Source of the DNA: Fimbriimonas ginsengisoli Gsoil 348
GTDB lineage: Bacteria > Armatimonadota > Fimbriimonadia > Fimbriimonadales > Fimbriimonadaceae
Assembly (NCBI RefSeq): GCF_000724625.1
Contig: NZ_CP007139.1
Location: 4,092,001-4,156,000 of the forward strand
Reading direction: 5' to 3'
Length of the DNA: 64,000 nucleotides
In this document: one piece after another, positions 1 through 64,000 of the stretch
How the letters are laid out: every line of letters begins with the position of its first letter
Position numbering within the stretch: the first letter of the stretch is position 1
The notes under the pieces: generated by a model
What the model was told of the DNA's origin: nothing
Seen by the model: only the letters and a program-made list of their open reading frames with translations
Databases searched by the model: none
Translations under genes and position numbers: made by a program

Positions 1-669
1 AAACTGATCGTCGGGGCGACGAAGACGCCGGTCGTCGATGGAAGCGGACTCAAGCACACGTTGGAACGGGAGACGATCCGAACTCTGCAGAGCAGCGGTG
101 TCGTGGATTTTCACAAGAAGAAGGTCTTGCTCGTCTCGGCGGTCGACCGATTCGGTATGGCGCAAGCCCTTGTGGCGGCGGGGGCCGACGTCGTCTTCGG
201 AGACCTTATGTTTGGTGTCGGCTTGAACATCCCGCTTCGCACGACGGGCCAGCTCAAGGCGTTCGGCGGCACGTTGCTGCCGATCGTGACCCGCCTCCCG
301 TTCAAGTGGTTCTATCCGACGGGAGAGAAGCAGGAGCAGCGGACTCCAAAATTCACCAAAGCCTTTAAGTCGGCGGACGTCATCTGCGGAGATTGGCATT
401 ACATCCGCCGGTATGCCCCCGACGATTTGAGCGGCAAGACGATCATCACCCAGACCCTGAGAAAAGCCGACTTGGAGCTGCTCAAGAGCTGGCATGTGGA
501 CCGCGCGATTACCACCACGCCCGTGATCGGCGGCGAAACGTTCGCCACGAACGTCATGGAAGGTGTGGTCGTCGCTCTACTTGGCAAGCGCCCCGAAGAG
601 CTCACCGAGCGGGACTACCTGGACACGCTGGCGAAACTAGAGTGGAAACCTAACGTAATTCAGTTATAG
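1..669 (+). CDS. Quinate 5-dehydrogenase-type conserved protein (3' part)
   Basis: The reading frame is open from the first base, so the N-terminus lies outside the window; 222 codons are visible. It contains VDGSGLKHTLERET near the cut, then VLLVSAVDRFGMA, GADVVFGDLMFG and a C-terminal TTTPVIGGETFATNVMEG. I recognise this as the family usually labelled 'quinate 5-dehydrogenase' in Firmicutes, which tends to sit beside an AAR-like reductase, as here (7 bp gap). The reaction is not established to my knowledge, and the label should not be read as a shikimate-pathway role. The internal ATG-like starts are not needed because the frame continues upstream. Family membership is fairly sure; function is unknown. 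Confidence 0.7.
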   Translation, partial: KLIVGATKTPVVDGSGLKHTLERETIRTLQSSGVVDFHKKKVLLVSAVDRFGMAQALVAAGADVVFGDLMFGVGLNIPLRTTGQLKAFGGTLLPIVTRLPFKWFYPTGEKQEQRTPKFTKAFKSADVICGDWHYIRRYAPDDLSGKTIITQTLRKADLELLKSWHVDRAITTTPVIGGETFATNVMEGVVVALLGKRPEELTERDYLDTLAKLEWKPNVIQL

Positions 670-676
670 AGCCTTA

Positions 677-1819
677 ATGCCAACGCCGACCTCAGAACTC
701 CAAATGCCCTCCGCGAAAGTAGACGCCATGACCCGTTTCGGCTTCATCATTCATCCGCTTACGCCGAAACAGATTGCGAAGGCTTATCCGATCGCGCAGT
801 ATCTTCCGGACTCGGTCATCGAGTTTTTCAGCGCTCGCAAAGGGCCGAAACTGATGAGCGAGATCACGGGAGTCCGTTCCAAGACCGGGGCGGAAACGGA
901 AGGTTGGTTTATCGGATGTCCGCTTACACCGGACCAGATGCTGAAGAAGCTCCCGCTTGAGAAGGTTTACGAGCGGCTGGTTCAGTGCACCGATATGGCG
1001 GCCGAGCTTGGCGCCTCGCTCATCGGTCTGGGTGCGTTTACATCCGTCGTCGGCGACGGCGGCGTGACGATCCAGCAACGATCGAAGATCGGCGTGACCA
1101 CCGGGAACAGCTACACGGTCGCGACCGCGATCCAAGGGACGATCAAAGCCGCGCATCTTCTGGATATCGATTTGAAGAATGCGACGCTGGCGGTGGTTGG
1201 AGCCACCGGTTCCATCGGAAAGACCTGCGCCAGAATTCTCGCCCGGGACTTCGGCCGAACCATCCTCATCGGGCGCGATCCCGAACGCACTGCCGCTCTC
1301 GCGGCGGAGATCCCAAACTCGGAGCCGAGCACGGACGTGGGCGACATTAGGGAAGCGGACGTCGTGATTACTGTCAGCTCGGCGGGGAAGGAGCTGATTT
1401 TGCCGGAGCACCTGCGGCCCGGTTCGATCGTATGCGATGTCGCCCGACCGCGCGACGTTTCGGTTCGCGTGACCAAAGAGCGGCCGGACGTCCTCGTTAT
1501 CGAAGGGGGAATCGTACGGGTGCCGGGCAATGTGGAGTTCAACCTGAACTTCGGCTTTCCGGAGAAGACCGCCTACGCCTGCATGAGCGAAACCATGCTG
1601 CTTGCCCTAGAAGGCGATTCTAGCCTCTTCAATTTCACGTTGGGCAAGGACGTCACCGTCGAACAAGTCGACCAGATCAGCCGCTTGGCCGACAAACACG
1701 GCTTCGAGCTGGCCAGCTTCCGCTCCTTTGAGAAAGAGGTTAGCGACGACGCCATTCTCCGAGCCCGAAAAGCCCGCATCACCGCGCCGACCATCGCGCG
1801 GTCGAAGCCGGCGGTGTGA
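677..1819 (+). CDS. AAR-like long-chain acyl-ACP reductase (COG5322 family)
   Basis: This 380-residue protein resembles cyanobacterial acyl-ACP reductase (AAR), which reduces acyl-ACP or acyl-CoA to fatty aldehyde with NADPH. Visible motifs are LGAFTSVVGDGGVTI, TTGNSYTVA, a Rossmann nucleotide loop VVGATGSIG (residues 173-181), and AYACMSETMLLALEG, whose Cys (residue 302) lines up from memory with the thioester-forming Cys of Synechococcus AAR. The family is often labelled shikimate dehydrogenase or amino-acid dehydrogenase in databases. ATG 728 (MTRFGFIIHPL) matches the usual family N-terminus and is an alternative start that removes 17 residues. The gene follows its partner by 7 bp, probably in one operon. 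No aldehyde-deformylating oxygenase is present in this window. Substrate assignment is inference. Confidence 0.75.
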   Translation: MPTPTSELQMPSAKVDAMTRFGFIIHPLTPKQIAKAYPIAQYLPDSVIEFFSARKGPKLMSEITGVRSKTGAETEGWFIGCPLTPDQMLKKLPLEKVYERLVQCTDMAAELGASLIGLGAFTSVVGDGGVTIQQRSKIGVTTGNSYTVATAIQGTIKAAHLLDIDLKNATLAVVGATGSIGKTCARILARDFGRTILIGRDPERTAALAAEIPNSEPSTDVGDIREADVVITVSSAGKELILPEHLRPGSIVCDVARPRDVSVRVTKERPDVLVIEGGIVRVPGNVEFNLNFGFPEKTAYACMSETMLLALEGDSSLFNFTLGKDVTVEQVDQISRLADKHGFELASFRSFEKEVSDDAILRARKARITAPTIARSKPAV

Positions 1820-1882
1820 GGGGGTTGAGGCGTTGCGGCGTTAAGGCGTTACCCTATTTCCAACGCCCTAGCGCCTGAAATC
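1820..1882. repeat. Inverted GGCGTT repeat between convergent genes
   Basis: Three tandem GGCGTT-type units (about 1828-1852) face CAACGCCCTAGCGCC (about 1861-1876), giving an imperfect hairpin exactly where the acyl-ACP reductase and the YjbR-like gene converge. It belongs to the same short-repeat family seen near 9206, 9729, 35317 and 54446. It may act as a two-way terminator. The right arm runs a few bases into the end of the minus-strand gene. Confidence 0.6.
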
Positions 1883-2218
1883 CTCAAGCATTTTCTTCGA
1901 CGCCTTTTCCTTCCAAGCCTTCTCGATCAAGCGCGAGAGCTCGTCGGGATCGACGTTAGAGAGGCGGGCGAGGACGGCTGGGTAGCCGCTGTAATGATCG
2001 GTCTGAAAATAGACGTCTGGGGCGGTCTGCATCAGAAAGGCTTTCTCGTCCGAATCGCAGAGCAACACCGCTACATCCGGCTCCTTGAGACGGATAAGCA
2101 TCTTGCCACGAACCTTGAGCGCAACCGTGCCCCAGCTAAGCCCCTCCTCGACTCCCGGCCATTTGGCCCGCTGCCAAACTGCCCGAACCACTTCAAAACC
2201 ATCTTCAAGGTTAGACAT
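1868..2218 (-). CDS. MmcQ/YjbR family protein
   Basis: A 116-residue protein with the YjbR/MmcQ (double-wing DNA-binding fold) pattern: an early WPGVEEGLSWGT, a central strand region KVRGKMLIRLKE, and a C-terminal helix LSRLIEKAWKEKASKK. Members are small, cytosolic and of unknown physiological role; some annotations call them DNA-binding. Length is normal for the family. It is the last gene of a minus-strand run (lipoprotein, LemA, HEAT protein, this gene) and is 46 bp downstream of the HEAT gene. The ATG at 2218 is the natural start. Family call is good; function is open. Confidence 0.75.
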   Translation of the reverse strand: MSNLEDGFEVVRAVWQRAKWPGVEEGLSWGTVALKVRGKMLIRLKEPDVAVLLCDSDEKAFLMQTAPDVYFQTDHYSGYPAVLARLSNVDPDELSRLIEKAWKEKASKKMLEDFRR

Positions 2219-2264
2219 CGCGTTAAGCTCCGTGCGAAATTATCTCAAGAACCACGGCGTGACG

Positions 2265-3557
2265 TCATGCGCCCGACAATCGAAGTCGCCGAGCGGCGAA
2301 GCCGCCGACGGTTGGGTCTTTGGCTAATTCTCGGAGCTTTGCGACTCCTTCGGGAGTCGTGGCCAAGGCTCTCATGAGAGCGTCGGTCTCCTCACCGTTC
2401 GCGGTCGACTTTGCCGCCGCGGCGATAGCCGCAACCAAACCAGGACGGTTCTCGGCCGCTCGGGCGGCAGCGAGGCGAACTTCGGGGGTTCGTAAGAACC
2501 GGTCGATGTAGCCGTCCGCTTCCGGCGTGTGGACTCCGGCGGCGACCTTTAAACCGTCGGCTACGGAGGGAGCCGACGAAATCGCGGCATTTCCAGCGAG
2601 CTGAAGGGCTGAGATCACCGAATCTTGGATCTGCGGGTCGTCGGTTTTTAGGAGATTCCACAGGGTGGAAACCGCCATACGGTCGCCTATGCGCCCTAGC
2701 CCAAGCATCGCCTGGGCCCGCCGCGGGCCGGCTACGGTTAAGTCCGTGGCTTCCTTCGTAAGCAGCGGCTCGGTTGCCGGGTCGCCGACGCCGGCGAGCG
2801 CCGACAAGTAGCCGAATCGCTCGTCCCCTTCCGATTTGGAATAGAGTTCCATGATCGCCGGGACCGCTTCCTTCGCTCCCAATTTTCCGAGGGCGTCGGC
2901 CGCCGCCAGACGCACGTCCTTATCCTTCTCGCGGAGCATGGGGAGAAGGAACGAAACCGAGCTGGAGCCATTCGCCACCAGATACGCGGCGGCGTTGGAC
3001 CGAGCTTCCGGAGTTTTAAGCGCCGTCGCCACCGCCGGCAAAGCCGGCGCCCCGACTGCCTTGAGGGCGCTCGCCACCGCGAACTGCTGCAAGCTCCCGG
3101 CTACCGTGAGCTGGTTCGCGACCGCCTCGGGATGGGCCTTTCCGATCCGAACCAACGACGCGGTCAAGGCAACCCGCGCTTTCGCGTCGAACGATCCCAA
3201 CAGCTTTCCGATAAGGGTGCCGAGCTTCGGATCATCGTAATCGCCGATCCGCGTCGCCATGGTCAGTCGTTGCGAAGGAGTAAGCCCTTTAAAGAAGAGC
3301 GCGATATCCGGACGGTCCGCCGCGGTGGCAAAGAAATCCCGCTGAGCCGAACCTACCGGCCCCGTGGCCAAAGCGACGTCGTGACTTTGGTTGTAGCCGT
3401 TGTAAACCGCCAAAGTCGCCCCCACGGCGATCATAAACAGCAAGCTGCGCAACGTTCGCTGCAAACGGCTACGCGGCTTTTTGGGGGCCGGAGATGTGGC
3501 CTGTGGCGTGTGACCTGTGGACTGATCGGAGTGATGAGCCTTAGATGATCCTTTCAT
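2265..3557 (-). CDS. Membrane-anchored HEAT-repeat protein
   Basis: 430 residues. After a polar N-terminus rich in His, Ser, Thr and Pro comes one membrane segment (LLFMIAVGATLAVYNGY, about residues 38-55), then HEAT/PBS-lyase-like helical repeats such as DVRLAAADALGKLGAKEAV and RRAQAMLGLGRIGD. Such proteins are scaffolds; no catalytic residues are seen. It lies 46 bp downstream of lemA and is probably cotranscribed with it. Residues about 12-22 are encoded by one arm of a repeat whose inverted partner lies just upstream of the start (3567-3595), so the true start could be further inside, for example a TTG before the membrane segment. Binding partner unknown. Confidence 0.7.
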   Translation of the reverse strand: MKGSSKAHHSDQSTGHTPQATSPAPKKPRSRLQRTLRSLLFMIAVGATLAVYNGYNQSHDVALATGPVGSAQRDFFATAADRPDIALFFKGLTPSQRLTMATRIGDYDDPKLGTLIGKLLGSFDAKARVALTASLVRIGKAHPEAVANQLTVAGSLQQFAVASALKAVGAPALPAVATALKTPEARSNAAAYLVANGSSSVSFLLPMLREKDKDVRLAAADALGKLGAKEAVPAIMELYSKSEGDERFGYLSALAGVGDPATEPLLTKEATDLTVAGPRRAQAMLGLGRIGDRMAVSTLWNLLKTDDPQIQDSVISALQLAGNAAISSAPSVADGLKVAAGVHTPEADGYIDRFLRTPEVRLAAARAAENRPGLVAAIAAAAKSTANGEETDALMRALATTPEGVAKLRELAKDPTVGGFAARRLRLSGA

Positions 3558-3595
3558 CCCTCAATCCACGAGCCACACGCCACAGTCCACATCCC
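3494..3595. repeat. Inverted TGTGGACTGTGG-type repeat across a start codon
   Basis: GTGGCCTGTGGCGTGTGACC at about 3496-3515 (continuing to 3525) faces its near reverse complement at about 3568-3592 (CCACGAGCCACACGCCACAG and onward). The HEAT gene start codon (3555-3557) lies in the loop. Related sequence recurs at 16110-16192 and 30221-30322. Folded in mRNA, the pair would place the translation start in a stem-loop. Confidence 0.6.
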
Positions 3596-3603
3596 CATGC
3601 GCG

Positions 3604-4158
3604 TCAGAACTGAACCTTTACGTTCTCTCGTTGAATCGCGTCCTCGATCTCGAACAGCTCTTGAGGCTTGAAGCCTCCGGAGGTGGCGAAGATGCTGGAG
3701 GGGAATGACTCGATCCGGGTGTTGTAAGCGGTGACGATGTCGTTGTAGTACTGGCGGGCGAACGAGATCTTATTCTCGGTGCTCTTCAGCTCCTCTTGGA
3801 GCGAGAGCATGTTCTGGTTCGACCGAAGCTCCGGATACGACTCGGAGATCGCCATGATGCCGCCCAGAACCGAGCTGAGCTGCGATTCCGCCGCCGCCTT
3901 CTCCCCGACGCCACGAGCCGCCATGGCCTGGTTGCGGGCCTGGATTACCTTTTCGAGCGTGTCTTGCTCGTGCTTCATGTAACCCTTCACCGTCTCCACG
4001 AGGTTCGGGATCAAGTCGTAGCGACGCTTGAGCTGCACGTCGATCTGGCCGAACGCGTTTTGGGTCTGCCGGCGTAGCGACACCAGCCCGTTGTATTGCG
4101 CCACCCCGTACACCACGAGAAGGGCGAGAATGACGATTAGAACGATCACTGCGGTCAT
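3604..4158 (-). CDS. lemA: LemA family protein
   Basis: 184 residues with one N-terminal membrane helix (VIVLIVILALLVVYGVAQYN), then the LemA helical bundle: YNGLVSLRRQTQNAFGQIDV, LKRRYDLIPNLVETVKGYM, a central QLSSVLGGIMAISESYPELR, and the conserved C-terminal ARQYYNDIVTAYNTRIESFP. The fold places a helical domain outside the inner membrane; the role is poorly known. Length and motif order are typical. The start ATG at 4158 gives the normal family N-terminus. It sits between a lipoprotein gene upstream (58 bp) and the HEAT protein downstream, so these three may be one envelope-related operon. Confidence 0.92.
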   Translation of the reverse strand: MTAVIVLIVILALLVVYGVAQYNGLVSLRRQTQNAFGQIDVQLKRRYDLIPNLVETVKGYMKHEQDTLEKVIQARNQAMAARGVGEKAAAESQLSSVLGGIMAISESYPELRSNQNMLSLQEELKSTENKISFARQYYNDIVTAYNTRIESFPSSIFATSGGFKPQELFEIEDAIQRENVKVQF

Positions 4159-4215
4159 CGAGTTGCTCCCAGAGTTCTGTGCACCTGTCTGTCTACCGAT
4201 ACGGACGATTGAGGG

Positions 4216-4629
4216 CTACCGTTGCGATTCACGCTTCAACGTGACCGGTTCGCCCCCTTCCTCGCTGAAGGTTACCGTCCCATCCTTGTTTCCTTTCAGC
4301 CTCGCCGATTTGATCGCGTCGCGCACGTCCTGCGGTTGGCGGTCGAGCGGGCGGTCGAGCATGGTGTCCGGCTTCAGCACCAAGTCCGAACCGTCGTGTT
4401 GCACCGGCCCGGCGAACGAGATCCCTTGGTCGAACATCTCGAACCGGCCCTCGTTATCGATCTTCACCGTGACCCGTTTCAGCGTGTTCACCACATCCGG
4501 ATTCGCCCCCTGCTGCGCCTGGACTTCACGTTGACCGGTCCATTTTCCGGCGAACTGGAATCGATCTCCGCACCCCAAAAGGACGAAGACGACCGCCGCG
4601 AAAGATATACTTCGGGCGATGGCCGTCAT
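4216..4629 (-). CDS. Putative lipoprotein
   Basis: Starting at ATG 4629 gives 137 residues with a lipoprotein signal peptide: a hydrophobic stretch ending in VFVLLGCGD, where LLGC is the lipobox. A longer reading frame goes upstream to 4689, but the signal peptide only works with the inner start. The mature part is a small polar domain (FAGKWTGQ, then VTVKIDNEGRFEMFD, and a C-terminal DGTVTFSEEGG), looking like a small beta domain of the kind that measures a 'growth/threshold' fold, but I do not recognise a family. Its first codons overlap the first codons of divergently transcribed purL by 11 bp, so the two promoters must lie inside each other's coding region. Confidence 0.65.
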   Translation of the reverse strand: MTAIARSISFAAVVFVLLGCGDRFQFAGKWTGQREVQAQQGANPDVVNTLKRVTVKIDNEGRFEMFDQGISFAGPVQHDGSDLVLKPDTMLDRPLDRQPQDVRDAIKSARLKGNKDGTVTFSEEGGEPVTLKRESQR

Positions 4630-6853
4630 CACTCCCGAAGTGTACACGTCGATGGGACTCAACGCCGACGAGTACGCGCTGATCCTCACCCTTCTTGGCC
4701 GCGAACCCTCTTACACCGAACTCGGAATGTTCGCCGTAATGTGGAGCGAGCACTGCGGATACAAATATTCCCGCCCGGTCCTCGCCTACTTCAAGCAATA
4801 CAAAGAGGCGATGGAAGGGGACGGTCTCGAGAACGCCGGCATCGTCGATATCGGCGAAGGGCTCGGGGTGACCATGAAGGTCGAGTCCCACAACCACCCT
4901 TCGGCGGTCGAGCCATACCAAGGCGCGGCCACTGGAGTCGGCGGCATCATTCGAGATATCTTGACGATGGGCGCCCGCCCGATCGCCGGGCTCAACTCGC
5001 TCCGCTTCGGGCCGATCCGGGACGGGGAGGGCGAGCCGTCGGTTATCGAGCGGAACCGGTACCTTTTCGAGCACGTGGTTGCGGGGATCGCCGGCTATGG
5101 CAACTGCGTCGGCGTGCCGACGGTCGCCGGGGAAGTGAATTTTCACCCCCGCTATAGCGGGAATCCGCTCGTGAACGCGATGTGCGTCGGGGTGCTTCGT
5201 CTCGACGAGGTGACGACGGCGGGGGCGACGGGAACCGGAAATCCGGTGATTTACCTCGGATCGGCGACCGGCAAGGACGGCATCCACGGCGCGACCTTCG
5301 CCAGCGATGCCCTCGGCGAAGATAACGAGGCAAAGCGCCCGAACGTCCAGATCGGCGACCCGTTCGCGGAAAAGCTTCTAATCGAGGCGACCCTGGAGGC
5401 GCTCAAGACCGGCGCGATCGTGGCGATCCAAGATATGGGCGCCGCCGGCCTGACCTGTTCGACCATCGAAATGGCGAGCAAGGGGGAAGTCGGCATGACT
5501 GTGGACCTCGACCTCGTTCCGATGCGCGAAGACGACATGACCGGCTACGAGCTGATGCTTAGCGAGAGCCAGGAGCGGATGCTGTGCGTCGCCGAGAAGG
5601 GGCGAGAAGGGGAAGTCCTCGACGTCTTCCGTAAGTGGGGGCTCAAAGCCGAGGTCATCGGCCACGTTACGGACGATGGGATCGTGACGGTAACCCGTCA
5701 CGGACGGATCGAGGCCCAGGTGGATCCAAAGCTGCTCACCGACCACTGCCCGGTTTACAAGAGCCGGATCGAGGAACCGGAGTATTTCCGCCGCGCCGCC
5801 AACTTCGACCCATCCCAACTTCCCGAAGTCGATCTTCGGGCTGCGCTCCTAAAGCTGCTCTCGTCACCCGATGTGGCGAGCAAGCGGTGGGTGTTCGAGC
5901 AATACGACCAGCAGGTTCAAACGCAAACCTCCCTCGCCTTCGGCGCGGGTGATGCCGCGGTGTTGGCCCCTCGGGGGACCAAGAAGGGACTGGCGCTTAA
6001 GATAGACGGGAACGCCCGCCAAGCCTATCTGCACCCGTACCGAGGCGGCTTGCTCGCGGTAGTGGAAGCGGCCCGTAACGTCGCTTGCACCGGGGCCAAG
6101 CCAACGGCGGTAACCGACGGCCTGAACTTCGGCAACCCGACTTATCCGCACGTGTATTGGCAGTTCGACCGCGCGGTGAAAGGGATCGCCGATGCCGCCG
6201 AAGCGATGGGAACGCCGGTTATCAGCGGCAACGTCAGCTTCTACAACGAGAGCGATCTCGGAGAAGTCCCGCCCACTCCCCTGATCGGCATGCTCGGGAT
6301 TCTCGAGGATGTCAACCAGCGGGTCGGCTTGGCCCCTCAATCGCCCACCAATCTCTTTCTCTTGGAAATAGCCGAGCTCGAGGCGGGGCAAGCCGGGCTT
6401 GGGGCGAGCCTGTTCCTTTCCGAGCTGCACGATCGCGAGGACGGCTATCCCGAGGCTCCGTTCCTAGACGGCGAGCGGCGGATTCAGCAGGCTTTGGTCG
6501 ACGGTGTAGCTGCCGGCGTCATCCTCTCCGCCCACGATTCGAGTGAAGGCGGGCTTGCCGTCGCGCTGGCGGAGATCGCCCTCCACAGCGGTGTTTCCGC
6601 CGCGCTTCCGGAGGGGCCGACATTGGCCGCAGCGCTCTTCGGAGAGATTCCAGGCCGAGTCGTGGTCGGCGCTTCGGACGCGTCCAAGATCGAGTCGCTC
6701 GCCACCCACCACCAACTCCGCCTTACCCGGCTCGGCACCTACGGAAGCGGGGAAGGATTGCGGCTAACTCTGGGAGGTCTCGACCTCGCATGGAGTTCGG
6801 AAGAGCTCCGCACCGCCTACGAATCCGCGATCCCGCAGGTGATGATCCACTGA
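4619..6853 (+). CDS. purL: Phosphoribosylformylglycinamidine synthase, large subunit (PurL)
   Basis: 744 residues, the length of the small Bacillus-type PurL that works with PurS and PurQ. It converts FGAR to FGAM using ATP and ammonia from PurQ in purine synthesis. Motifs: an N-terminal GREPSYTELGMFAVMWSEHC, the FGAR-binding VESHNHPSAVEPYQGAATG, the metal/ATP region GAAGLTCSTIEMASKG, then the second AIRS-like half with LNFGNPTYP and SGNVSFYNES, and a C-terminal AHDSSEGGLAVALAE. The ATG at 4619 is kept because family members carry about ten residues before the MG[VL]-D/N-DE-ALI motif. It overlaps a divergent lipoprotein start. purS and purQ are not in the window. Confidence 0.96.
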   Translation: MAVITPEVYTSMGLNADEYALILTLLGREPSYTELGMFAVMWSEHCGYKYSRPVLAYFKQYKEAMEGDGLENAGIVDIGEGLGVTMKVESHNHPSAVEPYQGAATGVGGIIRDILTMGARPIAGLNSLRFGPIRDGEGEPSVIERNRYLFEHVVAGIAGYGNCVGVPTVAGEVNFHPRYSGNPLVNAMCVGVLRLDEVTTAGATGTGNPVIYLGSATGKDGIHGATFASDALGEDNEAKRPNVQIGDPFAEKLLIEATLEALKTGAIVAIQDMGAAGLTCSTIEMASKGEVGMTVDLDLVPMREDDMTGYELMLSESQERMLCVAEKGREGEVLDVFRKWGLKAEVIGHVTDDGIVTVTRHGRIEAQVDPKLLTDHCPVYKSRIEEPEYFRRAANFDPSQLPEVDLRAALLKLLSSPDVASKRWVFEQYDQQVQTQTSLAFGAGDAAVLAPRGTKKGLALKIDGNARQAYLHPYRGGLLAVVEAARNVACTGAKPTAVTDGLNFGNPTYPHVYWQFDRAVKGIADAAEAMGTPVISGNVSFYNESDLGEVPPTPLIGMLGILEDVNQRVGLAPQSPTNLFLLEIAELEAGQAGLGASLFLSELHDREDGYPEAPFLDGERRIQQALVDGVAAGVILSAHDSSEGGLAVALAEIALHSGVSAALPEGPTLAAALFGEIPGRVVVGASDASKIESLATHHQLRLTRLGTYGSGEGLRLTLGGLDLAWSSEELRTAYESAIPQVMIH

Positions 6854-6883
6854 GGTTGAGAGCCTTGGGTAGCCTCGTCTGCC

Positions 6884-7783
6884 ATGCTTGCCGCCCCTTC
6901 TGACGACCAGGTAAGGGCCATTTTGCGCAAGCATGGCCTTCCAGATGAAGTCGTGGTCGAACGCTCGGCGCACGAAGGTTCCGTCAATCACGTTCGGATG
7001 GCGGGTGACTACTGCGTCCGGCTGCTCAAGGAGCCGAACTATGCGAGCGACATTTGGACCGAGTCGGTCGCCGCCCCGGCGGTTAGGGCTTCGGGAGTAA
7101 AGACACCGGAACTGATCGCCTTCGATCCGGCCGCGGACCACTTTCCCGGCCTCGTTACTATTTATCGACGAGAGACGGGGGATGTTTTGGGCCAGTTCCG
7201 GGCTCCGGTCGATCTCGCCGGCATCTATCGGGAGCTCGGCGAGCAAATCGGGATCTGGCATCGAGGCGTGCGGCGCATCGAAGACCCGTTAGACCGTCTC
7301 GATAAGCCCGAGCTCGGAAGTATCCGGCAAGGGCTCGTAAGAAACTCCGTTCGGATGAGCCAGGCCGAAATCCAGTGGGCGGACAACCAGATCTCGCGAC
7401 TCGAGGCGGCCGGCCCCGGTCCGCGCGGCTTTGTCCACTGGGATCTGCACGCCCACAACGTCCTGATCTCGAGTGGACGCCTCTCGTCGATCCTCGATTG
7501 GGGGGATTCGGGCTGGGGAGACGCCGCTATCAACTTTCATTGCCTTCCGGCTCAGTATCTGCCGGAAGCGCTGGACGGGTTTGGCGACCCGACTCCCGAA
7601 CTGTTCGCCCGATGCCTGCTCGGCGTCCTCGGCTACGCAATGAACGATATCCACCGTCCCGACGACACGCTCCAGCCGTACCGGAACAGCGGCCACCGAC
7701 GGTGGAGAAGCCTTCAAGCGCTGTACCAGCGCGACCTGCCCCCGGAGTGGCGCCGATGGATGAGCCCCCAGCTTCAAACGTAG
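6884..7783 (+). CDS. Aminoglycoside phosphotransferase-fold kinase
   Basis: 299 residues with the APH/choline-kinase fold. The catalytic loop is FVHWDLHAHNVL (Brenner-type H-x-D-x4-N, about residues 185-196), followed by the metal-binding LDWGDSGWGD. The N-terminal lobe has EGSVNHVRMAGDYCVRLLKE. Such enzymes phosphorylate small hydroxylated molecules, and the natural substrate here cannot be told; it should not be taken as antibiotic resistance. It starts 30 bp after purL and may be cotranscribed. Its stop codon (TAG 7781-7783) lies inside the left arm of a perfect 24-bp inverted repeat, so the last codons and the stop may have been supplied by the repeat. Confidence 0.8.
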   Translation: MLAAPSDDQVRAILRKHGLPDEVVVERSAHEGSVNHVRMAGDYCVRLLKEPNYASDIWTESVAAPAVRASGVKTPELIAFDPAADHFPGLVTIYRRETGDVLGQFRAPVDLAGIYRELGEQIGIWHRGVRRIEDPLDRLDKPELGSIRQGLVRNSVRMSQAEIQWADNQISRLEAAGPGPRGFVHWDLHAHNVLISSGRLSSILDWGDSGWGDAAINFHCLPAQYLPEALDGFGDPTPELFARCLLGVLGYAMNDIHRPDDTLQPYRNSGHRRWRSLQALYQRDLPPEWRRWMSPQLQT

Positions 7784-7840
7784 CATCGGCTCCCAGCCGA
7801 TGAACGGTTCGAGGGATCATCGGCTGGGAGCCGATGCTAC
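7780..7840. repeat. Perfect 24-bp inverted repeat (REP-like, GTAGCATCGGCTCCC type)
   Basis: Left arm 7780-7803 and right arm 7817-7840 are exact reverse complements, with a 13-base loop. Each arm also contains its own small palindrome (ATCGGCTCCCAGCCGAT). The same arm recurs once at 11552-11576. It follows the phosphotransferase directly and contains its stop codon. A strong stem-loop here could end transcription or protect the 3' end, although no T-run follows. Confidence 0.85.
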
Positions 7841-7897
7841 GGGGCCAAGGTATCATAGGCTTTGGGCCCGCAGCTCCTGCGGGCCCTGTGTGCGTAT

Positions 7898-8638
7898 ATG
7901 GAAAGCCCCCCTCCTCTCTCGCGGCGAGCGTTTAAGCGCGTGCTGATCAAGCTAAGCGGCGAGGCGCTGGCGGGTTCGTTCCAGTTCGGTCTCGATCCGA
8001 CGACGCTGAGCTACATCGCTAAGGAAATCGCGGCGGTTCAGAAAGCCGGGGTCGAGGTGGGCGTCGTCGTCGGCGGCGGAAACTTCGTTCGAGGAGAAAC
8101 CTTCTCCTCCGAAGGAGCGATCGAGCGTACGGTTGCCGACCAGATGGGGATGCTGGGCACTCTGATGAACGCGCTCGCGTTGCAATCGGCAGTGGAGACG
8201 CAGGGAGTGCAGACGCGCGTTCAGAGCGCGGTGAACGTCGCCCAGGTGGCCGAGATGTTCATTAGACGCCGGGCGATGCGCCACATGGAGAAGGGGCGGG
8301 TCGTCGTATTCGCGGCCGGTACGGGCAACCCGTACTTCACCACCGATACCGCCGCGGTCCTCCGGGCTCTCGAAATCGATGCCGACCTGCTGATCAAGGC
8401 GACGAAGGTGGACGGCGTTTACGACAAGGACCCTAAGAAGCATGCCGACGCGGTGAAGTACGATTCGGTCGCCTACTCGACGGCGATCGAGCAACGGCTC
8501 GGCGTGATGGACCAGACCGCTTTTACGATGTGCCGCGAGCACCGGCTCCCACTCATCGTGCTAGATTTCAACAAACCGGGCTCCCTGCTCCGCGCCGTTT
8601 TGGGCGAGGACGAGGGGACCCTGGTCGGAGGAGAATGA
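7898..8638 (+). CDS. pyrH: UMP kinase
   Basis: 246 residues from ATG 7898 (MESPPPLSRRAFKRVLIKLS). The amino-acid-kinase fold is clear: KRVLIKLSGEALAG at the N-terminus, VGVVVGGGNFVRGE, DQMGMLGTLMNALALQ, and AAGTGNPYFTTDTAAVLRA. The enzyme makes UDP from UMP and is usually GTP-activated and UTP-inhibited. A longer frame to 7862 exists but adds residues not found in the family. The stop TGA (8636-8638) overlaps an upstream ATG of frr, and a GGAGGAG ribosome site lies at 8627-8633 inside its last codons. The pyrH-frr-uppS order is the common bacterial arrangement. Confidence 0.96.
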   Translation: MESPPPLSRRAFKRVLIKLSGEALAGSFQFGLDPTTLSYIAKEIAAVQKAGVEVGVVVGGGNFVRGETFSSEGAIERTVADQMGMLGTLMNALALQSAVETQGVQTRVQSAVNVAQVAEMFIRRRAMRHMEKGRVVVFAAGTGNPYFTTDTAAVLRALEIDADLLIKATKVDGVYDKDPKKHADAVKYDSVAYSTAIEQRLGVMDQTAFTMCREHRLPLIVLDFNKPGSLLRAVLGEDEGTLVGGE

Positions 8639-8640
8639 AC

Positions 8641-9201
8641 ATGTCAGTTAGCGAGATCCTGAAGGAAGCCGAACAGAAAATGAAAGGCGCCATCGATGCG
8701 ATGACGCACGACTTTTCCTCTTACCGAACCGGTCGCGCCAGCCCGGCCGTACTCGATCGGGTTCACGTTCTCTACTACGGAAACGAGGTCCCGATGAACC
8801 AGGTCGCCAACATCAGCGTCCCCGAGCCGCGCCAACTCCTCATCCAGCCGTGGGAGAAGAGCATGACGCCGGTGATCGAGAAAGCGATCATGAAGAGCGA
8901 CCTCGGAATCAATCCGGTCAACGACGGCACCGGCATCCGCCTCAACTTCCCCCAGATGACCGAGGATCGCCGCAAAGACATGGTCAAACAGGTCCACGCC
9001 CGAACCGAAAACGGCCGCGTCTCGATCCGAAACGTCCGCCGCGAAGCGATCGACCACCTCAAGGCGCTCGAAAAGAAGAAGGAAATCACGGAAGACGACG
9101 TCAAGGGCTACGAGACCAAGATCCAAAAACTAACCGACCAATTCATCGCCCAAGCCGACGATCTGGGGAAGAAGAAAGAAGCGGAATTGATGCAAGTCTA
9201 G
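8641..9201 (+). CDS. frr: Ribosome recycling factor
   Basis: 186 residues, normal for RRF (about 185). It splits post-termination ribosomes together with EF-G. Motifs: DFSSYRTGRASPAVLDRV near the N-terminus, INPVNDGTGIRLNFPQMTEDRR, and KVHARTENGR-like RNVRREAIDHLK in the helical domain. Two in-frame ATGs exist (8635 and 8641). The GGAGGAG at 8627-8633 is only 1 nt from the first but 7 nt from the second, and the second gives the usual MSVSEILKEAEQKM start, so 8641 is chosen. Coupled to pyrH by close spacing. Confidence 0.96.
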   Translation: MSVSEILKEAEQKMKGAIDAMTHDFSSYRTGRASPAVLDRVHVLYYGNEVPMNQVANISVPEPRQLLIQPWEKSMTPVIEKAIMKSDLGINPVNDGTGIRLNFPQMTEDRRKDMVKQVHARTENGRVSIRNVRREAIDHLKALEKKKEITEDDVKGYETKIQKLTDQFIAQADDLGKKKEAELMQV

Positions 9202-9205
9202 AGAG

Positions 9206-9237
9206 AGGCGTTGGGCGTTATGGCGTTGGGCGTTGTT
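9206..9237 (+). repeat. GGCGTTGGGCGTT repeat, left copy beside the four-helix-bundle gene
   Basis: Two tandem copies of GGCGTTGGGCGTT separated by AT, starting 5 bp after the frr stop. The reverse complement (four CCAACGC-type units and further CCAACAC units) lies at 9729-9795, right after the four-helix-bundle gene. The pair therefore frames that gene in inverted orientation. Confidence 0.7.
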
Positions 9238-9243
9238 GTCACC

Positions 9244-9696
9244 ATGGGAGAACACCTTCCGATCGAAAACATGGAGGTCTTTAAGATCTTCGAAGGCGTT
9301 TCCGATTGGTGCTGGGAGGCGGTGTCGAAGTGGCCGCGGTTCGCTCAAGACACTCTTGGCCGTCATCTCGTGACTTCAGCGGACAGCGTGAACGCTAATC
9401 TGGTGGAGGGTGACGGGCGCTATAGCGATCCGGACGCTACTAAGTTCTTCGTAATCGCTCGAGGATCTGCGAGAGAGGCCAGGTTGTGGATTCGGCGGGC
9501 CGTCAAGCGAAATCTTGTACGAGGGGATGAAGGGGAACGGCAGATTGAGGCAATACACTGCGGTGCCAGGTTCCTTAACAATTTGATCTCTTATAGGCGA
9601 AAATCGAAGAACCGAAATATGGTCAAAGAGTCCTCCGCAACATATTCCACCCAACAACATGCCGAAGCAGATCCCTTCGCAGAAGTGATGGACTAA
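9244..9696 (+). CDS. Four-helix-bundle protein (23S rRNA intervening-sequence/S23 family)
   Basis: 150 residues from ATG 9244. The family signature is clear: MEVFKIFEGVSDWCWEAV at the start, SADSVNANLVEGDGRYSDPD in the second helix, KFFVIARGSAREARLW, and a C-terminal helix with LNNLISYRRK. Members form pentameric four-helix bundles; one was first found inside 23S rRNA intervening sequences, and the fold is shared with the Avd accessory protein of diversity-generating retroelements. The role of solitary copies is unknown. It interrupts the usual frr-uppS adjacency and is framed by inverted heptamer repeats (9206-9237 and 9729-9795), which suggests arrival as a unit. No reverse transcriptase is nearby. 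Confidence 0.85.
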   Translation: MGEHLPIENMEVFKIFEGVSDWCWEAVSKWPRFAQDTLGRHLVTSADSVNANLVEGDGRYSDPDATKFFVIARGSAREARLWIRRAVKRNLVRGDEGERQIEAIHCGARFLNNLISYRRKSKNRNMVKESSATYSTQQHAEADPFAEVMD

Positions 9697-9698
9697 CG

Positions 9699-10523
9699 AT
9701 GGCCTCGACAAACCAACCACCGGTGCCGACAACGCCCAACGCCCAACGCCCAACGCCCAACACCCCAACACCCCAACACCTCAACACCTCAACACCTCTT
9801 CGAGAGGAAGCATTGCAACTCGGCATCTCCCTAACCTCCCTCCCCCATCACGTCGCCGTGATCATGGATGGGAATGGGCGGTGGGCGAAGAAGAAGGGGT
9901 TGGGCCGGTTGCTTGGGCACCGTGAGGGGTACAAGACGCTTCGGGGGGTGTTGCTGGCGGCGAGCGAGCTTGGGATTCGCTACTTAACCGTCTACGCCTT
10001 CTCCGCGGAGAACTGGCGGCGGCCCGCGGAGGAAGTGGCGGGGCTGATGAAGCTCATCGAGACCGCGGCCCGCGACGAGCTGCGCCTCATGCATAAGAAT
10101 AATGTCCGTGTCCAAGTCGCCGGGCGGATGGACGAAGTCCCCGAGGGGCTTCGCCGGGCGCTCGAGCACGGAATCGAGACGACGAAAGATAACACCGGGA
10201 TCACCTTCACGCTCGCCGTCAACTACGGCGGACGAGCGGAGATCGTCGACGCCGTAAAGTCGATCGTCGCGTCCGGGGTTCCGGTCGAGCAGATCACCGA
10301 AGAGTCGATTTCGGCCCACCTCTACAATCCAGCTCAGCCCGACCCGGACCTCATGATCCGCACGGCGGGAGAGATGCGATGGAGCAACTTCCTCATCTGG
10401 CAGTCCGCCTACTGCGAGCTCGTCGTCACCGACGTCACCTGGCCCGAATTCGGCCCCAACGACCTTCTCCAAGCCGTCGCCGTCTACCAGCGCCGAACCC
10501 GAAAATTCGGCGCCACGGTTTAG
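9699..10523 (+). CDS. uppS: Isoprenyl transferase (undecaprenyl diphosphate synthase)
   Basis: 274 residues from ATG 9699. The core is typical cis-prenyltransferase: HHVAVIMDGNGRWAKKKG with the catalytic Asp, LGHREGYKTLR, YAFSAENWRRP, and RTAGEMRWSNFLIWQSAYCE. It makes the C55 lipid carrier for cell-wall sugars. The first about 35 residues are Pro/Thr/Asn-rich and are encoded by the repeat at 9729-9795. TTG 9813 with a GAGAGG ribosome site (9802-9807, 5 nt spacing) gives a 236-residue protein of normal family length and is a strong alternative start. The stop overlaps the convergent prepilin stop by 4 bp. Confidence 0.93.
   Translation: MASTNQPPVPTTPNAQRPTPNTPTPQHLNTSTPLREEALQLGISLTSLPHHVAVIMDGNGRWAKKKGLGRLLGHREGYKTLRGVLLAASELGIRYLTVYAFSAENWRRPAEEVAGLMKLIETAARDELRLMHKNNVRVQVAGRMDEVPEGLRRALEHGIETTKDNTGITFTLAVNYGGRAEIVDAVKSIVASGVPVEQITEESISAHLYNPAQPDPDLMIRTAGEMRWSNFLIWQSAYCELVVTDVTWPEFGPNDLLQAVAVYQRRTRKFGATV
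9729..9795. repeat. Tandem CCAACGC / CCAACAC heptamers, right copy
   Basis: About four CCAACGC units followed by about five CCAACAC/TCAACAC units, in the 5' part of the annotated uppS frame. Reverse complement of the repeat at 9206-9237. Related heptamers form the array at 54446-54557. Confidence 0.75.
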
Positions 10524-11308
10524 TCACACAAGCTGTACCAGGTGCCCGACCATGCGTTTGGGTCCGTCGCCGGCTCGCCCGACTTATGCCCCGCCGGGTC
10601 GACTCTCGACTCGTCGAACGAGCCCATCCCATTGATGTGCTTCGCGTGGCTATCCGAGAAGATCATGGAGCCGCCGCTCGGGTCCCAGTTCTTGAAGTAC
10701 CCGCAGTCGTAGCCATAGCGCGTGCACTCGGGATCGTTCTTCTTCTCGAAGAATCCGAACATCTCCAGCCGGATCACCCGGGTCTCGGCCGGAAACTCCA
10801 TCGAGGTTTCGATCACCGGTCGAGTCACGTTGGTTGACTGCGAGACGGCATCGTAGACCGCGAACTGATTGTTCTGCGACGATTCATTGGCTGCCGTCGT
10901 GAACGTGCAGTGCCCGAAGCGATAAGAGCTGCCGTACGCCTTCCAGTAGGAGTCCGCATTCTTGGCACTGCCGACCTCGTTGGCAAGATACGGTCCGCCG
11001 CTGTCGAGGGGCGAGCGGAAGATCTCCTTCGAGTTCGTGTAGGGAAGCAGCAGCACCTCGGTACCGTGGTGCGCGGCGGGGGAATAGATGGAAGGGTCGC
11101 TGTTGTATGCGTAGAAGATCGGCATCGTGTCGTCGCTATCGCCGAGATAGATCTTGATGGCGGTGCCGATCTCCTTGGCGTTGCTCAGGTCGACCGTCTT
11201 CTTCGCGGCAAACTTCGCCTGGGCGAAGACCGGGAATAGAATGGCGGCCAAGATGGCGATGATCGCGATGACGACGAGTAGCTCGATGAGCGTAAATGCG
11301 CGTTTCAC
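10520..11308 (-). CDS. Prepilin-type N-terminal domain protein (secreted pseudopilin-like)
   Basis: 262 residues from GTG 11308, chosen because GAGGAG (11314-11319) lies 5 nt upstream and because it gives the class III prepilin leader [20 protein letters not shown], cut by PilD before Phe. After the hydrophobic helix comes [19 protein letters not shown], close to the N-terminus of the gene at 53409. The C-terminal half has MIFSDSHAKHING, resembling the H-x9-DG motif region of the large pseudopilin families of Planctomycetes and Armatimonadota. The frame extends to 11392 but that part is leader RNA. A TPP riboswitch stands just upstream on the same strand. The protein has no visible thiamine function. 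Confidence 0.85.
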   Translation of the reverse strand: MKRAFTLIELLVVIAIIAILAAILFPVFAQAKFAAKKTVDLSNAKEIGTAIKIYLGDSDDTMPIFYAYNSDPSIYSPAAHHGTEVLLLPYTNSKEIFRSPLDSGGPYLANEVGSAKNADSYWKAYGSSYRFGHCTFTTAANESSQNNQFAVYDAVSQSTNVTRPVIETSMEFPAETRVIRLEMFGFFEKKNDPECTRYGYDCGYFKNWDPSGGSMIFSDSHAKHINGMGSFDESRVDPAGHKSGEPATDPNAWSGTWYSLCD

Positions 11309-11313
11309 TTGTT

Positions 11314-11353
11314 CTCCTCGAAGCAGGAGCACGCCTTCGCGACTGCGAAGGCG
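11314..11353 (-). promoter_or_regulatory. Candidate expression platform of the TPP riboswitch
   Basis: Reading the minus strand, CGCCTTCGC (11353-11345) and GCGAAGGCG (11340-11332) form a perfect 9-bp stem with an AGTC loop. Further on, CTCCT (11329-11325) can pair with AGGAG (11318-11314), hiding the ribosome site of the prepilin gene. GAAGGCG at 11387-11381, right after the aptamer, can compete for the CGCCTTC strand. This is what a translation-controlling platform would look like. No T-run follows the stem. Pairing is by eye, not by folding software. Confidence 0.5.
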
Positions 11354-11382
11354 GCCTTGCGGGGTGAACCGTGGGGACCGCG

Positions 11383-11476
11383 CCTTCCACAATCCCTCCG
11401 CTGGTACTAACCAGATCAGGTTCCGGGGTCGTCCTGTCTCCAGGACCTCTCAGCCTCTCGGCTCCCCCTTGCGGGC
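11383..11476 (-). ncRNA. TPP riboswitch (THI element)
   Basis: On the minus strand the conserved aptamer parts appear in order: GGGGGAGCC, a GAGA-capped small stem ending GGCTGAGA, a variable P3 stem (GTCCTG-GAGA-CAGGAC), ACCC, then the diagnostic CCTGATCTGGTTAGTACCAG (11420-11401) followed by CGGAGGGA. This matches the thiamine-pyrophosphate aptamer closely. Such elements normally precede thiamine synthesis or transport genes. Here the next gene on the strand, 75-80 nt away, is a prepilin-like gene, and no thi gene is in the window. Confidence 0.93.
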
Positions 11477-11504
11477 GGCAAATGCCTCAGGCTTGAGTGT
11501 ACCC

Positions 11505-11645
11505 GTGGCACGGGCTTCCAGCCCGTGTGTATCACGACCATCCTGGTCGTGAACGTAGCATCGGCTCCCAGCCGATGAACCCTGCGACCATCTGTGGCCA
11601 AGGGCAGGATGCCCTTGGGACCCACTGGCAAGATGCCAGTGCCAC
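11505..11645. repeat. REP-like palindrome cluster (GTGGCACGGGCTTCC type)
   Basis: A chain of small perfect palindromes: CACGGGCTTCCAGCCCGTG, CACGACCATCCTGGTCGTG, CATCGGCTCCCAGCCGATG, AAGGGCAGGATGCCCTT and CACTGGCAAGATGCCAGTG. The same chain recurs at 46809-46912 and 51594-51694 with small differences. It fills most of the gap between the TPP riboswitch and the DNA ligase 3' end. Nothing else is seen in this 354-bp gap. Confidence 0.85.
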
Positions 11646-11663
11646 TCTCCGGGCTTCCGGATG

Positions 11664-13355
11664 TCAGATCGCTTTCAACATCTCCCGGACGCTTGCCAGC
11701 GAGTCGGCGTCCGGTGGTTTTTTGTCGTGGCGCCAGCGGAGGATGCGGGGGAAGCGGACGGCGAGGCCCGACTTATGGCGGTTAGAAACTTGAATCCCCT
11801 CGAACGCCAGCTCCATCACGAGCTCGGGCTCCACGGTCCGGACCGGGCCAAATTTTTCTTTCGTGTTGCGGCGAACCCAGCTATCGACGCGTCGGATCTC
11901 CTCGTCGGTAAGGCCGCTGTACGCCTTGGCAAACGGGACGAGCTTTCCATCGTCGTCCCACACGCCGAAGGTGTAGTCGGTGTACAGCGAGGCCCGCTTG
12001 CCACTCCCTCGTTGGGCGTAGATGAGCACGGCGTCGACCGTAAGCGGCTCGATCTTCCACTTCCACCAATTCCCCTTCTTTCTTCCGACCAAGTAAGGAG
12101 AATCGAGCCGCTTAAGCATCAGTCCCTCGACGTTTAGGTTACGCGACTCCTCCCGCTTAAGGGCGAGTTCATTCCAAGTTGAGGCCTCCACTCGGCTGGA
12201 GATCAACAGGCGCGAAGTGCTCGCCAACCCGTCCGTCGCCGAATCATCCGGGTCGTCGGAGGCGAGGCGGGGATCGACGGCTTCTCCCAAGATCAACTGG
12301 TCCGGCGGAGCGGTATTGACCGCATCGACCAGCTCCTCCAAGAGGCGCCTTCGCTCGACGTAAGGCCGTTCTCGGAGATCCTCGCCCGCATACTCGAGGA
12401 TATCGAAGGCGACGATCACCGCCGGGACCTCTTGCAAGATCTTCTTCGAGAGGAGCTTTCGTCCGATCCGGCGTTGCAAGGCCATAAACTTCTGCGGTTT
12501 CCCTTCCGCCCAGGCAAGAATCTCGCCGTCGATCACGGTTCCATTCGGGAGCGCCTCGCACACGTCGACCATCTCCGGGAAGCGCTCGGTGATCAGCTCC
12601 TCGCCGCGCGACCAAACAAACGACTGGCCCTCCCGGCGAATGAGCTGGGCACGTATCCCATCCCACTTCCATTCGGCATGCCACTCTTCGATCGGGCCGA
12701 GCCCTTCCAAGGCTTGTTCAAGCGAATGCGCGAGGCAGAACGGGTACGGGCGGCTGACGTCGGTGTCGTCCGATTGCTCCGAAAGGAGCCCTTCGTAGAA
12801 AAGCGCGGACGGCGTCCAGTCGCCCATTAACCGGTGGGCAATGACGGGCGCCGGTATTCCGCTGACTTGCGCGATCGCCCGCACCACCAGCTCTTGAGAA
12901 ACCCCGACCCGGAACGCGCCCGTGATCAGCTTGTTATAGACAAACCGTTCCGAAGGGTCGAGCTCGATCCAGTCTTCCGCGAGCGCCCGAACCTGGTCGT
13001 CCTCCGACAGTCCCGGCATCTTGAGCAGTCGCTCCTCCACCCAATAGGTCAGAGGCTTGTCGGCCTTTTCTCCGGGGAATTGCGGCAGGATGAGAGCGAT
13101 CGTCTCCGCCAGATCGCCGACGGCATCGTACGATTCCCCGAAAAGCCAAGGCGGAATTCCCGCCAGATGGGCGGCCAACTCCTGCATCCGGGTGGAATTC
13201 GCCGCCCGTTTCGGCCGGCGGCCGATCAGGAAGTGAACGGTCCACGCGGCGTCGTCGGGAGGCGCTTCCCGGAAGTAACGCGCCATGGCGGCGACTTTTT
13301 CATTGGTCTTGTTCGTCTCGTCGATCGACCGGTAGAGATTTGCGAATGCTTTCAT
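11664..13355 (-). CDS. ATP-dependent DNA ligase (bacterial LigB/Lig-B type)
   Basis: 563 residues from ATG 13355, the start that overlaps the GNAT stop as ATGA. Domains: an N-terminal DNA-binding part (FLIGRRPKRAANSTRMQELA), then the nucleotidyltransferase with adenylated Lys in EWKWDGIRAQ (about residue 229), TVIDGEILAW, EGLMLKRLDSPY and WWKWKIEPLTVDAVL, then an OB-fold ending MELAFEGIQVS. It seals nicks using ATP. Bacterial ligases of this kind usually sit in a repair operon with an MBL exonuclease, an Lhr-type helicase and a phosphoesterase. Here the exonuclease is present, the helicase and phosphoesterase are not, and a GNAT gene lies between. Confidence 0.93.
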   Translation of the reverse strand: MKAFANLYRSIDETNKTNEKVAAMARYFREAPPDDAAWTVHFLIGRRPKRAANSTRMQELAAHLAGIPPWLFGESYDAVGDLAETIALILPQFPGEKADKPLTYWVEERLLKMPGLSEDDQVRALAEDWIELDPSERFVYNKLITGAFRVGVSQELVVRAIAQVSGIPAPVIAHRLMGDWTPSALFYEGLLSEQSDDTDVSRPYPFCLAHSLEQALEGLGPIEEWHAEWKWDGIRAQLIRREGQSFVWSRGEELITERFPEMVDVCEALPNGTVIDGEILAWAEGKPQKFMALQRRIGRKLLSKKILQEVPAVIVAFDILEYAGEDLRERPYVERRRLLEELVDAVNTAPPDQLILGEAVDPRLASDDPDDSATDGLASTSRLLISSRVEASTWNELALKREESRNLNVEGLMLKRLDSPYLVGRKKGNWWKWKIEPLTVDAVLIYAQRGSGKRASLYTDYTFGVWDDDGKLVPFAKAYSGLTDEEIRRVDSWVRRNTKEKFGPVRTVEPELVMELAFEGIQVSNRHKSGLAVRFPRILRWRHDKKPPDADSLASVREMLKAI

Positions 13356-14002
13356 GCCCCTAGCGCCTCCCGTACAAACGGGTGATCCGGTTTGAGTTCC
13401 CAAACCGATTGGTAGAAACGCACGACCATCTCTGACCGATCAGGAATGTGGCCATGGGCGAATAGCGCGAACCGGACGGGGCCGGTCTCCGGTCGTACCG
13501 CGGGCTGCGTGTACGTTTCGCTAACAACGTGAAAGCCCTGCCGCTCGTACCACTCAAGTACCGGGCCTTCCCGGTCGATCTCTACCAGCAGCGGCAGAGG
13601 GGACGCATCTTGGAGCACCCGTTGGAGTAGCGCGGTCCCGATGCCTTGTCCCCGCCAGGGTTCATCGACGGCGATGTGGATAAGGAAGGCGAACTCGGCG
13701 GAATAGAGGACGGCGAAGCGGGCAAAGGCTGCCGGGGACCTCTCCGCAGAGGCACGATCTTCGGCAGGTTTTGCTCCCTCACCCCCAACCCCCTCTCCCT
13801 CGTCGGGCACGATGCATCCCGAGGAGGGAGAGGGGGCTCCGGAGGTGATGAGGAATTTGAAAGGAAGGCGATATTCGCCGCGCAGCTCTTGGATGAGGCG
13901 CTCGTCTGGCTCGCGGGACTCGGGCGGGAAGGAGGCGTGGTAGATACGGAATACGTCGGCCAGCGCGGGATCGTCTGGGCCGGTTAGGTAGCGGAAGTTC
14001 AT
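13352..14002 (-). CDS. GNAT family N-acetyltransferase in the ligase operon
   Basis: 216 residues from ATG 14002 (MNFRYLTGPDDPALADVFRI). The acetyl-CoA loop is EPWRGQGIGTALLQRVL (Q/R-x-x-G-x-G/A), followed by the fold-typical VEIDREGPVLEWYERQGFHV. It should transfer an acetyl group to an unknown amine. Both ends overlap neighbours by 4 bp (ATGA with the exonuclease upstream and with the ligase downstream), so translation is coupled. Residues about 54-75 (GAPSPSSGCIVPDEGEGVGG and on) are encoded by a palindromic repeat (13777-13838) found elsewhere between genes; the frame stays open through it. The insert falls between two strands of the fold, where a loop could tolerate it. Confidence 0.85.
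   Translation of the reverse strand: MNFRYLTGPDDPALADVFRIYHASFPPESREPDERLIQELRGEYRLPFKFLITSGAPSPSSGCIVPDEGEGVGGEGAKPAEDRASAERSPAAFARFAVLYSAEFAFLIHIAVDEPWRGQGIGTALLQRVLQDASPLPLLVEIDREGPVLEWYERQGFHVVSETYTQPAVRPETGPVRFALFAHGHIPDRSEMVVRFYQSVWELKPDHPFVREALGA
13777..13838. repeat. Palindromic CCCCCTCTCCCTCGTCGGG repeat inside a coding region
   Basis: CCCCCTCTCCCTCgtCGGG and CCCGagGAGGGAGAGGGGG form a long stem with a short loop. Copies or variants occur at 26158-26216, 26266-26325, 50229-50295 and 51705-51775. This copy lies within the GNAT gene and adds about 20 residues. Confidence 0.8.
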
Positions 14003-15084
14003 TCCAGCTTTCCCTCCGTATTCGGAGTGTAGGGGCGCTCTCCTTCGGTTTGCTCCACCGCTTCGGCGGCCTCCGCACCTTCGTCTTGCTCTCCCTCCCA
14101 CCGCGTGCTGAGGGCGTGGGCGTCGAGGCCCTGCTCCTCTAAGTAGCGAACGACGACGCTGGAGTAGCCGTGCGTAACCCAGACCGACTCGGCGCCGGTC
14201 TGTGCTATCGCTCCAATAAGCGAGGGCCAGTCGACGTGATCGCTGACGACGAAGCCCCGATCGACGGCGCGCCGCCGGCGAGCTCCGCGAATCGCCATCC
14301 AGCCGGACATGAAGCCAGTTGAGTGATCGCCAAACCGGCGCACCCAGGGACTGCCGTTGGCGCTTGGCGGTGCCAGCACGATCGCCTGCGACCAGTCGAA
14401 TCCCTTTCCAACCTCCGGTACCAAATGCGTCGGAGGCAAAGCGATCCCCTCCTCGCGATAGTCGTTCGTTAAACCTTGGACCGCTCCGTGAAGAAAGATC
14501 GGGCCGATCTCCGGATTCAAGTACGCCAAGGCTCGTTGGCACTTGCCAAGCGCGTATCCCAGCAGGATCGAGCACTTCCCGGCGGCTTGATTGCCCTTCC
14601 ACCACCCGTGGATCTGCTCGATGACTTCGGCCTGGGCCGGCCAACGATAGATTGGCAACCCGAAAGTCGATTCCGTAATGAACGTGTGGCAAGGTACTGG
14701 CTCAAACGGCGTGCAAGTGGAATCCATTTCCGTCTTGTAGTCGCCGGAAACCACGTAAACCCTCCCGCCATGTTCGACGCGCACTTGAGCTGAGCCGAGA
14801 ATGTGCCCGGCCGGATGGAGACTGACGCGAACCCCGTTTAGAGTCACCGGTTCGCCGTATGCTAGCGTGTCGATTGCAGCATCCTCGCCCACTCGGCGGC
14901 GCAGGACTCGTTCCCCCTCTTTCGTGCAGAGGTACCGCTTCATTCCCCACCGCGCATGATCGGAGTGCGCGTGGGTCACAACCGCTCGGTCAACCGGCTT
15001 CCATGGGTCGACGTAAAAATCCCCTTCATGACAGTAAAGGCCACGGTCGGTGAGGCAGAGCAACTCTTTTCGACGTCGGGCCAT
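13999..15084 (-). CDS. Ligase-associated DNA exonuclease (metallo-beta-lactamase fold)
   Basis: 361 residues. The metal site is THAHSDHARWG (H-x-H-x-D-H, about residues 37-43), with VSGDYKTEMD and a C-terminal VSDHVDWPSL carrying further ligands. It matches the 'ligase-associated exonuclease' family (mRNA 3'-end processing factor-like, relatives of SNM1/Artemis), which trims DNA ends beside the ATP-dependent ligase. The C-terminus has an acidic tail (EGEQDEGAEAAEAVEQTEGE) beyond the usual fold. It is the first gene of the coupled trio exonuclease-GNAT-ligase. The start ATG 15084 gives the family start LLCLTDRGLYC within ten residues. Confidence 0.9.
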   Translation of the reverse strand: MARRRKELLCLTDRGLYCHEGDFYVDPWKPVDRAVVTHAHSDHARWGMKRYLCTKEGERVLRRRVGEDAAIDTLAYGEPVTLNGVRVSLHPAGHILGSAQVRVEHGGRVYVVSGDYKTEMDSTCTPFEPVPCHTFITESTFGLPIYRWPAQAEVIEQIHGWWKGNQAAGKCSILLGYALGKCQRALAYLNPEIGPIFLHGAVQGLTNDYREEGIALPPTHLVPEVGKGFDWSQAIVLAPPSANGSPWVRRFGDHSTGFMSGWMAIRGARRRRAVDRGFVVSDHVDWPSLIGAIAQTGAESVWVTHGYSSVVVRYLEEQGLDAHALSTRWEGEQDEGAEAAEAVEQTEGERPYTPNTEGKLE

Positions 15085-15161
15085 TTCTTGTTTCTACCGC
15101 GTCCCGGAGAATTGAGACGTCAGGAACTAAGTCGGAGGCCGTAAAGTCCTCAAAGGCGTCC

Positions 15162-16055
15162 ATGGCGTCTCCAGCTACTACCTCCCCGATGACCGTTAAT
15201 TTCCCCAAGATCAAGGAGATGGTGCTCAAAGCCGGCGCCAATTTCGGGTCCGACAATGTGCCTCGTTTGGCGGCCGCGTTTTCGTTCTACGCAATTTTGT
15301 CTCTGGCCCCCCTGCTGGTCTTGGCGGTGGTCGCAGCCGGTTACTTTTACGGTCACCGCGTTGACGCGCAACGAACGCTGCTGGAACATGCTTCAAGCGC
15401 GGTGGGTAGGCAAGGTGCGGAGCTTCTTCGCCAAATGATCCAAGGCGCCAACAAACCCGGTGTCGGGGCCATTGCCACCATCGTCTCCCTCATCGTCACC
15501 TTTTTCTCGGCGTCGAATTTGTTCATCCAGCTTAGCGATTCGGTAAACACGATCTGGAAGGTCGCCGTGACCGGTTCGATGGTTCGTAATTTGATCGCCA
15601 GCCGAGTCATCGCCTTTCTGAGCGTCCTCGTTTTCGGAGCCGTCGTTCTCCTCTGGCTGGGGGTCGACTCCTGGCTCGGATGGTTGGAAAAGCACACGAG
15701 CGGATTCCAGGGTTGGCAAGTCGTCAGCTTAGGCATGACAGTGATCATCTTGAGCGGCCTCTTCGCCGTGAGCCTGAAGTCCTTGCCGCGAGGCAGACTT
15801 CAGTGGAGGGACGTCTGGCCGGGAGCGGTAATCACCGCCGTGGGACTCGGGATCAGCAAGCTCTTGCTAAGCCTCTACTTCTCAACTTTCAACGTCTCCG
15901 CCGCCTACGGTTCCGCCGGCGCCCTGGTCGTCATCCTGCTCTGGATCTACTACACCTCTCAGATCTACTTCTTCGGCGTAGAACTAACCTGCGTCTACGC
16001 GCACGAATATGGCTCGCTCCGGGGAATCGACGAGTCGCCGCTAGAGAGGTCTTGA
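15162..16055 (+). CDS. YihY/BrkB family inner-membrane protein
   Basis: 297 residues with six predicted membrane helices and the family signature AAAFSFYAILSLAPLLVLAV near the N-terminus, then ATIVSLIVTFFSASNLFIQL, DSVNTIW, and the C-terminal AYGSAGALVVILLWIYYTSQ. Once misnamed RNase BN; some relatives are called BrkB virulence factors, and the true role (transport or envelope) is unclear. Divergent from the repair operon with 77 bp between. Length and motif order are normal. Confidence 0.92.
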   Translation: MASPATTSPMTVNFPKIKEMVLKAGANFGSDNVPRLAAAFSFYAILSLAPLLVLAVVAAGYFYGHRVDAQRTLLEHASSAVGRQGAELLRQMIQGANKPGVGAIATIVSLIVTFFSASNLFIQLSDSVNTIWKVAVTGSMVRNLIASRVIAFLSVLVFGAVVLLWLGVDSWLGWLEKHTSGFQGWQVVSLGMTVIILSGLFAVSLKSLPRGRLQWRDVWPGAVITAVGLGISKLLLSLYFSTFNVSAAYGSAGALVVILLWIYYTSQIYFFGVELTCVYAHEYGSLRGIDESPLERS

Positions 16056-16069
16056 AGGTGAATGGGCGT

Positions 16070-16245
16070 TTCGCTTCGCTCGGTGTTGCGGTGTTACCTT
16101 GAGCCTCTACCCCTTCTGATGGGACGGATGTGACCTCGGGGTCCTATGGATCTCAATCGCCCCTTAATCCACAAGCCACAGCCCACACGAATCCAACCCT
16201 AACACCGTAACACCAGCGAAGCGGAACACCTTAACACCCGCCACG
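16070..16245. repeat. Long imperfect inverted repeat (GGTGTTGCGGTGTTACC) with a GATGGGAC element inside
   Basis: GGGCGTTTCGCTTCGCTCGG and GGTGTTGCGGTGTTACC (about 16065-16101) face AACACCGTAACACCAGCGAA and on (about 16201-16238). Between the arms is GATGGGACGGATGTGACC (16119-16136) and AATCCACAAGCCACAGCCCA, the same type of element as at 30221-30322. The region fills the gap between YihY and the glycosyltransferase; no gene or clear promoter is seen. Confidence 0.6.
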
Positions 16246-16267
16246 CCCGGCCATACTGCAAAGCAAG

Positions 16268-17650
16268 ATGCGCGTCATGATGCTCTCGTGGGAGTACCCA
16301 CCCCGGATCGTAGGTGGGATTTCGCCTCACGTGTATGACCTTTCGCAGGAGCTGCAGCGGAAAGGGATCGAGGTTCACGTCGTCACCAAGGCGACACCGA
16401 ACGCTCCCGATGAGGAAACCGAGCCAAGCGGGGTTCAAGTTCACCGGGTTCACCTCGCGGAAAAGCCGAACGACTTTCTCCACGAGATCCAGCTCTTGAA
16501 CCAAGCTACGGACGCGCGGGTGCGGCAGCTTTTGGAAGATTGGCGCCCGGGTGGGCAGCCGACGATTTTCCACGCTCACGACTGGCTGTCCCTTGACGCG
16601 GCCCGGGAGCTGAAGTACGAATACAAGCTGCCGATGGTCGCCACCGTCCACGCGACCGAGTCCGGTCGCCACGGTGGGATCTTTAACGACACCCAGCGGT
16701 ACATCCACGAGCAGGAGTATTGGCTGACTTACGAAGCTTGGCGGATCATTGTCTGCTCCGAGTTCATGAAATCGGAGACCTGCCGCTTATTCGACTCGCC
16801 GGCCGACAAGGTGGACGTGATCTATAACGGCGTGAATATCGACCGCTTCGAGTTCGAATGGAGCGAAAAGGACCGGGCCGCGCACCGGGCGAAACTTGCG
16901 CTGCCGACCGAGAAGATCGTCATGTACGTCGGCCGCTTCGTGCGTGAGAAAGGAATCCAGGTTCTGCTGAACGCGGCCAACGTGGTTCTGGCGCAAGAGC
17001 CGGACACGAAGTTCCTCATCGTCGGCGGCGGAAATCGCGAGCGGTTCGAGAGCTTCCTCGACTGGGCGGGACTGCGGGAGAAGGTCCTCTTCACCGGATT
17101 CATGGCCAACCGATCGCTGCATCAGCTTTATCGCGTCGCCGACGTGGCGGTGTTCCCGTCGCTTTATGAGCCGTTCGGCATCGTGGCGCTCGAGGGGATG
17201 GCGGCGGGGGCGGCGGTCGTAACCTCGGACGCCGGCGGTCTGAAGGAGGTCGTGCTCCATGACAAGACCGGCACTCTCACGTACGTTGGCAATCCCGAGT
17301 CGCTGGCGTGGGGCATCCTACACGTCCTGCGCGATCCGGAGCGAGCGAATCGTCTCGCGGAGAATGCCAAGAAGCGGCTTCGGACCGACTTCGAGTGGCC
17401 GCGAATCGCAGACCAGACGATCGAGGTTTACAATCGGGTTTGGGCGGAGTTCCTCGGCAGCTACTGGGCGGACCAGACGGTATGGCCGGTTACGCCGGGA
17501 GCCGCGGAGCGGGCAGAAGAGCTTCATCTTCGGGAGAAGGCGAAGGAGCCGGCCGTCATCGAACGCCCTCGCCCTCGCATCGGGCCGCTCGTTGCGCCGA
17601 TGTTGGACGAGCAGGATGAGGAAGAAGAGAGAGAAGGACTCCCTTTGTAG
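16268..17650 (+). CDS. GT4-family glycosyltransferase (glycogen-synthase-like)
   Basis: 460 residues, GT-B fold. N-terminal domain: MRVMMLSWEYPPRIVGGISP (donor/acceptor glycine loop) and IFHAHDWLSLDAA. C-terminal domain: MYVGRFVREKGIQVLL, FLIVGGGNRERFE, and the E-x7-E motif EPFGIVALEGMAAGAAVV (about residues 301-318). It transfers a sugar from a nucleotide-sugar donor. Similar proteins are annotated glycogen synthase or maltosyltransferase in many phyla; donor and acceptor cannot be read from the sequence. The last about 45 residues form an acidic tail (DEQDEEEEREG) not part of the fold. A glycogen debranching enzyme lies at 37099. Confidence 0.9.
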   Translation: MRVMMLSWEYPPRIVGGISPHVYDLSQELQRKGIEVHVVTKATPNAPDEETEPSGVQVHRVHLAEKPNDFLHEIQLLNQATDARVRQLLEDWRPGGQPTIFHAHDWLSLDAARELKYEYKLPMVATVHATESGRHGGIFNDTQRYIHEQEYWLTYEAWRIIVCSEFMKSETCRLFDSPADKVDVIYNGVNIDRFEFEWSEKDRAAHRAKLALPTEKIVMYVGRFVREKGIQVLLNAANVVLAQEPDTKFLIVGGGNRERFESFLDWAGLREKVLFTGFMANRSLHQLYRVADVAVFPSLYEPFGIVALEGMAAGAAVVTSDAGGLKEVVLHDKTGTLTYVGNPESLAWGILHVLRDPERANRLAENAKKRLRTDFEWPRIADQTIEVYNRVWAEFLGSYWADQTVWPVTPGAAERAEELHLREKAKEPAVIERPRPRIGPLVAPMLDEQDEEEEREGLPL

Positions 17651-17688
17651 TTGCGAAAGCGTGACTTTGCCCCTACACTTGGGAAGCA

Positions 17689-18525
17689 ATGTGGCAACGA
17701 TTCAGCGAGCGAGCTCGCCGGGTGATCTTTCACTCTCAGGAAGAAGCTCAAAAATTTGGGGAAGCTTACGTTTCGACTGAGCATATCCTTCTCGGCTTGC
17801 TGGACGATGGCGACTGCGCGGGTTATCGCGCCCTGGAGCACATGGGTCTCGACCCTCGGCGGGTTCGAACGCGGGTGGAGTCGCAGCTACCCTCGGCGGA
17901 GCCGCACATTGGGCCGGATATGACCTTGACTCCGCGGGCGAAAAGGGTCATCGACTTGTCGTACGAGGAGGCGCGGCTCCTGTCCAACGGGTACATCGGG
18001 TCGGAGCACCTCTTCCTTGGTCTGGTGCGGGAGGCAGACGGCCTCGCCGGGCGAGTTCTTCTCGACTGCGGGGTTACCCTGGAGGCAGCCCGCGAGGCGG
18101 TGAGGGTGATTCAAAACGGAACGCCCGACGAGCCCGCCAAACAGCGCGATCGGTTCCCGACCCCGAAGGCGGGGCAATCGCTGCCCGTTCATCTCTCGGG
18201 CGCGTTTTTAACGATACGGCAGGGGCAGTTCGGGCCCGACCTTTTCGCGCTGGTTCTGCTAAATCGTCCGCCGGCGGCGATCACCGCGTGCTTGGACGCG
18301 ATGGGACTCTCCGCGAATCGATTGGCGACCACGATCGAACATGAGATCCAACTCCGCCCCAACCTCTTCGATGAATCGACCTCGCTCGGCGAAATCTGGA
18401 TGAACACCACCGTCCTGGAGTTATTCGGCCGCATCGCTTGCGACGAGAAGACATACACTCATCGGGCGCTCTTGGACTTAGGGCAGAGTCCGGAAGCGAT
18501 CGCCTCGGCATTTGGCGTTACCTAG
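17689..18525 (+). CDS. Clp N-domain protein without ATPase
   Basis: 278 residues. It begins like ClpC: FSERARRVIFHSQEEAQKFG and VSTEHILLGLL, then a second repeat LTPRAKRVIDLSYEEARLLS and IGSEHLFLGLVREADGLAG. That is a full double Clp-N domain. The second half (about 160-278) looks like a degenerate copy, with PPAAITACLDAMGLSANRLA and THRALLDLGQSPEAIASAFG. No Walker A or B motif is present, so it cannot unfold proteins. Stand-alone Clp-N proteins are thought to act as adaptors or decoys for Clp. It begins 38 bp after the glycosyltransferase; convergent with enolase. Confidence 0.88.
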   Translation: MWQRFSERARRVIFHSQEEAQKFGEAYVSTEHILLGLLDDGDCAGYRALEHMGLDPRRVRTRVESQLPSAEPHIGPDMTLTPRAKRVIDLSYEEARLLSNGYIGSEHLFLGLVREADGLAGRVLLDCGVTLEAAREAVRVIQNGTPDEPAKQRDRFPTPKAGQSLPVHLSGAFLTIRQGQFGPDLFALVLLNRPPAAITACLDAMGLSANRLATTIEHEIQLRPNLFDESTSLGEIWMNTTVLELFGRIACDEKTYTHRALLDLGQSPEAIASAFGVT

Positions 18526-18576
18526 GAAAGGTTGCCCTTCGACGCTGAAGGTGTGGTCCTCTCCCGAATGGCAGGA

Positions 18577-19878
<1,302 letters not shown>

Positions 19879-19934
19879 TTAAGAGGATACCGAGTAAAAA
19901 CCTCCCGCTCCATCCTAACCAAGCAATATTCACG

Positions 19935-21419
19935 CTAGCGACGGCCGCGGCCGGGACGGGGATTCAGCAAGAGGGCGTGGCCAAGGTTGCCGCTCACGCC
20001 AACGGCCGCGATCTGACCGCGGTTATTGATGGCGATCGCCTGCGAGATCGTCCACGGGGTACCGGTGGGGACGAGCGTATTGAGGTCCGTCACGGTGCCG
20101 CCCGCGAAGCGGAATCCTCGCGAGGTCAGGAAGTCTTTGCTGCTTGTACCGACCACCACGGTGCTCGTATTAACTCCGTTGGGCACGAGGATGTTGTCGC
20201 CGGTGAGCGGCGGAATCTTGGTCATCACGCCGTTTACCCAAATGAATCCAACTGGTTTTGCGTCGGCCGTCTTGGTGGCGGTTCCGACGAGCTTATCGTC
20301 GTCGCTAAGGGCGGTTCCGACGGTCACGTCGTATCCGTCCAGCAAGCCGGCATCGGTGATGCTTCCGTTTCGGTAAAGGCCGGCGTGCGAGCCGGCGTAA
20401 CCCGCGATTACCCCTTTCTCGTTCAAGGCGCCCGAATTTTGGGATGCGGTGAAGCCGGTGAGCCCTTTAACTACTCCGGCTCGCACGAGCGCGTTGCCGA
20501 CGATGAAGTCGCCTCCGTCGTTAATGGCGGTGACGGTGCCGCCGGTTTGGCCGAACTCGGTCGCCACTTGCGTTACCTTGCCGTTGCTGAAGAGAACGGG
20601 GAAGCCGGTCTGGCTGTTCTGGATCGACGTTCCTCCCGCTACCGTCGAGGAATTGACCGATGTGGCCCTCGCTCCGATATCGCCGGGGCGCTTGAACAGG
20701 TCGAACAGTACGCCGTTCGACCATAGGAACGCCCGTTGGCCGTTCGGCCCGGTCGACAGTCCGGCCACCTTACCATCGGAGCTGATGCCGCTGGGGGTGG
20801 TGGCGCTGTCGCCAGGAAGGACGCCGAGGTCGATCACGTCGTACACCGGCCCGGTCGTCGCCGACACGGTCGACATGACGGCGTAGACGCTGAAGTGGCC
20901 GATTTGTACGGACGCCGTGTGGGCGGCCGCGTTGACGATCGTTCCCGGCACCGGCTGCCAGACGCTGTTCTGGATGGTGTAGATCTGCAAGGAGCTTTCG
21001 GGGACGCCGATCGGAAGGTTGAGCGGATCGTAGGCGATCGTCAGCGAACCGGGGATCGAGAAGAAGAGACCATCCGGCGACAACTCGAACGCGGTGCCGG
21101 GCAAGATCTGAGTGTTCTCGGGAGGCGTGGGTAAGGCGAAGTCGACGGGCGCTACTTTAACGGTTGTGTTCTGTAAAAGCGCCTTCGCCGGGATGACCAC
21201 GACCGCTTTGCCGTCGACGGAGGAAACGATCCCTCCTTTATCCTTATTGATGAAGCCGCTCGTGCTGCCGGTGGTGGAACTGCCGGTAGTGCCGGTGCTT
21301 CCGGTTCCCGTACTCGTGTGATGGTTGCCCCCATTCGCGTTCAGCGAGCCCCCTCCGCAACCGATAAGGGCGACGGCGAGGGAGAGCAAAAAGATGGCAA
21401 GCAGCGAGTTCGGTTTCAT
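19935..21419 (-). CDS. HAF-repeat lipoprotein
   Basis: 494 residues from ATG 21419, preceded by GGAGGAATGG. Lipoprotein signal: MKPNSLLAIFLLSLAVALIG followed by CGGGS (lipobox LIGC). A Thr/Gly/Ser-rich linker (about residues 30-60) leads to a ZU5-like beta region (VSSVDGKAVVVIPAKALLQN), then HAF-type repeats: YDVIDLGVLPGD, GISSDGKVAG, RAFLWSNGVLFDL, and so on to the C-terminus, each about 45 residues. HAF repeats are extracellular and of unknown function. The last residues are basic (RPGRGRR). It does not look linked to eno. Surface location is inferred from the signal. Confidence 0.82.
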   Translation of the reverse strand: MKPNSLLAIFLLSLAVALIGCGGGSLNANGGNHHTSTGTGSTGTTGSSTTGSTSGFINKDKGGIVSSVDGKAVVVIPAKALLQNTTVKVAPVDFALPTPPENTQILPGTAFELSPDGLFFSIPGSLTIAYDPLNLPIGVPESSLQIYTIQNSVWQPVPGTIVNAAAHTASVQIGHFSVYAVMSTVSATTGPVYDVIDLGVLPGDSATTPSGISSDGKVAGLSTGPNGQRAFLWSNGVLFDLFKRPGDIGARATSVNSSTVAGGTSIQNSQTGFPVLFSNGKVTQVATEFGQTGGTVTAINDGGDFIVGNALVRAGVVKGLTGFTASQNSGALNEKGVIAGYAGSHAGLYRNGSITDAGLLDGYDVTVGTALSDDDKLVGTATKTADAKPVGFIWVNGVMTKIPPLTGDNILVPNGVNTSTVVVGTSSKDFLTSRGFRFAGGTVTDLNTLVPTGTPWTISQAIAINNRGQIAAVGVSGNLGHALLLNPRPGRGRR

Positions 21420-21511
21420 CCATTCCTCCGCAGCTTTTGCGGAACGTGTCGAAGCTACCTTAATGGTGTAACTCGCGCGAACACAAGGGTGGTTTTCTGC
21501 GTTGAGATTGA

Positions 21512-22060
21512 TCACTGCGAGGCTTCGGGAAGATCTACTTCACCGGTATCGCCGGTTTCTGCGTCGCAAACCGGCCCCGGTTCGCGGTCCGGAAGGCGGG
21601 CCGCCGTGGATCGGAGAATGGCGAGGATCTTGTCGAAAAGATCGACCGCTTTCTTGTATCCTTCGATCAACTCGTCGTCGGCATAAAACGGAAGGTGCCC
21701 GTTCTTCGGTGGAAGGCGCACGAGGGTCTCCAACTCGATTTGGTCCGCGATGACCTGTCGGCGGCTTTCCAACGTGCCGATGAGCATCGCCACTTCCTTC
21801 TCATCCAGCCCCTCGGCGTTTTCTAGAAGCTTGAGAATCTCTTCATCGAGGGGAGCCGAGATTGCTGTCGGCTCGCTCGAGGCGGGGCTGGTTGCCGGAC
21901 CTACCCAGTGGGCTCTGAGGTAATTACGTATGAACGCGTCGGGACTGATCGCAAACGGATCGTCCTCGGGGCTGCCCCCGAATCCCACCGTCGTACCGAC
22001 GGCCGGTGGCGCGGGAGGCCTGGCTCCGCCCGGTTTGGGGGAAGGTCGATCGGCGTTCAT
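21512..22060 (-). CDS. Hypothetical protein downstream of rsfS
   Basis: 182 residues I do not recognise. The N-terminus is rich in Pro, Gly and Ala (SPKPGGARPPAPPA). The middle is helical and charged: LDEEILKLLENAEGLDEKEV, MLIGTLESRRQVIADQIELE, and ELIEGYKKAVDLFDKILAIL, suggesting a coiled or helical bundle. No signal peptide or membrane helix. It lies 42 bp after rsfS in the obg-nadD-rsfS run and is probably cotranscribed. Confidence 0.6.
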   Translation of the reverse strand: MNADRPSPKPGGARPPAPPAVGTTVGFGGSPEDDPFAISPDAFIRNYLRAHWVGPATSPASSEPTAISAPLDEEILKLLENAEGLDEKEVAMLIGTLESRRQVIADQIELETLVRLPPKNGHLPFYADDELIEGYKKAVDLFDKILAILRSTAARLPDREPGPVCDAETGDTGEVDLPEASQ

Positions 22061-22102
22061 GGCAACTTCACCCGGAGGCGCCTACACGGCTTCGTCGTAA
22101 GA

Positions 22103-22444
22103 TTACGGCAAGTCGGAGTTTGGCTGCATCGTCTTCCACAGCGTCTCCAGGTCGAAGAATTGGCGTTGTTCTTCTCGCATGACGTGGAGGACCACGTCGC
22201 CGTAGTCTTGAAGGACCCAGCTATGGCTGTGGCTGTCCTCGCGGACCGGTTTCGAGCGGAGCTTGGACATGTGCTCGGAGACTTTGTCGGCGATCGACTG
22301 CACATGGCGGTCGCTGTTGCCGCTGCAGACGACGAAATAGTCGGCGACGGAGGTTTTGGCGCGGACGTCGAGGATTTCGATGCGCTCCGCCTTCATTTCA
22401 TCGGCGGCTTCGGAAATTTGTTGGGCCTTTTCGGTTGAAGTCAT
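22103..22444 (-). CDS. rsfS: Ribosomal silencing factor RsfS
   Basis: 113 residues. RsfS binds L14 of the large subunit and blocks joining of subunits in starvation. Family motifs: EILDVRAKTSVADYFVVCSG, SIADKVSEHM, and the C-terminal WVLQDYGDVVLHVMREEQRQ-FF-LE-LW. Length is normal. Its ATG (22442-22444) abuts the nadD stop directly, the usual nadD-rsfS pairing. Confidence 0.95.
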   Translation of the reverse strand: MTSTEKAQQISEAADEMKAERIEILDVRAKTSVADYFVVCSGNSDRHVQSIADKVSEHMSKLRSKPVREDSHSHSWVLQDYGDVVLHVMREEQRQFFDLETLWKTMQPNSDLP

Positions 22445-23035
22445 TCAGTCCTTATAGAGTTGGTGGGTCGAGATATATTTTTGGACGTCGAGCGGCATCC
22501 AAGGGCTCACGTTTTGACGCCGGCTAATCCGGTCGCGGATGTCGGTGGAGGAGATATCGACGGGCGACATGTTGATCACGTCCACTCGGTCGCGGAACTC
22601 CTCCGGAGTTCGATTCATTACATCTTGTTCGTTCATCGGCGGCCGCACCGCGACGCCGAGGCGGGCTAAACGGAGGATTCTCTGAGGGTTCCTCCAGTCG
22701 GCGAGACCTCTCAGCGAGTCGGCCCCCATCAGGAACCAGTATTCGGCGGGTTGCGCCATGTGAAGCTCGCCGAGGGTGTCGACCGTGTAGCTGACTCCAC
22801 CGCGGGTGATCTCCATGTCGGACACCGCCATCTTTGGCTCGTTCCGAATCAAGGCTTCCACCATGCCGAGCCGGTGCTTGGCCGACGTGCCGACCTTTCG
22901 GCTCTTGAGCGGGTTTTTGTTGGCGGGGAGAAAGATCACCTCGTCCAGGGCCAATTGCTCGATCGCCGCGTGGGCGACGGCGAGGTGTCCGTTGTGAGGA
23001 GGGTCGAAGGTGCCGCCAAGAATGCCGATTCGCAT
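22445..23035 (-). CDS. nadD: Nicotinate-nucleotide adenylyltransferase
   Basis: 196 residues. It makes deamido-NAD from nicotinate mononucleotide and ATP. The nucleotidyltransferase motifs are at both ends: GILGGTFDPPHNGHLAVA (with the H-x-G-H-type ATP site) and ISSTDIRDRISRR. The middle has YWFLMGADSLRGLADWRNPQ, typical of NadD. Between obg (9 bp upstream) and rsfS. Confidence 0.96.
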   Translation of the reverse strand: MRIGILGGTFDPPHNGHLAVAHAAIEQLALDEVIFLPANKNPLKSRKVGTSAKHRLGMVEALIRNEPKMAVSDMEITRGGVSYTVDTLGELHMAQPAEYWFLMGADSLRGLADWRNPQRILRLARLGVAVRPPMNEQDVMNRTPEEFRDRVDVINMSPVDISSTDIRDRISRRQNVSPWMPLDVQKYISTHQLYKD

Positions 23036-23044
23036 GGTGTGGTT

Positions 23045-24310
23045 CTAGTTTTCGTCGGTGAAGGCAAAGACCGCTTCGCCGATCACGACGTCGTCTCCCT
23101 CTTCGGCTCCCATCTCCCGGAGCTTTTTGATGACGCCAAGACGGTCGAGCCTTCGGTGAAGGTACCTGACCGCTTCTTCGTTCTCCAGATCGGTCATGGC
23201 CACCAGACGCTGGATGCGCCGACCACTGATCACGAACCCTTCCTCAGTGCGTTCCACTTCGAACGGAATGTTGTCGAGGGCTTCCAGCGCCGGCATCAAC
23301 ACGGGAATCTCTGGCTCTCCCTTCGCCTCCTGCAGCACCTCGTATAGAGCGTGGAGCAAGGCGTCGATACCTTCCCCGGTGACTGCCGAGATTGGGAAGA
23401 GGGGAAGTCCAAGTGTTTCGAAGCTCTTCCGAATTTCGTTGTACTTCTCGTGGGGGGCGGTATCGGTCTTGCTCAAGGCGATCAGCCGGGGCCGGGCCCA
23501 GATCTCTTCGGAGTACAGTTTGAGCTCGCTTTCGATGATGTTGTAGTTAGTCAGCGGATCCGATTCGTCGACCGGGTAGACCTCCACCACATGGACGAGC
23601 ACTCGGGTGCGCTCAACGTGTTTCAGAAATTGGTGGCCGAGCCCGACCCCTTCGCTCGCCCCCGCGATGAGGCCGGGCATGTCGGCGACCACGAAGGTGT
23701 CGCCCGCGTACCGAGCGACGCCTAGGTTTGGGATGATGGTGGTGAAGGGATAGTCCGCTATCTTCGGACGGGCGGCCGAGATTCGGGCGATCAGCGTGCT
23801 CTTGCCGGCGTTCGGCAGGCCGATTAGGCCGACGTCCGCGAGAAGCTTCAGCTCCATCCGGGCGAGGATCCTCTCTCCGGGAGCGCCTTTTTGGGCAAAG
23901 TTGGGTGCCTGCCGGACGCTGGAAGTGTAGTGCTGGTTGCCGAATCCGCCCTTGCCGCCCTTGCAGATGGCGAACTTCATGCCGTGGGTCGACATGTCGA
24001 CGATCGGCTGCCCGGTCTCTTCGTTGATAATCACCGTGCCGACCGGGACTTTGACGATGATGTTTTTGGAGTCTTTACCACGCTTGTTGCCCAAGCCGTG
24101 GCCGCCATCCTTCGCCTCGAAGCGTTGCTGGAGGCGCAGGTCGTACAGGGTGCGGCGGTTCCGGTCGGCGAGAAGAATGACGTCGCCGCCACGCCCGCCA
24201 TCCGCACCATTGGGTCCGCCTCGGGGAACGTGCTTTTCGCGGTGGAAGCTAACCGCCCCCGATCCGCCGCGTCCTGAGACGAACTCGACTACGGCTTCAT
24301 CGAGAAACAT
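23045..24310 (-). CDS. obg: GTPase Obg/CgtA
   Basis: 421 residues in three domains. The glycine-rich Obg fold (1 to about 158) has GGPNGADGGRGGDVILLAD. The G domain has P-loop GLPNAGKSTLIARIS (about 166-180), DYPFTTIIPNLGV, DMPGLIAGASEGVGLG and ALSKTD in place of NKxD. The C-terminal OCT domain carries ISGRRIQRLVAMTDLENEEA. It supports 50S assembly and links growth to guanine nucleotides. First gene of the obg-nadD-rsfS operon. Confidence 0.97.
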   Translation of the reverse strand: MFLDEAVVEFVSGRGGSGAVSFHREKHVPRGGPNGADGGRGGDVILLADRNRRTLYDLRLQQRFEAKDGGHGLGNKRGKDSKNIIVKVPVGTVIINEETGQPIVDMSTHGMKFAICKGGKGGFGNQHYTSSVRQAPNFAQKGAPGERILARMELKLLADVGLIGLPNAGKSTLIARISAARPKIADYPFTTIIPNLGVARYAGDTFVVADMPGLIAGASEGVGLGHQFLKHVERTRVLVHVVEVYPVDESDPLTNYNIIESELKLYSEEIWARPRLIALSKTDTAPHEKYNEIRKSFETLGLPLFPISAVTGEGIDALLHALYEVLQEAKGEPEIPVLMPALEALDNIPFEVERTEEGFVISGRRIQRLVAMTDLENEEAVRYLHRRLDRLGVIKKLREMGAEEGDDVVIGEAVFAFTDEN

Positions 24311-24601
24311 AGACGGTAGTGTACTTGCTTGGCTGGCCTTGATATTCGGCGGCCCACGTCGTCAAGGCTGTGACGGCGGGTTTCGCAATACCTTCGGAAC
24401 CGGGGCGCGGCACGCGTAGGTGCCGGCTACAAGGCTCCGCCGTAGGGAGGCCGCTCTGGAGAGCGGCGGTCCGCCGCTTCGCCGCCGAGGGGTTAAGCAG
24501 GTGTTAAAATTACCGGGAAAGAAGATGCACTTTTGTGCAATTATTGACTGATTCATTCGTCACACGGACGTGCGTGTTTACGAGGTTCTAGACTTGGGGT
24601 G
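24311..24601. other. Gap between divergent obg and the deacetylase
   Basis: About 290 bp with no gene. It holds a GC palindrome at 24446-24488 (GGAGGCCGCTCTGGAGAGCGG followed by a GCCGCTTCGCCGCC stretch); the first part recurs at 50188-50217. An AT-rich part around 24500-24545 (GTTAAAATTACC, TTGTGCAATTATTGACTGA) is where promoters for both genes would be expected, but I see no convincing -10/-35 pair. Confidence 0.5.
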
Positions 24602-25597
24602 ATGTTTTTTCATGTTTGTGGTTTGCTGCTTTCGATGACTTCGGCAGCGGGGATGCAGACCAATTCTGGGTTCGGCGTTCCGCGAGTCGCGCGGTTCTAC
24701 GGGGGCGCGTTGGGGGCGGTGTCGTTGCAGTTCGACGACAGCATGATCAGCCAATTGCAGAACGCGGTGCCGCTGCTGAACGCTCGTAATTTGCGGGCCA
24801 CGTTCTTCATCAATCCCGCGCGACCGCAGCATCAGGCGCATGTTCGCGAGTGGGAAGTCGACGTCCCAAATGCAGGGCACGAGCTGGCGAACCATACGCT
24901 CTCCCATAACGGAGCGAAGAGCCTCGAGGAAGTTGAGAAGGAAATCGCCAAATGCTCGGACGTGCTCCGGCGGGTTTACGGCTCGCGTCCGCGGCTGATG
25001 ACCTTCGGCCAACCGGGTGGCGTGCCCTGGGATTTCGCGCCGGCCGATCTTCGTCCGATCTTTAAGAAGCAGTTGCTGGTGCCGGCAGTCAACCGGACGT
25101 TCTTCGACGAGACGAAGCTTGACCCGGTGACCTTGGCTCAGCAGGCGATCGACCGGCGGAGCTGGGTTCAGATTGGGATGCACGGCACCGGAGGCGAATG
25201 GCTCAGCACGAGCGTGCCCACGCTCACTCGTTTGCTCGACTTCCTGGCCGATCGTCGATCGACTCTTTGGACCGCTCCGACGATCGAGGTTTACAAGTAC
25301 TCCGTCGAGCGCGACGCCGCCGCTCCTTCGCTGCTCACCAATGTCACGTTCCGAGGATTTGACGTAAAGGTCGATTGCGATACGGTTCACGTCGAGAAGT
25401 TCGGCCACCCGTTTACGCAGTTGTACGACCAGCCTCTCACTATGGAAGTGGAGGTACCGAATACTTGGCGCAGATTCACCGTTAAGCAAGCAGGGCAAAC
25501 GAAGGACCTGGCCACCGTTGATTTCGGGGCGCAACATCTCGCTCGATTCGACATTCTGCCGAACACGGGTTCGGCGCATGTCGAACGAGCTCAATAA
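24602..25597 (+). CDS. Polysaccharide deacetylase-like (NodB fold) secreted protein
   Basis: 331 residues from ATG 24602 (GTG 24599 is an alternative). A short hydrophobic N-terminus (MFFHVCGLLLSMTSAAGMQT) looks like a signal peptide. NodB-type motifs: VSLQFDDSMISQ (catalytic/metal Asp pair), HELANHTLSHNG (metal H-x4-H), and GQPGGVPWD. Family members remove acetyl groups from surface sugars. The C-terminal about 100 residues form a separate beta-rich domain (WTAPTIEVYKYSVERDAA and beyond). Convergent with the DUF1579-like gene. Confidence 0.8.
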   Translation: MFFHVCGLLLSMTSAAGMQTNSGFGVPRVARFYGGALGAVSLQFDDSMISQLQNAVPLLNARNLRATFFINPARPQHQAHVREWEVDVPNAGHELANHTLSHNGAKSLEEVEKEIAKCSDVLRRVYGSRPRLMTFGQPGGVPWDFAPADLRPIFKKQLLVPAVNRTFFDETKLDPVTLAQQAIDRRSWVQIGMHGTGGEWLSTSVPTLTRLLDFLADRRSTLWTAPTIEVYKYSVERDAAAPSLLTNVTFRGFDVKVDCDTVHVEKFGHPFTQLYDQPLTMEVEVPNTWRRFTVKQAGQTKDLATVDFGAQHLARFDILPNTGSAHVERAQ

Positions 25598-25613
25598 AGG
25601 AAATCTGGATATC

Positions 25614-26072
25614 TCAGTCGCGTCGATAGATGGCGTCGAATCGGGTGGTCCAGACACCTTTGATTTTGGCTTCGATCACTTGGTGGACTCTTCCTCCCGG
25701 CATCCGCGTGAGGGTTGTTCGGTCTTCGATCGTTCGTCCGGCGGGTAGGAATACTTTGCCGGCGAACCGAACTCCGTTTGGCGCCGGCTCGGAGAGCTTC
25801 TCTTTGTACACGCCGACGGGGGTGATCCAGACCTGTTTCCACCGCTTCTGCGCCGGCAGGTAGTAGAACTGGCTCTTGCCGACGTCGCCGTTCTCGAGCC
25901 CCTTCCATTCTTCGGTGCAGGCATATCCACCGAGCTCCGAAGTGACCACGTCGGCGCCGGCTAATTTTCCGTCCACGTAGACGTTCCATTTGCCCATCCA
26001 GAAATCGAGGGTGTGGTCAGGTGCGGGGAAGGTTAGATGAAGAAACCAAAACACGATGGGGTCATTTACCAA
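25614..26072 (-). CDS. DUF1579-like small protein
   Basis: About 152 residues; the N-terminus is uncertain (TTG 26072, or GTG 26054). The pattern HTLDFWMGKWNVYV, SELGGYACTEEWKG, YYLPAQKRWKQVW and FDAIYRRD fits the lipocalin-like DUF1579 family, where 'DFxxGxW' opens the barrel and the pattern ends with a strand after 'W'. A short hydrophobic stretch (VFWFLHLTFPA) precedes it and could be a weak signal. The role is unknown. Convergent with the deacetylase by 16 bp. Confidence 0.6.
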   Translation of the reverse strand: MVNDPIVFWFLHLTFPAPDHTLDFWMGKWNVYVDGKLAGADVVTSELGGYACTEEWKGLENGDVGKSQFYYLPAQKRWKQVWITPVGVYKEKLSEPAPNGVRFAGKVFLPAGRTIEDRTTLTRMPGGRVHQVIEAKIKGVWTTRFDAIYRRD

Positions 26073-26332
26073 TCGCGGAGGCGGGCGGAGAGTAGGACAA
26101 TTCGAGCTTTACGGGTGGTCAGCGGATTTGGTGGCGCTGGAGTGCAGGGGACCGGACATCCCTCACCCCGGCCCTCTCCTTTCATCGGCACATGCATCCG
26201 AGGAAAGGAGAGGGGGTCGGCTTTCCTCATAAATCAAACATCAATCATCACTCCCGGACTCCCTCACCCCCAACACCCACTCCCTCGTTCGGCCCAATCC
26301 ATCCGAAGGAGGGAGAGGGGGCTCCGGAGCTT
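26073..26332. repeat. Gap with two palindromic CCCTCTCC repeats
   Basis: Two copies of the CCCTCACCCC...CTCC palindrome lie at 26158-26216 (variant with CCTTTCATCGG / CCGAGGAAAGG arms) and 26266-26325 (CCACTCCCTCGTTCGG / CCGAAGGAGGGAG arms). The second ends at GGGGGCTCCGGAGC. Apart from these I see nothing in this gap. Confidence 0.75.
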
Positions 26333-27118
26333 CTATGATCCTACGATGGCGAAGCCTCCGGAATTTAGGAACGGCTTGGCGCCTTCGAGGTTTAGGCCGA
26401 CGTTGATCGTCAGCAGTTCGAGCTTGATGGGTGGCAGGGCGATCGGATCTTTTGAGTTGTTGAAGTAGAAGGTTTGGGTTTTTTTCCCATCCGGAAGGGT
26501 GAAAATCAGGAGGCCAGGGGCGGGGTCGGCTCTTACGATCTTAGGGTTGCCGGTTACCAGGCTGGAGTTTTGAGATCGGCCGTAAAGCATCGGCCCAAGG
26601 TAGTCGTTCATCGCGAGGATCCAGCTCTCGTAGGCGCCGGGGCCGGGGAAGTATCGGGTTTGTACGATGTCGTCGGCGGTGAAGCACGGTTTTCCAGGCC
26701 ATGACAGAACGAGCATTTCGGCCTGCACGGCCCGGCGAGTGACCGCGCCGGTGGCGCTACGTAGGTCGGCGGTCTTCGGATTCGAGAGGAAGTGAATTGT
26801 CTCATGCAGCCCCTTCGTTTTGCTCAGCCACTCCCGGGGGGAGATCTTTCCATTCACGAAGTCGATGGCAGCGTTTCGCCAGCGTAAGTTAGCCGGAGTG
26901 TCGATCAGTTTCGCGGAAATGAACTTAACCTTTCCCTTCGCGGCGGCGGTTGCGCGGGGGCCTGGCTTGGGCTCGACGCAATAGGTGTCGAATCCATCGC
27001 TGTCGATTAGCGGTTCAAAAAACTTCGACTCGGCCTCGGCGGCGGGGCACCGATAGATGGAGGGAGTTCGGGGGGTGTCTTCCAGAGCCCCGACGGCAAC
27101 GAGGAGTAAGGCGAGCAT
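26333..27118 (-). CDS. Secreted protein of unknown function
   Basis: 261 residues from ATG 27118 (MLALLLVAVGALEDTP), which gives a short signal peptide. The body has a KGKVKFISAKLIDTPANLRW segment, a helical part ISPREWLSKTKGLHETIHFL, then VQTRYFPGPGAYESWILAMN and a C-terminal beta part LIFTLPDGKKTQTFYFNN with LPPIKLELLTINVG. Two Cys (CPAA, YCVEP) near the N-terminus may pair. I do not recognise the family. Divergent from the GH172 gene 60 bp away. Confidence 0.6.
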   Translation of the reverse strand: MLALLLVAVGALEDTPRTPSIYRCPAAEAESKFFEPLIDSDGFDTYCVEPKPGPRATAAAKGKVKFISAKLIDTPANLRWRNAAIDFVNGKISPREWLSKTKGLHETIHFLSNPKTADLRSATGAVTRRAVQAEMLVLSWPGKPCFTADDIVQTRYFPGPGAYESWILAMNDYLGPMLYGRSQNSSLVTGNPKIVRADPAPGLLIFTLPDGKKTQTFYFNNSKDPIALPPIKLELLTINVGLNLEGAKPFLNSGGFAIVGS

Positions 27119-27178
27119 GGCCAAATGCTACCTTTCGGCACCATTCTCAGCTCGACACAAGTGCCATGATGGATTTCT

Positions 27179-28816
27179 ATGGACGGGTATCCGCTTGTCA
27201 CCGGACCAATGGGATCGTTAGCCGCTCCGCAGCAGGGAAGGAGCATGCGCGCCACTTCGACCTTCCGCGAAGGTCCCGACGGTCTCTACGACCCGACCGC
27301 GCCACCCAAGAGCGACTTGGAAGAGAAGAGCAATCGCGATAACTTCCGCGTTCCCGCGGGACAAACCCATGTGCTGATGGATGTGGAGGGGCCGGGAGTG
27401 ATCACCCACATGTGGATCACTTTCCTCGGTCCAGAAGCTCACCCGTGGGCGAAGGACGGCTCGGCGAACCACCAGGAAATGCTGCTCCGGATCTATTGGG
27501 ACGGCTCGGATCGTCCCGGAGTCGAGGCCCCGGTGGGCGATTTCTTCGGCGGCTGCTTCGGGAAGCGGAGCGAGGTGATCAGCACCGCGGTCATCACCGA
27601 AGGTGGCGATTCGTACAACTGCTTCTGGCACATGCCGTTCCAGAAATCGGCCCGGGTGGAGATCGTCAACCAAAGCGAAAAGCCGATCTCGTTGCTGTAC
27701 TACAACATCGACTGGATCAAGCGAGATTCGCTGCCGGCCGACACGCCGTATTTCTACGCTCAGTACACCCAGGCTTACCCGCTCGAAACCGGGAAGCCGT
27801 ACACATTGTTGGAGACGACGGGGAAGGGGCACTATGTGGGGACTGTCTTTTCAGTCCGGACCCGTTCGCCTTATTGGTTCGGCGAGGGGGACGAAATGGT
27901 GACGATCGATGGGGAAGCGATCCCATCGGTGTGGGGGACGGGAACGGAGGACTACTTCCTCTGCGCGTGGGGGCTCGAACGGGTGCTCACTCCGTACTTC
28001 GGCGTTCCTTATTTCGATCAATGGGGAATCGTGGGCGGGCACACGAGCGCTTACCGCTGGCATGTCAACGATCCGTTCGTTTTCCAAGAGTCGATCAAGG
28101 TCCAGTTCGAGACGTTCGGCTGGATCGCTCCCGACGAAAATCCGGAGTACCGGGCAATGAGTTGGAATCCGCGCGAGGACGATTACGCGAGCGTCGCATT
28201 TTGGTATCAGACGGGAACGCCCACGTTTGCCGCGCGAGCGCCTTACGATCGCAAGTTACCAAGCATCGAGCGGAGCGTGGTCTTGGCCTACGAGCTGGAT
28301 TACGGCCAGAAGAACACGCTGGACACCGACGAACTGCCGCGTCTGGAGTACGACGGGCGGCGCGAGCGTAAGATTACGGAAAAGGAGGTGCAGCGGTATC
28401 CGGAGCACTTCGATTTTCCGGTGCTTTACGTTCCGGGCAACGGTTTGGGGGCGGATGCGCTGGAGGTTCCGTTCACCGTTTCCGAGAAGGAGCCCTTGCG
28501 GTTGCTGATCAATATGGGGCAGGGGCCGGACCTTGGGATCTACGAAGTGTCGGTCGACGGCGTGAAGCTCGGCGGTCCGATGGACTTCTACGCGCCCAAG
28601 GTGGAGTCGCGCGAATATCACTTCCTCGACTTCTGGCCCGATCCGGGCACATATGTGCTGCGTCTGGACTGCGTGGGGAAGAACCACTTATCGAGCGGGT
28701 ATGGGCTCATTATCGAGTCCGTGCGTTTACGCGAGCGACGTCCGCGGGTGAAGGAGATGGCCCACGATCGAGACAAGGATTGGCGGACGACGCCGATCTA
28801 TTACGAGGGGACGTAG
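27179..28816 (+). CDS. DUF2961 / GH172-family glycoside hydrolase
   Basis: 545 residues. The family appears clearly: FRVPAGQTHVLMDVEGPGVI, THMWITFLGPEAHPWAKDG, LRIYWDGSDRPGVEAPVGDF, GDSYNCFWHMPFQKSARVEI, and WGTGTEDYFLCAWG, whose Glu-Asp is a conserved active-site motif. Known members are difructose-anhydride or D-arabinan/fructofuranose-active enzymes; the substrate here is not known. The C-terminal about 110 residues form the usual beta-sandwich with LDFWPDPGTYVLRLDCVG. No signal peptide, so probably cytosolic. Its stop codon lies inside a terminator-like stem. Confidence 0.85.
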   Translation: MDGYPLVTGPMGSLAAPQQGRSMRATSTFREGPDGLYDPTAPPKSDLEEKSNRDNFRVPAGQTHVLMDVEGPGVITHMWITFLGPEAHPWAKDGSANHQEMLLRIYWDGSDRPGVEAPVGDFFGGCFGKRSEVISTAVITEGGDSYNCFWHMPFQKSARVEIVNQSEKPISLLYYNIDWIKRDSLPADTPYFYAQYTQAYPLETGKPYTLLETTGKGHYVGTVFSVRTRSPYWFGEGDEMVTIDGEAIPSVWGTGTEDYFLCAWGLERVLTPYFGVPYFDQWGIVGGHTSAYRWHVNDPFVFQESIKVQFETFGWIAPDENPEYRAMSWNPREDDYASVAFWYQTGTPTFAARAPYDRKLPSIERSVVLAYELDYGQKNTLDTDELPRLEYDGRRERKITEKEVQRYPEHFDFPVLYVPGNGLGADALEVPFTVSEKEPLRLLINMGQGPDLGIYEVSVDGVKLGGPMDFYAPKVESREYHFLDFWPDPGTYVLRLDCVGKNHLSSGYGLIIESVRLRERRPRVKEMAHDRDKDWRTTPIYYEGT

Positions 28817-28855
28817 AGCCCCGGCGATTGGCGGGGCTCTACGCTAGAGTTTTCG
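28813..28855 (+). terminator. Hairpin after the GH172 gene
   Basis: GTAGAGCCCCG (28813-28823) and CGGGGCTCTAC (28832-28842) form a perfect 11-bp stem with an 8-base loop, followed by GCTAGAGTTTT. The gene's TAG stop is inside the first arm. It sits between convergent genes and could work in both directions, although the T-run is short. Confidence 0.65.
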
Positions 28856-28877
28856 GTTTCGTTACTTTGGGCGGCCG

Positions 28878-29576
28878 TTATCCGGCGGTCATGCCTCGGA
28901 TGCGTTCGACCAGGTTCGAACGCTCTTCTTCCGAGAGGCGGGGGTCTTTCAGGCGCTCCAAGAGGGACGAGAGCTTCTCTTCGGCGGGCGGCTGGGGAGC
29001 CTCGTTGAATTGAATCGTCGGCCACTCTTGGCGGCCGGGAGCCGGCGGAGCGGGAGGGGTGGGGGGTGGTTCGGGCGCTTGTTCTCGCTCCGGAGGGGTA
29101 GGGGTGCGCAGGTGCTCGCGGAGGAGCTGGCCCAGATCCTCCTGCCCCAAGAATGGAGCGAGCTGGGTGAGCATCCCCATGTCGATACGGGTGCCTCCCT
29201 CTACTTGCTGGCGGACCAGCGAGGCGAGGTCTTCGCGGCTGATGAAGGGAGCTAGCCGGACGAAAGCGGCGTGGTCACCCTCGCCGTCCCTCATCCTTCT
29301 CCTTGTCCCTGCCTCATCTTTCCGTAGATAAGAGCTGAGCATCCGAGCCTCGACGCCGATCTCCCCGTACTCGGCGGTTTCGGAGAGATAGCTAAACATA
29401 TCGCGGGGGACGACGCCGGACTCGGTAAACCGGGCCAGAACGGCGTTGTATCGCTGGGCGACGCGGCCGGCACCTCCTTGGAGCGATCCGGTGAGGCTGG
29501 CGTGTTCGCAAAGGTCGGCGATTTCTCGCAGTAGCGAGCGGGTCGCATCGATGTCGTTATAAGAGTTCTCGTTCAT
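28878..29576 (-). CDS. Hypothetical partner of an ECF sigma factor
   Basis: 232 residues, overlapping the sigma factor gene by 20 bp. N-terminal two thirds are helical and polar (MRSLLREIADLCEHA-like start, RLAPFISREDLASLV, LTQLAPFLGQEDLGQLL, where two similar segments look like a short internal repeat). Then comes a Pro-rich linker (PEREQAPEPPPTPPAPPAPG) and a C-terminal helix LSSLLERLKDPRLSEEERSN. No membrane helix and no zinc-finger motif. Its position suggests an anti-sigma-like or effector role, but no known family is seen. Confidence 0.65.
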   Translation of the reverse strand: MNENSYNDIDATRSLLREIADLCEHASLTGSLQGGAGRVAQRYNAVLARFTESGVVPRDMFSYLSETAEYGEIGVEARMLSSYLRKDEAGTRRRMRDGEGDHAAFVRLAPFISREDLASLVRQQVEGGTRIDMGMLTQLAPFLGQEDLGQLLREHLRTPTPPEREQAPEPPPTPPAPPAPGRQEWPTIQFNEAPQPPAEEKLSSLLERLKDPRLSEEERSNLVERIRGMTAG

Positions 29577-30132
29577 TTTCTTCCTCTAGGTCGGGTAGCA
29601 AATTTCGTAGCAGTTTTCGTCCGGTATGCAACCGCCACTTGACGGTGGTGATGGGAAGGTCGAGGAGCGAGGCGATCTCGCGTACCGACCATTCATCGAG
29701 GTAGTAGAGCTCGACTACCGGCAGGATCTCGCCGGGCAGGCGGTCGAGTGCGCACCGAATCGCCTTCCGGTCGTCGTTTGCGGCTGCTTTCTCGGCCAGT
29801 GCCGGCGTGTAGGAGAGGATCACCGCGTCGATCGGCACCACCTCGCGCCGCTGTCCCATCGCCAGCCGGCGCGCCCGGTGCCGAGCGATTGTTCCGAGCC
29901 AGGCGCCGAATCGACTGGGATCTTGGAGTTGGGGAAGGGCGGCATAAGCAGCCAGGAAAGCGTCCTGGGCCGCATCCTCGGCTTGGTCCCGCGTTCGAAG
30001 GATTTGCGAAGCTAGGACGACGAGGGCCGGGCGGTACCGCCGAACCAGAGAGTCGAACGCGCCCAGATCCCCGGCTCGCGCCGCGACCACCAGCGTCGCT
30101 TCCCACCCTTCGTCCCATTCCACCACCTCCAT
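29557..30132 (-). CDS. ECF-type RNA polymerase sigma factor
   Basis: 191 residues. Region 2: FDSLVRRYRPALVVLASQIL and RDQAEDAAQDAFLAAYAALP. Region 4: CALDRLPGEILPVVELYYLD, then the helix-turn-helix SVREIASLLDLPITTVKWRL. Length and layout are standard for ECF sigma factors. It overlaps the hypothetical partner downstream by 20 bp. A large palindromic repeat separates it from glnD upstream, so it is likely to have its own promoter. Confidence 0.92.
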   Translation of the reverse strand: MEVVEWDEGWEATLVVAARAGDLGAFDSLVRRYRPALVVLASQILRTRDQAEDAAQDAFLAAYAALPQLQDPSRFGAWLGTIARHRARRLAMGQRREVVPIDAVILSYTPALAEKAAANDDRKAIRCALDRLPGEILPVVELYYLDEWSVREIASLLDLPITTVKWRLHTGRKLLRNLLPDLEEENERELL

Positions 30133-30220
30133 ATCGTTCCAGAGTCGGGCGGGGAATGGGTGGATAGTTTTGTTTTGGCGATGCGGTGTTGCGCTGCTAG
30201 CGCGAGGCTTTACCTAGCCG

Positions 30221-30322
30221 ATGGGACGGATGGGACATCTGGGTCGCATGGGTCTCATGTGTCTCATGTGTCCCACTTGACCCATTCGTCCCATCAGTCC
30301 ACATGCCACAGTCCACATACCG
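30221..30322. repeat. Imperfect inverted repeat (GATGGGACGGATGGGAC) between glnD and the sigma gene
   Basis: GATGGGACGGATGGGACATC (30220-30239) and onward faces CCCACTTGACCCATTCGTCC-CATC (about 30272-30296). Next to it is CAGTCCACATGCCACAGTCC. The loop holds three GTCTCATGT-type units. Related copies are at 3494-3595 and 16119-16190. The rest of this 196-bp gap shows nothing else. Confidence 0.65.
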
Positions 30323-30328
30323 GACCGT

Positions 30329-32704
30329 CTAGCGCTCGACGCCCAGGGCTCGGTGGACTTCCTCTTGAGTGAGGGGGGCGCCGGTGGGGCCGAGGACGTA
30401 GAAGGCGGCGGCGGCGTTGCCGGCCCACTGGCCAACGCGGGCGGAGACGACGTTCCAGCCTTGGTCGGCGATAAGGCGGGAGAAACGGTAGGGCATCCCT
30501 CGGCCCCTTGGTGCGCGGATCTCAAGGATGCCGGGGGTTCCTTCGACGTAGGTGAGGGTGAAGATCCGCTGGACTCGGAATGGATCTTTGCCTCGCGCCT
30601 CCAGAATCTCTTCGACGGTCTTGCGCCCTTCCAGCACATCTAGCAGGGCGGCGCTGACCTGTTTAGTCGTCGCGGCGGGGACAGGGCGGCCGCCGAAACT
30701 GACGGTAAAGACATCGAGCGCGACGTGCGGAGACGTCGTAGTCGTCGACGCTCGAATGCCCGTTACACTGAGATCGAAGGCGTACAGAACTCCCAGTAGG
30801 CGCGTTAGCAGGCGGGGGGCGTCGGTCGTGCAGACGGTGATTTCAGTGGCGCTGAGCTCGCTGCGATGGAAAAGCTCGACGGTCGGCGCGCCTTGAATCG
30901 CCCGTTGAGCGAAGTCCATGTGAAGCCGGATGACGTCGGGCGGAGTGCTCGTCAGATAGTACGCCGGCAGGCTTTCGACGAATCCGTTTACCTGGTCGGG
31001 ATCGGTGGCTTGGCTTCGGAGCTGACGCAGGAGGCGCTGGCGGTAGAGGGCCGGGTCGGGGGCGGGGGGAGAGTCGCTGGTCAGGTGGGCTTCGGTGCGA
31101 CGATAAAGTTCGCGCAAGAAAGTGTCCTGCGCCGGGGTCCATGCGCCAGGGCCGACGGCGTTAACGTCCGCCCAGGTAAGCAGCGTGAGCAAACCAAGTC
31201 GAGTGGTGTCGAGGACGATCTCCGCAAACTCCCGGACCGTGTCCGGGTTCTCCAAATCTCGGACCCGAATAAAGCGGGCCATCGTGAGGTGCTCGCGCAC
31301 GAGCCACTCCACGGTTTCGCCGATGCCGTCGGCTAGACCCCATCGCCGGCATAGGTCGGCGGCGATTTCGGCGCCGATCTCCGAATGGGCTCTCTCCGGA
31401 ATCGCCTTCCCCACGTCGTGAAGCAGGGCGGCGAGATAGAGCGGCTCCACGTCGTTTACGGACGCCATGAGATCGCCGAGAAACGTGCCAGGATCGAGGG
31501 ACTCCAGGTGCCGAACCACGCGCAGGGAATGCTCGAAGACGGTAAACGTATGGACGGTGTCGTCCGGCACCAGGGTGCGGCATGCCGTCAGCTCGGGCAG
31601 CAGCTTCTCGAGTAGGCCGCATCGGTCCAGGTTACGGAGCGTCTTTTCTCCGGTGCTGAACGCGTAGACCGCCGCTGGTCCTTGTAACCCTTCGGTTTGC
31701 CCGATCGGCAGGTCGCTAACCTCCAGCCCGAGACGGGTGGCGATCGCGATTCCGACGGCCGCGTCGCCCGCATCGGACGTGCCCACGATTCGCGCTTCTC
31801 CCTGAACGGATAGAACGTTTCGTGCCAACGAGAAGCGTCCCTCCCGTAGTTTTTCGCGGGCACGACGGTAGTGAGCGTGCAGGTTGTCGCCCGCCTGCAC
31901 TACCTCCGCCATCATGACGCTCACGTCCATGCCGATCAAGTCGGCGATCTCGGCCTGGCGCTGCCGGCTGAGAAAGTCTTGATGTTTTTTGGCGAGGAGG
32001 TGGAGCAGATTTCGGTAGCGAACGATTGTGTCGAACGCCTCGCTCGGACGAGCGGGCTGGTCACCGATAGCGTTCCGAATCCAGTTAGAACAGTGGAAGC
32101 AACGCACCCCGCCCGCCCCCTCTTTGAGGTGTGGCTCGACCACGTACGGGGAATCGTTGAATTTGTCGAACATCGTCTCCCGCTCGGAGATCTTGGCGAG
32201 AATGAATTCCCCCGCGACGAACGTGTCGGAAAGCGCCCGGTCTAACGATCGGGTGACATCGTACGAGCCGGCGATATGGCGCATGTCCATGAGGCCGGTC
32301 CGGGTCTTCGCGTCGAGGCCAGGGGCGTCGGAGATCAAGCGGTATGCGTATCCGACGTCCAGCCGTAGTACGGTGCAGAAAGCCCAATGCAGGTCTTGAA
32401 AAAGCCGTCGCAACGCTTGGTCCAGCGTCGGCGCGGCTTCGTCGGAGGGGACGACGGTGAGGTCGATATCCGAATAAGGAGACATTTCCCGGCGGCCGTA
32501 CCCGCCGGTCGCGATGATTGCGATTGGGGGCAATTCTGGGAATTCGTCCGTCAACTGCTCGTGGAGCAGCCGCACGATTTCATCGGCGAGATCCGAGTGA
32601 CGAACGCACCAACCGACGCCGCCAGGACGTTCCGATAACGCGCGTAGGTGGGCTTCGCGCATTTCGGCGATGGCCGCGATCTTAGATTCGAGGTCGCTCC
32701 TCAT
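30329..32704 (-). CDS. glnD: GlnD-like [protein-PII] uridylyltransferase / uridylyl-removing enzyme
   Basis: 791 residues, a little shorter than enterobacterial GlnD (about 890). Order of domains: nucleotidyltransferase with GGYGRREMSPYSDIDLTVVP (about residues 67-86), the GlnD helper region VRCFHCSNWIRNAIGDQ, an HD domain with LYLAALLHDVGKAIPERAHS (about 427-446), and two C-terminal ACT domains (EITVCTTDAPRLLTRLLGVL; GILEIRAPRGRGMPYRFSRL). GlnD adds UMP to PII when glutamine is low and removes it when high. The ATG overlaps the upstream membrane-protein stop (ATGA), part of an operon led by an ECF sigma factor. No glnB or glnA in the window. Confidence 0.92.
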   Translation of the reverse strand: MRSDLESKIAAIAEMREAHLRALSERPGGVGWCVRHSDLADEIVRLLHEQLTDEFPELPPIAIIATGGYGRREMSPYSDIDLTVVPSDEAAPTLDQALRRLFQDLHWAFCTVLRLDVGYAYRLISDAPGLDAKTRTGLMDMRHIAGSYDVTRSLDRALSDTFVAGEFILAKISERETMFDKFNDSPYVVEPHLKEGAGGVRCFHCSNWIRNAIGDQPARPSEAFDTIVRYRNLLHLLAKKHQDFLSRQRQAEIADLIGMDVSVMMAEVVQAGDNLHAHYRRAREKLREGRFSLARNVLSVQGEARIVGTSDAGDAAVGIAIATRLGLEVSDLPIGQTEGLQGPAAVYAFSTGEKTLRNLDRCGLLEKLLPELTACRTLVPDDTVHTFTVFEHSLRVVRHLESLDPGTFLGDLMASVNDVEPLYLAALLHDVGKAIPERAHSEIGAEIAADLCRRWGLADGIGETVEWLVREHLTMARFIRVRDLENPDTVREFAEIVLDTTRLGLLTLLTWADVNAVGPGAWTPAQDTFLRELYRRTEAHLTSDSPPAPDPALYRQRLLRQLRSQATDPDQVNGFVESLPAYYLTSTPPDVIRLHMDFAQRAIQGAPTVELFHRSELSATEITVCTTDAPRLLTRLLGVLYAFDLSVTGIRASTTTTSPHVALDVFTVSFGGRPVPAATTKQVSAALLDVLEGRKTVEEILEARGKDPFRVQRIFTLTYVEGTPGILEIRAPRGRGMPYRFSRLIADQGWNVVSARVGQWAGNAAAAFYVLGPTGAPLTQEEVHRALGVER

Positions 32705-34245
32705 GAGTGAACGATGTAGTACACCGGCTCATTAAGAACCAGCTCGTTCAAAGTCTGGCTGAAACTCCGGTCCATATACACGGCCACCGGTCCTAAAAAA
32801 ATTCCGAGCACCGTTGCGCCGATCGCCAGATAGGCGCCGAGCTTGCGCAACGCGAGCCCGAGCACGTGCGCGGTACTCAACCGCTGAACCAACGACCAGA
32901 GCGGAACCGCGACGAGCAGCAGCGAAAAGAAAATCGCGGCGAGGCCTAAAAGGAGCGGGGTGTTGTAGTAATCGGTGGGCACCGAAAGGGACGGGAAGAG
33001 GGCGACGCCGGCGACGCTCCGGGACGTCGCGTATGCCCCCACCGCCAAGCCGCACATTGCGGCAATTACGATGATCAGAAAGGCGAAGAGCGGGCCGAGA
33101 TCCTCGGGACGATTGTTTCTGGCATGCGACGGGCCAACGAGAAGGAATGCGCCGGCAAGGGCGCCGACGAGGCCGGCCCAAAGGTCATGGGTAAGTGAAA
33201 TTCCAAGCAGGGCGAGCAACAACGCCGCAACGACCACAAAGAACGGGGATAGCTTAGGGCGAGCGCCGACCCGGCGGGTGATGCCCCAACCGACAAGCCA
33301 GCAAACGGCGCCGACGACGGCGGCAAAGGTCGCCGCACTCGTAAAAGTGGCGGAGACGACGGCGCCGGCACTCAGCTCCTGGATGAGCTCTTGGGGTTCT
33401 TGGTACTGGGTCAGAGCGCGCCACCCCTCGATCTGTCGAAAGATAGCCCGGGCGCGTATCCCTTCGGCCTGCATATGGGTCTTCGCAAGCTGATTGAGAA
33501 ACGCGTTCTGCCCCGCCCAAAGCCGGCTGGGGCTCGGATCGTGCATCAGCGACTTGGGATAGGCCACGAGCTCGATGACATTGGCTCCGTGGACACCGAT
33601 CGCGATCGATTTGGCTCCACTGACCATGATGCTGCCGTTTAGCAACGACAGGTATCGCATGCGCAGGTCGGCGGGAGTCTCTAGACCGACCCGGCCGAGC
33701 TGGGTTCGGGCAAACCTCTCCATGAGGATCGAGGGGGCGTCGGACCGCTCGTGGTAGACATAGGCGAGCTGCCAGGCTTGCTGGGCTCCGACCAGCTCCG
33801 CAAGCTTCTTTCGTGAGGCGATGATCCGGTCGGTCTGGTAGTCGTTCCAAAAGGTCGCGCGAGAGGCTCTCTCCCACGCGCGCTTGGCCTCGTCGTTGCG
33901 TCCGGCGAGGTCCAGGTAGACCGCCTTTTGCTGAGACCAGTAGGCGTTTTGAGGTTCCAGGGCTTCGGCGTGCTCCGCGATCTGGATTAGCGTCGCCACT
34001 TCGCGGGGAGAGAGGGTTGCCCGGTCGACGATCCTTTCCGAGGCGAGCTCGAGCCAAAGGCTGGCCCCTTTCAGATCTTGGGGAACCGGCGGGGTCACAG
34101 CGTTGGCGTCGATGCAGCGCTCTAGCCGCGAAGGGGTGACGTGCTGAAAAGTGGCGAGCAGAAACGGCCGAGAGACCGGGTGGAGAACCAGGGTGAGAAG
34201 GGCTCCGAGGAGAGCTCCTAGGCACGCCCTGGCGGCGGTCGTCAT
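32701..34245 (-). CDS. Multi-pass membrane protein in the sigma/anti-sigma/glnD operon
   Basis: 514 residues. One membrane helix at the N-terminus (ACLGALLGALLTLVLHP), then an external or internal TPR-like helical domain of about 250 residues (EHAEALEPQNAYWSQQKAVY; LAGRNDEAKRAWERAS), then about six membrane helices (AATFAAVVGAVCWLVGWGIT; FFVVVAALLLALLGISLT; FLIIVIAAMCGLAVGAY; LLLGLAAIFFSLLLVAVPL; YLAIGATVLGIFLGPVAVY). I do not recognise the family. Both ends overlap neighbours by 4 bp (anti-sigma upstream, glnD downstream), so the four proteins are probably made together. Confidence 0.75.
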   Translation of the reverse strand: MTTAARACLGALLGALLTLVLHPVSRPFLLATFQHVTPSRLERCIDANAVTPPVPQDLKGASLWLELASERIVDRATLSPREVATLIQIAEHAEALEPQNAYWSQQKAVYLDLAGRNDEAKRAWERASRATFWNDYQTDRIIASRKKLAELVGAQQAWQLAYVYHERSDAPSILMERFARTQLGRVGLETPADLRMRYLSLLNGSIMVSGAKSIAIGVHGANVIELVAYPKSLMHDPSPSRLWAGQNAFLNQLAKTHMQAEGIRARAIFRQIEGWRALTQYQEPQELIQELSAGAVVSATFTSAATFAAVVGAVCWLVGWGITRRVGARPKLSPFFVVVAALLLALLGISLTHDLWAGLVGALAGAFLLVGPSHARNNRPEDLGPLFAFLIIVIAAMCGLAVGAYATSRSVAGVALFPSLSVPTDYYNTPLLLGLAAIFFSLLLVAVPLWSLVQRLSTAHVLGLALRKLGAYLAIGATVLGIFLGPVAVYMDRSFSQTLNELVLNEPVYYIVHS

Positions 34246-34685
34246 CGCACGAAGGTTGGGATGCGATCGAGCTCGAGTTTGGGCTGGGTCCGCGGCGTCA
34301 CGTATCGTTTTGCTTCGCCGTCCGGAACATAGTCTCGATTAATCGACGCCGGAGTCGCCGCCAGATGGAGCGCTACGAAGAGCGCCACGCAGGCGATGCC
34401 GGCCCCGACCAGGGCGGGCGACCAGTAGTTCAAGCTTTCGCGCACGGTTTGGACGCGAAGACGGCGGATCACCCGGTCCTCGAACATGGGCGCGACCTCA
34501 GGCTCCAGGGCAGCGGCCCGCAGCATGTTCAGGGCGCAATCGGACGAACGCTCCTGCCGCCGGCACTCCGGACAGGCTTCGCGGTGACGATCAAGAAAGC
34601 GCGCCTCGGGCAGACTTAGATCACGATCGACTCGGTCGCTGAGGAGACGGCTAAACTTTTTGCATCCGAAGACTCGGATCCTCAC
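34242..34685 (-). CDS. Zinc-finger anti-sigma factor
   Basis: 147 residues from GTG 34685, which overlaps the sigma stop as GTGA. The N-terminus has the ZAS zinc motif: FGCKKFSRLLSDRVDRDLSL followed by HREACPECRR (H-x3-C-x2-C), the hallmark of anti-sigma factors that hold ECF sigmas. After about 80 residues there is one membrane helix (SPALVGAGIACVALFVALHL), then a short outer tail. Expected to bind the sigma factor encoded just upstream. A longer frame upstream to 34973 lies inside the sigma gene and is not used. Confidence 0.88.
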   Translation of the reverse strand: MRIRVFGCKKFSRLLSDRVDRDLSLPEARFLDRHREACPECRRQERSSDCALNMLRAAALEPEVAPMFEDRVIRRLRVQTVRESLNYWSPALVGAGIACVALFVALHLAATPASINRDYVPDGEAKRYVTPRTQPKLELDRIPTFVR

Positions 34686-35239
34686 TCGCCGACCGCCTCG
34701 ATCCACAGTTTTCTGAATCTCTCTCGCGCGGTGTGGAGGCGAGACCGGACGGTACCGATCGGAACCCGCATCACTTCCGCAACCTCTTCGTAGCTCAGTT
34801 GCTCCATTTCTCTTAAGACAAGTGTAGTTCGGAGCTCGGCAGGCAACTGGGCCAAAAGTTTCTCTATAACGACGCGATTTTCGACGGTTCCGCCCGAATG
34901 GGGCTGCGCGGCGTCGAATTCGACGAGCTCCGCCCGTTTCAGCCGGAGTCGATCCATGCAAAGGCGCACACAAATTCGGTACAGGTAGCCGGAAAAGGCG
35001 CGGTCGTCCCTAAGCTTGGCGATTTCGCGGAAAGCCTTCAGGAACGATTCTTGGGCTACGTCTTCCGCCTCATGTCGATCGCGAAGGAGGTTCGTCGCGG
35101 TGCGGACAAGCCGGTTTCGGTGGCGGGCGATCAGGCATCCGAGGGCGACCTCGTCTCCCGTGCGGCATCTGCCGACCCACTGCCGCTCCTGGGCGGCGGT
35201 ATCGACGGGCAGTGCGGCGGTGGTTTTGGCTTCGATCAT
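34682..35239 (-). CDS. ECF-type RNA polymerase sigma factor leading the glnD operon
   Basis: 185 residues from ATG 35239 (MIEAKTTAALPVD). Region 2: GCLIARHRNRLVRTATNLLR, DRHEAEDVAQESFLKAFREI, then FSGYLYRICVRLCMDRLR. Region 4: LAQLPAELRTTLVLREMEQL and the helix-turn-helix SYEEVAEVMRVPIGTVRSRL. The open frame extends to 35380 but only across intergenic repeat. First gene of the chain sigma, anti-sigma, membrane protein, glnD, with each join a 4-bp overlap. Confidence 0.93.
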   Translation of the reverse strand: MIEAKTTAALPVDTAAQERQWVGRCRTGDEVALGCLIARHRNRLVRTATNLLRDRHEAEDVAQESFLKAFREIAKLRDDRAFSGYLYRICVRLCMDRLRLKRAELVEFDAAQPHSGGTVENRVVIEKLLAQLPAELRTTLVLREMEQLSYEEVAEVMRVPIGTVRSRLHTARERFRKLWIEAVGE

Positions 35240-35316
35240 GGTGCTGGCGTAAGTTCCCACTGCATGGTACACGACGTTTCGGTCTAGGCCCAAAGTTCTT
35301 GGCAAAGGGAGTTTGT

Positions 35317-35396
35317 GAGGCGTTGGGCGTCGGGCGTTGGTTTGCAAGCAGAAGAGAGTTATCTCTGGGTTAACGCCCAACGCCTAGCGCCCGCCA
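35317..35396. repeat. Inverted GGCGTTGGGCG repeat between divergent genes
   Basis: AGGCGTTGGGCGTCGGGCGT (35317-35336) and on faces AACGCCCAACGCCTAGCGCC (about 35373-35392), same family as 9206, 9729 and 54446. It lies in the promoter region of both the ECF sigma operon and the OstA-like gene. Confidence 0.7.
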
Positions 35397-35418
35397 TCGA
35401 ACCGGTACACTTCGTGGC

Positions 35419-37011
35419 ATGCCGGCGCCGTGGATCCCCGTGTGGCTCGCGGCGATGGCGAGTCTGGGGCAGGTTGCACCGCAGGCCGCTCCGCCGGGGT
35501 CGGTGCGAGTCGATGACGAGCTTGTCGTTACGGCCGAGCGGACCCATTACGATCCGCTGACCCAGACTTACACCTTCTCGAAAGGAGTGGTGGCGGTTTA
35601 CGGATTTACGACGGTTCGCGCCGAGCGGCTTGTGATCCATAACGCGCCGGGCGATCAAACGGCGGAGGCGAACGGGAACGTTCGGCTGGACGATCCGGAG
35701 GCAAATCTGTCGGCCGACAACCTTCGGTTCTCGTGGAAGACCGACGCTCGTACCGGACATGCCGAAAACGCGATTATTCACATCGCCAACGTGACGATTC
35801 GGGCAAAGCGGGCGGAAATGCGGCCTGAGAAGTGGGACTTATACGACGTCTCGGGGACGGCTTGCCGAAACGATCCGCCGTTCTTGGAGGCTCGCACCCG
35901 GCACATCTCCGTGACGCCGGGAAAAGACGGTAAAGCGGTGCATCCGTCGATCTATGTCCTTGGCCATAAGCTGCTGACGCTGCCCGATCGATCGTTCAAC
36001 TTGAATCCGAAAACGGAGGGATTCAATCCGCCCGCGATCTCCTACCGCCGCGGTTCGGGTTTGGGAGTCAACTTCACAAGCGGATTTCTTCTAAATCAGC
36101 AGACGAACCTGCTGGTAGCCGCGGCGGCGTTTCCCGACTCGCGGCCGGGGTACGGGGCCACCGTTACGCGAACGTTTCTGAAAGCCGACTCGATCGACAG
36201 CATCGTGACTCCGGCATCGGAGTTGGGGGAGCGGTTCCGGAACGGGTATTTGGAGAACATCCAGGTTCGAACGCCCGATCAGGAACGGCGCTCGATGCGG
36301 AATCTGAAGCGCTCGGTCGCCATCAGCAGCGTATGGAACCAAGGGGCGACCGCGACCGGCGACGACACGACTTACTCGAAGCCGCTGGAAGCGGTTTACG
36401 AACTCGGCGGAGGGATCGGCGACTACGGTTACCTCGGCCAGGTGAGGGCGCAAACGATCCGTCGCAACGGCGAGGCGATCCATACCCGGATGATTTTGAG
36501 CGGAAGCGCCGGCATCGCTCCGCGCCCAATCGGCAAGAACCTCGACCTGATCGGGCGGATTGATTCGAGCCTGTTCTTGGGCACGAACTTCGGGTGGGTT
36601 CGCGGCTCCGTCGGGGCGGTCTACACTCCGATTCCGCAGATCGCCTTGGCCGCCGGAGTTTTCGCTTCGCAGGAGGCCGGCAGCACTCCATTCTCGGTAG
36701 ATCGACTTTACGCCAAGAACGGATTCGTGCTTCGGGCGGACTTCAATCTGGGGCCGACGAAGTTTAGCTTCATGCAGAAGTGGGATCGAAATTTGGGGAG
36801 GTTCGATCGGGAGTACACGGCTTCCCAGGTGGTCGGGTGCCTCGAACCGTTCGTGGCGTACCGGAAATATCCGAACGAATACAACCTCGGATTACGCTTC
36901 AGGTTGGACGAATTTTACGACGTGTTGCGCCGGCGCGACTTCAAACGGACTAAGCCGGTGAAGACGCAGGTGAGCCCGCAACCCGACGGAACCCTTAAGA
37001 GTGGGATTTAG
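35419..37011 (+). CDS. OstA/LptD-like outer-membrane protein
   Basis: 530 residues. Signal-peptide-like start (WIPVWLAAMASLGQVAPQAA), then an OstA/LptA-type N-terminal domain: YDPLTQTYTFSKGVVAVYG, RAERLVIHNAPGDQTAEANG, DDPEANLSADNLRFSW. A beta-rich C-terminal part resembles a small barrel (LVAAAAFPDSRPGYGATVTR; VRGSVGAVYTPIPQIALAAG; YNLGLRFRLDEFYD). LptD moves lipopolysaccharide to the outer leaflet; this protein is shorter than LptD (about 750-800), so the exact role is open. It supports a diderm envelope. Confidence 0.7.
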   Translation: MPAPWIPVWLAAMASLGQVAPQAAPPGSVRVDDELVVTAERTHYDPLTQTYTFSKGVVAVYGFTTVRAERLVIHNAPGDQTAEANGNVRLDDPEANLSADNLRFSWKTDARTGHAENAIIHIANVTIRAKRAEMRPEKWDLYDVSGTACRNDPPFLEARTRHISVTPGKDGKAVHPSIYVLGHKLLTLPDRSFNLNPKTEGFNPPAISYRRGSGLGVNFTSGFLLNQQTNLLVAAAAFPDSRPGYGATVTRTFLKADSIDSIVTPASELGERFRNGYLENIQVRTPDQERRSMRNLKRSVAISSVWNQGATATGDDTTYSKPLEAVYELGGGIGDYGYLGQVRAQTIRRNGEAIHTRMILSGSAGIAPRPIGKNLDLIGRIDSSLFLGTNFGWVRGSVGAVYTPIPQIALAAGVFASQEAGSTPFSVDRLYAKNGFVLRADFNLGPTKFSFMQKWDRNLGRFDREYTASQVVGCLEPFVAYRKYPNEYNLGLRFRLDEFYDVLRRRDFKRTKPVKTQVSPQPDGTLKSGI

Positions 37012-37098
37012 TTTGGAACGAGCAGGTTATTGGGACCGTTATGTCCGATGGCGGCTCTCTGCACCGGCGGGGGCTCCGTGCCAGAATCAGGAAAACCC

Positions 37099-38994
37099 AT
37101 GCGCTACTCCTTGGATGAGTCGAAGTGCCGTAACTTGGAGGTTTCCACTCGTCGAGAGTGGGTGCTGACGAATGGAACGGGTGCGTACGCGATGGGGACC
37201 GCAGGGGGGATCAACACTCGCCGTTACCATGGCCATCTGATCGCCGCGATTACTCCGCCAACGGGACGGATGCTGCTACTTGCCGCAGTCGACGCATTGG
37301 TACAGACCGACGGAAATCCGATGGGGATCAGCGCCAACCAATATCCGGGCGCGATTTATCCGGAGGGGTTCCACTATTTACGCGGCTTCTCGGTGGACGA
37401 CCACGCCTGCTGGCGGTACCGGGCCGGAGGGGCGGAGGTGGTGAAGCGACTTGCGATCCATCCGCATGAAAATGCTTCCACGGTGGTCTACGAAAACGTG
37501 GGGACGATCCCTTTCAACCTGATCCTCCGCCCCCTGGTTTGTCACCGGGACCACCACGGCAATTTCTACGAGAATCCGCACTATCCCGACGACTTGGAAT
37601 TTCTTCCCTCGGAGACGCAGGTGAAGTCGGGGGACGTATCGCTCTACCTGAGCCATGGAAACGGTGAACGGGTAGCGGTGCAAGGTTGGTACTACCGATT
37701 TGAGCACAACCGCGAATCCGACCGGGGCCTGGCCGATAAGGAAGATCTGTTCTGTCCGTGCGAGCTTCGGTACTACCTGAAGCCGGGTGAGAAGGCGACG
37801 ATCGTCGCGGCGACCCGGCCAAGCGTCGAGCCGCTGCAGATCTCCGACGAAGAGGCGCTGCGAGACCTCCGACTTTCGGCGATGCTACGCGACGCCGCGG
37901 AACGGTTCTTTGTAAAGACCCACGACCGGTCCACGATTATCGCGGGGTATCCGTGGTTCACGGATTGGGGAAGGGACACGATGATCTCGATTCCGGGTCT
38001 CTGCCTCCATACCGGGAGAGTCACCGAGGCGCGCCAGATCTTATCGGACTTCTCGACTCAGCTTTACCACGGCCTGATTCCGAACCGGTTCGTTGAAGTT
38101 GGGGAGAGGCCCGACTACAACACCGTGGATGCGACCCTTTGGTTCGGGAACGCCATCTACAAGACGCTGATGGCGGAGTGGGACGAAGTCTTTGCCACCC
38201 GGATGCTGCCGGTTCTTCAGGAGGTTTATGATTGGCACGTCCGGGGAACCGAGTTCGGCATCCACGTCGATCCGTTTGATGGCTTGTTGACGCAGGGAGA
38301 ACCCGGCGTCCAGCTCACTTGGATGGATGCGAAGGTGGGGGACTGGGTGGTGACGCCGCGGCATGGGAAGCCGATCGAGATCAACGGGCTGTGGATCAAT
38401 CTCCTGCGTGTCCTCGAATGGTTGTCCGGGCGTCTGGGTCTCGACGGAACGAAGTACGGGACAGACGCGGAGCGGGCGGAGGAGAGTTTCAATCAGCGGT
38501 TTTGGCATGAGGGCCGCGGTCACTTCCTCGATACCGTCGACCCGACGGACGCCTCTCTTCGACCGAATCAGCTCATCGCAATGGCGCTACCGTTCTCGCC
38601 GGTGCAGGCGGACCGGGCGCAAAAAGCTTTGGAGGTCGTGGCGAGGGAATTGCTGACGCCGAACGGGATTCGAACGCTGGGGCCGGACGAGCCGGGATAT
38701 CGGGGCGCTTACTCGGGTTCGCTACCGGAGTTGGATGCCTCCTACCATCAGGGGACGGCGTGGCCGTGGCTTCTGGGACCGTATGTAACGGCGTTGGTTC
38801 GTTTCACCGGTGACAAACAAGAGGCGAAACGGATCCTCCGCAACTCGCGAACGATGCTGGAGGAGTACGGCCTCGGCGGCATTGCCGAGGTATACGATGG
38901 CGACGAGCCGCAACACCCGGGCGGCTGTCCATGGCAAGCTTGGAGCGTTGCCGAAGTGCTCCGAGCGTGGGTCGAGGATGTGAGCGGCGACTAG
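37099..38994 (+). CDS. Glycogen debranching enzyme (amylo-alpha-1,6-glucosidase type)
   Basis: 631 residues from ATG 37099 (MRYSLDESKCRNLEVSTRRE); the frame reaches 37030 but the extra residues are not family-like. N-terminal GDE domain: EWVLTNGTGAYAMGTAGGIN and TRRYHGHLIAAI. C-terminal (alpha/alpha)6 catalytic domain: STIIAGYPWFTDWGRDTMIS, GLIPNRFVEVGERPDYNTVD, TLWFGNAIYK, QLTWMDAKVGDWVVTPRHGK and PELDASYHQGTAWPWLLGPY. It hydrolyses alpha-1,6 branches of glycogen. The partner GT4 enzyme at 16268 could be on the synthesis side, but the link is inference. Confidence 0.92.
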   Translation: MRYSLDESKCRNLEVSTRREWVLTNGTGAYAMGTAGGINTRRYHGHLIAAITPPTGRMLLLAAVDALVQTDGNPMGISANQYPGAIYPEGFHYLRGFSVDDHACWRYRAGGAEVVKRLAIHPHENASTVVYENVGTIPFNLILRPLVCHRDHHGNFYENPHYPDDLEFLPSETQVKSGDVSLYLSHGNGERVAVQGWYYRFEHNRESDRGLADKEDLFCPCELRYYLKPGEKATIVAATRPSVEPLQISDEEALRDLRLSAMLRDAAERFFVKTHDRSTIIAGYPWFTDWGRDTMISIPGLCLHTGRVTEARQILSDFSTQLYHGLIPNRFVEVGERPDYNTVDATLWFGNAIYKTLMAEWDEVFATRMLPVLQEVYDWHVRGTEFGIHVDPFDGLLTQGEPGVQLTWMDAKVGDWVVTPRHGKPIEINGLWINLLRVLEWLSGRLGLDGTKYGTDAERAEESFNQRFWHEGRGHFLDTVDPTDASLRPNQLIAMALPFSPVQADRAQKALEVVARELLTPNGIRTLGPDEPGYRGAYSGSLPELDASYHQGTAWPWLLGPYVTALVRFTGDKQEAKRILRNSRTMLEEYGLGGIAEVYDGDEPQHPGGCPWQAWSVAEVLRAWVEDVSGD

Positions 38995-39311
38995 GCGTTA
39001 ACCGTTGGCCGGTTGAGTGGTGAGCTCGGCTTTACCTTCCTTGCTCCGTTCAGCTCGACGAGATCGCCCACGATCCTTCCGACCGTAAAGAAGACGGCGC
39101 CGAGGAATCCGAAGGCAAGAAGGCCGACGGTGAGCACGACCGCCATCAGGAGCAGAATCGGGATGAAGCCGGCGGGTACCGTGATGTACGCCAATGCGAT
39201 AACCGCGGGGATCGCTACGATGGGCCACCAATGTGGGTCGGGGCGAATTTCGAACCAGTCTTGCGCGTCTAAGGCGCGCTCTCGCAGTCTCTCTTTAAGC
39301 AGATTATTCAT
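38991..39311 (-). CDS. Small membrane protein
   Basis: 106 residues with two long hydrophobic segments (WWPIVAIPAVIALAYITVPA; FIPILLLMAVVLTVGLLAFG and FLGAVFFTVGRIVGDLVE). N-terminus basic and polar (NNLLKERLRERALDAQDW). I do not recognise a family. Its stop codon overlaps the debranching-enzyme stop by 4 bp in convergent direction. Codon use looks ordinary, so it is probably a real gene. Confidence 0.6.
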   Translation of the reverse strand: MNNLLKERLRERALDAQDWFEIRPDPHWWPIVAIPAVIALAYITVPAGFIPILLLMAVVLTVGLLAFGFLGAVFFTVGRIVGDLVELNGARKVKPSSPLNRPTVNA

Positions 39312-39422
39312 CTAACGACTCTCCGTTCAATGGCGCAGCCCCAAGGCGGGCTGCCAATCGGTTGGACTCGTCGAAGCGATTTAATGTGCCAGGGGGTGAA
39401 TCTCGGCCTAGGACCGGTCAGA

Positions 39423-40442
39423 ATGACCCGCGGAATGGCGTTGCTGCGAGTTGCACTGGTTGGATGCGGCCTCATTAGCGAGGCACACGCCCGCGCGTAT
39501 GCCGGCCACCACGACCGGGCGCGTATCACGGTCTGCTTCGACACGGACCTCTCTAGAGCTGCGGAGCGGGCCGACGCGATCGGCGCTCGTGTCGCGTCCT
39601 CATACGAGGAGGTGCTGACCGATCCTGAAGTGGATTCGATCGAGCTTTGCACGCCGCCTCACCTTCATACAGATCAGGTGATCGCTGCCTTGGAGGCTGG
39701 GAAGCATGTTTCGTGCCAGAAGCCGCTAGCCCGGACGCTTGGTGAGTGCGACGCAATGATCGAGGCGGCCGAGCGATCGGGTCGAGTGCTGTTCTACGCG
39801 GAGATGTACCGAACGATGGGGGTCGCCGTCCGTGCGCGCGAGGTGGTGGAGTCGGGGCGCATCGGGAAGCTCGTGGGGATCCAGGCGACTTACGCCCATT
39901 GGCAGGGTGGGCCGTACCTCGACACGCCCTGGCGTTACAATCCGAAGGTGGCGGGAGGCGGGCAACTGCTCGACGGGGGAATCCACCATATTGCGCTGAT
40001 GCGGTTGGTGGGGGGTGACGTTGAGGCCGCGTCTTGTTTTACGAACCGGATCCGGCCGGAACTTGGGGGCGACGACACGGCGACCGTCATTCTTAGGTTT
40101 GCGGAAGGGCACCTAGGAACCTTGATGTCGACCCAAGCGGCGGGAACGTGGTTCCCGGGACCGGGGTTCGTTGCCTTTGGGACGGAGGGGATTCTGACGA
40201 TCGGAGGGCCATACGGAGGTCTCGTCGTTCATCACGACGATCTGCCCGATCGCCGGGAGGTGCTGATCTCCGAACGAGCCGACGCCTTCGGCGAGATGGT
40301 CGGGCACTTCTTGGACGTGGTACTGGATGGCGTCCCCAGCCGTGCGACCGCTCAAACCGGCCGAGAAGATCTACGCACGGTCTTGGCGGCGTACCGGTCG
40401 GCGGACGAGGGGCGCTCGGTTTTGTTGAGCGAGCTGCCATAG
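39423..40442 (+). CDS. Gfo/Idh/MocA family oxidoreductase
   Basis: 339 residues from ATG 39423 (MTRGMALLRV; ATG 39435 also possible). Rossmann N-terminus LRVALVGCGLISEAHARAYA with G-x-G-x-x, then VDSIELCTPPHLHTDQVIAA, EAGKHVSCQKPLARTLGECD (the EKP-type motif with Q for E), and the C-terminal domain with GGGQLLDGGIHHIALMRLVG, holding the catalytic Asp-x3-His. Uses NAD(P) on a sugar or inositol; substrate unknown. The frame reaches 39330 without family support. Divergent from the small membrane protein. Confidence 0.9.
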   Translation: MTRGMALLRVALVGCGLISEAHARAYAGHHDRARITVCFDTDLSRAAERADAIGARVASSYEEVLTDPEVDSIELCTPPHLHTDQVIAALEAGKHVSCQKPLARTLGECDAMIEAAERSGRVLFYAEMYRTMGVAVRAREVVESGRIGKLVGIQATYAHWQGGPYLDTPWRYNPKVAGGGQLLDGGIHHIALMRLVGGDVEAASCFTNRIRPELGGDDTATVILRFAEGHLGTLMSTQAAGTWFPGPGFVAFGTEGILTIGGPYGGLVVHHDDLPDRREVLISERADAFGEMVGHFLDVVLDGVPSRATAQTGREDLRTVLAAYRSADEGRSVLLSELP

Positions 40443-40519
40443 CATAGTTGGCAAATCGACCGGCAGATTTGGGAGGATTGTTTCCGAGAGCGACAGGAGA
40501 CGTGCGAGACAAATATAGT

Positions 40520-40629
40520 TTGACAATCCAGGTTCACCCGTAGCCCAGGGATTTATCCCCGGTAAAACCTTGAACCGCGGCTAAAGCCACGGGCTTACAG
40601 GCCAAATAAATGTAAACCTAATTTGTCAA
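40520..40629. mobile_element. Candidate 110-bp MITE-like element
   Basis: Ends TTGACAATCCAGGTTCAC (40520-40537) and GTAAACCTAATTTGTCAA (40612-40629) are inverted copies with 14 of 18 matches. Inside are two REP-like palindromes (GTAGCCCAGGGATTTATCCC region and CGCGGCTAAAGCCACGGGCT). No gene fits inside. It lies between the convergent oxidoreductase and LacI-family genes. The rest of the 219-bp gap (40443-40661) shows nothing else. Confidence 0.5.
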
Positions 40630-40661
40630 TGACGATGAAGGCGCCGCCACGGAGCGCTGTA

Positions 40662-41684
40662 TCAGGGGGTTGGCGCAGGGCCGGAGCTGCCGCGGGGGAG
40701 GAGCTCGACGCCGAATCGGACGACCTCATCGGGTAGCCGGTCTTCGCCGAGACGATCGATCAATAGGTTGGCGGCTCGCTTTCCGATGGCGTGCAGAGGC
40801 TGGTGAAATGTTGTGAGCGGTGGGCTCATCGTCTGGCCCTTCGGGTCGTCGTCGACGCCGACGAACGACATGTCCCGGGGAACCGAAACCCCTCGTCGCT
40901 GCAGCAGCGGTATCAGGTCGACGGCCATGGCGTCGTGCCAGCAAAAAACGCCGGTTCGCCGAGGGGATTCCTGCGCAAGGATATCGGCCAACGCTTCGAT
41001 CGATTGGATCTCGCGGAGGCGAAAGGTTTGGACGGCATCGCCGTCGAAGCCAGCGGACGCCAGGCGGGCTCGAAACGCGCGCTCCCTTTCATTCGAAGCA
41101 GTGACGATCGAGCTAACGGCGATGAAGGCGAACCTCTTGTGTCCGAGCTCCAGGAGATGGGTCGCCGCCATCGCGCCGGCGGCTTCATTGTCGATGTCGA
41201 CGCTGGAGACTCCAGGCAAGGGGGCCGTGGCGCCGACTAGGACGAGCGGGACCCCTCGTTCTTGGAGGGTACGCACAGTCTCGCTGTCCTGGATCGGGGC
41301 GATGACGATGAGGCCGTCGCACCGGCCGTCGTAAGAGCGGCGAATGGCGAGACCGAGGTCGTCCCACATCTTTTCGGCAAAGATGGTGACGCTCCAGCCT
41401 CGGAACATCGCGGCCTCCATGATCCCGTCAAGGGTGTTTCGGAAATAACCATGGAGCAGGATCGGGTTCTTGGTGAGGTCGGTCACCATCACCCCGAGGT
41501 TCTGTGCGACGATCGCCTTCTGGTTTTTTTCCAGCGCAGTAGGGCGGTAGCGGAGTTGGCGAACGGCGGCGAGCACCCGCTCCCTGGTCTCGGGGCTCAC
41601 CCGGTCCGAACGTGCGTTCAGTACGTTGGAGACGGTTGCCACCGACACTCCGCTTAGCTTCGCCACGTCGCGCAGGGTCGCCAT
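40662..41684 (-). CDS. LacI-family transcriptional regulator
   Basis: 340 residues. N-terminal helix-turn-helix TLRDVAKLSGVSVATVSNVL with hinge RYRPTALEKNQKA, then the periplasmic-binding-like sugar domain: LGVMVTDLTKNPILLHGYF, DGLIVIAPIQDSETVRTL, FVGVDDDPKGQTMSPPLTTF. It should repress sugar genes and release DNA on ligand binding. It is not beside the arabinan operon; its target is unknown. A LacI-type site lies just upstream (41707-41720), hinting at autoregulation. Divergent from moaC. Confidence 0.93.
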   Translation of the reverse strand: MATLRDVAKLSGVSVATVSNVLNARSDRVSPETRERVLAAVRQLRYRPTALEKNQKAIVAQNLGVMVTDLTKNPILLHGYFRNTLDGIMEAAMFRGWSVTIFAEKMWDDLGLAIRRSYDGRCDGLIVIAPIQDSETVRTLQERGVPLVLVGATAPLPGVSSVDIDNEAAGAMAATHLLELGHKRFAFIAVSSIVTASNERERAFRARLASAGFDGDAVQTFRLREIQSIEALADILAQESPRRTGVFCWHDAMAVDLIPLLQRRGVSVPRDMSFVGVDDDPKGQTMSPPLTTFHQPLHAIGKRAANLLIDRLGEDRLPDEVVRFGVELLPRGSSGPAPTP

Positions 41685-41702
41685 CAGTTAAACAAGAGTA
41701 TA

Positions 41703-41722
41703 CGTGTTGAACGCGTTTAGGT
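41703..41722. promoter_or_regulatory. Candidate LacI-type operator
   Basis: TTGAACGCGTTTAG (41707-41720) has a perfect AACGCGTT core (41710-41717), the shape of LacI-family operators with a central CG. It lies 25 bp upstream of the lacI-like start and 60 bp from moaC, next to a GTATACG that could be a -10 box. Evidence is the palindrome alone. Confidence 0.4.
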
Positions 41723-41779
41723 GGGACGGTTCATCGGTGAGAATGCCGACACGGCGATTTCGTTCGGGTAGCTTGAGTT

Positions 41780-42238
41780 ATGGATTTGAAGTCGGCCACC
41801 GAAACGGGAATGTGGGACGTTTCGGACAAGACGCCAACGGTGCGGACAGCGCGCGCATACGCCATCCTTCGGATGTCGCCGGAGACTGCCCTGGCGGTGC
41901 GCGAGGGGACGGTACCGAAAGGGGATCCGCTCCCGGTCGCTCGGGTAGCGGCGGTGATGGCGGCCAAAAACACCCCATCGATCATCCCATACTGCCACCC
42001 GTTGCCGGTCGAAAGCGTTAAAGTGCGCTTTTCAGTGGGCGACGATGCGATCGAAATCGAGACCGAGACGAAGACTTCGGCCAAAACCGGCGTGGAAATG
42101 GAGGCGCTTGCCGCCGCATCCGTCGCCGCCCTCACGCTCTACGATATGCTGAAACAGCTCGACATGGGGATGACCATCGAGTCAGTCCGTCTCGTAGAAA
42201 AGAAAGGCGGCAAAAGCGATTACCAGCGAAACACGTAA
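41780..42238 (+). CDS. moaC: Cyclic pyranopterin monophosphate synthase
   Basis: 152 residues. With MoaA it turns GTP into cPMP, first intermediate of molybdopterin. Motifs: MWDVSDKTPTVRTARAYAIL, GTVPKGDPLPVARVAAVMAA, the active site TPSIIPYCHPLPVESVKVRF, and KTGVEMEALAAASVAALTLY. Length normal. It ends 1 bp before moaA. Confidence 0.97.
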   Translation: MDLKSATETGMWDVSDKTPTVRTARAYAILRMSPETALAVREGTVPKGDPLPVARVAAVMAAKNTPSIIPYCHPLPVESVKVRFSVGDDAIEIETETKTSAKTGVEMEALAAASVAALTLYDMLKQLDMGMTIESVRLVEKKGGKSDYQRNT

Positions 42239-42239
42239 C

Positions 42240-43313
42240 ATGCCACTTCTCCTTGACCGCTTCGACCGGACGATCGACTACCTGCGGGTGTCGGTCACGG
42301 ATCGCTGCAATTTCCGGTGCGTGTACTGCATGCCGGAAGAGGGATTTCCGTGTACTCCCAAGGAAGAGCACCTGTCGGCGGAGGAGTTCGCTCGCATCAT
42401 CGGCGTCGCCGCCGGGCTGGGCATGAGTAAGGTGCGGTTTACCGGCGGGGAGCCGTTGCTGAGGAAGGACCTTCCGGAGATCGTCCGCGCCGCGCGAGAT
42501 GCGGGCGTGGTCGATTTAAGCGCGACTACGAATGGGCATCGCCTCCCGGAAATGGCGGAGCCGCTTGCTGCGGCTGGGCTGAGCCGGGTGAATATCAGCC
42601 TCGACACTTTACGCCCTGACAGATTTACGGCGATCGCACGCCGAGGCTCGCTGGAGATCGTCCTGGAAGGTATCCGTGCGGCGGTCGAGGCGGGCTTGGC
42701 CCCGGTGAAGCTGAACGTCGTGGCTTTACGTGGGATTAACGACGACGAAGCGGCCGACTTTGCGGCTTGGACTTTGCGCGAGCCGGTCCATGTGCGGTTT
42801 ATCGAAGTAATGCCGATGCGGTGGAATCTGGATGAGGGGCCTTCGATGGAGGCATTCTCGCCCCATGGCGGAGCTGGCTTGCTTCAGATCCGCCAAGCGC
42901 CGGGTGGGATGCTCTCGGATGCCGACATGCGGCGTCGATTCGTTCCTTGCGAGGAGCTGATGGCGTCGATCGAGGCGGTCCATGGCAAACTTGAGCCGGC
43001 CGATTTGCGTACGAACGGTCCGGCAAGAACCTTCCGGTTAGCCGGGGCTCCCGGAACCGTGGGCTTTATCAGTCAGATCTCGAACGACCTCTGCAGCCGG
43101 TGCAACCGGCTTCGCCTTACCCACGATGGATTCCTCCGCGGCTGCCTCATGAGCGACGGCGAGCTCGACCTGCGGAATCCGATCCGATCCGGCGCCACCG
43201 ACGAGGAGATCCGAGCCCTGTTCGAGCACGTCGTCGCCCACAAACCCGAGCGCCACTACCTCGCCGAAGGGCAACGCGTTACCGGACGCGGGATGAGCCA
43301 GATCGGTGGTTAG
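42240..43313 (+). CDS. moaA: GTP 3',8-cyclase
   Basis: 357 residues. Radical-SAM enzyme: first cluster CNFRCVYCMPEEG (C-x3-C-x2-C), then KVRFTGGEPLLRKDLPEIVR, and a second cluster near the C-terminus NDLCSRCNRLRLTHDG-FLRGC. The C-terminal GRGMSQIGG is the conserved GG tail needed with MoaC. It acts first in molybdenum-cofactor synthesis. It follows moaC directly. The last 276 bp overlap a minus-strand reading frame (the membrane protein at 43038-43820). Confidence 0.96.
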   Translation: MPLLLDRFDRTIDYLRVSVTDRCNFRCVYCMPEEGFPCTPKEEHLSAEEFARIIGVAAGLGMSKVRFTGGEPLLRKDLPEIVRAARDAGVVDLSATTNGHRLPEMAEPLAAAGLSRVNISLDTLRPDRFTAIARRGSLEIVLEGIRAAVEAGLAPVKLNVVALRGINDDEAADFAAWTLREPVHVRFIEVMPMRWNLDEGPSMEAFSPHGGAGLLQIRQAPGGMLSDADMRRRFVPCEELMASIEAVHGKLEPADLRTNGPARTFRLAGAPGTVGFISQISNDLCSRCNRLRLTHDGFLRGCLMSDGELDLRNPIRSGATDEEIRALFEHVVAHKPERHYLAEGQRVTGRGMSQIGG

Positions 43314-43820
43314 CCAAAAATTCGGATCGATCGGCGGGCCGAACATCTCGGGTTCCTCCTCCGGATAGAGCGCCTCCGCCCCCGGAAGCTGCAGTAGATA
43401 CCAAGGCGCCGTCACCACAAGGAAGACGACGAGGCCGAGCGGAACAAGCCAGGCGGCAGGAACCGGGATCAGGGAGAACCTGAGGAGGACGATGTAGCCC
43501 GGAACGGCCGCCAAGCCGTAGCCGGGGACTTTCCACGAGACCTGAACCGCTTCCCGATAGGAGCGGCTTCCCAGCACTTTGTTCACCGAGCGACCCATCG
43601 AGAAACCCGACCAAACGGCGGCAATCCCCGGAAGCAGCAGGAAGAAAACCCCGAAAAGGACTCCGAAGGCGCCATTCCCGATCAGACCGTTGTATTCACC
43701 GAGTCCGAAGTAAGCGCAGCCGGTCCCGACAGACAGGTTGAGGACCGCCAGCACGATCCAGGAATGGACCGCTGCCCACAAAGCGTCGGCGATCCGCTTT
43801 TGGTTAAGGTCGAAAGTCAT
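43038..43820 (-). CDS. Multi-pass membrane protein with a 3' end running antisense into moaA
   Basis: 260 residues from ATG 43820 (MTFDLNQKRIADALWAAVHS). Four or five membrane helices are visible in the first about 150 residues (WIVLAVLNLSVGTGCAYFGL; VLFGVFFLLLPGIAAVWSGF; GYGLAAVPGYIVLLRFSLIP; WLVPLGLVVFLVVTAPWYLL). After PMFGPPIDPNFWL-type residues near 168, the frame enters the antisense strand of moaA and continues about 90 residues to 43038. That tail is probably accidental read-through, so the functional protein may be about 170 residues. I do not recognise the family. Confidence 0.6.
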   Translation of the reverse strand: MTFDLNQKRIADALWAAVHSWIVLAVLNLSVGTGCAYFGLGEYNGLIGNGAFGVLFGVFFLLLPGIAAVWSGFSMGRSVNKVLGSRSYREAVQVSWKVPGYGLAAVPGYIVLLRFSLIPVPAAWLVPLGLVVFLVVTAPWYLLQLPGAEALYPEEEPEMFGPPIDPNFWLTTDLAHPASGNALPFGEVVALGFVGDDVLEQGSDLLVGGAGSDRIPQVELAVAHEAAAEESIVGKAKPVAPAAEVVRDLTDKAHGSGSPG

Positions 43821-43887
43821 CGGCGGCAGAATAATAGACGGGGCGAGCCGAGAGTTTTTACGCTCGTTCTCCGAAGAAATTTTCGTC

Positions 43888-44463
43888 TCAGCGTCCGTTA
43901 TTCGTAAATCCGAAAGAGCAGCCGTACACGGGAGTGGAGGTGACATTGCTGCCGGTTCCCGCCAGAAAGGCGAGGATGGCGTCCCGGCCGTCGTTGTCGC
44001 CCTCGTGGGCGCGCGAGGCAGTGATGCCGCCGGAAAAAAGGAGAACGCCCTTCGGGGAGTAGAGAACCGTCTGGCCACTGGTCTGGACTTTGTACCGTTT
44101 GGCGATGTCGCCATCTGGATCGAGTCGGACCTCGGTGAACCGGATGGCAACCGCCTGCTTGTAAAGACTGCCCATTGCCCAGCCGCGCGATTCGGTGTGG
44201 GGCGCGTAGACGTAGACCTCGGTAATCGGCCGGGTCGGCGCGGCTGAGAGCAGGCGATCGAGCTCGGCCAAAGTGGAGCGGCTGCAAGGGCATTCCGGAT
44301 GGATGAACACCAGGAGCCGGCACTTTCCGCGGGCCGCTTCCGCCTTCGGAGGTTGAGCCCCCGCGCCGGGGCTGCTCTCCCGGACGGCGAGCGCAGCGAA
44401 CCCTGAGAGCACGAATGCGCCCCAGAGAACGAGGATCGGCCAGGTGAGCCGTTTCGCCTGCAT
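43888..44463 (-). CDS. Thioredoxin-fold (RedB-like) membrane-anchored protein
   Basis: 191 residues. N-terminal membrane helix (LTWPILVLWGAFVLSGFAAL), then a thioredoxin-like domain opening LLVFIHPECPCSRSTLAELD with a C-x-C pair in place of C-x-x-C, and GITASRAHEGDN later. Close to the RedB-type proteins, thought to act in outside redox steps. It follows the hybrid kinase by 1 bp (TAATG overlap), so it may be its partner or only share its operon. Confidence 0.75.
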   Translation of the reverse strand: MQAKRLTWPILVLWGAFVLSGFAALAVRESSPGAGAQPPKAEAARGKCRLLVFIHPECPCSRSTLAELDRLLSAAPTRPITEVYVYAPHTESRGWAMGSLYKQAVAIRFTEVRLDPDGDIAKRYKVQTSGQTVLYSPKGVLLFSGGITASRAHEGDNDGRDAILAFLAGTGSNVTSTPVYGCSFGFTNNGR

Positions 44464-46682
44464 TACGGCTTACTTTGCTCCAAGGGGGCGCCGGATCGCA
44501 GCCCAAGGGCATCGAGGCGCTGGCGCAACGTCCTCGCTGCGATCGGTTTGCTGATGTAGTCGTCCATCCCGGCGGCAATGCAAGTGTCGCGGTCACCCTC
44601 CATGGCGCTGGCGGTCATCGCGATGATCGGAAGGTGGCCCCCGGTCGACCGCTCCCGCTCGCGAATTCGCTCAGTGGCTGCCAACCCGTCCAACTCCGGC
44701 ATTTGTACGTCCATAAGGACGACATCGAATCGCTCCTCAGCGGAAAGGTCGATCGCCTGGAGTCCCGTTTCCGCAATCGTTACAGAACAGCCCAGTTCTT
44801 CCAGCATCCCCACTGCCACCAACTGATTGACCTCGTTGTCCTCCGCAAGGAGAACTCGTAGGTTCAGCGGCTGGTGTTCGGGCGGTAAGAGCGCCTCCTC
44901 GGCCTGCCCAAGCGAGTGGCCTCTAAACTGCCGCAGAACACGAAGAAGGTGAGCCTGGCGGACAGGCTTTGCGAGCCAGGCTACCAGCCCGATGGCGGCC
45001 CATTCACGTTGAGGTCGAATATCGACCGCGGAAGAGAGCAAGACGAGCGGGACGTCTTTAACCGCCTGCGCGAACTCGACGCCGTCCATATCCGGCATGA
45101 GATAGTCGGTCAAGATGAGGTCGCACTCGCGGCGATTCGGCTGGGCGAGGTAATCAAGCGCTTTAAGCGGCGAGTCGAAGCTGGTGACGAGGCAGTTCCA
45201 GGCTCGGAGGTTCTCTTCGAGAATCCTTCGGTTCGTCGCGTTGTCGTCGACCACGAGCACGTGGAGCCCGCTTATGTCCGCCTGCGAGCTTGTTTGCGGC
45301 GGATGACCGGTCGGCAAGGTTACGTCGACCGTAAATTGACTTCCACGGCCCAATTCGCTGGTGACGGAGATCGTCCCTCCCATAAGGTCGATCAGGGTCC
45401 GGCTGATCGTCAGACCGAGGCCGGTGCCACCGAAGCGGCGGGTGGTGCTCCCATCGGCCTGGGTGAAGCTGTGGAAGATCGCGTCGATTCGGTCTGGAGG
45501 AATTCCCACCCCGGTGTCTTCAACCGAAAAGGTTAGCCGGACGCGTCCATCGGCGTTCTGCACCTGCTCGACCCGGATCACCACCTCGCCGTGCTCGGTG
45601 AACTTCACCGCATTGCCGACCAAGTTCGTGAGGACCTGTCGCAGCCTCCCGGGATCGCCCCGGACGATCGGAAGAACGGTGGGCAGAGCGACAAGCAATT
45701 CGAGCCCTTTGCGATGGGCGTCGGAGGAGAACAGGGAACCGACCTCATCGACGACTTCGGCGAGGGAGAAGTCGACTTCCTCAAGCTCGAGCTTGCCGGC
45801 TTCGATCTTGGAGAAGTCGAGGATGTCGTTAATGATCGTGAGGAGCGAATCGGCGGAGTGCTGGATGGTCCGGGCGAACTCCCGCTGACGTCCTTGCAAC
45901 TCGGTGCCCATTAACAGCTCGGCCATTCCGATCACGCCGTTCATCGGGGTTCGGATCTCATGGCTCATATTTGCCAGGAACTCCGACTTCGCTCGATTAG
46001 CCGCTTCCGCTTGGTGAAGCGCGATTTCGAGCTGGGCGGTGCGACTTCGAACCTCGGCTTCCGTAAGTTCGTGGGCCATTTCCAGCCGCGACTGTCGTTC
46101 GGCGATTTCTCGCATCTCGGCGTGGCCCCGGATGCAGTAGCGCACCAGGATGACGTCCTCGAAGATAACCCAGCCCGCGTGCTCCAGCCAGCGCCATTGG
46201 CTAGCCGTGGTTACTCCGAAGACCGATTGAGGGAAGTAGACCCCTCGGACGAAGTGATCCGCTGCCACGACGATGGTCGCCGTGAGAAGAACCTTCCAAT
46301 CGCGGTAGAAGGCGAGGAACGCGAGCGATCCAAAGACGTGGAAGTGGGTCTCGATTCGTCCGCCCGTCAAGTGAATCAATAAGGCAGACCAGAGCATCTG
46401 GCTGACGGCGACGACGTGGCGGGTCAGCACGCTGCCGGGTTGGGTCAACGCAAGGAAAATCGGGGCGGCTGAGATCGCTCCACCGAGAAAGATAGCCGCA
46501 TAAACGTGAAGGTGCGTTTCGGAGGCGGTCCCGATCCAGGTTCTCGGCGATATCACGAGAGCCGCGACGATGCCGAAGATCCACTGGACGCCAAAGAGGA
46601 TCGCCATGGTGCGGTCCACGCTCTGGCAAATCCGGTCGTTATGTTCCTTATAGAGCGCTTCGGCGCGAGCTGTGAGAATCAT
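44463..46682 (-). CDS. Hybrid sensor histidine kinase with two receiver domains
   Basis: 739 residues. N-terminal membrane sensor with about six helices and a conserved [20 protein letters not shown] (several His). Coiled linker ([20 protein letters not shown]), then HisKA with [17 protein letters not shown] (about residue 242, His phosphosite), HATPase with [11 protein letters not shown] and [15 protein letters not shown], and [14 protein letters not shown]. Two receivers follow: [20 protein letters not shown] with Asp in [11 protein letters not shown], and [19 protein letters not shown] with [10 protein letters not shown]. No HPt domain is in the protein, so phosphate may pass to a separate one. 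Its ligand is unknown. Confidence 0.93.
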
Positions 46683-46808
46683 CGCAGAAAACCATCTTGA
46701 GGTACCGACCTGCCGCCGCTGCCAGTATGGGCCTCACCTATATTGTCGTCGTGTCTTCGTCAGGCACTAGGTCTTAATGATAGGGATTGTTGCGATATCG
46801 ACGCCGAT

Positions 46809-46912
46809 GTGGCACGGGCTTCCAGCCCGTGTGTATCACGACCATCCTGGTCGTGTGAATTCGGCCAGGGGCTGGAAGCCCCTGGGACCCACTGGCTAGA
46901 AGCCAGTGCCAC
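46809..46912. repeat. REP-like palindrome cluster after the arabinofuranosidase
   Basis: Same chain of palindromes as 11505-11645: CACGGGCTTCCAGCCCGTG, CACGACCATCCTGGTCGTG, CAGGGGCTGGAAGCCCCTG and CACTGGCTAGAAGCCAGTG. It ends 1-2 bp before the arabinofuranosidase stop codon (46914-46916). Nothing else is visible in the 231-bp gap between 46682 and 46914. Confidence 0.85.
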
Positions 46913-46913
46913 G

Positions 46914-48413
46914 TTATCTTCCTATCTTTAGCGTGCCCGCGTACACCGACAAGGGGGGGAGAGAGATGGTGGCAACGCCGTTTTTGATGGCGATGTCGTC
47001 GTGAGTGCAGCTTTGGACTCGGTGGGGGTGTTCGAAGGTGTTGGTGGCTTTCGGGTCGGTACCGGCGACGAAGTCGGCGTTTAGGAGCGACTCGATCGGG
47101 GCGTCGGCGAGGCGGACTTCGACCTCCATCGGCTCGTTCAGGTTGCGGTTTACGAGGAAGACGCTCAGCTCGTCGCCGTTTAGGATCGCGCTGCTGTCGA
47201 GGTAATTCACCTTGCCGTACCGTTTCGACGTGTAGCCCGGTCCCTGGACCTGGACCTGGAGCGAAGTGCCGGTGCGGCGACGGCTGTACATCTCGATCGG
47301 ATAGAAGATCGTTTGGAGGAACATCTCGTCGCCGCGCGTGAAGATCGGGGCGATGACGTTGACGATCTGGGCGAGGTTAGCGATCTTGACCGAGTCGGCG
47401 TGGCGGATGAAGCTGTTGAGGAAGCCGGCGGCGACGAGCACGTCCTCCATGTTGTACTGCTCCTCCAATAGGTGCGGGGCATATTTCCCCTTGCCGTCGA
47501 GGTGCTCGCCGTGGCGGGCGCGGTACCAGATGTTCCACTCGTCGCAGCTCAGGTGCACGCGGCGCTTCGTCTTGCGGGTGTGATAGGCGGAGAGGCAGAC
47601 GGCGTCGGTCGCTTCGATTTGGCGGTCGATGCTGTTGGTGACGGCGAGATACTCTTCGGTGTCGTCGAACTCGTTGCCGACGTAGCGATGGAGCGAGAGG
47701 TATTCGACCTCGTCGCGGACGTGCTCGAGGACTTTGCGGTCCCATTCCAAGTACGTGGGGAGGTCGGGGGCGCAGGAGCCGCAGACGACAAGCTCGATGT
47801 CCGGATCGGTCATCTTCATCATCCGCGCGGTCTGCTGGGCGAGAATCGCGTAGTTTTCGGCGGGGATATGGCCGATCTGCCAAGGACCGTCCATCTCGTT
47901 ACCCAGACACCACAGCTTGACGTTGTGCGGCTCTTCGTAGCCGTTTTCCCGCCGCATGTCGGCCCACTTGGAGCCGCCGTCGACGTTGCAATACTCCAGC
48001 CAATTTCGCGCTTCTTCCGGGGTGCCGGTGCCGAGGTTGACCGCCATCATCGGCGTCCAATCCATTCGGCGGGCCAGCTCCAAGAACTCGTCCGGGCCGA
48101 ACTGGTTCGTCTCAATCGATTGCCAGGCGATGTCCCGCACCTTCGGCCGCTTCTCGCGGGGGCCGACGGCGTCTTGCCAGTGGTAGCCGCTGACGAAGTT
48201 TCCGCCGGGGTAGCGCATCGCGGTGAAGTTGAGGCGGCGCAGGGCGGCGAGCACATCTTTCCGGCACCCCATGTCGTCGGCGTGGACACTCTCGGGGTTG
48301 TAGACGCCGTCGTAGACCGCCCGGCCGAGGTGCTCGAGAAAGCCGCCGAAGATGCGGGGATCGACGGTGTCGACGGTGAAGGCGGTGTGCAGGTGGAGGG
48401 TGGTTGTTTCCAT
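46914..48413 (-). CDS. Alpha-L-arabinofuranosidase (GH51)
   Basis: 499 residues. It removes terminal arabinofuranose from arabinan or arabinoxylan. Clear motifs: WCLGNEMDGPWQIGH with the acid/base Glu in GNEMDG, and LSCDEWNIWYRARHG with the nucleophile Glu in DEWN. N-terminus TVDPRIFGGFLEHLGRAVYD and GGNFVSGYHWQDAVGP match GH51. No signal peptide, so it acts in the cytosol on sugars brought in by the adjacent transporter. Last gene of the arabinan operon, 18 bp after the second permease. Confidence 0.95.
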   Translation of the reverse strand: METTTLHLHTAFTVDTVDPRIFGGFLEHLGRAVYDGVYNPESVHADDMGCRKDVLAALRRLNFTAMRYPGGNFVSGYHWQDAVGPREKRPKVRDIAWQSIETNQFGPDEFLELARRMDWTPMMAVNLGTGTPEEARNWLEYCNVDGGSKWADMRRENGYEEPHNVKLWCLGNEMDGPWQIGHIPAENYAILAQQTARMMKMTDPDIELVVCGSCAPDLPTYLEWDRKVLEHVRDEVEYLSLHRYVGNEFDDTEEYLAVTNSIDRQIEATDAVCLSAYHTRKTKRRVHLSCDEWNIWYRARHGEHLDGKGKYAPHLLEEQYNMEDVLVAAGFLNSFIRHADSVKIANLAQIVNVIAPIFTRGDEMFLQTIFYPIEMYSRRRTGTSLQVQVQGPGYTSKRYGKVNYLDSSAILNGDELSVFLVNRNLNEPMEVEVRLADAPIESLLNADFVAGTDPKATNTFEHPHRVQSCTHDDIAIKNGVATISLPPLSVYAGTLKIGR

Positions 48414-48431
48414 GAGAAAGCGTGGGTTTGT

Positions 48432-49256
48432 TTAGTCTTTGAGGCCGGTCGAGGCCATGCTCTCGACGATCTGGCGTTGGAACGCCATGAAGACGAGGAC
48501 CAGCGGAGCGGTGGCGAGCACGCTGGTGGCGAGGGTGAGGCCGTAATCTTGGTAGTAGCTGCTTTGATACAGGGCGATGCCGACCGGGAGGGTGTAGTTG
48601 CGGACCGAATCCATGAACACGAGCGGGCCGAGGAAGTCATTCCACGAGCCGACGAAGGTGAGGATTCCCAGGGTGGCGATGGCGGGCGCGCAGAGGGGAA
48701 GCGAGACGTTCAGGTAGAGCCCGAACGGGGTGCAGCCATCCATGAGGGCGGCTTCTTCCACCGCTTCGGGGATCGCGCGCATGAATTGGCTCAGCATGAA
48801 CACGCCCCATCCGCCGGCGGTGGCGGGGACGATCAGGGCGGCGGGAGTGTCGAGCCAGTGGAGCCGGCTCAACATCAGATAGAGGGGGACGAGGAAGAGC
48901 TGCCCCGGCACCATCATGGAAGCCACGACGATGCCCAAGAAAACGTTTCCTCCTGGCACGCGAAGGCGGGTGATGGCGAACGCGGCCATCGACGACAGGA
49001 GAATGACCGCGAGGGTGACACTGGACGAGATGAAGAAGCTGTTCAGCAGCCAGCGGCCGAACGGAGCGTCCTCTGACCAGCCGAGGACGTGGGCGTAGTT
49101 GCTCAGCGTCCAATGCTTCGGAATCGCGGAGGCCGGGTTGAGGACCTCGGATTCCGGCTTCATCGACGTCAGCACCATCAGCACGACGGGCGAGAGAAAG
49201 ACGAGCGAGATCACCGACATGACGGCGGTGTTGATCTGACGCGGGACGCTCCTCAT
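48432..49256 (-). CDS. Sugar ABC transporter permease (MalG-like)
   Basis: 274 residues from ATG 49256, overlapping the first permease stop as ATGA. Six helices; the cytoplasmic loop EAALMDGCTPFGLYLNVSLP matches the EAA motif that meets the ATPase. N-terminal helix AVMSVISLVFLSPVVLMVLT and a C-terminal YYQDYGLTLATSVLATAPLV are family-typical. No ATPase gene is in the window, so a shared MsmK-type subunit elsewhere is likely. Confidence 0.95.
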   Translation of the reverse strand: MRSVPRQINTAVMSVISLVFLSPVVLMVLTSMKPESEVLNPASAIPKHWTLSNYAHVLGWSEDAPFGRWLLNSFFISSSVTLAVILLSSMAAFAITRLRVPGGNVFLGIVVASMMVPGQLFLVPLYLMLSRLHWLDTPAALIVPATAGGWGVFMLSQFMRAIPEAVEEAALMDGCTPFGLYLNVSLPLCAPAIATLGILTFVGSWNDFLGPLVFMDSVRNYTLPVGIALYQSSYYQDYGLTLATSVLATAPLVLVFMAFQRQIVESMASTGLKD

Positions 49257-50128
49257 GCGGTGCTCCTTCGCAGGAAGCCGTACTGGATGAGCGCAAAGAT
49301 CGCGACGACGGCGAAGAGCATCCAGCTCATCGCGGCGCCGTATCCGAGCCGGTAGTTGTTGAAGGCGGTCTCGTAGATGTATTGGACAAGTCCGCGCGTC
49401 GAGAGCTCCGGTCCGCCTCGGGTCAGCAAAAACGGTTGACCAAAGACCTGGAATCCGGCGATGGTGTTGGTGACGACCACGAACAGGAGGACCGGCTTGA
49501 GGAGGGGAAGGATGATCTTTCCGAACAGGGCACGCGGGCCGGAACCGTCGAGGACGGCAGCTTCGAATAGCTGGCGGGGGATTTGCTGTAGGGCGGCGAG
49601 CAATACGACCGATGTGCCGCCGAGGGTCCACCAGAGGCTCATCAGGACGATGCTCGGCATCGCGTACGCCTTGTCGGAGAGCCACGGGGCGGGGTTCAAG
49701 TGGAAGCTTTTGAGCAGGAAGTTGAAGAGCCCGAATTCCCCGTTATAGAACCACTGCCACAGGATGCCGGTGACGGCGACGTTCAGCATTCCGGGGAGGA
49801 ATAGGAGAGCGCGCACGGTGTTGCGTCCCCGCGTCATTGCGTTCAACCCGAGCGCCATGCCGAGGGCGGTGACCAGCAGGCTGGGGACCATGAGCACGAC
49901 GTAGGCAAGCGTTGCACGCATCGCTTGCCAGAAATAGTCGTCCTTCCAGGCGTCGACGAAATTCTTGGTTCCGACGAACTTGATCGAGTCCCTCGCCGTG
50001 AGGTCGAACTGCATGAAAGCGAGGACGAGGGCGACGAGGATCGGGAGGACGATGAACACGCCGAACGACAGCGCGTAAGGGGCAAGAAAGAGGAGTCCGG
50101 CCAGACCGCGGCGGCGGGTGTAGGTCAT
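49253..50128 (-). CDS. Sugar ABC transporter permease (MalF-like)
   Basis: 291 residues from ATG 50128, overlapping the binding-protein stop as ATGA. Helices include GLLFLAPYALSFGVFIVLPI and FLPGMLNVAVTGILWQWFYN; the EAA-type loop is FEAAVLDGSGPRALFGKIIL. It pairs with the MalG-like permease downstream. With the binding protein it should import arabinose-containing oligosaccharides, judged from the flanking GH43 and GH51. Confidence 0.95.
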   Translation of the reverse strand: MTYTRRRGLAGLLFLAPYALSFGVFIVLPILVALVLAFMQFDLTARDSIKFVGTKNFVDAWKDDYFWQAMRATLAYVVLMVPSLLVTALGMALGLNAMTRGRNTVRALLFLPGMLNVAVTGILWQWFYNGEFGLFNFLLKSFHLNPAPWLSDKAYAMPSIVLMSLWWTLGGTSVVLLAALQQIPRQLFEAAVLDGSGPRALFGKIILPLLKPVLLFVVVTNTIAGFQVFGQPFLLTRGGPELSTRGLVQYIYETAFNNYRLGYGAAMSWMLFAVVAIFALIQYGFLRRSTA

Positions 50129-51573
50129 ACCGGCCTCCGGTCCTGGGTCCAAGGGGCGGGTTTGATTCCGCTTTTAAGGTTCGCTGTGGGGGAGGCCGCT
50201 CTGGAGAGCGGCGGTCCTTCCGGAGGGGACTCCCTCACCCCCAACCCTCTCTCCCTCGTCAAGCACAAACATCTCGAGGAGGGAAAGGGGGCTCCGCAGG
50301 AGACCCGTTCACCCGTTCTTTCTCGGGCATCGCGGTCGAGGGCGGATTGGACGTTGGCGTTAGCGGTTTTTAGGGCTTCGGTGGCGCTGGCTCGGCCGCG
50401 AAGGACTTTTTCTACAGCCAGGTCGATCTCCAGACTTAGCTCGAATAGGACCGTCGTTCGCGGCGGGTAGAGCATGTATGGGATCTGCTTGGCGAACGCG
50501 GATTGAACCGGCATCGCAGCGAACGCTGGCGTAGCGCGGACGCTTTTTCGGGCGGGGACTTGTCCGGCGGCGGCCCAGTCGATGCTGTTCGCGGACATGA
50601 ACCGAATGAATCGCTCCGCGGCGGAGCGGGTGGCTGCGTCGAGGCCCTGGCGGATGCAGAGGACGTGGGAGTCGGCCATCGTTCCCGGGCGCGGTCCAAC
50701 CTGCGGGATCGGGGCGCCGGTGTATTTGAGGTCATCGAGCCGCAGGAGGTCTCCCAGCATGTAGACCCCTTCGAATACCATTCCGACCTTGCCCTGACGA
50801 AAGCCAACCCAGCCGAGACCGTTCTCCGGCGGCGGCACGAGGTGCTGCTTTTCGATTTCGGCTAGAAACTCAAGGGCGGCGACATTACCGGGATTCGCGA
50901 GGTCGGCGTGGCCGTTCTCGTCGAAATAGCGGCCACCGAACTGCGGCATCAGCGACTGGAAGTTGTTTCGCCAGAGGGTGAGCGCGAACCCCCAATTGTC
51001 CGGGTGGCCGTCATGGTCGGAATCGACTCGCATGGCTCGCATCGCCTGCAAAAACTCCTCGCGGTTCGTCGGCGGATGGGCGAGACCGGCCTTCTTGAGG
51101 AGGTCCAGATTGCAGTAGAGCCCTTGGGGATGGATGTCGAGCGGGACGCCGACATAGTCGGAGCCGTATCGCTCCTGTTCCAGTACGTACGGATCGAAAT
51201 CGCTTGGAGGAATGGCGTCCTGGCCCTCGAAGAGAGTCGTGACGTTCGCCACGAAGCCGGCTCGGTGCATGCGGGGAAGCGTGCTGGAGTGGATGACGAA
51301 CAGCTCGGGCCCCCGCCCGTCGACGGCGGCGACCATCAATTTGTTGTAGTAGGTGGCCCAATCCATCCGCTGCATGGAGACTTGGATGTCCGGGTTCGCC
51401 TTGTTGAACCGGCGGATCATCTCAAGCGCCACGCGGCCATCGGGCCCGGTCCAGCCGTTCCAGAAACTCAGGTGAATCTGTCGCTTCGCCGCCGTCGGCG
51501 ACCAATCTGATCGGAGGAGGCCGAGCACGACGGTGATCACGAAGAGGAGGGCAAGGGTTGACTTAGCGGTCAT
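50125..51573 (-). CDS. Sugar-binding protein of ABC transporter with repeat-coded tail
   Basis: 482 residues. Signal-type N-terminus (TLALLFVITVVLGLLRSDWS), then the family-1 binding fold: LSFWNGWTGPDGRVALEMIR, LFVIHSSTLPRMHRAGFVAN, VGFRQGKVGMVFEGVYMLGD, FIRFMSANSIDWAAAGQVPA. It should catch arabino-oligosaccharides outside. The last about 55 residues (from about 424, CGAPFPSSRCLCLTRERGLG) are encoded by two intergenic-type palindromes, yet the frame runs through them and ends exactly at the ATGA overlap with the next permease. So the repeat appears to be translated. Reading without the repeat, the domain proper ends near SALDRDARERTGER. Confidence 0.9.
   Translation of the reverse strand: MTAKSTLALLFVITVVLGLLRSDWSPTAAKRQIHLSFWNGWTGPDGRVALEMIRRFNKANPDIQVSMQRMDWATYYNKLMVAAVDGRGPELFVIHSSTLPRMHRAGFVANVTTLFEGQDAIPPSDFDPYVLEQERYGSDYVGVPLDIHPQGLYCNLDLLKKAGLAHPPTNREEFLQAMRAMRVDSDHDGHPDNWGFALTLWRNNFQSLMPQFGGRYFDENGHADLANPGNVAALEFLAEIEKQHLVPPPENGLGWVGFRQGKVGMVFEGVYMLGDLLRLDDLKYTGAPIPQVGPRPGTMADSHVLCIRQGLDAATRSAAERFIRFMSANSIDWAAAGQVPARKSVRATPAFAAMPVQSAFAKQIPYMLYPPRTTVLFELSLEIDLAVEKVLRGRASATEALKTANANVQSALDRDARERTGERVSCGAPFPSSRCLCLTRERGLGVRESPPEGPPLSRAASPTANLKSGIKPAPWTQDRRPV
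50188..50295. repeat. Two palindromes inside the binding-protein gene
   Basis: 50188-50217 holds GGGGGAGGCCGCTCTGGAGAG-type sequence shared with 24446-24475. 50229-50295 holds the CCCTCTCTCCCTCGTC / GAGGAGGGAAAGGGGG palindrome shared with 13777, 26158, 26266 and 51705. Both lie within the coding frame of the sugar-binding protein. Confidence 0.8.
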
Positions 51574-51780
51574 CTAATTTCTCCCGCCGCCACGTGGCAC
51601 GGGCTTCCAGCCCGTGTGTATCACGACCATCCTGGTCGTGAACCGGCCAAGGGCAGGATGCCCTTGGGGCCCACTGGCTAGAAGCCAGTGCCACTTCCGG
51701 ACCGGACTCCCTCACCCCCAACCCCCTCTCCCTCGTCGGGCACAAACATCCCGAGGAGGGAGAGGGGGCTCCGGAAGGTT
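51574..51780. repeat. Gap of stacked palindromes between GH43 and the binding protein
   Basis: 51594-51694 carries the GTGGCACGGGCTTCC chain (third copy); 51705-51775 carries the CCCTCACCCCC palindrome. Together they fill the gap. No promoter pair is evident, so the binding protein may be read through from GH43 or from within. Confidence 0.8.
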
Positions 51781-53112
51781 TCATCGCGATCGCCTTCCCA
51801 CGCGGACGCCTCGGATGATTTGGTTGGAGGTGTTGCGGCCGATGTAGTAGTTGCCGGCGTAGGCGAGTTGGACAGTGTCGGTGAAGGCGCTGTCGGGGTC
51901 CCAGGTGAGCTTTAGCTCATCCCCGGTTCGCGACCACTTACCTCGGCGTTTCCCCTCGATTTCGAAGGTGCCGTCGCGGCGGATGTCGACTTCGGATACC
52001 GCTCCGAAGTCGCCTTGGTGACGCCAATGGCCGACGGGTGATTTTTGCGGGTGCCGATTCAGTTCATTCGACTCGGGCATGATGGGTAGGCCGGGGAGGG
52101 GCCAGCCGTCGGGCGACCAGAGCAGGTCGCGCACTTGGAGGGTGGGAACGCCCCAGACTTGGCCGTGCCAAGGCTTGCGGCCGTCGTAATAGTGGAGGGA
52201 GAGAAGCCAGCGACCTTTGGAGTCGCGGAACGCGGCGCCGCCGCCAGGGCCGAACATGGGGGACGAGGTTTTGAGGACGTCCTCGTGTCCGCCTTCGACC
52301 ATCGTCCGGCCTTGCGAGTCGACGAAAGGGCCGTTAGGGCTGGCGGATCGGCCGACCACGATCTGGTAGGTGCTCCGAACCCCTTGCGCGGCCAATCCGT
52401 AGTTGGCGAAGAGGTAGTAGAAGCCGTCGCGGTAAACAGCGCTCGCGGCTTCTATCCCGTTCGCCTTATCGAGGGGATTCCGCGCCACCAGAGTCATGTC
52501 CGACCGGTCGGAATGGAGCAGCTTACCGGTCGTTGGGTCAAGCTCAGCGACGTAGAGTCCGGACCAGTAGGAGCCGAAGAACATCCACTGCCGGCCCTTG
52601 GCATCGACTAGGATCGAGGGATCGATCGCGTTGAAGTTGTCGCGCCCCTCTTTGCTGTCGATAATCAACCCAAGATCGATCCAGCCATCGGTCGGCTTAA
52701 GGAGATTGAAGTGAGGGCACTCGGCGACGCCGATCCAGGAATTGTTGTGGCCGAAGGCGGCGCTGGCGCAGTAGTACATTCGCAGCCCGTCCCGCCCGTG
52801 GCGAATCGCTTCGGGAGCCCAAATCGAGCGATGCTGGGGCATCGCTTTTTGCAGCCAATCGGGCGTCGCCGGCAGGACCGGACCGTCCACGTGCCAATGG
52901 ATCAGGTCCGTCGAGGTGCGCATCATGCCGAACCCGTTGCCGTTCGTGTTGAGGCAAACGTAATGGCCGTCGAAGTCGCAGATCGACGGGTCGTGAACAC
53001 CGACTCCGTTCTCAGGGACGAATCCATCGAACGGGAAGGCGGACCAATACGATCTCTGCTCCGGATGAAGAGAGAGGAAAGCCATGCCAAGTGCCACGAG
53101 AGAAATCAACAC
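51781..53112 (-). CDS. GH43 arabinanase-like glycosidase
   Basis: 443 residues from GTG 53112 (VLISLVALGMAFLSLHPEQR), which gives a membrane or signal helix; the frame reaches 53274 but into the next gene. Five-bladed propeller motifs: GVHDPSICDFDGHYVCLNTN (catalytic Asp), HRSIWAPEAIRHGRDGLRMY, FNAIDPSILVDAKG (second Asp) and ANGIEAASAVYRDGFYYLFA (acid Glu). It matches endo-1,5-alpha-arabinanases. A C-terminal about 90-residue beta domain (KSPVGHWRHQGDFGAVSEV onward) follows the propeller. First gene of the arabinan set. Confidence 0.88.
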   Translation of the reverse strand: MLISLVALGMAFLSLHPEQRSYWSAFPFDGFVPENGVGVHDPSICDFDGHYVCLNTNGNGFGMMRTSTDLIHWHVDGPVLPATPDWLQKAMPQHRSIWAPEAIRHGRDGLRMYYCASAAFGHNNSWIGVAECPHFNLLKPTDGWIDLGLIIDSKEGRDNFNAIDPSILVDAKGRQWMFFGSYWSGLYVAELDPTTGKLLHSDRSDMTLVARNPLDKANGIEAASAVYRDGFYYLFANYGLAAQGVRSTYQIVVGRSASPNGPFVDSQGRTMVEGGHEDVLKTSSPMFGPGGGAAFRDSKGRWLLSLHYYDGRKPWHGQVWGVPTLQVRDLLWSPDGWPLPGLPIMPESNELNRHPQKSPVGHWRHQGDFGAVSEVDIRRDGTFEIEGKRRGKWSRTGDELKLTWDPDSAFTDTVQLAYAGNYYIGRNTSNQIIRGVRVGRRSR

Positions 53113-53161
53113 CGAGTCCCCATGTGAAAGTCGAACCGTAGCCTTCCGGCCCCGGTGCGCC

Positions 53162-53347
53162 CTACTTCTTAGCCCCGGCGGCTCCCGGAATATTTCCCGA
53201 CTGCATGGCGTTGCGCTGTTGCGATCTCTGTTGCTCCAGGGCTTTTTCCATGCGGGGCTCGTGCTGCTCCTCACCGCAACCGGCGAGAGAGAGGAGGCCG
53301 GAGATGGCCAGAATGGGAATCACGGCAAATAGGGTTTTCGTCTTCAT
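53162..53347 (-). CDS. Small lipoprotein
   Basis: 61 residues from ATG 53347 (MKTKTLFAVIPILAISGLL). Lipobox SLAGCGEE. The mature part is short and polar (HEPRMEKALEQQRSQQRNAM), mostly helical, ending Gly/Ala-rich. No family recognised. It lies 49 bp upstream of the GH43 start, on the same strand, and after a strong stem-loop. Confidence 0.65.
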   Translation of the reverse strand: MKTKTLFAVIPILAISGLLSLAGCGEEQHEPRMEKALEQQRSQQRNAMQSGNIPGAAGAKK

Positions 53348-53369
53348 AACCGATTGGCAGTCAGAGTAA

Positions 53370-53397
53370 GGGCCTCCAGACAAAAATCTGGAGGCCC
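53370..53397 (-). terminator. Stem-loop after the prepilin-like gene
   Basis: GGGCCTCCAGA (53370-53380) and TCTGGAGGCCC (53387-53397) form a perfect 11-bp stem with a 6-base A/T-rich loop, between the prepilin-like gene and the small lipoprotein. No T-run follows on the minus strand, so it may be a weak terminator or an mRNA-stabilising stem. Confidence 0.6.
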
Positions 53398-53408
53398 AGG
53401 TCGAGACG

Positions 53409-54254
53409 CTAGGGAAGCGCCGATACGTCGCAAGTGCCGTAGCTTTCCCAGTTGTTCTGGTTAAGGCTGGGATCGGTAAGGCTCGTCTTGTTGGAGACGA
53501 TACCGACTTCCGAGCCGTTGGCGAAGCGGTGAACGTCGCTGCTGACGCCCATCATCGCCCAGGTAACGCCGGTTCGGTTTACGAATTTCGCGTGGCCGTC
53601 GCCGAATCCGTAGTTATCGCCCTTGCCGTGGGTTGCGCCCATCCAGCTAAGGTCGATACCGTTGCAGATGTTCAGCGTGGGCAACGGAGTGGGCTGGACG
53701 TACGCATCTCTGGAGGTGCTGTCGGCGCCTTGGAACACGATGAAGTTGGCGGTGTTGCTGATCGTGGTGGTGCTCGCCTTGCTCGCATTGCCGTTGAATG
53801 CGTAGCTGGCGTTGCCTGCGCCGGGGGTGCTTAGAGCGCCGAAGATGTTATTCGAAACCTTGGCCGCGCTCGGGCAGACGTAGATCGGAAGGCTCTTCGT
53901 ATAGGGGTAGATCTCGGCTCCCCAGTTCTGGATCTCGGCGGGGTCGATGAAGCCGAGGGCGCGGTTGTCGCCTGGGCACCAAGCGACGCCGGAGACGCCG
54001 TTGATGACAATGTGGCAGGCGGTGAAATCGTCGGTACGAAGCCCTTCGCCGCTCGACGGATAGATGTCGTCGGAGTCGCCGGCGTACATGTAGTTGCCCA
54101 GGGAGAGCTGCTTCATGTTGCTGAGGCAGGAGGTCTTCTTCGCGGCGGCTTTGGCTTGGGCGAAAACCGGGAACAGGATAGCAGCGAGGATCGCGATGAT
54201 CGCGATAACGACAAGGAGCTCAATAAGGGTAAATGCTCTGCGGGAGTTAGCCAT
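53409..54254 (-). CDS. Prepilin-type N-terminal domain protein (pseudopilin-like)
   Basis: 281 residues from ATG 54254. Leader [20 protein letters not shown], then [20 protein letters not shown], very close to the gene at 10520-11308. The head domain has two Cys pairs ([16 protein letters not shown]) and [14 protein letters not shown], the H-x9-DG-like region. Such proteins are exported by a type IV pilus-like machine and are numerous in Armatimonadota and Planctomycetes. Upstream is the ArsR-type regulator and the heptamer array. Confidence 0.88.
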
Positions 54255-54445
54255 TTTCTTGCCTCTTCGGTGAGGGACGGAACCTACGTAGTTCGGGGGC
54301 TCGGCTTGCCGGGCCACGTTGGATGATATAGAGTGCTGCGCGGGGTCGTTGCCTGCGGCTCCGTCCCCTTGCTCTATGCCATGATACGACAGGAAATAGC
54401 TAAATGGGAATATCCATAGGGGATTAATTTAGGAAAGCGAAAAAA

Positions 54446-54557
54446 GCGCTGGGCGCTGGGCGCTGGGCGCGGGCGCTGGGCGCTGGGCGCTGGGCGCTGG
54501 GCGCTGGGCGCTGGGCGCTGGGCGCTGGGCGCTGGGCGCTGGGCGCTGGGCGCTGGG
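54446..54557. repeat. Tandem GCGCTGG heptamer array
   Basis: About 16 near-perfect copies of GCGCTGG, with one shortened unit near 54468-54472. It is a close relative of GCGTTGG (9206, 9729). The matching inverse AACGCCTCAGCGCCCAACGC follows at about 54603-54622. The array fills most of the 374-bp gap between the ArsR-type gene and the prepilin-like gene; the promoter of the prepilin gene must lie near 54260-54430. Confidence 0.9.
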
Positions 54558-54628
54558 CCAGTGTCTCGTTAGCAGGACTGAGTTAGATTCAGGTTAACGA
54601 CCAACGCCTCAGCGCCCAACGCCTGACT

Positions 54629-55546
54629 CTATACGTAATGCAGCCGCAGCACCAAGTCTTGCTCATAGTTGCCGAACCCTTTGCCGAACAGGGTGAATCC
54701 GCCTTGGTTCGGTGATTCGGGTTTGACGCCGATCCGGACGCGGATGGTCTGCCAGGGCCGGATGCCTAGATCGTCGATCTTGACGGGGGAGATTATCATT
54801 CCGTCGATCGAGGTTCCATGATTGTTGACCTGCCAAACCTTGAGCAGGCCGAACTGGTTCAGATTGTCGTGCCACCAGTTGGGGTTCAGGCGGCCGCGGG
54901 TACCGCCGAAATCGCCGGGAGAGCTCCAGGTACCGATCTCGAAGCCGTTCAGCCAAACCGTGATGTCGGACGGGTAGTCGTTGTTATAGCCCGGAGCCTC
55001 CGAGCAGATCTCCATGGCGAGATCGACCCCGACAACGCTGGCCTCGAGTGGGAGAGAGTTGGTGAAAACGTACTCCACAAAGCCGCCGGCTGACCAGATG
55101 AGCTCCGCAGTGGCTCGCTCTGGGAGAAAGAACGAAACCGGATTATCGAGATGGCCGATGAACCGCTCACGGTTTGCAAGTCCACACGTGGGGACCGCTT
55201 CGATCTGGGTGTACATCCCGACCGGGACCTCAATTTCGCTCACGCAATCCGGTCGGTAAGGTCGGCCGGCCATTTCGATCAAGAGGCGGTCGTGAACTCG
55301 CCGGCAACGCTTCTGGGTCCCTTGGGGGCCGGCGAGGTAGTCGCTTTCTACGAGGCCGGCCTCCTCTAGAATCTGAATGTGCTTGGTAATGCTGGGTTGG
55401 GCGAGGCCGAGGGCCGTACTTAGCTCGTTGATATTCATGTCCCGCTCGGCGAGCAGCTCGATGATGCGGGCGCGCGATTCCGAAGCGAGCGCCCGGAAGA
55501 CCGCGACGCTTTCGGTAGCGGAGAGCTCTTGGATGTGGTACGGCAT
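54629..55546 (-). CDS. ArsR-type regulator with a large C-terminal domain
   Basis: 305 residues from ATG 55546 (MPYHIQELSATESVAVFRAL). Residues about 1-85 are a winged HTH: SESRARIIELLAERDMNINE, LSTALGLAQPSITKHIQILE. Residues about 95-305 look like a beta-sandwich carbohydrate-binding or sensor domain: IEVPVGMYTQIEAVPTCGLA, LEASVVGVDLAMEICSEAPG, DITVWLNGFEIGTWSSPGDF, GTSIDGMIISPVKIDDLGIR. Similar ArsR fusions occur in other bacteria near sugar genes. It stands about 1.2 kb upstream of the GH43-ABC-GH51 set on the same strand, so control of arabinan use is a fair guess. Confidence 0.8.
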   Translation of the reverse strand: MPYHIQELSATESVAVFRALASESRARIIELLAERDMNINELSTALGLAQPSITKHIQILEEAGLVESDYLAGPQGTQKRCRRVHDRLLIEMAGRPYRPDCVSEIEVPVGMYTQIEAVPTCGLANRERFIGHLDNPVSFFLPERATAELIWSAGGFVEYVFTNSLPLEASVVGVDLAMEICSEAPGYNNDYPSDITVWLNGFEIGTWSSPGDFGGTRGRLNPNWWHDNLNQFGLLKVWQVNNHGTSIDGMIISPVKIDDLGIRPWQTIRVRIGVKPESPNQGGFTLFGKGFGNYEQDLVLRLHYV

Positions 55547-55839
55547 CTTGGGGAACCACCCCACGATACCTGTGGAAAAGAGAAGCGATTAGCCGCGAGG
55601 TCTAAGTGGGATCAACCGGACCGCCCGCGACTCTCAAAGTAGCGGGCAGGTAAGGATCTGTGCAAATAAAGTGCCGAAACCGCCCTAGATTTAGGGCGCG
55701 TGCCAGGAAAATTGCTTGTTTCTTGAGGGGACGACCCATTTCGGGAACCGCAGTCTAAGGAATTTCAAAGCCGTTTCCGACAAATCAAGCAGAAGAGTTG
55801 CCCGATATAGTTCGAGGTCGAAATTCTTCGAAGAAAATT
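55547..55839. promoter_or_regulatory. Divergent region between ArsR-type gene and pseudopilin
   Basis: About 290 bp. Two stems are visible: GCCCGC / GCGGGC (about 55622-55647) and GCCCTAGATTTAGGGC (about 55682-55697). Just before the pseudopilin ATG is a perfect 12-bp palindrome TTCTTCGAAGAA (55824-55835), next to TTCGAGGTCGAA (55811-55822). These could be operators or a leader fold. No gene seen. Confidence 0.4.
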
Positions 55840-56262
55840 ATGTTAACTCGCAACCGAACTCGCCAGGCCGCCCGTCGCCGCGGTTTCACGCTCGTTGAGC
55901 TGCTCGTCGTCGTCCTGATCCTCGCCACTCTCATGGCGGTCGCGTTGCCGCTCTATCTGAGCTCGGTCGCCGACTCCAGCAAAAAGACCTGCCGCGCCAA
56001 CATGCAGTCGATCGCCAACGCCGCTCAGGCGTGGAAGGTGAAGAACCGAGCCGCCGACTTCACCACGATGACGATCTCCGCTCTCACTCCCGACCTCGGC
56101 GCGGTGCCGACCTGTCCGGACGGCGGCGCCTACTCGATCGCCACCACCGGTTCGGTCAACGACGAAGGCGGCGCCTCCACCGCCATCCCCACCGGCTCCC
56201 TCGGCATCAGCTGCAGCATCGCCGGCCACAACGGCTTCATCCCCGGCGTGATGACCAAGTAA
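55840..56262 (+). CDS. Short pseudopilin (type IV prepilin / GspG-like)
   Basis: 140 residues from ATG 55840. Leader ARRRGFTLVELLVVVLILAT, PilD cut before Phe. The mature protein is short: LSSVADSSKKTCRANMQSIA, NAAQAWKVKNRAADFTTMTI, VPTCPDGGAYSIATTGS, with three Cys that could pair. Size and CPDGGxY motif fit the major pseudopilin or pilin type seen in Armatimonadota, different from the two large H-x9-DG-like proteins. Followed by a strong terminator, so monocistronic. Confidence 0.88.
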   Translation: MLTRNRTRQAARRRGFTLVELLVVVLILATLMAVALPLYLSSVADSSKKTCRANMQSIANAAQAWKVKNRAADFTTMTISALTPDLGAVPTCPDGGAYSIATTGSVNDEGGASTAIPTGSLGISCSIAGHNGFIPGVMTK

Positions 56263-56284
56263 ATTCGAACGAAAGACCCGAAAG

Positions 56285-56322
56285 GCTCTGTTCCACCTCG
56301 ACGGTGGAACAGAGCTTTTTTT
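56285..56322 (+). terminator. Intrinsic terminator after the pseudopilin
   Basis: A perfect 13-bp stem (GCTCTGTTCCACC at 56285-56297; GGTGGAACAGAGC at 56303-56315), 5-base loop, then seven T (56316-56322). This is the clearest rho-independent terminator in the window and fits a highly expressed single gene. Confidence 0.95.
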
Positions 56323-56458
56323 GTTTTATGCGAGCCATGCGGGATCAACGTCGCCCGTTCTTTGTTTCCGCAATGATGTGTTTTGAGCGGTTTTCGCGAC
56401 ACCTCTTCTCCCGCGTATCCCAGGCAAGGTTGCGGGGCCGTAGAGTGACCTAACGGCG

Positions 56459-59080
56459 ATGCCTTTTCTAAATCTATTTTCCTCAACGAAGAGGGGGTTG
56501 GCTTTGCTTTGCATGGCTTTGCTCGCGCTTCTTCCGGTATTGGCTTTCGGCCAGTCGGTCTCAGGACTTGTTTTGGAGCCTTCTTCGGTCGTCGGAGGCG
56601 CGGCTTCTCGGGGTGTCATCACTCTGGATACGGCCGCCACCGGCGCAGGCCTCAGGGTGAATCTCTCCAGCAGTAGCAGCATCGCCCACGTCGGCGCTTA
56701 CATTACGGTTCCGGCCGGGGCCACCACCGCCAAGTTCGGGATCACCACGACTGCGGTTGCGGGCACGGACACCGCCGTCATCACGGCGAGCGGCAACGGG
56801 ACGGCCACCGCGACTCTGACGGTGCAGTCGCCGGGGATCCGCAACGTTATCTGCAGCCCCAACCCGGTGATCGGGGGCAACCCGGTCACGGGAACGGTGA
56901 ACATCACGGGTCCCGCGCCCACGGGCGGGCTCACCGTCTCGCTGGCGAGCGACGATCCCTGCGCGGTGGTCCCGGCGTCGGTGAATGTCTCGGCGGGGGC
57001 AAGTGCGGCCACCTTCGGCATCACGACTCCGATCGTGAAGCTGAACACTTTCTCTCACGTCACCGCGACCTTGGGTTCTTCGACGGGAGTTAGAGCGCTT
57101 TACGTCTATTCGCCGGCGGTGACTTCTCTTTCGCTCTCGCCCGCTACGGTGACGGGTGGAACCAGCGTGACGGGAACCGTTACCATCGCCTCCGCGGCGG
57201 GAAGCGACACCGTACAGGTAAGGCTGAGAACCGATAATTCGGCGGTGACGGTTCCGAGCAGCGTCTTCGTACCTAGCGGTGCGACCCAGGTCACTTTCAC
57301 AGCCACGACCAGTGCGGTCGCCAGTGCTCGTACCGTTAATGTGTTTGCCACCACAAGTGGGAGTCCGGTGTCGCAGAGCGTGACGATCAATCCGCCGGGA
57401 CTGTCGTCGCTGACGCTGAACCCGACGGCGGTGCAAGGGAAGTACACGAGTCGGGGCACGGTCACTTTGAGTGGACCGGCGGCGGCGGGCGGGTTCGATC
57501 TCGCCCTTGCCAGCAACCAGACGTTCGCCACCGTTCCTGCCTCGGTTCACATTCCCACCGGCGCGACCTCGGCGGCGTTCACGATCATGACCTCGGTGGT
57601 CAACGCCAGTCAAACCGCCACGATTACCGCGAGCTTTGGCGGCGTGAACAAAGCGGCGGACCTGCTGGTGCACTGCCCGCCAGTGAAGTCGATGACGATC
57701 AGCCCGAATTCCGCGGCGTGGGGCTACGATGTCACCGGCACCGTGAACTTGACTCAGCCGGCTCCCGCTGGCGGAGAGACGGTCTCCTTGAGCGCGGATA
57801 AGAGCTACGTCCATCCGCCGGCGACGGTAGTTGTTCCCGCCGGAACCTGGTTCACCACTTTCCCGATCTCCTCCACCGCAACCGACCTGACCGAGGTGGC
57901 CACGGTCACCGCGACCGCGGGCGGAGTTTCGGTGACCGCGACCTACACCGTCATCAAGCAAGCCTCCACGCCCTGGCCGCAGATGCACGGCAATGCTCAA
58001 AACACGGGGCTTTCCATTGGCCGCGGGGTGAAAGGCACGCTTGCTTGGGGCAGTTACACCGCAGGTGACATGGCCGCCCTTGGTGTTGGCAATCGCGTGG
58101 TGTTTATCGAACGGCCAAACAATCAATCTCCCCTCTATTGGAGGTTGATCAACGTTCAAGCGGAAACCGGAGTCGTGATGTGGTGGTTTAACCTGCCAGG
58201 ATTCGATGAGCACCAGCAATGTCCGGCCGTCGGCCCGGATGGAACGGTGTATGTAACGAGCAAAGTATCTCTGTACGCTTTCAATGTCAACGGCGTATTG
58301 CTATGGACCGTACCGTTAGGGTCTGCGCCGGGCGATCCAGATCCGACCCAGTTCGCCACGACCAGTGGGGTTGTGGTCGGAACTGATGGAACGGTCTACG
58401 TGGGTGTAACCGAATATCGCAACGGATCTCGAACCTATCACACCTATCTTGGCGCATTCAATGGAACGACAGGAGCGGTGAAGTGGAAGAACTTCAACGC
58501 TGGCTGGGCCAACGCTCGATGTTGCATCGGCTACGACGGCACCATCTACTCGGTTCGCGACCACTACCTCGGTGCTTACAAACCGGCGGACGGATCAGAG
58601 AAATGGCTCTTAGACGTGGGAGCGACCGAACAATTCGTGTACACCATGCCCGCCGTTGGCGAGGATGGCGCGATCTTCGTCGATAGCTTGGCGGGTCACA
58701 TGATCGCGGTCAACCCCAATGGCACTCTCCGTTGGAAGTCCTCTTTCAGTACCTACCAAAGCGCCGACCTCGAAGGCCGCGGGCCGATGATCGGTAAAGA
58801 CGGAACCGTTTTTGCCTTCGGCAACGAGATTCGGGCGTTCGATCCATTGACGGGAGCGACCAAATGGAATGTGCTCTACAGCCAGAAGGTTCGGGGGTTT
58901 GCCATCGACCTTGACGGAGTTCTATACGTTGGCACGAGAGACGGCTATATCCGAGCCCTTAACAGCGCTACCGGCGCGGAGAAGTGGAAGCTTAACGTGA
59001 CCTACAACTGGATCGCCGACCATAAACCCGCGATGGGGGCGGACGGGGTGCTCTACTTCGGCCGGTTCGCGATCAAGTAA
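56459..59080 (+). CDS. Secreted Ig-like repeat plus PQQ-type beta-propeller protein
   Basis: 873 residues. Signal peptide LALLCMALLALLPVLAFGQS. Residues about 35-500 hold five or six tandem beta-sandwich repeats of about 85-90 residues, each opening like SLSLSPATVTGGTSVTGTVT and carrying VPSGATQVTFTATTSAV. Residues about 510-873 form a PQQ-like propeller: PWPQMHGNAQNTGLSIGRG, then blades VGPDGTVYVTSKVSLYAFN, GYDGTIYSVRDHYLGAYKP, MGADGVLYFGRFAIK. Probably a surface binding protein. No enzyme residues seen. Monocistronic, 52 bp before the peptidase. Confidence 0.85.
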   Translation: MPFLNLFSSTKRGLALLCMALLALLPVLAFGQSVSGLVLEPSSVVGGAASRGVITLDTAATGAGLRVNLSSSSSIAHVGAYITVPAGATTAKFGITTTAVAGTDTAVITASGNGTATATLTVQSPGIRNVICSPNPVIGGNPVTGTVNITGPAPTGGLTVSLASDDPCAVVPASVNVSAGASAATFGITTPIVKLNTFSHVTATLGSSTGVRALYVYSPAVTSLSLSPATVTGGTSVTGTVTIASAAGSDTVQVRLRTDNSAVTVPSSVFVPSGATQVTFTATTSAVASARTVNVFATTSGSPVSQSVTINPPGLSSLTLNPTAVQGKYTSRGTVTLSGPAAAGGFDLALASNQTFATVPASVHIPTGATSAAFTIMTSVVNASQTATITASFGGVNKAADLLVHCPPVKSMTISPNSAAWGYDVTGTVNLTQPAPAGGETVSLSADKSYVHPPATVVVPAGTWFTTFPISSTATDLTEVATVTATAGGVSVTATYTVIKQASTPWPQMHGNAQNTGLSIGRGVKGTLAWGSYTAGDMAALGVGNRVVFIERPNNQSPLYWRLINVQAETGVVMWWFNLPGFDEHQQCPAVGPDGTVYVTSKVSLYAFNVNGVLLWTVPLGSAPGDPDPTQFATTSGVVVGTDGTVYVGVTEYRNGSRTYHTYLGAFNGTTGAVKWKNFNAGWANARCCIGYDGTIYSVRDHYLGAYKPADGSEKWLLDVGATEQFVYTMPAVGEDGAIFVDSLAGHMIAVNPNGTLRWKSSFSTYQSADLEGRGPMIGKDGTVFAFGNEIRAFDPLTGATKWNVLYSQKVRGFAIDLDGVLYVGTRDGYIRALNSATGAEKWKLNVTYNWIADHKPAMGADGVLYFGRFAIK

Positions 59081-59131
59081 GGGCTAAGTGCAGACGGAAC
59101 TTGGGGGTACTCCGAGTAGGTATAAGCGAGC

Positions 59132-61336
59132 GTGATTTCGACGTCTAGAGGAGGAGTGCGCCGCGTATTCCTCCTGCCTTTTCTTGCCCTGCTCGTGTCG
59201 GTGGGGTTCGGCCAGTCGCTGCCCAAGGCCGACATTCCGATCGAGCGGTTCTACCAATATCCGCTGATTAATGGGCGTTCGCCTTCGAACCCGAAGATGT
59301 CGCCGGACGGCTCCAAGATCGTCTTTGGCTGGAACGAGACGGGAGCTCGCAAGCTGGATCTCTGGTCGCTGCAATATCCGAGCGGCAAGAAGCAGCGGAT
59401 CGTGGACGCCTCCAAGATCACCGATTTGCCGAGGCAAGACGACACGCGGACCGACCAGGAGAAGAGCGAGGCGATCCTTTATGACGGAGGGATAACCGGC
59501 GCGGATTGGTCGCCGGACGGCGACGAGCTGATGTTCTCCTACAAAGGGCGTGTGTGGCTGACGCAGCCGGACGGTTCGGAGCTGCACCCAATCGTCGACG
59601 GCCAGAGCGGCATTGCCTCGCCGCAGTTCACGCCGGACGGCAAGTACATCTCGTATGTCTCCGGGCAGAACCTGTTTCGGCTCGACCGTCACTCCGGGGC
59701 GGTGAAGCAGCTCACGTTCATCTCCAAGCCGAATACGAAGATCGAGAGTGCGACGTGGTCGCAGGACGGCAAGACGATTGCCGTGACGTGGTCCGATTCC
59801 AGCAAGGAAGGGAAGCACGTGATGATGGACTTCAGCAAGGACCGGGCCACGGTGGTGAATATCCAACGCGAATGGAACGGCGACCTGAACGTCGACAACC
59901 AAATCGGCCTCATTCCGGCCGACGGCGGCATCATCCGGTTCGTCTCGGGGCTTCCTCGCTATCTATGGCTCAAGGATGTGGAGTGGTCGCCCGACGGCTC
60001 CAAGCTGGCGATCGCATGGATCAAGGACGACTTTAAGGAGTTCACGATCTCGGTAGTGGACCCGGCGAAGGCTGAGAAAGCAGACGTTTACAACGAGAAG
60101 GCGCCGATGAACTACATCACGGATTGGCGTCCGTTGGTGTGGACGAAGGATGGAGAGTCGATCCTGTTCGGCACCGATATCGTCGACGGCCGTTTCGGCT
60201 ACCGGTCTGTGATGAAGATGGACGCGGATGGGAAGAACCTATCCAAGTTCTATAGCGAGGGCCACGACGTGGCCGCGTTGGGCCGACCAAAGGAGAGCGA
60301 CCGCATCTTCCTCGTGACCCTGGGCGAAAGCCCGCTCAAGAGCGAGATCACTGTCGTGGAGCCAGACGGGAAGCGGACCCATCACAAAGTGATGCCGAAC
60401 GGAATGTCGACCCCGAAGGAGTTCGACGCGGCGGGTTTGCCGCTCTATAGCGACGACGGGGGACGAGTGGCGACGTTGGCGAGCGACCGGACGGTGAACC
60501 CGGAGCTCTATTCGGTGGAGCCGACGATCAAGCGGTTGACAAAGAGCCAGTTGCCCGAGTTCGAGAAGGTGAAATGGGCGGATTTCAAGGAGGTCACGTT
60601 CAAAGCACCGGACGGACGGATGTTGCACGGTTTGCTGATCGCCAGGCCGGGGCTGGACCTCTCCCAGAAGCACCCGGCGTTCATCTCCAACGTCTACGCC
60701 AATTCCGGAAAGGCGGCGTGGAGCGGGTTCCTGGAGAACTACGCGGCGATGAACCTGGATATGGTGGTGCTCGCCTTGGATTTCCGGGCGAGCTGGGGTT
60801 ATGGCGGGGAGTTCAACAGTGGCTACTACCGTCAGATGGGCTTGATCGACGTGGACGAAGCGGTCGCCGCGAAGGAGTATTTGGCCTCTTTGCCGTACGT
60901 CCGCGGCGACAGGGTCGGGATCTGGGGCTGGAGCTACGGCGGTTATCTCACCTGCATGTCGTTGCTGACCAAGCCCGGCGTTTTCCACACCGGAGTTGCG
61001 GTCGCTTCGGTGACCGATTGGAAGTCGTATAACGAGTGGTACACCCGTCGACGGCTCGGCTTAGTGAAAGACGACCCGAAGATCTTCGAAAAGACCTCGC
61101 CGATCACCTACGCGGGGGGCTTGCAGGACAACCTGTTGCTGGTCCACGGCATCATGGACGACAACGTCTTATTCCAAGACACCGCGCGTTTGATCCAGCG
61201 GCTGATCGACAACGGAAAGTACTTCGACGAGATGACGTATCCGCGCGACGACCACTCGATCGGCAAAGACACGAGCCGCCCGCACGTCTTTGCAACGATC
61301 CTCCGGTACCTATACGGCCACTTGTCGCAGCCGTAG
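59132..61336 (+). CDS. S9-family (prolyl oligopeptidase / DPP-like) peptidase
   Basis: 734 residues from GTG 59132, with a signal peptide (VFLLPFLALLVSVGFGQSLP). N-terminal propeller of TolB/WD-like blades (MSPDGSKIVFGWNETGARKL; WSPDGDELMFSYKGRVWLT). C-terminal alpha/beta hydrolase with triad Ser in WGWSYGGYLTCMS (about 601), Asp in HGIMDDNVLFQ (about 675) and His in DDHSIGKD (about 706). It cuts peptides near Pro or dipeptides, outside the cytoplasm. Between the propeller protein and the ribosomal cluster. Confidence 0.9.
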   Translation: MISTSRGGVRRVFLLPFLALLVSVGFGQSLPKADIPIERFYQYPLINGRSPSNPKMSPDGSKIVFGWNETGARKLDLWSLQYPSGKKQRIVDASKITDLPRQDDTRTDQEKSEAILYDGGITGADWSPDGDELMFSYKGRVWLTQPDGSELHPIVDGQSGIASPQFTPDGKYISYVSGQNLFRLDRHSGAVKQLTFISKPNTKIESATWSQDGKTIAVTWSDSSKEGKHVMMDFSKDRATVVNIQREWNGDLNVDNQIGLIPADGGIIRFVSGLPRYLWLKDVEWSPDGSKLAIAWIKDDFKEFTISVVDPAKAEKADVYNEKAPMNYITDWRPLVWTKDGESILFGTDIVDGRFGYRSVMKMDADGKNLSKFYSEGHDVAALGRPKESDRIFLVTLGESPLKSEITVVEPDGKRTHHKVMPNGMSTPKEFDAAGLPLYSDDGGRVATLASDRTVNPELYSVEPTIKRLTKSQLPEFEKVKWADFKEVTFKAPDGRMLHGLLIARPGLDLSQKHPAFISNVYANSGKAAWSGFLENYAAMNLDMVVLALDFRASWGYGGEFNSGYYRQMGLIDVDEAVAAKEYLASLPYVRGDRVGIWGWSYGGYLTCMSLLTKPGVFHTGVAVASVTDWKSYNEWYTRRRLGLVKDDPKIFEKTSPITYAGGLQDNLLLVHGIMDDNVLFQDTARLIQRLIDNGKYFDEMTYPRDDHSIGKDTSRPHVFATILRYLYGHLSQP

Positions 61337-61529
61337 GGGACGTAGATTCACGGGAGGCTGGCCTGGTATTATCACACGTTGCGCGTCGGCATACCCTTGC
61401 CGATGCGCTTAGCGACGCTTCATAGGCGGCGCGCCAGGGCGACCCCTTAGGTTCTACGACCAGGGGCAACGCCGTGCGGAAATTCTCCGACGACATGGCG
61501 GCGCCTCCAGGGGAAGCGAAGGAGAACTT
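61337..61529 (+). promoter_or_regulatory. Leader of the ribosomal protein cluster
   Basis: About 190 bp between the peptidase and rplC. A TATTAT at 61367-61372 could be a -10 box, with no good -35. Stems such as GCGACCCCTTAGG facing CCAGGGGCAACGC-type sequence (about 61437-61471) may form. GAAGGAG at 61518-61524 is a good ribosome site for rplC. rpsJ, usually first in this cluster, is not here; a small structured leader is possible. Confidence 0.4.
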
Positions 61530-62156
61530 ATGGTTCCAGGAATCCTGGGCACGAAAATTGGCATGACCCACCTCTTTAGCGAGGATGGGCGGATGGTTCC
61601 GGTCACGGTTATTCAAGCCGGTCCCGTCTACGTTACGCAGATCAAGACTCAAGACAACGACGGTTACACCGCCGTTCAGGTCGGCTTCGGCGAGGCGAAG
61701 GAGAGCAAGCTCACTTTCCCCAAGTACGGCCACCTCAAGAAGGCGGGTCTCACCAAGAATCTGAGGACGCTGAAGGAGTTCCGCATGGACTCCGTCGACG
61801 GACTTACCCTTGGCCAAGAGATCAACGCCGGAATCTTTGCGGAGGGTGAGGTCATCACGGTGACCGGCGTCAGCAAGGGTAAAGGTTTCCAGGGAGGCGT
61901 CAAGCGGTACCACTTCAAGGGACAGCACATGACGCACGGTTACATGACCCACCGACGTCCGCTCTCGAGCGGTGCGACCGGTCCGCAGCGCGTCTTCAAA
62001 GGGATCCGCAAGCCGGGCCGAATGGGTACCGACACGATCACCCAGAAAGGGCTGAAAGTCGTTAAGGTCGACGTCGAGCGAAATCTCGTCCTCGTGGACG
62101 GATCCGTTCCCGGCCCGAACGGCGCCCAGGTGACCATTAACAAGGTGGCGAGGTAA
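61530..62156 (+). CDS. rplC: Ribosomal protein L3
   Basis: 208 residues. Motifs: GILGTKIGMTHLFSEDGRMV at the start, SKGKGFQGGVKRYHFKGQHM, and the conserved loop SSGATGPQRVFKGIRKPGRM with KVDVERNLVLVDGSVPGPNG. It sits near the peptidyl-transferase centre of 23S rRNA. First gene of the cluster here; rpsJ is absent upstream. 2 bp before rplD. Confidence 0.98.
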   Translation: MVPGILGTKIGMTHLFSEDGRMVPVTVIQAGPVYVTQIKTQDNDGYTAVQVGFGEAKESKLTFPKYGHLKKAGLTKNLRTLKEFRMDSVDGLTLGQEINAGIFAEGEVITVTGVSKGKGFQGGVKRYHFKGQHMTHGYMTHRRPLSSGATGPQRVFKGIRKPGRMGTDTITQKGLKVVKVDVERNLVLVDGSVPGPNGAQVTINKVAR

Positions 62157-62158
62157 AG

Positions 62159-62830
62159 ATGGCACAGCTCGATATCAAGGGCAAAGACGGTAAAACCGTT
62201 GGCCAGCACACCCTGAGCGATAAGATCGCCAACGCCAGCGTCAGCATGGTCACCGCTCACCGAACGGTCGTCGCCGAAGAAGCGAACGCCCGCCAGGGAA
62301 CGCAGAAGGCGAAGACCCGCAGCGAAGTTCGCGGCGGTGGTCGCAAGCCGTACAAGCAGAAGAAGACCGGTAACGCCCGCCAGGGTTCGATCCGAGCTCC
62401 GCACTATGCCCACGGTGGAATGGCGCTCGCCGTCGCTCCGCGCGACTACGACAAGAAGGTGAACAAGAAGGAGCGGCGCGCCGCGATTCTTGCCGCCCTC
62501 GGCGCGCACTTCGAAGCCGGAAACGTTAGCATCGTCGACAGCATCACGTTCGCCGCGCCGAAGACCAAGGACGCGACCGCAATGCTCGAGGCGCTTGGCC
62601 TCAACGGTCAGCGCCGGCTGCTTATCGTGCTCCCCGAGTACGACGAGGTGGTGCTGAAGTCGTTCCGCAATCTTCCGAACGTGACCGTTCGCACGGCTCC
62701 GGCGAGCACCGCCGGCGGCGCCGAGGCGCCGAAAACCGCGGTCTTCTCGACTCGCGACCTGCTGTTGGCTCACAAGCTGATCGTGGTTCAAGAGGCGCTT
62801 AGCCGCATCGAGGAGGTTTGGGCGAAGTGA
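62159..62830 (+). CDS. rplD: Ribosomal protein L4
   Basis: 223 residues. Typical RTAKTRSEVRGGG-type loop (QKAKTRSEVRGGGRKPYKQK), GNARQGSIRAPHYAHGGMAL, and a C-terminal LLLAHKLIVVQEALSRIEEV. In E. coli L4 also represses the S10 operon. The stop TGA (62828-62830) overlaps the rplW start as GTGA. Confidence 0.97.
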   Translation: MAQLDIKGKDGKTVGQHTLSDKIANASVSMVTAHRTVVAEEANARQGTQKAKTRSEVRGGGRKPYKQKKTGNARQGSIRAPHYAHGGMALAVAPRDYDKKVNKKERRAAILAALGAHFEAGNVSIVDSITFAAPKTKDATAMLEALGLNGQRRLLIVLPEYDEVVLKSFRNLPNVTVRTAPASTAGGAEAPKTAVFSTRDLLLAHKLIVVQEALSRIEEVWAK

Positions 62831-63240
62831 AGAACCCGCACAACATTATTCTGCGACCGCACATCACGGAGAAGTCGGTCGGACTGTCTTATGGCGACGA
62901 TCAGGGAGCGCTCAAGCGCCTCCGAAACGAAGCCAAGAAGGCGGCTCCCGGCGACAAGAAAGCTCGCGAAGTGCAGGTAACCGACGAAGATCTCGTCCGC
63001 AAGTACACGTTTATCGTGGCTCGCGACGCGAACAAGATCGAAATTAAGAGCGCCATCGAGGCGATCTACAACGAAGGCAAGAAGGCCGACCAAGCGATCT
63101 CCGTGACCGCGGTCCGCACCGTCAAGGTGCTCGGTAAGAAGCGAAAGCGCGGACAGCGCAGCAGCGGCTTCGAGCCGGATCGTAAGAAGGCGATCGTAAC
63201 GCTTGCGAAGGGCCAGATGCTCGAGGATTACGGAGTCTAA
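62827..63240 (+). CDS. rplW: Ribosomal protein L23 with an inserted loop
   Basis: 137 residues from GTG 62827, chosen for the GTGA overlap with rplD and AGGAGG at 62811-62816. Core: [17 protein letters not shown] at the start, then [40 protein letters not shown] and [13 protein letters not shown]. Between ITEKS and KYTFIV there are about 35 extra residues ([20 protein letters not shown] and on), absent from E. coli L23 (100 residues). It binds 23S rRNA at the exit tunnel. The insert is charged and may be a surface loop. Confidence 0.95.
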
Positions 63241-63241
63241 G

Positions 63242-64000
63242 ATGCCAACTCGACAGTATAAGCCGACCTCGCCAGGCCGACGCCATATGATTGGCGCGAC
63301 CTATTCCGAGGTCACCGCAAGCAAGCCGGAAAGGTCGCTGCTTAAGGCTAAGCCAAAGAGCGGCGGCCGCAACAGCTACGGCCGTATCACCTCGTTCAAC
63401 CGAGGCGGCGGCAACAAGAACAAGTACCGCATGATCGACTTCAAGCGGGATAAGGACGGCGTACAGGCCAAGGTCGCGACGATCGAATACGATCCGAACC
63501 GAACCTGCCGAATCGCGCTGCTCCACTATCTCGACGGTGAGAAGCGATACATCCTCGCGCCGAAGAACCTGACGGTGGGCACCCGCGTGGAGAGCGGTCC
63601 GGAAGCGGACATCCTCCCGGGGAACGCGCTTCCGCTCAAGAACATTCCGCTTGGCACGCTCGTTCACAACATCGAGCTTCAGCCGAAGCGCGGTGGGCAG
63701 ATGGTCCGGTCCGCCGGAACCGCCGCCCAGGTTATGGCCAAAGAAGGGAACTACGTGACCCTTCGCTTGCCGAGCGGCGAGATGCGGATGGTGCACAACA
63801 CCTGCCGCGCCACCGTCGGCGAAGTTGGCAATGCCGAGCACGAGAACGAGTCGATCGGTAAGGCCGGTAAGAACCGCGGCCTCGGCCGCAAGCCGCACGT
63901 TCGTGGCGTCGTCAAGTCGCCGCGAGACCACCCACACGGTGGTGGTGAGGCGAAGTCGCCGGTCGGACGCAAGAAGGGTCCGGTCGACCGCTGGGGCAAC
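63242..64000 (+). CDS. rplB: Ribosomal protein L2 (5' part)
   Basis: 253 codons are visible; the gene runs past the window end. Start [16 protein letters not shown] at ATG 63242. Conserved parts: [70 protein letters not shown]-like [40 protein letters not shown], and the peptidyl-transferase loop near [20 protein letters not shown]. Next in the usual S10 order after rplW. Confidence 0.98.

Follow-up and report, generated by a model that had tools for sequence, protein, structure and literature searches.

A prepilin gene behind a TPP riboswitch in Armatimonadota encodes a probable thiamine-acquisition protein

The window analyzed here, a stretch of 64,000 nucleotides from the genome of Fimbriimonas ginsengisoli Gsoil 348, harbors a TPP riboswitch followed by a gene encoding a prepilin-like protein, and the same pair recurs across the order Fimbriimonadales and in other families of the phylum. 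That the pilin gene is under TPP control is nearly certain, and a role of the pilin in thiamine salvage is very likely. We lean towards direct capture of thiamine by the pilin, through a binding that we infer. Taken as a whole, a prepilin that serves thiamine acquisition and is governed by a TPP OFF-switch is the probable reading of this locus.

The riboswitch aptamer (11376–11478, minus strand) is complete and matches the Rfam TPP model RF00059 with 58.3 bits, above the gathering threshold of 54.3. The match spans the full model (1–105, E 7.5e-9 over 64 kb) and is the sole TPP match in the 5,231,762-base genome; the initial annotation, which had placed a THI aptamer at 11383–11476 on the minus strand, was therefore right. 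TPP is contacted by the aptamer core, formed by the CUGAGA and ACCUGAU stretches. In the Rfam alignment, both stretches and the helices of the model are present, the P1 helix being formed by 11469–11473 (5' strand) and 11388–11392 (3' strand), both on the minus strand, and seven positions are flagged as non-standard pairs or changes. The switch is located upstream of the prepilin gene (10520–11308, minus strand), at a distance of 67 nt. The gene after the pilin is convergent, and only the pilin follows the switch in the window. A promoter scan returned no promoter.

The prepilin gene starts with GTG and encodes 262 amino acids. Its product, a member of a conserved family of TPP-switch pilins, had been called prepilin-type from the letters alone, and the profiles agree: it matches Pfam N_methyl (PF07963) with 31 bits against a cut-off of 21.2, and the NCBIfam prepilin-type N-terminal domain (TIGR02532) with 32 bits against a cut-off of 16.3. 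It possesses a class III signal, with a small residue at position -1, F at +1, E at +5 and a hydrophobic helix. F5 and E9 are invariant in the 71 rows of the pilin family, named A1, which share 46–81% identity with the window copy; the latter matches the family profile with an E of 7.4e-120. The structure model (mean pLDDT of 93.2) exhibits a single long N-terminal helix followed by a compact domain, and its best structural match is the Thermus type IV pilin PilA4 (6xxd, Z 5.0, 123 residues at 3.8 Å, 25% identity). By sequence, it resembles solved pilins only over the N-terminal helix, which takes up roughly profile positions 1–65.

Between the aptamer and the gene, the post-aptamer segment (11361–11383, minus strand) has two mutually exclusive partners according to folds and covariation: the P1 3' strand together with the 5' part of the aptamer in the ligand-free fold, and the ribosome site together with the start codon in the fold of the RNA after P1. 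The ligand-free minimum-energy fold disrupts P1, as 11396–11388 pairs with 11382–11374, while 11468–11459 pairs with 11371–11366 and 11364–11361. The pair of competing stems noticed in the initial annotation is thus real in the folds, P1 opposing this alternative pairing of 11396–11388; another candidate, a 9-pair duplex of 11395–11387 with 11374–11366, is absent from the minimum-energy fold and was rejected. When the RNA after P1 is folded alone, 11369–11366 pairs with 11314–11311, 11364–11363 with 11317–11316, and 11373–11371 with the GTG start at 11308–11306. The Shine-Dalgarno sequence AGGAG (11314–11318, minus strand) lies 5 nt upstream of this GTG. A 9-bp hairpin (11332–11353, minus strand), found in all three folds, divides the expression platform into two halves.

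A hairpin hiding the ribosome site had also been proposed. The covering of the ribosome site exceeds chance across 84 leaders, as judged by covariation and shuffles. The local CTCCT/AGGAG pair (11329–11325 with 11318–11314), although permitted by the sequence, occurs in none of the folds described above. The ribosome-site pairing covaries with a median z of 6.7, calculated with one leader per genus, as compared to 1.0, 0.2 and 1.6 for control pairings. Since this pairing covaries, the comparison of leaders supports translational control by the TPP switch, the act of switching itself being predicted. The pairing of the platform with P1 is, as a class, weakly supported across leaders. Two-state folding of the 84 leaders revealed no difference between the states in how exposed the ribosome site is (mean P(unpaired SD) of 0.316 versus 0.334, p 0.15). 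For the window copy, the value is 0.34 when only the RNA after P1 is folded and 0.22 when the entire leader is folded without ligand, rather the reverse of expectation. The covariation, shuffle and two-state analyses comprise leaders of up to 110 nt, those of G011 and G035 being longer.

Within the order, the switch lies directly upstream of the pilin in all 85 genomes that possess this pilin family, and the orthologous prepilin follows 86 of the 100 switches examined, a set counted apart from the 28.9-bit switch of G100. One TPP switch only is present in 95 of the 98 switch genomes, and it was kept with the pilin in 85; where the single switch is at the pilin, there is none at the symporter. 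None of the neighboring genes of these pilin loci is constant. An unrooted tree contains a branch (SH-aLRT 99) that separates the 81 A1-type pilins, every one of them behind a switch, from the rest, with no other pilin on their side. Three rows of this tree were relabelled as switch pilins because they lie behind a switch (L237 and, from L250 and L258, the second pilin of each), and L097, the remaining row of the clade, is the own pilin of G005, cut by a contig end. Outside the order, the switch is present at 40/40 pilin loci retrieved from the remaining families sampled in the phylum. The adjacency counts concern genomes other than G140, G142, G153 and G218, for which the place of the switch is not among the matches listed, and G211 (E 2.4e-41), at paralogue level, was not counted as an ortholog.

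This synteny, whose check in relatives had been suggested at the outset, bears on the first of two readings initially put forward, namely that a thi gene was lost and that the switch now reads into the prepilin; in this case the switch would be a broken remnant and its place before the pilin due to chance. One family of the order (f3) does exhibit a switch preceding ThiC, as such a history would have it; no pilin ortholog was found in this family, and the pilin is conserved where it is present. The pair and the gene are conserved across the phylum, and because orthologs of one prepilin stand behind the switch across the order and in other families, the remnant reading is refuted and its probability is close to nil.

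In the second of the two readings, this secreted protein is under the control of the thiamine level and takes part, for example, in thiamine uptake or salvage at the cell surface. This reading is strongly supported, because operons with thiamine pyrophosphokinase (TPK), a symporter or YkoE occur and because the gene content of the order agrees. For Gsoil 348, excerpts of the genome report describe thiamine synthesis as completely absent, TPK alone being left (PMC4072686). Among the genomes of the order, a full ThiC or a clear ThiE is found in 0/85 pilin genomes versus 18/28 others (Fisher p 3.9e-14, not corrected for kinship). This test omits a ThiC fragment of G020, a pilin genome (59 of 420 positions, above cut-off), and weak partial ThiE-family matches in 13 pilin genomes, of which G007 alone is above cut-off with its neighbors; counting the G020 fragment and the G007 match yields a p of 6e-12. 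TPK is encoded by 79 of the 85 pilin genomes, and no TPK match was found in the other six, three of which are 97–99% complete (G053, G054, G061). A sodium/solute symporter or a PnuC/PnuT-type protein is present in 83/85: the symporter in 52, the PnuC/PnuT type in 32, both in one and neither in two. The carriers swap while the pilin stays. That the pilin might itself be the membrane carrier was considered and rejected, given its single long helix with a compact domain and the other carriers found in these 83 genomes. Four genomes possess uptake genes with neither switch nor pilin: TPK and symporter in G030 (98% complete), G006 (91%) and G057 (72%), and the PnuC/PnuT type in G039 (88%). The pilin is therefore not strictly needed, or it was missed in these genomes.

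Outside the order, TPK, the symporter or YkoE is located behind the pilin in 23 of the 39 scored loci (TPK 21, symporter 15, YkoE 1; identities established on representatives by Pfam/NCBIfam); a thiamine gene was not found there in the other 16, some of which are cut by contig ends. Genome G217 has two pilins, each with its own switch, one before TPK and the symporter and the other before YkoE. In three genomes outside the order (G133, G134 and G157), a switch–pilin locus coexists with another switch, which precedes ThiC or ThiE/ThiG; since these three retain biosynthesis genes under switch control, the occurrence of the pilin is not limited to auxotrophs.

A second, different pilin type was found behind 5 of 40 further TPP switches chosen among the matches listed, two of them with TPK next, while the remaining 35 of these listed switches precede Thi4, ThiC, ThiE or ThiG (names by tblastn to Pfam-tested representatives). 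A second pilin clade has apparently been recruited to TPP switches, which would make two independent recruitments in all. As a control, loci with other pilins, mostly from other phyla, carried a TPP switch in 0/80 cases; among these 80 are a small number of records from Fimbriimonas and other Armatimonadota, and some have little DNA before the pilin. One of them (L156) gave a chance-level TPP match (16.1 bits, E 0.28). The related-locus search had returned mostly other pilins because its patterns lay in the N-terminal helix that pilins share.

The loci in which thiamine genes follow the pilin might suggest a bystander that merely rides in the transcript of a TPK–carrier operon and has no B1 role. 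This is very improbable: in the order, the TPK–symporter pair is located away from the pilin (the two genes lie side by side in 44 of the 56 symporter genomes) and the mostly single switch stayed with the pilin, the next gene is convergent in the window, and a second pilin type was recruited to such switches.

A capturing protein remains the reading towards which we lean. The mean column identity of the soluble domain (residues 58–262) is 52% over 40 rows. The residues at 24 of its positions reach a constancy of 93% or more in 119 switch-pilin rows (one protein, G111 = L212, being included twice), as against 20% or less in 108 other pilins, most of which come from other phyla; the clade-specific residues shared among switch pilins include aromatic and charged ones. 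The window pilin does not match solute-binding families of the ThiB or ThiY type, its only matches being N_methyl in Pfam and pilin-type models in NCBIfam. The soluble domain alone has no solved-structure match in the fold search or in a second VIA look at 17 chains only, so no binding fold supports capture; with the whole model and the soluble domain, no binding-protein match was found either, an absence that says little given the 17 chains of the second look. The pilin may act like a thiamine/HMP solute-binding protein despite the lack of a profile match.

Alternatively, the pilin would not touch thiamine, and B1-starved cells would make it for a pilus that fastens them to, or keeps them close to, algae, plants or bacteria releasing B1. 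The protein is indeed pilin-type, the operon and gene-content data are compatible with any B1-supply role, and excerpts of the genome report list PilB, C, D, Q, M and PilT as well as fimbriae in the non-motile Gsoil 348 and suggest attachment (PMC4072686). Attachment is nonetheless unlikely, as the rather constant soluble domain with its shared aromatic and charged residues is not expected of an adhesin, and the co-operon with TPK and carriers is explained more simply by uptake. The N-terminus also resembles GspG-type pseudopilins, with a score below cut-off, and type II secretion genes are listed for Gsoil 348 in the same excerpts (PMC4072686). A pseudopilin of a secretion system, by which B1 starvation would lead to the export of an enzyme or binder freeing thiamine outside, is still less probable than attachment: no neighbor gene is constant in the order, and outside it the recognized neighbors are TPK and carriers.

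For the thiamine-acquisition prepilin, we infer the direction of the switch, the binding of thiamine and the uptake route as follows. At high TPP, the aptamer would hold P1 and the segment behind it would cover the ribosome site and the start codon of the pilin gene. At low TPP, the opened aptamer strands would take up this segment, the ribosome site would be freed and the pilin-like protein made. The prepilin N-terminus would then insert the protein, and outside the inner membrane the pilin would help thiamine, or a phosphorylated or precursor form, to reach an inner-membrane carrier, either the sodium/solute symporter, a PnuC/PnuT type or YkoE, after which TPK would produce TPP. The pilin would most likely be the extracytoplasmic thiamine-capturing part, anchored within the periplasm or exposed on a pilus or pseudopilus. 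More tentatively, and less likely than not in our view, type IV pilin-type filaments could be vitamin uptake organelles, in which the displayed pilin binds thiamine and assembly/retraction, or periplasmic tethering, delivers it across the double-membrane envelope to interchangeable carriers.

Riboswitches indicate the purpose of genes, and here a TPP switch points to prepilins in B1 supply, phylum-wide, a job given to prepilins in no paper found. No published description of a TPP switch–prepilin pair was found in the open-licence literature, and thiamin, vitamin, pili and auxotroph are all absent from the text of PMC12524902. Excerpts of the genome report count 79 PulG-type genes in Gsoil 348 (PMC4072686); an anonymous prepilin, one of many, becomes a testable candidate for thiamine acquisition. 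It would represent a candidate for the outer step by which bacteria with two membranes take up B1, in addition to the TonB-dependent step.

The comparison with known systems delineates what this locus shares with them. In SAR11, a putative TPP switch is described upstream of the sodium/solute symporter ThiV in excerpts of PMC11452348: a standard TPP aptamer before a salvage gene is common to both cases, whereas here the first controlled gene, and in the window the only one, encodes a prepilin. The Bacteroides OMthi gene, as excerpts of PMC5613172 present it, likewise belongs to a TPP switch and provides the outer step; the inner-membrane carrier PnuT and tnr3 are encoded by genes of their own, with which it shares a single operon or from which it is split. 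OMthi is a TonB-dependent outer-membrane thiamine transporter with genetic evidence, whereas the protein described here is pilin-like and known from its sequence. The Sulfolobus bindosome consists of surface sugar-binding proteins with class III pilin-type signal peptides that aid sugar uptake (PMC4471445). It is archaeal, concerns sugars and, in the excerpted text, comes with no mention of a riboswitch, the likeness being the pilin-type signal on surface proteins. Finally, PF07596 (DUF1559 / SBP_bac_10), a family to which Pfam assigns no function, is matched by 28 of the 71 order-family members and by both second-type pilins tested, the window copy having no match at E 0.01. The switch pilins give the large families of DUF1559-like prepilins a first hint of their function; should the filament proposal be true, such prepilins of Planctomycetota, Verrucomicrobiota and Armatimonadota would be pilin-anchored small-molecule binders, and the switch pilin the first of them with a likely ligand.

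The initial annotation of a TPP riboswitch ahead of a prepilin-like gene is borne out. A complete TPP riboswitch lies at 11478-11376 on the minus strand (Rfam, 58.3 bits against a cut-off of 54.3), followed on that strand by a gene (GTG start 11308, end 10520) whose prepilin N-terminal motif is recognised by profiles and whose GTG is preceded by the ribosome site AGGAG (11318-11314, minus strand). No second TPP riboswitch was found in the whole Gsoil 348 genome (one contig, 5,231,762 bases). Since an UppS-type prenyltransferase gene (9699-10523, plus strand) follows the prepilin in convergent orientation, and an ATP-dependent DNA ligase gene of the minus strand ends at 11664, ahead of the switch, the pilin is the sole recognisable gene that the switch could control. 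On the minus strand, the stretch 11664-15084 has this ligase, of the cisplatin-response type, near a GNAT-domain frame and the ligase-associated exonuclease. Short repeats (GGCTGGAAGCCCGTGCCAC and variants; 10 matches at ≤3 mismatches, 0.06 expected) are dispersed over 7780-7840, 46809-46912, 51594-51694 and 11505-11645, one cluster sitting in the interval that separates the switch from the ligase gene.

Two readings of this arrangement had been offered: the switch may be the remnant of a lost thi gene, or thiamine may control a surface protein for uptake or salvage. Their weighing starts with the order Fimbriimonadales, where 98 of 113 genomes have a TPP match. Of 101 listed matches, 100 were examined for the gene behind: it is the same prepilin in 86, ThiC in ten (every one in family f3), a frame without Pfam match in G112, and other frames behind the second switches of G009, G041 and G038. 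With the start codon nearest to the motif taken as the prepilin start, the Rfam match ends 42-98 nt ahead of it in 84 cases, 128 in G011 and 274 in G035. These prepilins form one family (46-81% identity to the window copy, alignment of 71), whose profile finds orthologs in 85 order genomes at no less than 312 bits, the next order pilins scoring at most 148. The switch is directly upstream in 85/85; in G082 a contig end leaves the switch with 29 N-terminal residues of the pilin. The surroundings vary: the largest clusters of neighbouring frames, pilin-overlapping ones excluded, comprise 13-15 genomes, on either strand.

Some order switches stand apart. L051 (G038:C29:51556-51665) is a second, weaker one (53.6 bits), lying some 3.5 kb ahead of a normal switch-pilin pair; by eye, the frame behind it resembles a pilin soluble part lacking the N-terminus, possibly a decaying duplicate. 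Second switches at L047 (G009:C18:2989-3099) and L049 (G041:C9:417074-417176) precede other frames. L213 (G112:C33:2273-2380; 72.8 bits), from the sole f5 genome searched, is followed after 159 nt by the frame without Pfam match, membrane-protein-like by eye.

Across the phylum Armatimonadota, the family profile matches in 137 of 291 genomes, 52 of them beyond the order (G211 only at paralogue level). Among 40 loci fetched from 38 of these outside genomes, 39 have a TPP switch above cut-off 32-223 nt ahead of the pilin, and L237 has a match of 52.6 bits. Coordinates put the switch directly upstream in nine more (G125, G129, G144, G147, G150, G154, G160, G165, G181), so that placement covers the outside pilin genomes except G140, G142, G153 and G218. 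Behind the pilin, among the 39 loci (L237 not included), come thiamine pyrophosphokinase (TPK) in 21, a sodium/solute symporter in 15 (14 also with TPK) and YkoE in one (L255), at least one of the three being present in 23. Representatives pass TIGR01378 (TPK, 129 and 142.7 bits, cut-off 76.4), PF00474 (symporter, 88.6 bits, cut-off 22.8) and PF09819 (YkoE, 70.4 bits, cut-off 25.2). G217 has two loci, each with its own switch, reading pilin-TPK-symporter and pilin-YkoE, and in the order G111 reads switch, pilin, YkoE, second pilin (L212). Two family pilins behind a single switch occur in L250, L258 and L212, with YkoE between them in the last.

With the pair in all 85 order pilin genomes and the outside loci alike, the remnant reading is refuted. 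Conservation of the pair and the thiamine-gene operons strongly support the uptake or salvage reading, and it is because of them that TPP control and a salvage role are proposed.

Of 40 further phylum switches, 35 precede Thi4 (14), ThiC (15), ThiE (4) or ThiG (2), representatives being assigned by Pfam, and five (L281, L284, L288, L289, L290) precede a prepilin of a second type. TPK adjoins the latter in L284 and L289; L281 and L290 run out at a contig end, and no TPK match was found at L288. A quick, unrooted tree of 127 pilins, with some long branches, places 81/81 of the conserved family, and no other pilin, on one side of a branch (SH-aLRT 99), two second-type pilins lying opposite. The clade-specific residues are mostly missing from the five second-type pilins; prepilins therefore probably came under TPP control twice. 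Around other pilins, 0 of 80 loci showed a TPP switch, positive controls being detected in 4/4.

The thiamine genes of the order were surveyed likewise. Full ThiC or clear ThiE is found in 0/85 pilin genomes versus 18/28 other order genomes, a count that excludes the ThiC fragment of G020 and partial, weak hits to the ThiE family in 13 of the pilin genomes. One of the 13, G007, has a ThiE-family match that with its neighbours is over the cut-off; with G020 and G007 counted, the association persists (p 6e-12). Gsoil 348 has no match for ThiC or ThiE; its TPK lies at 5231198-5231470, close to the contig end, and its symporter at 514596-515867. The paper on this strain describes thiamine synthesis enzymes as completely absent, TPK alone remaining (PMC4072686). 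TPK is present in 79 of the 85 pilin genomes, without a match in the other six. Symporters resembling those of the outside operons occur in 52 and PnuC/PnuT-type proteins in 32; G009 alone has both, and G010 and G011 (74-75% complete) have neither. In 44 of the 56 order genomes with a symporter, its gene comes immediately after TPK in the same orientation. Uptake genes without pilin or switch (G030, G006, G057, G039) and the six pilin genomes with no TPK match count against the pilin-uptake association. G066 (family f1) has ThiC, ThiE and TPK, with neither switch nor pilin found; in G067 and G068 (1.5 Mb, 97% complete) the switch, the pilin, ThiC, ThiE, TPK and both carriers all went unmatched. 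Outside the order, G133, G134 and G157 carry a second switch ahead of ThiC or ThiE/ThiG besides their switch-pilin locus. Not all pilin genomes are auxotrophs, and the results stand against an auxotroph-only picture of the pilin.

Pairing between the post-aptamer segment and the ribosome site scores 16.23 in 84 leaders, versus 13.31 (sd 0.29) in leaders permuted among genomes, a score matched in 0 of 20,000 permutations. Taking one leader per genus (35 genera, 50 draws) gives a median z of 6.74, versus 1.00, 0.16 and 1.63 for three control pairings. Exposure of the ribosome site is 0.316 versus 0.435 with shuffled upstream parts (lower in 62/84; p 7e-7). Such pairing and reduced exposure in predicted folds support translational control. 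Because the signal for pairing between the platform and the 3' strand of the aptamer's P1 helix is weaker (median z 2.07), and exposure stays unchanged whether or not the P1 strand is included in the fold, alternation between two states and its direction (OFF with TPP) would follow by analogy from the general behaviour of TPP switches. Without ligand, the window RNA is predicted to pair 11396-11388 with 11382-11374 as well as 11468-11459 with 11371-11361, which disrupts the aptamer and leaves the ribosome site partly paired to coding sequence. The RNA downstream of P1, folded by itself, pairs 11369-11366 with 11314-11311 and 11364-11363 with 11317-11316 at the ribosome site, and 11373-11371 with 11308-11306 at the start codon. 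As modelled, the two folds use one segment and are mutually exclusive, as a switch requires.

In the confident structure model of the window pilin (mean pLDDT 93.2), a long N-terminal helix is followed by a compact soluble domain. The model is similar to type IV pilins (Z 5.0), solved pilins matching by sequence at the helix only, and the soluble domain taken by itself (mean pLDDT 88.9) had no match in the PDB. This domain has 24 positions with a constancy of 93% or more across 119 switch-pilin rows, falling to 20% or less across 108 other pilins; they include I64, F65, Y68, H80, E84, Y121, Y125, F131, S143, R177, R180, E182, F187, Y198 and W208. Such a set, with its aromatic and acidic side chains, could accommodate a ligand that is both cationic and aromatic, as thiamine is. 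Carriers swap between order genomes and the pilin is constant, which argues that it acts at a step ahead of the carrier in thiamine supply; thiamine capture would be the most likely, as yet unproven, mechanism, with the periplasm, a pseudopilus or a pilus as candidate sites.

In the open-licence literature, no paper linking a TPP switch or thiamine uptake to a prepilin was found. Published work describes TPP switches ahead of thiamine-related carriers, including the symporter ThiV of SAR11 (PMC11452348), and sugar-binding proteins with pilin-type signals in Sulfolobus (PMC4471445). In Bacteroides, a thiamine transporter of the outer membrane is under a TPP switch, alongside PnuT and tnr3 (PMC5613172); those operons follow the same logic as the present ones, in which the pilin replaces the outer protein.

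Follow-up and report, generated by a model that had tools for sequence, protein, structure and literature searches.

Gene content and layout of the locus

The window, a 64,000-nucleotide stretch of the Fimbriimonas ginsengisoli Gsoil 348 chromosome (positions 4092001-4156000), carries four consecutive genes on its minus strand, encoding an ECF sigma factor, an anti-sigma factor, a membrane protein of an unnamed family (MP), and GlnD (Table 1). The complete genome of Gsoil 348T is a single circular 5.23-Mb chromosome, for which 30 rpoE-type sigma genes are listed (PMC4072686). Neighboring genes share 4-nt overlaps, GTGA at the sigma/anti-sigma join and ATGA at both the anti-sigma/MP and MP/GlnD joins, exactly as the preliminary description had read them, and its naming of the four products agrees with profile searches and with the sequence. 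Within the sigma factor, Pfam placed Sigma70_r2 at residues 36–102 and r4_2 at 124–174; the remaining matches were overlapping sigma-70 models, so that only regions 2 and 4 are present. An upstream TTG start for this gene (35380) was dropped, as the segment it would add contains the conserved promoter and the alignment of orthologs begins with the ATG at 35239.

Table 1. Features of the locus, in window coordinates
Feature	Position	Strand	Properties
ECF sigma factor	34682..35239	(-)	185 aa; Sigma70_r2 E 5e-16, r4_2 3.7e-14
Anti-sigma factor	34242..34685	(-)	147 aa, GTG start; zf-HC2 E 1.4e-7; one TM
MP (membrane protein, unnamed family)	32701..34245	(-)	514 aa; no Pfam/NCBIfam family
GlnD, PII uridylyltransferase/uridylyl-removing enzyme	30329..32704	(-)	791 aa; HD, GlnD_UR_UTase, TIGR01693 E 4e-111
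ECF-type promoter (predicted), GAAC-N18-CGTCGTGTA	35268..35298	(-)	59 nt 5' of sigma start codon; reads GAACTTTGGGCCTAGACCGAAACGTCGTGTA at 35298..35268
Divergent gene	35419-37011	(+)	weak LptA/LptD_N similarity (E 0.025)
Second ECF sigma gene	29557-30132	(-)	region 28878-30132
Tandem repeats	30240-30317		TGGGTCTCA x3.7 and CAGTCCA x3.3; short, degenerate

The surroundings of the four genes hold further features. Just downstream of GlnD lies a second ECF sigma gene, overlapping by 20 nt a proline-rich 232-aa partner without a clear family, and the tandem repeats fall between GlnD and this gene. On the other side, the LptA/LptD-like gene beside the sigma gene is conserved and divergently oriented. 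An element, GGTA[CG]ACT, reading toward the LptA/LptD-like gene was intergenic in 21 of 34 loci, in several of them just 5' of the start codon, a position from which the mRNA of this gene may be leaderless.

Conservation of gene order across the class

GlnD was detected in 87 of the class's 113 genomes, a count that includes one weak HD-domain match (G041) disregarded as GlnD, and MP was detected in 77 of the 113. Both were matched in 62 genomes. By a manual tally from the listed coordinates, 60 of these carry the two genes as same-strand neighbors; in the other two (G058 and G092) the matches lie on different contigs. Profiles built for this analysis recovered sigma, anti-sigma, MP, and GlnD in that order at all 20 of the sampled loci with MP and GlnD. 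The order is thus kept in relatives, and the first reading of these genes as one chain passes the conservation check that it had set itself. A 4-nt overlap is available at the MP/GlnD join in 19 of 22 relatives, at the anti-sigma/MP join in 21 of 33, and at the sigma/anti-sigma join in 21 of 34. Identity to the F. ginsengisoli orthologs is 49–91% for the sigma factor, 20–62% for the anti-sigma factor, and 19–38% for MP, so that the order has outlasted much sequence change. The four-gene arrangement is not due to chance.

A predicted promoter at the head of the operon

The pattern GAAC-N16..20-CGT occurs upstream of the sigma gene at 25 of 34 loci, compared with a mean of 2.8 and a maximum of 7 in 200 shuffles; as the pattern was picked after viewing the same sequences, this excess is partly fitted, and a gene-by-gene comparison tests the motif better. 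Within 130 nt 5' of each gene, the motif was found for sigma at 23 of 34 loci, for anti-sigma at 1 of 32, for MP at 0 of 33, and for GlnD at 1 of 28. AAC/CGT promoters and positive autoregulation are hallmarks of ECF sigma factors (PMC8103513). The GAAC-18-CGTC motif of the window, whose −35 element contains AAC and whose −10 element contains CGT, fits such autoregulation, and is predicted to be recognized by the sigma factor encoded behind it. No sigma-70-type site was seen within the operon.

Because a single ECF-type promoter stands at the head of the operon with none inside, joint production of GlnD and the sigma switch is probable, in line with what had been proposed from the gene joins, pointing to one self-activated transcript for the four genes. 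GlnD might instead be a passenger, expressed independently from an unrecognized promoter of its own inside MP, with the order kept by slow rearrangement of the region. Flanking genes (LptA/LptD-like, a debranching enzyme, and the TrkA pair discussed below) are indeed kept in many loci, as expected if the whole region is stable. We nevertheless find it quite improbable, given the overlap available at the MP/GlnD join in those 19 of 22 relatives, the ECF motif missing 5' of GlnD in 27 of 28 loci, and the operon showing no sigma-70-type site.

A regulon search with the strict motif returned four matches, compared with one for a control pattern. Apart from the sigma promoter, three matches are tied to no gene start, two lying inside genes and one having no clear placing; because these three are not assignable to gene starts, no regulon can be named. 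What the analysis supplies is a promoter motif that can be put to the test for one ECF sigma factor.

The anti-sigma factor and the membrane protein

The anti-sigma factor of the window contains a zf-HC2 domain (residues 8–42) with the zinc motif H-x3-C-x2-C, followed by one TM segment at approximately 87–116. Overlapping genes and conserved order suggest that it may bind and inhibit the ECF sigma factor of its own operon. In alignment, the N-terminal zinc finger is absent from the anti-sigma genes of nine loci (L065, L068, L069, L071, L072, L095, L096, L098, and L101), and these zinc-finger-less proteins retain the helix before the TM segment and a YWSPA-type TM start. Given this loss in some relatives, the mechanism of inhibition may differ between lineages.

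MP matched no Pfam or NCBIfam family, and a Pfam search of 41 MP orthologs gave one weak VMAP-M7 match in one member and nothing else, with no match to a Pfam TPR model. The confident AlphaFold2 model of MP (pLDDT 94.2, pTM 0.89) runs from a first TM segment through an all-helical domain (approximately 26–282) and six more TM segments to a final helix with a conserved NEPxxY. In a Foldseek comparison of the whole protein with the PDB, nothing matched at an E value of 0.001 or below. Part of the helical domain resembles TPR proteins (Z of about 9, 2.1–2.4 Å over about 70 residues), a likeness within the range of common helical arrangements. Loop charges, read by the positive-inside rule, place this TPR-like domain outside the cytoplasm together with the C terminus, and the domain is accordingly predicted to be periplasmic, on the other side of the membrane from GlnD.

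Families f1 and f2 contain full-length relatives of MP, and f4 has a more distant one next to sigma and anti-sigma genes (G111, L160). Distant paralogs occur phylum-wide and match mainly in the TPR-like region. At 8 of the 20 paralog loci fetched (L160, L164, L166, L173, L176, L177, L178, and L179), an ECF sigma gene lies just upstream of the paralog, in most cases separated from it by a small one-TM gene. The remaining 12 had no sigma match nearby, and GlnD was not detected at any of the 20. Because several paralog loci repeat the set without GlnD, an ECF sigma factor, a small membrane anti-sigma factor, and a TPR-like membrane protein form a recurring unit, to which GlnD has been added at the present locus only. 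The gene association, together with the predicted topology, also suggests that MP controls the anti-sigma factor. Together, these observations describe a family of membrane proteins, so far unnamed, whose genes are found repeatedly next to ECF sigma genes in the phylum.

GlnD and the PII/GlnE pathway

The catalytic residues of the GlnD nucleotidyltransferase and HD domains (G67, G68, D79, D81, H392, H429, and D430) are invariant in 28 sequences. The window's protein matches TIGR01693 as far as residue 784 at 372.7 bits, under the curated cut-off of 519.4, which is a threshold and not a structural feature; its one ACT match, at 622–684, is under the Pfam cut-off. Co-occurrence was counted in 88 genomes of at least 90% completeness. 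Of these, 65 have both GlnD and GlnE, 2 have GlnD only, 0 have GlnE only, and 21 have neither. The corresponding counts for GlnD and PII are both in 67, GlnD only in 0, PII only in 8, and neither in 13. F. ginsengisoli itself encodes four PII-type proteins, and three of its PII have Tyr51 (see below).

GlnD of E. coli modifies PII at Tyr51 (PMC3612183). This residue is the second tyrosine in the YRGSxY motif of the T-loop. Of 30 PII read from genomes that encode GlnD, 28 have it, and the other two (L005 and L201) are divergent paralogs. It is gone from all six PII read (L184–L189) from genomes without GlnD; these six genomes are of a single genus and perhaps not independent. Since GlnD tracks GlnE and PII, and Tyr51 is lost where GlnD is gone, GlnD appears to be a genuine PII-modifying enzyme, and the copy in the window is very likely a working one despite its sub-cut-off TIGR01693 score. 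We also note T-loop deletions in three of the PII from genomes without GlnD.

Occurrence of the probable sigma switch and GlnD without each other

The trio of sigma factor, anti-sigma factor, and MP occurs without GlnD in 12 genomes of the same family (G012, G013, G035, G040, G041, G042, G060, G061, G064, G065, G072, and G073), and also in G111 of family f4. All 12 same-family genomes are without GlnE, and all except G040 are without PII. Mapped onto a tree of sigma and MP, the absence of GlnD takes six changes, at least four of them forced by well-supported branches. The tree gives no direction of change; loss of GlnD is favored over gain by the accompanying absence of PII and GlnE. GlnD is likewise found without MP, in G021 and G022, which retain the sigma factor and a degenerate anti-sigma factor, in G074–G076, and in most of family f3. 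Across the 88 genomes, MP is independent of both PII (p 0.50) and GlnE (p 0.42), though these Fisher tests ignore shared ancestry and the tree count is the safer evidence. Judged by gene content, the sigma switch needs neither GlnD nor nitrogen signaling, and GlnD needs no switch. The two halves look like separate machines on one transcript, between which mutual signaling would not be obligatory.

The proposal that MP links nitrogen state to an envelope signal is not borne out. At least four independent lineages have kept the trio but have no GlnD, no GlnE, and nearly always no PII, GlnD occurs without the trio, MP is independent of PII and GlnE, and the TPR-like domain is predicted to be periplasmic. 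In its physical form, the proposal would have MP, the anti-sigma factor, or GlnD interact, with glutamine state controlling sigma. Adjacency and overlapping genes speak for such contact, but with the trio kept in the absence of GlnD, PII, and GlnE, the TPR-like domain predicted to lie outside the cytoplasm, and MP paralogs standing beside ECF sigma genes with no GlnD nearby, we hold it to be very improbable indeed. The repeated loss of PII, GlnD, and GlnE, along with decay of PII Tyr51, while the operon around GlnD survives, amounts to a natural experiment.

A probable self-activated operon with two separable halves

We consider it likely that the chain is one self-activated ECF operon made up of two functionally separable halves, the sigma switch and GlnD. 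The computed parts of this model are gene order, domain content, predicted topology, and the promoter motif. The ECF sigma factor would be held by the one-TM zinc-finger anti-sigma factor. MP would sense the envelope via its periplasmic TPR-like domain and control the anti-sigma factor within the membrane. Freed sigma factor would then activate its own promoter and hence the operon. Since the GlnD gene is probably transcribed together with the switch genes and coupled to them in translation, the amount of GlnD would change with sigma activity. The long retention of GlnD in the operon across two families hints that co-expression may be useful.

Two TrkA_N potassium-regulator genes lie closely 3' of GlnD or MP at many of the loci (L066, L068, L070–L073, L089–L091, L094–L096, and L098–L102). 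TrkA_N follows MP by 12–57 nt in most GlnD-less loci, and elsewhere follows GlnD with gaps of mostly 12–22 nt. There are no TrkA genes in the window, and a close homolog was not found in the F. ginsengisoli genome. Functional coupling could be postulated from this arrangement, with the switch setting the dosage of GlnD, and of TrkA in relatives, such that envelope or turgor state tunes nitrogen assimilation and potassium uptake, as for example in potassium-glutamate build-up under osmotic stress. One promoter and overlapping genes, kept across two families, are consistent with this idea, as are the TrkA_N genes close behind in many relatives. However, the trio outlives repeated GlnD loss, TrkA is missing from both the window and, as a close homolog, the genome, GlnD is also found in other gene contexts, and, by our own reasoning, the steady state of a bifunctional enzyme may depend little on its amount. 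Functional coupling is on balance unlikely. Rather unlikely, too, is the full proposition that a three-part ECF switch with a new membrane sensor (TPR-like outside, seven TM) sets the amount of GlnD and of the relatives' TrkA via one self-activated operon. If it were true, the state of the envelope or turgor would bear on nitrogen and potassium handling throughout a bacterial class.

Comparison with known systems

To our knowledge, experimental data on gene regulation in the phylum are few. Literature combining ECF sigma factors, Armatimonadetes, and anti-sigma factors was not found, and the two papers found that mention both glnD and an ECF sigma factor are, by title and abstract, a study of iron in Caulobacter and a genome of Streptomyces.

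The proposed self-activated operon with two separable halves resembles RpoE-RseA type systems with ZAS anti-sigma factors in its ECF sigma factor of regions 2 and 4 only, its adjacent one-TM zf-HC2 anti-sigma factor, and the AAC/CGT promoter 5' of its own sigma gene (hallmarks in PMC8103513). It differs from them in its third gene, encoding a multi-TM protein of no Pfam family with a TPR-like domain predicted outside, in ending with GlnD, and in the loss of the zinc finger in some relatives. ECF42 sigma factors, which have a C-terminal TPR domain, likewise link a TPR element with an ECF sigma factor (PMC8103513), whereas the TPR-like domain of this operon belongs to a membrane protein distinct from the sigma factor and is predicted to lie outside the cytoplasm. 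GlnD itself, whose ACT match is sub-cut-off, shares with known GlnD proteins the nucleotidyltransferase and HD domains, the invariant catalytic residues, and the company of GlnE and of PII with Tyr51. Its setting is different, however, as actinomycetes have an amtB-glnK-glnD operon (PMC3612183) and here GlnD stands behind an ECF sigma operon.
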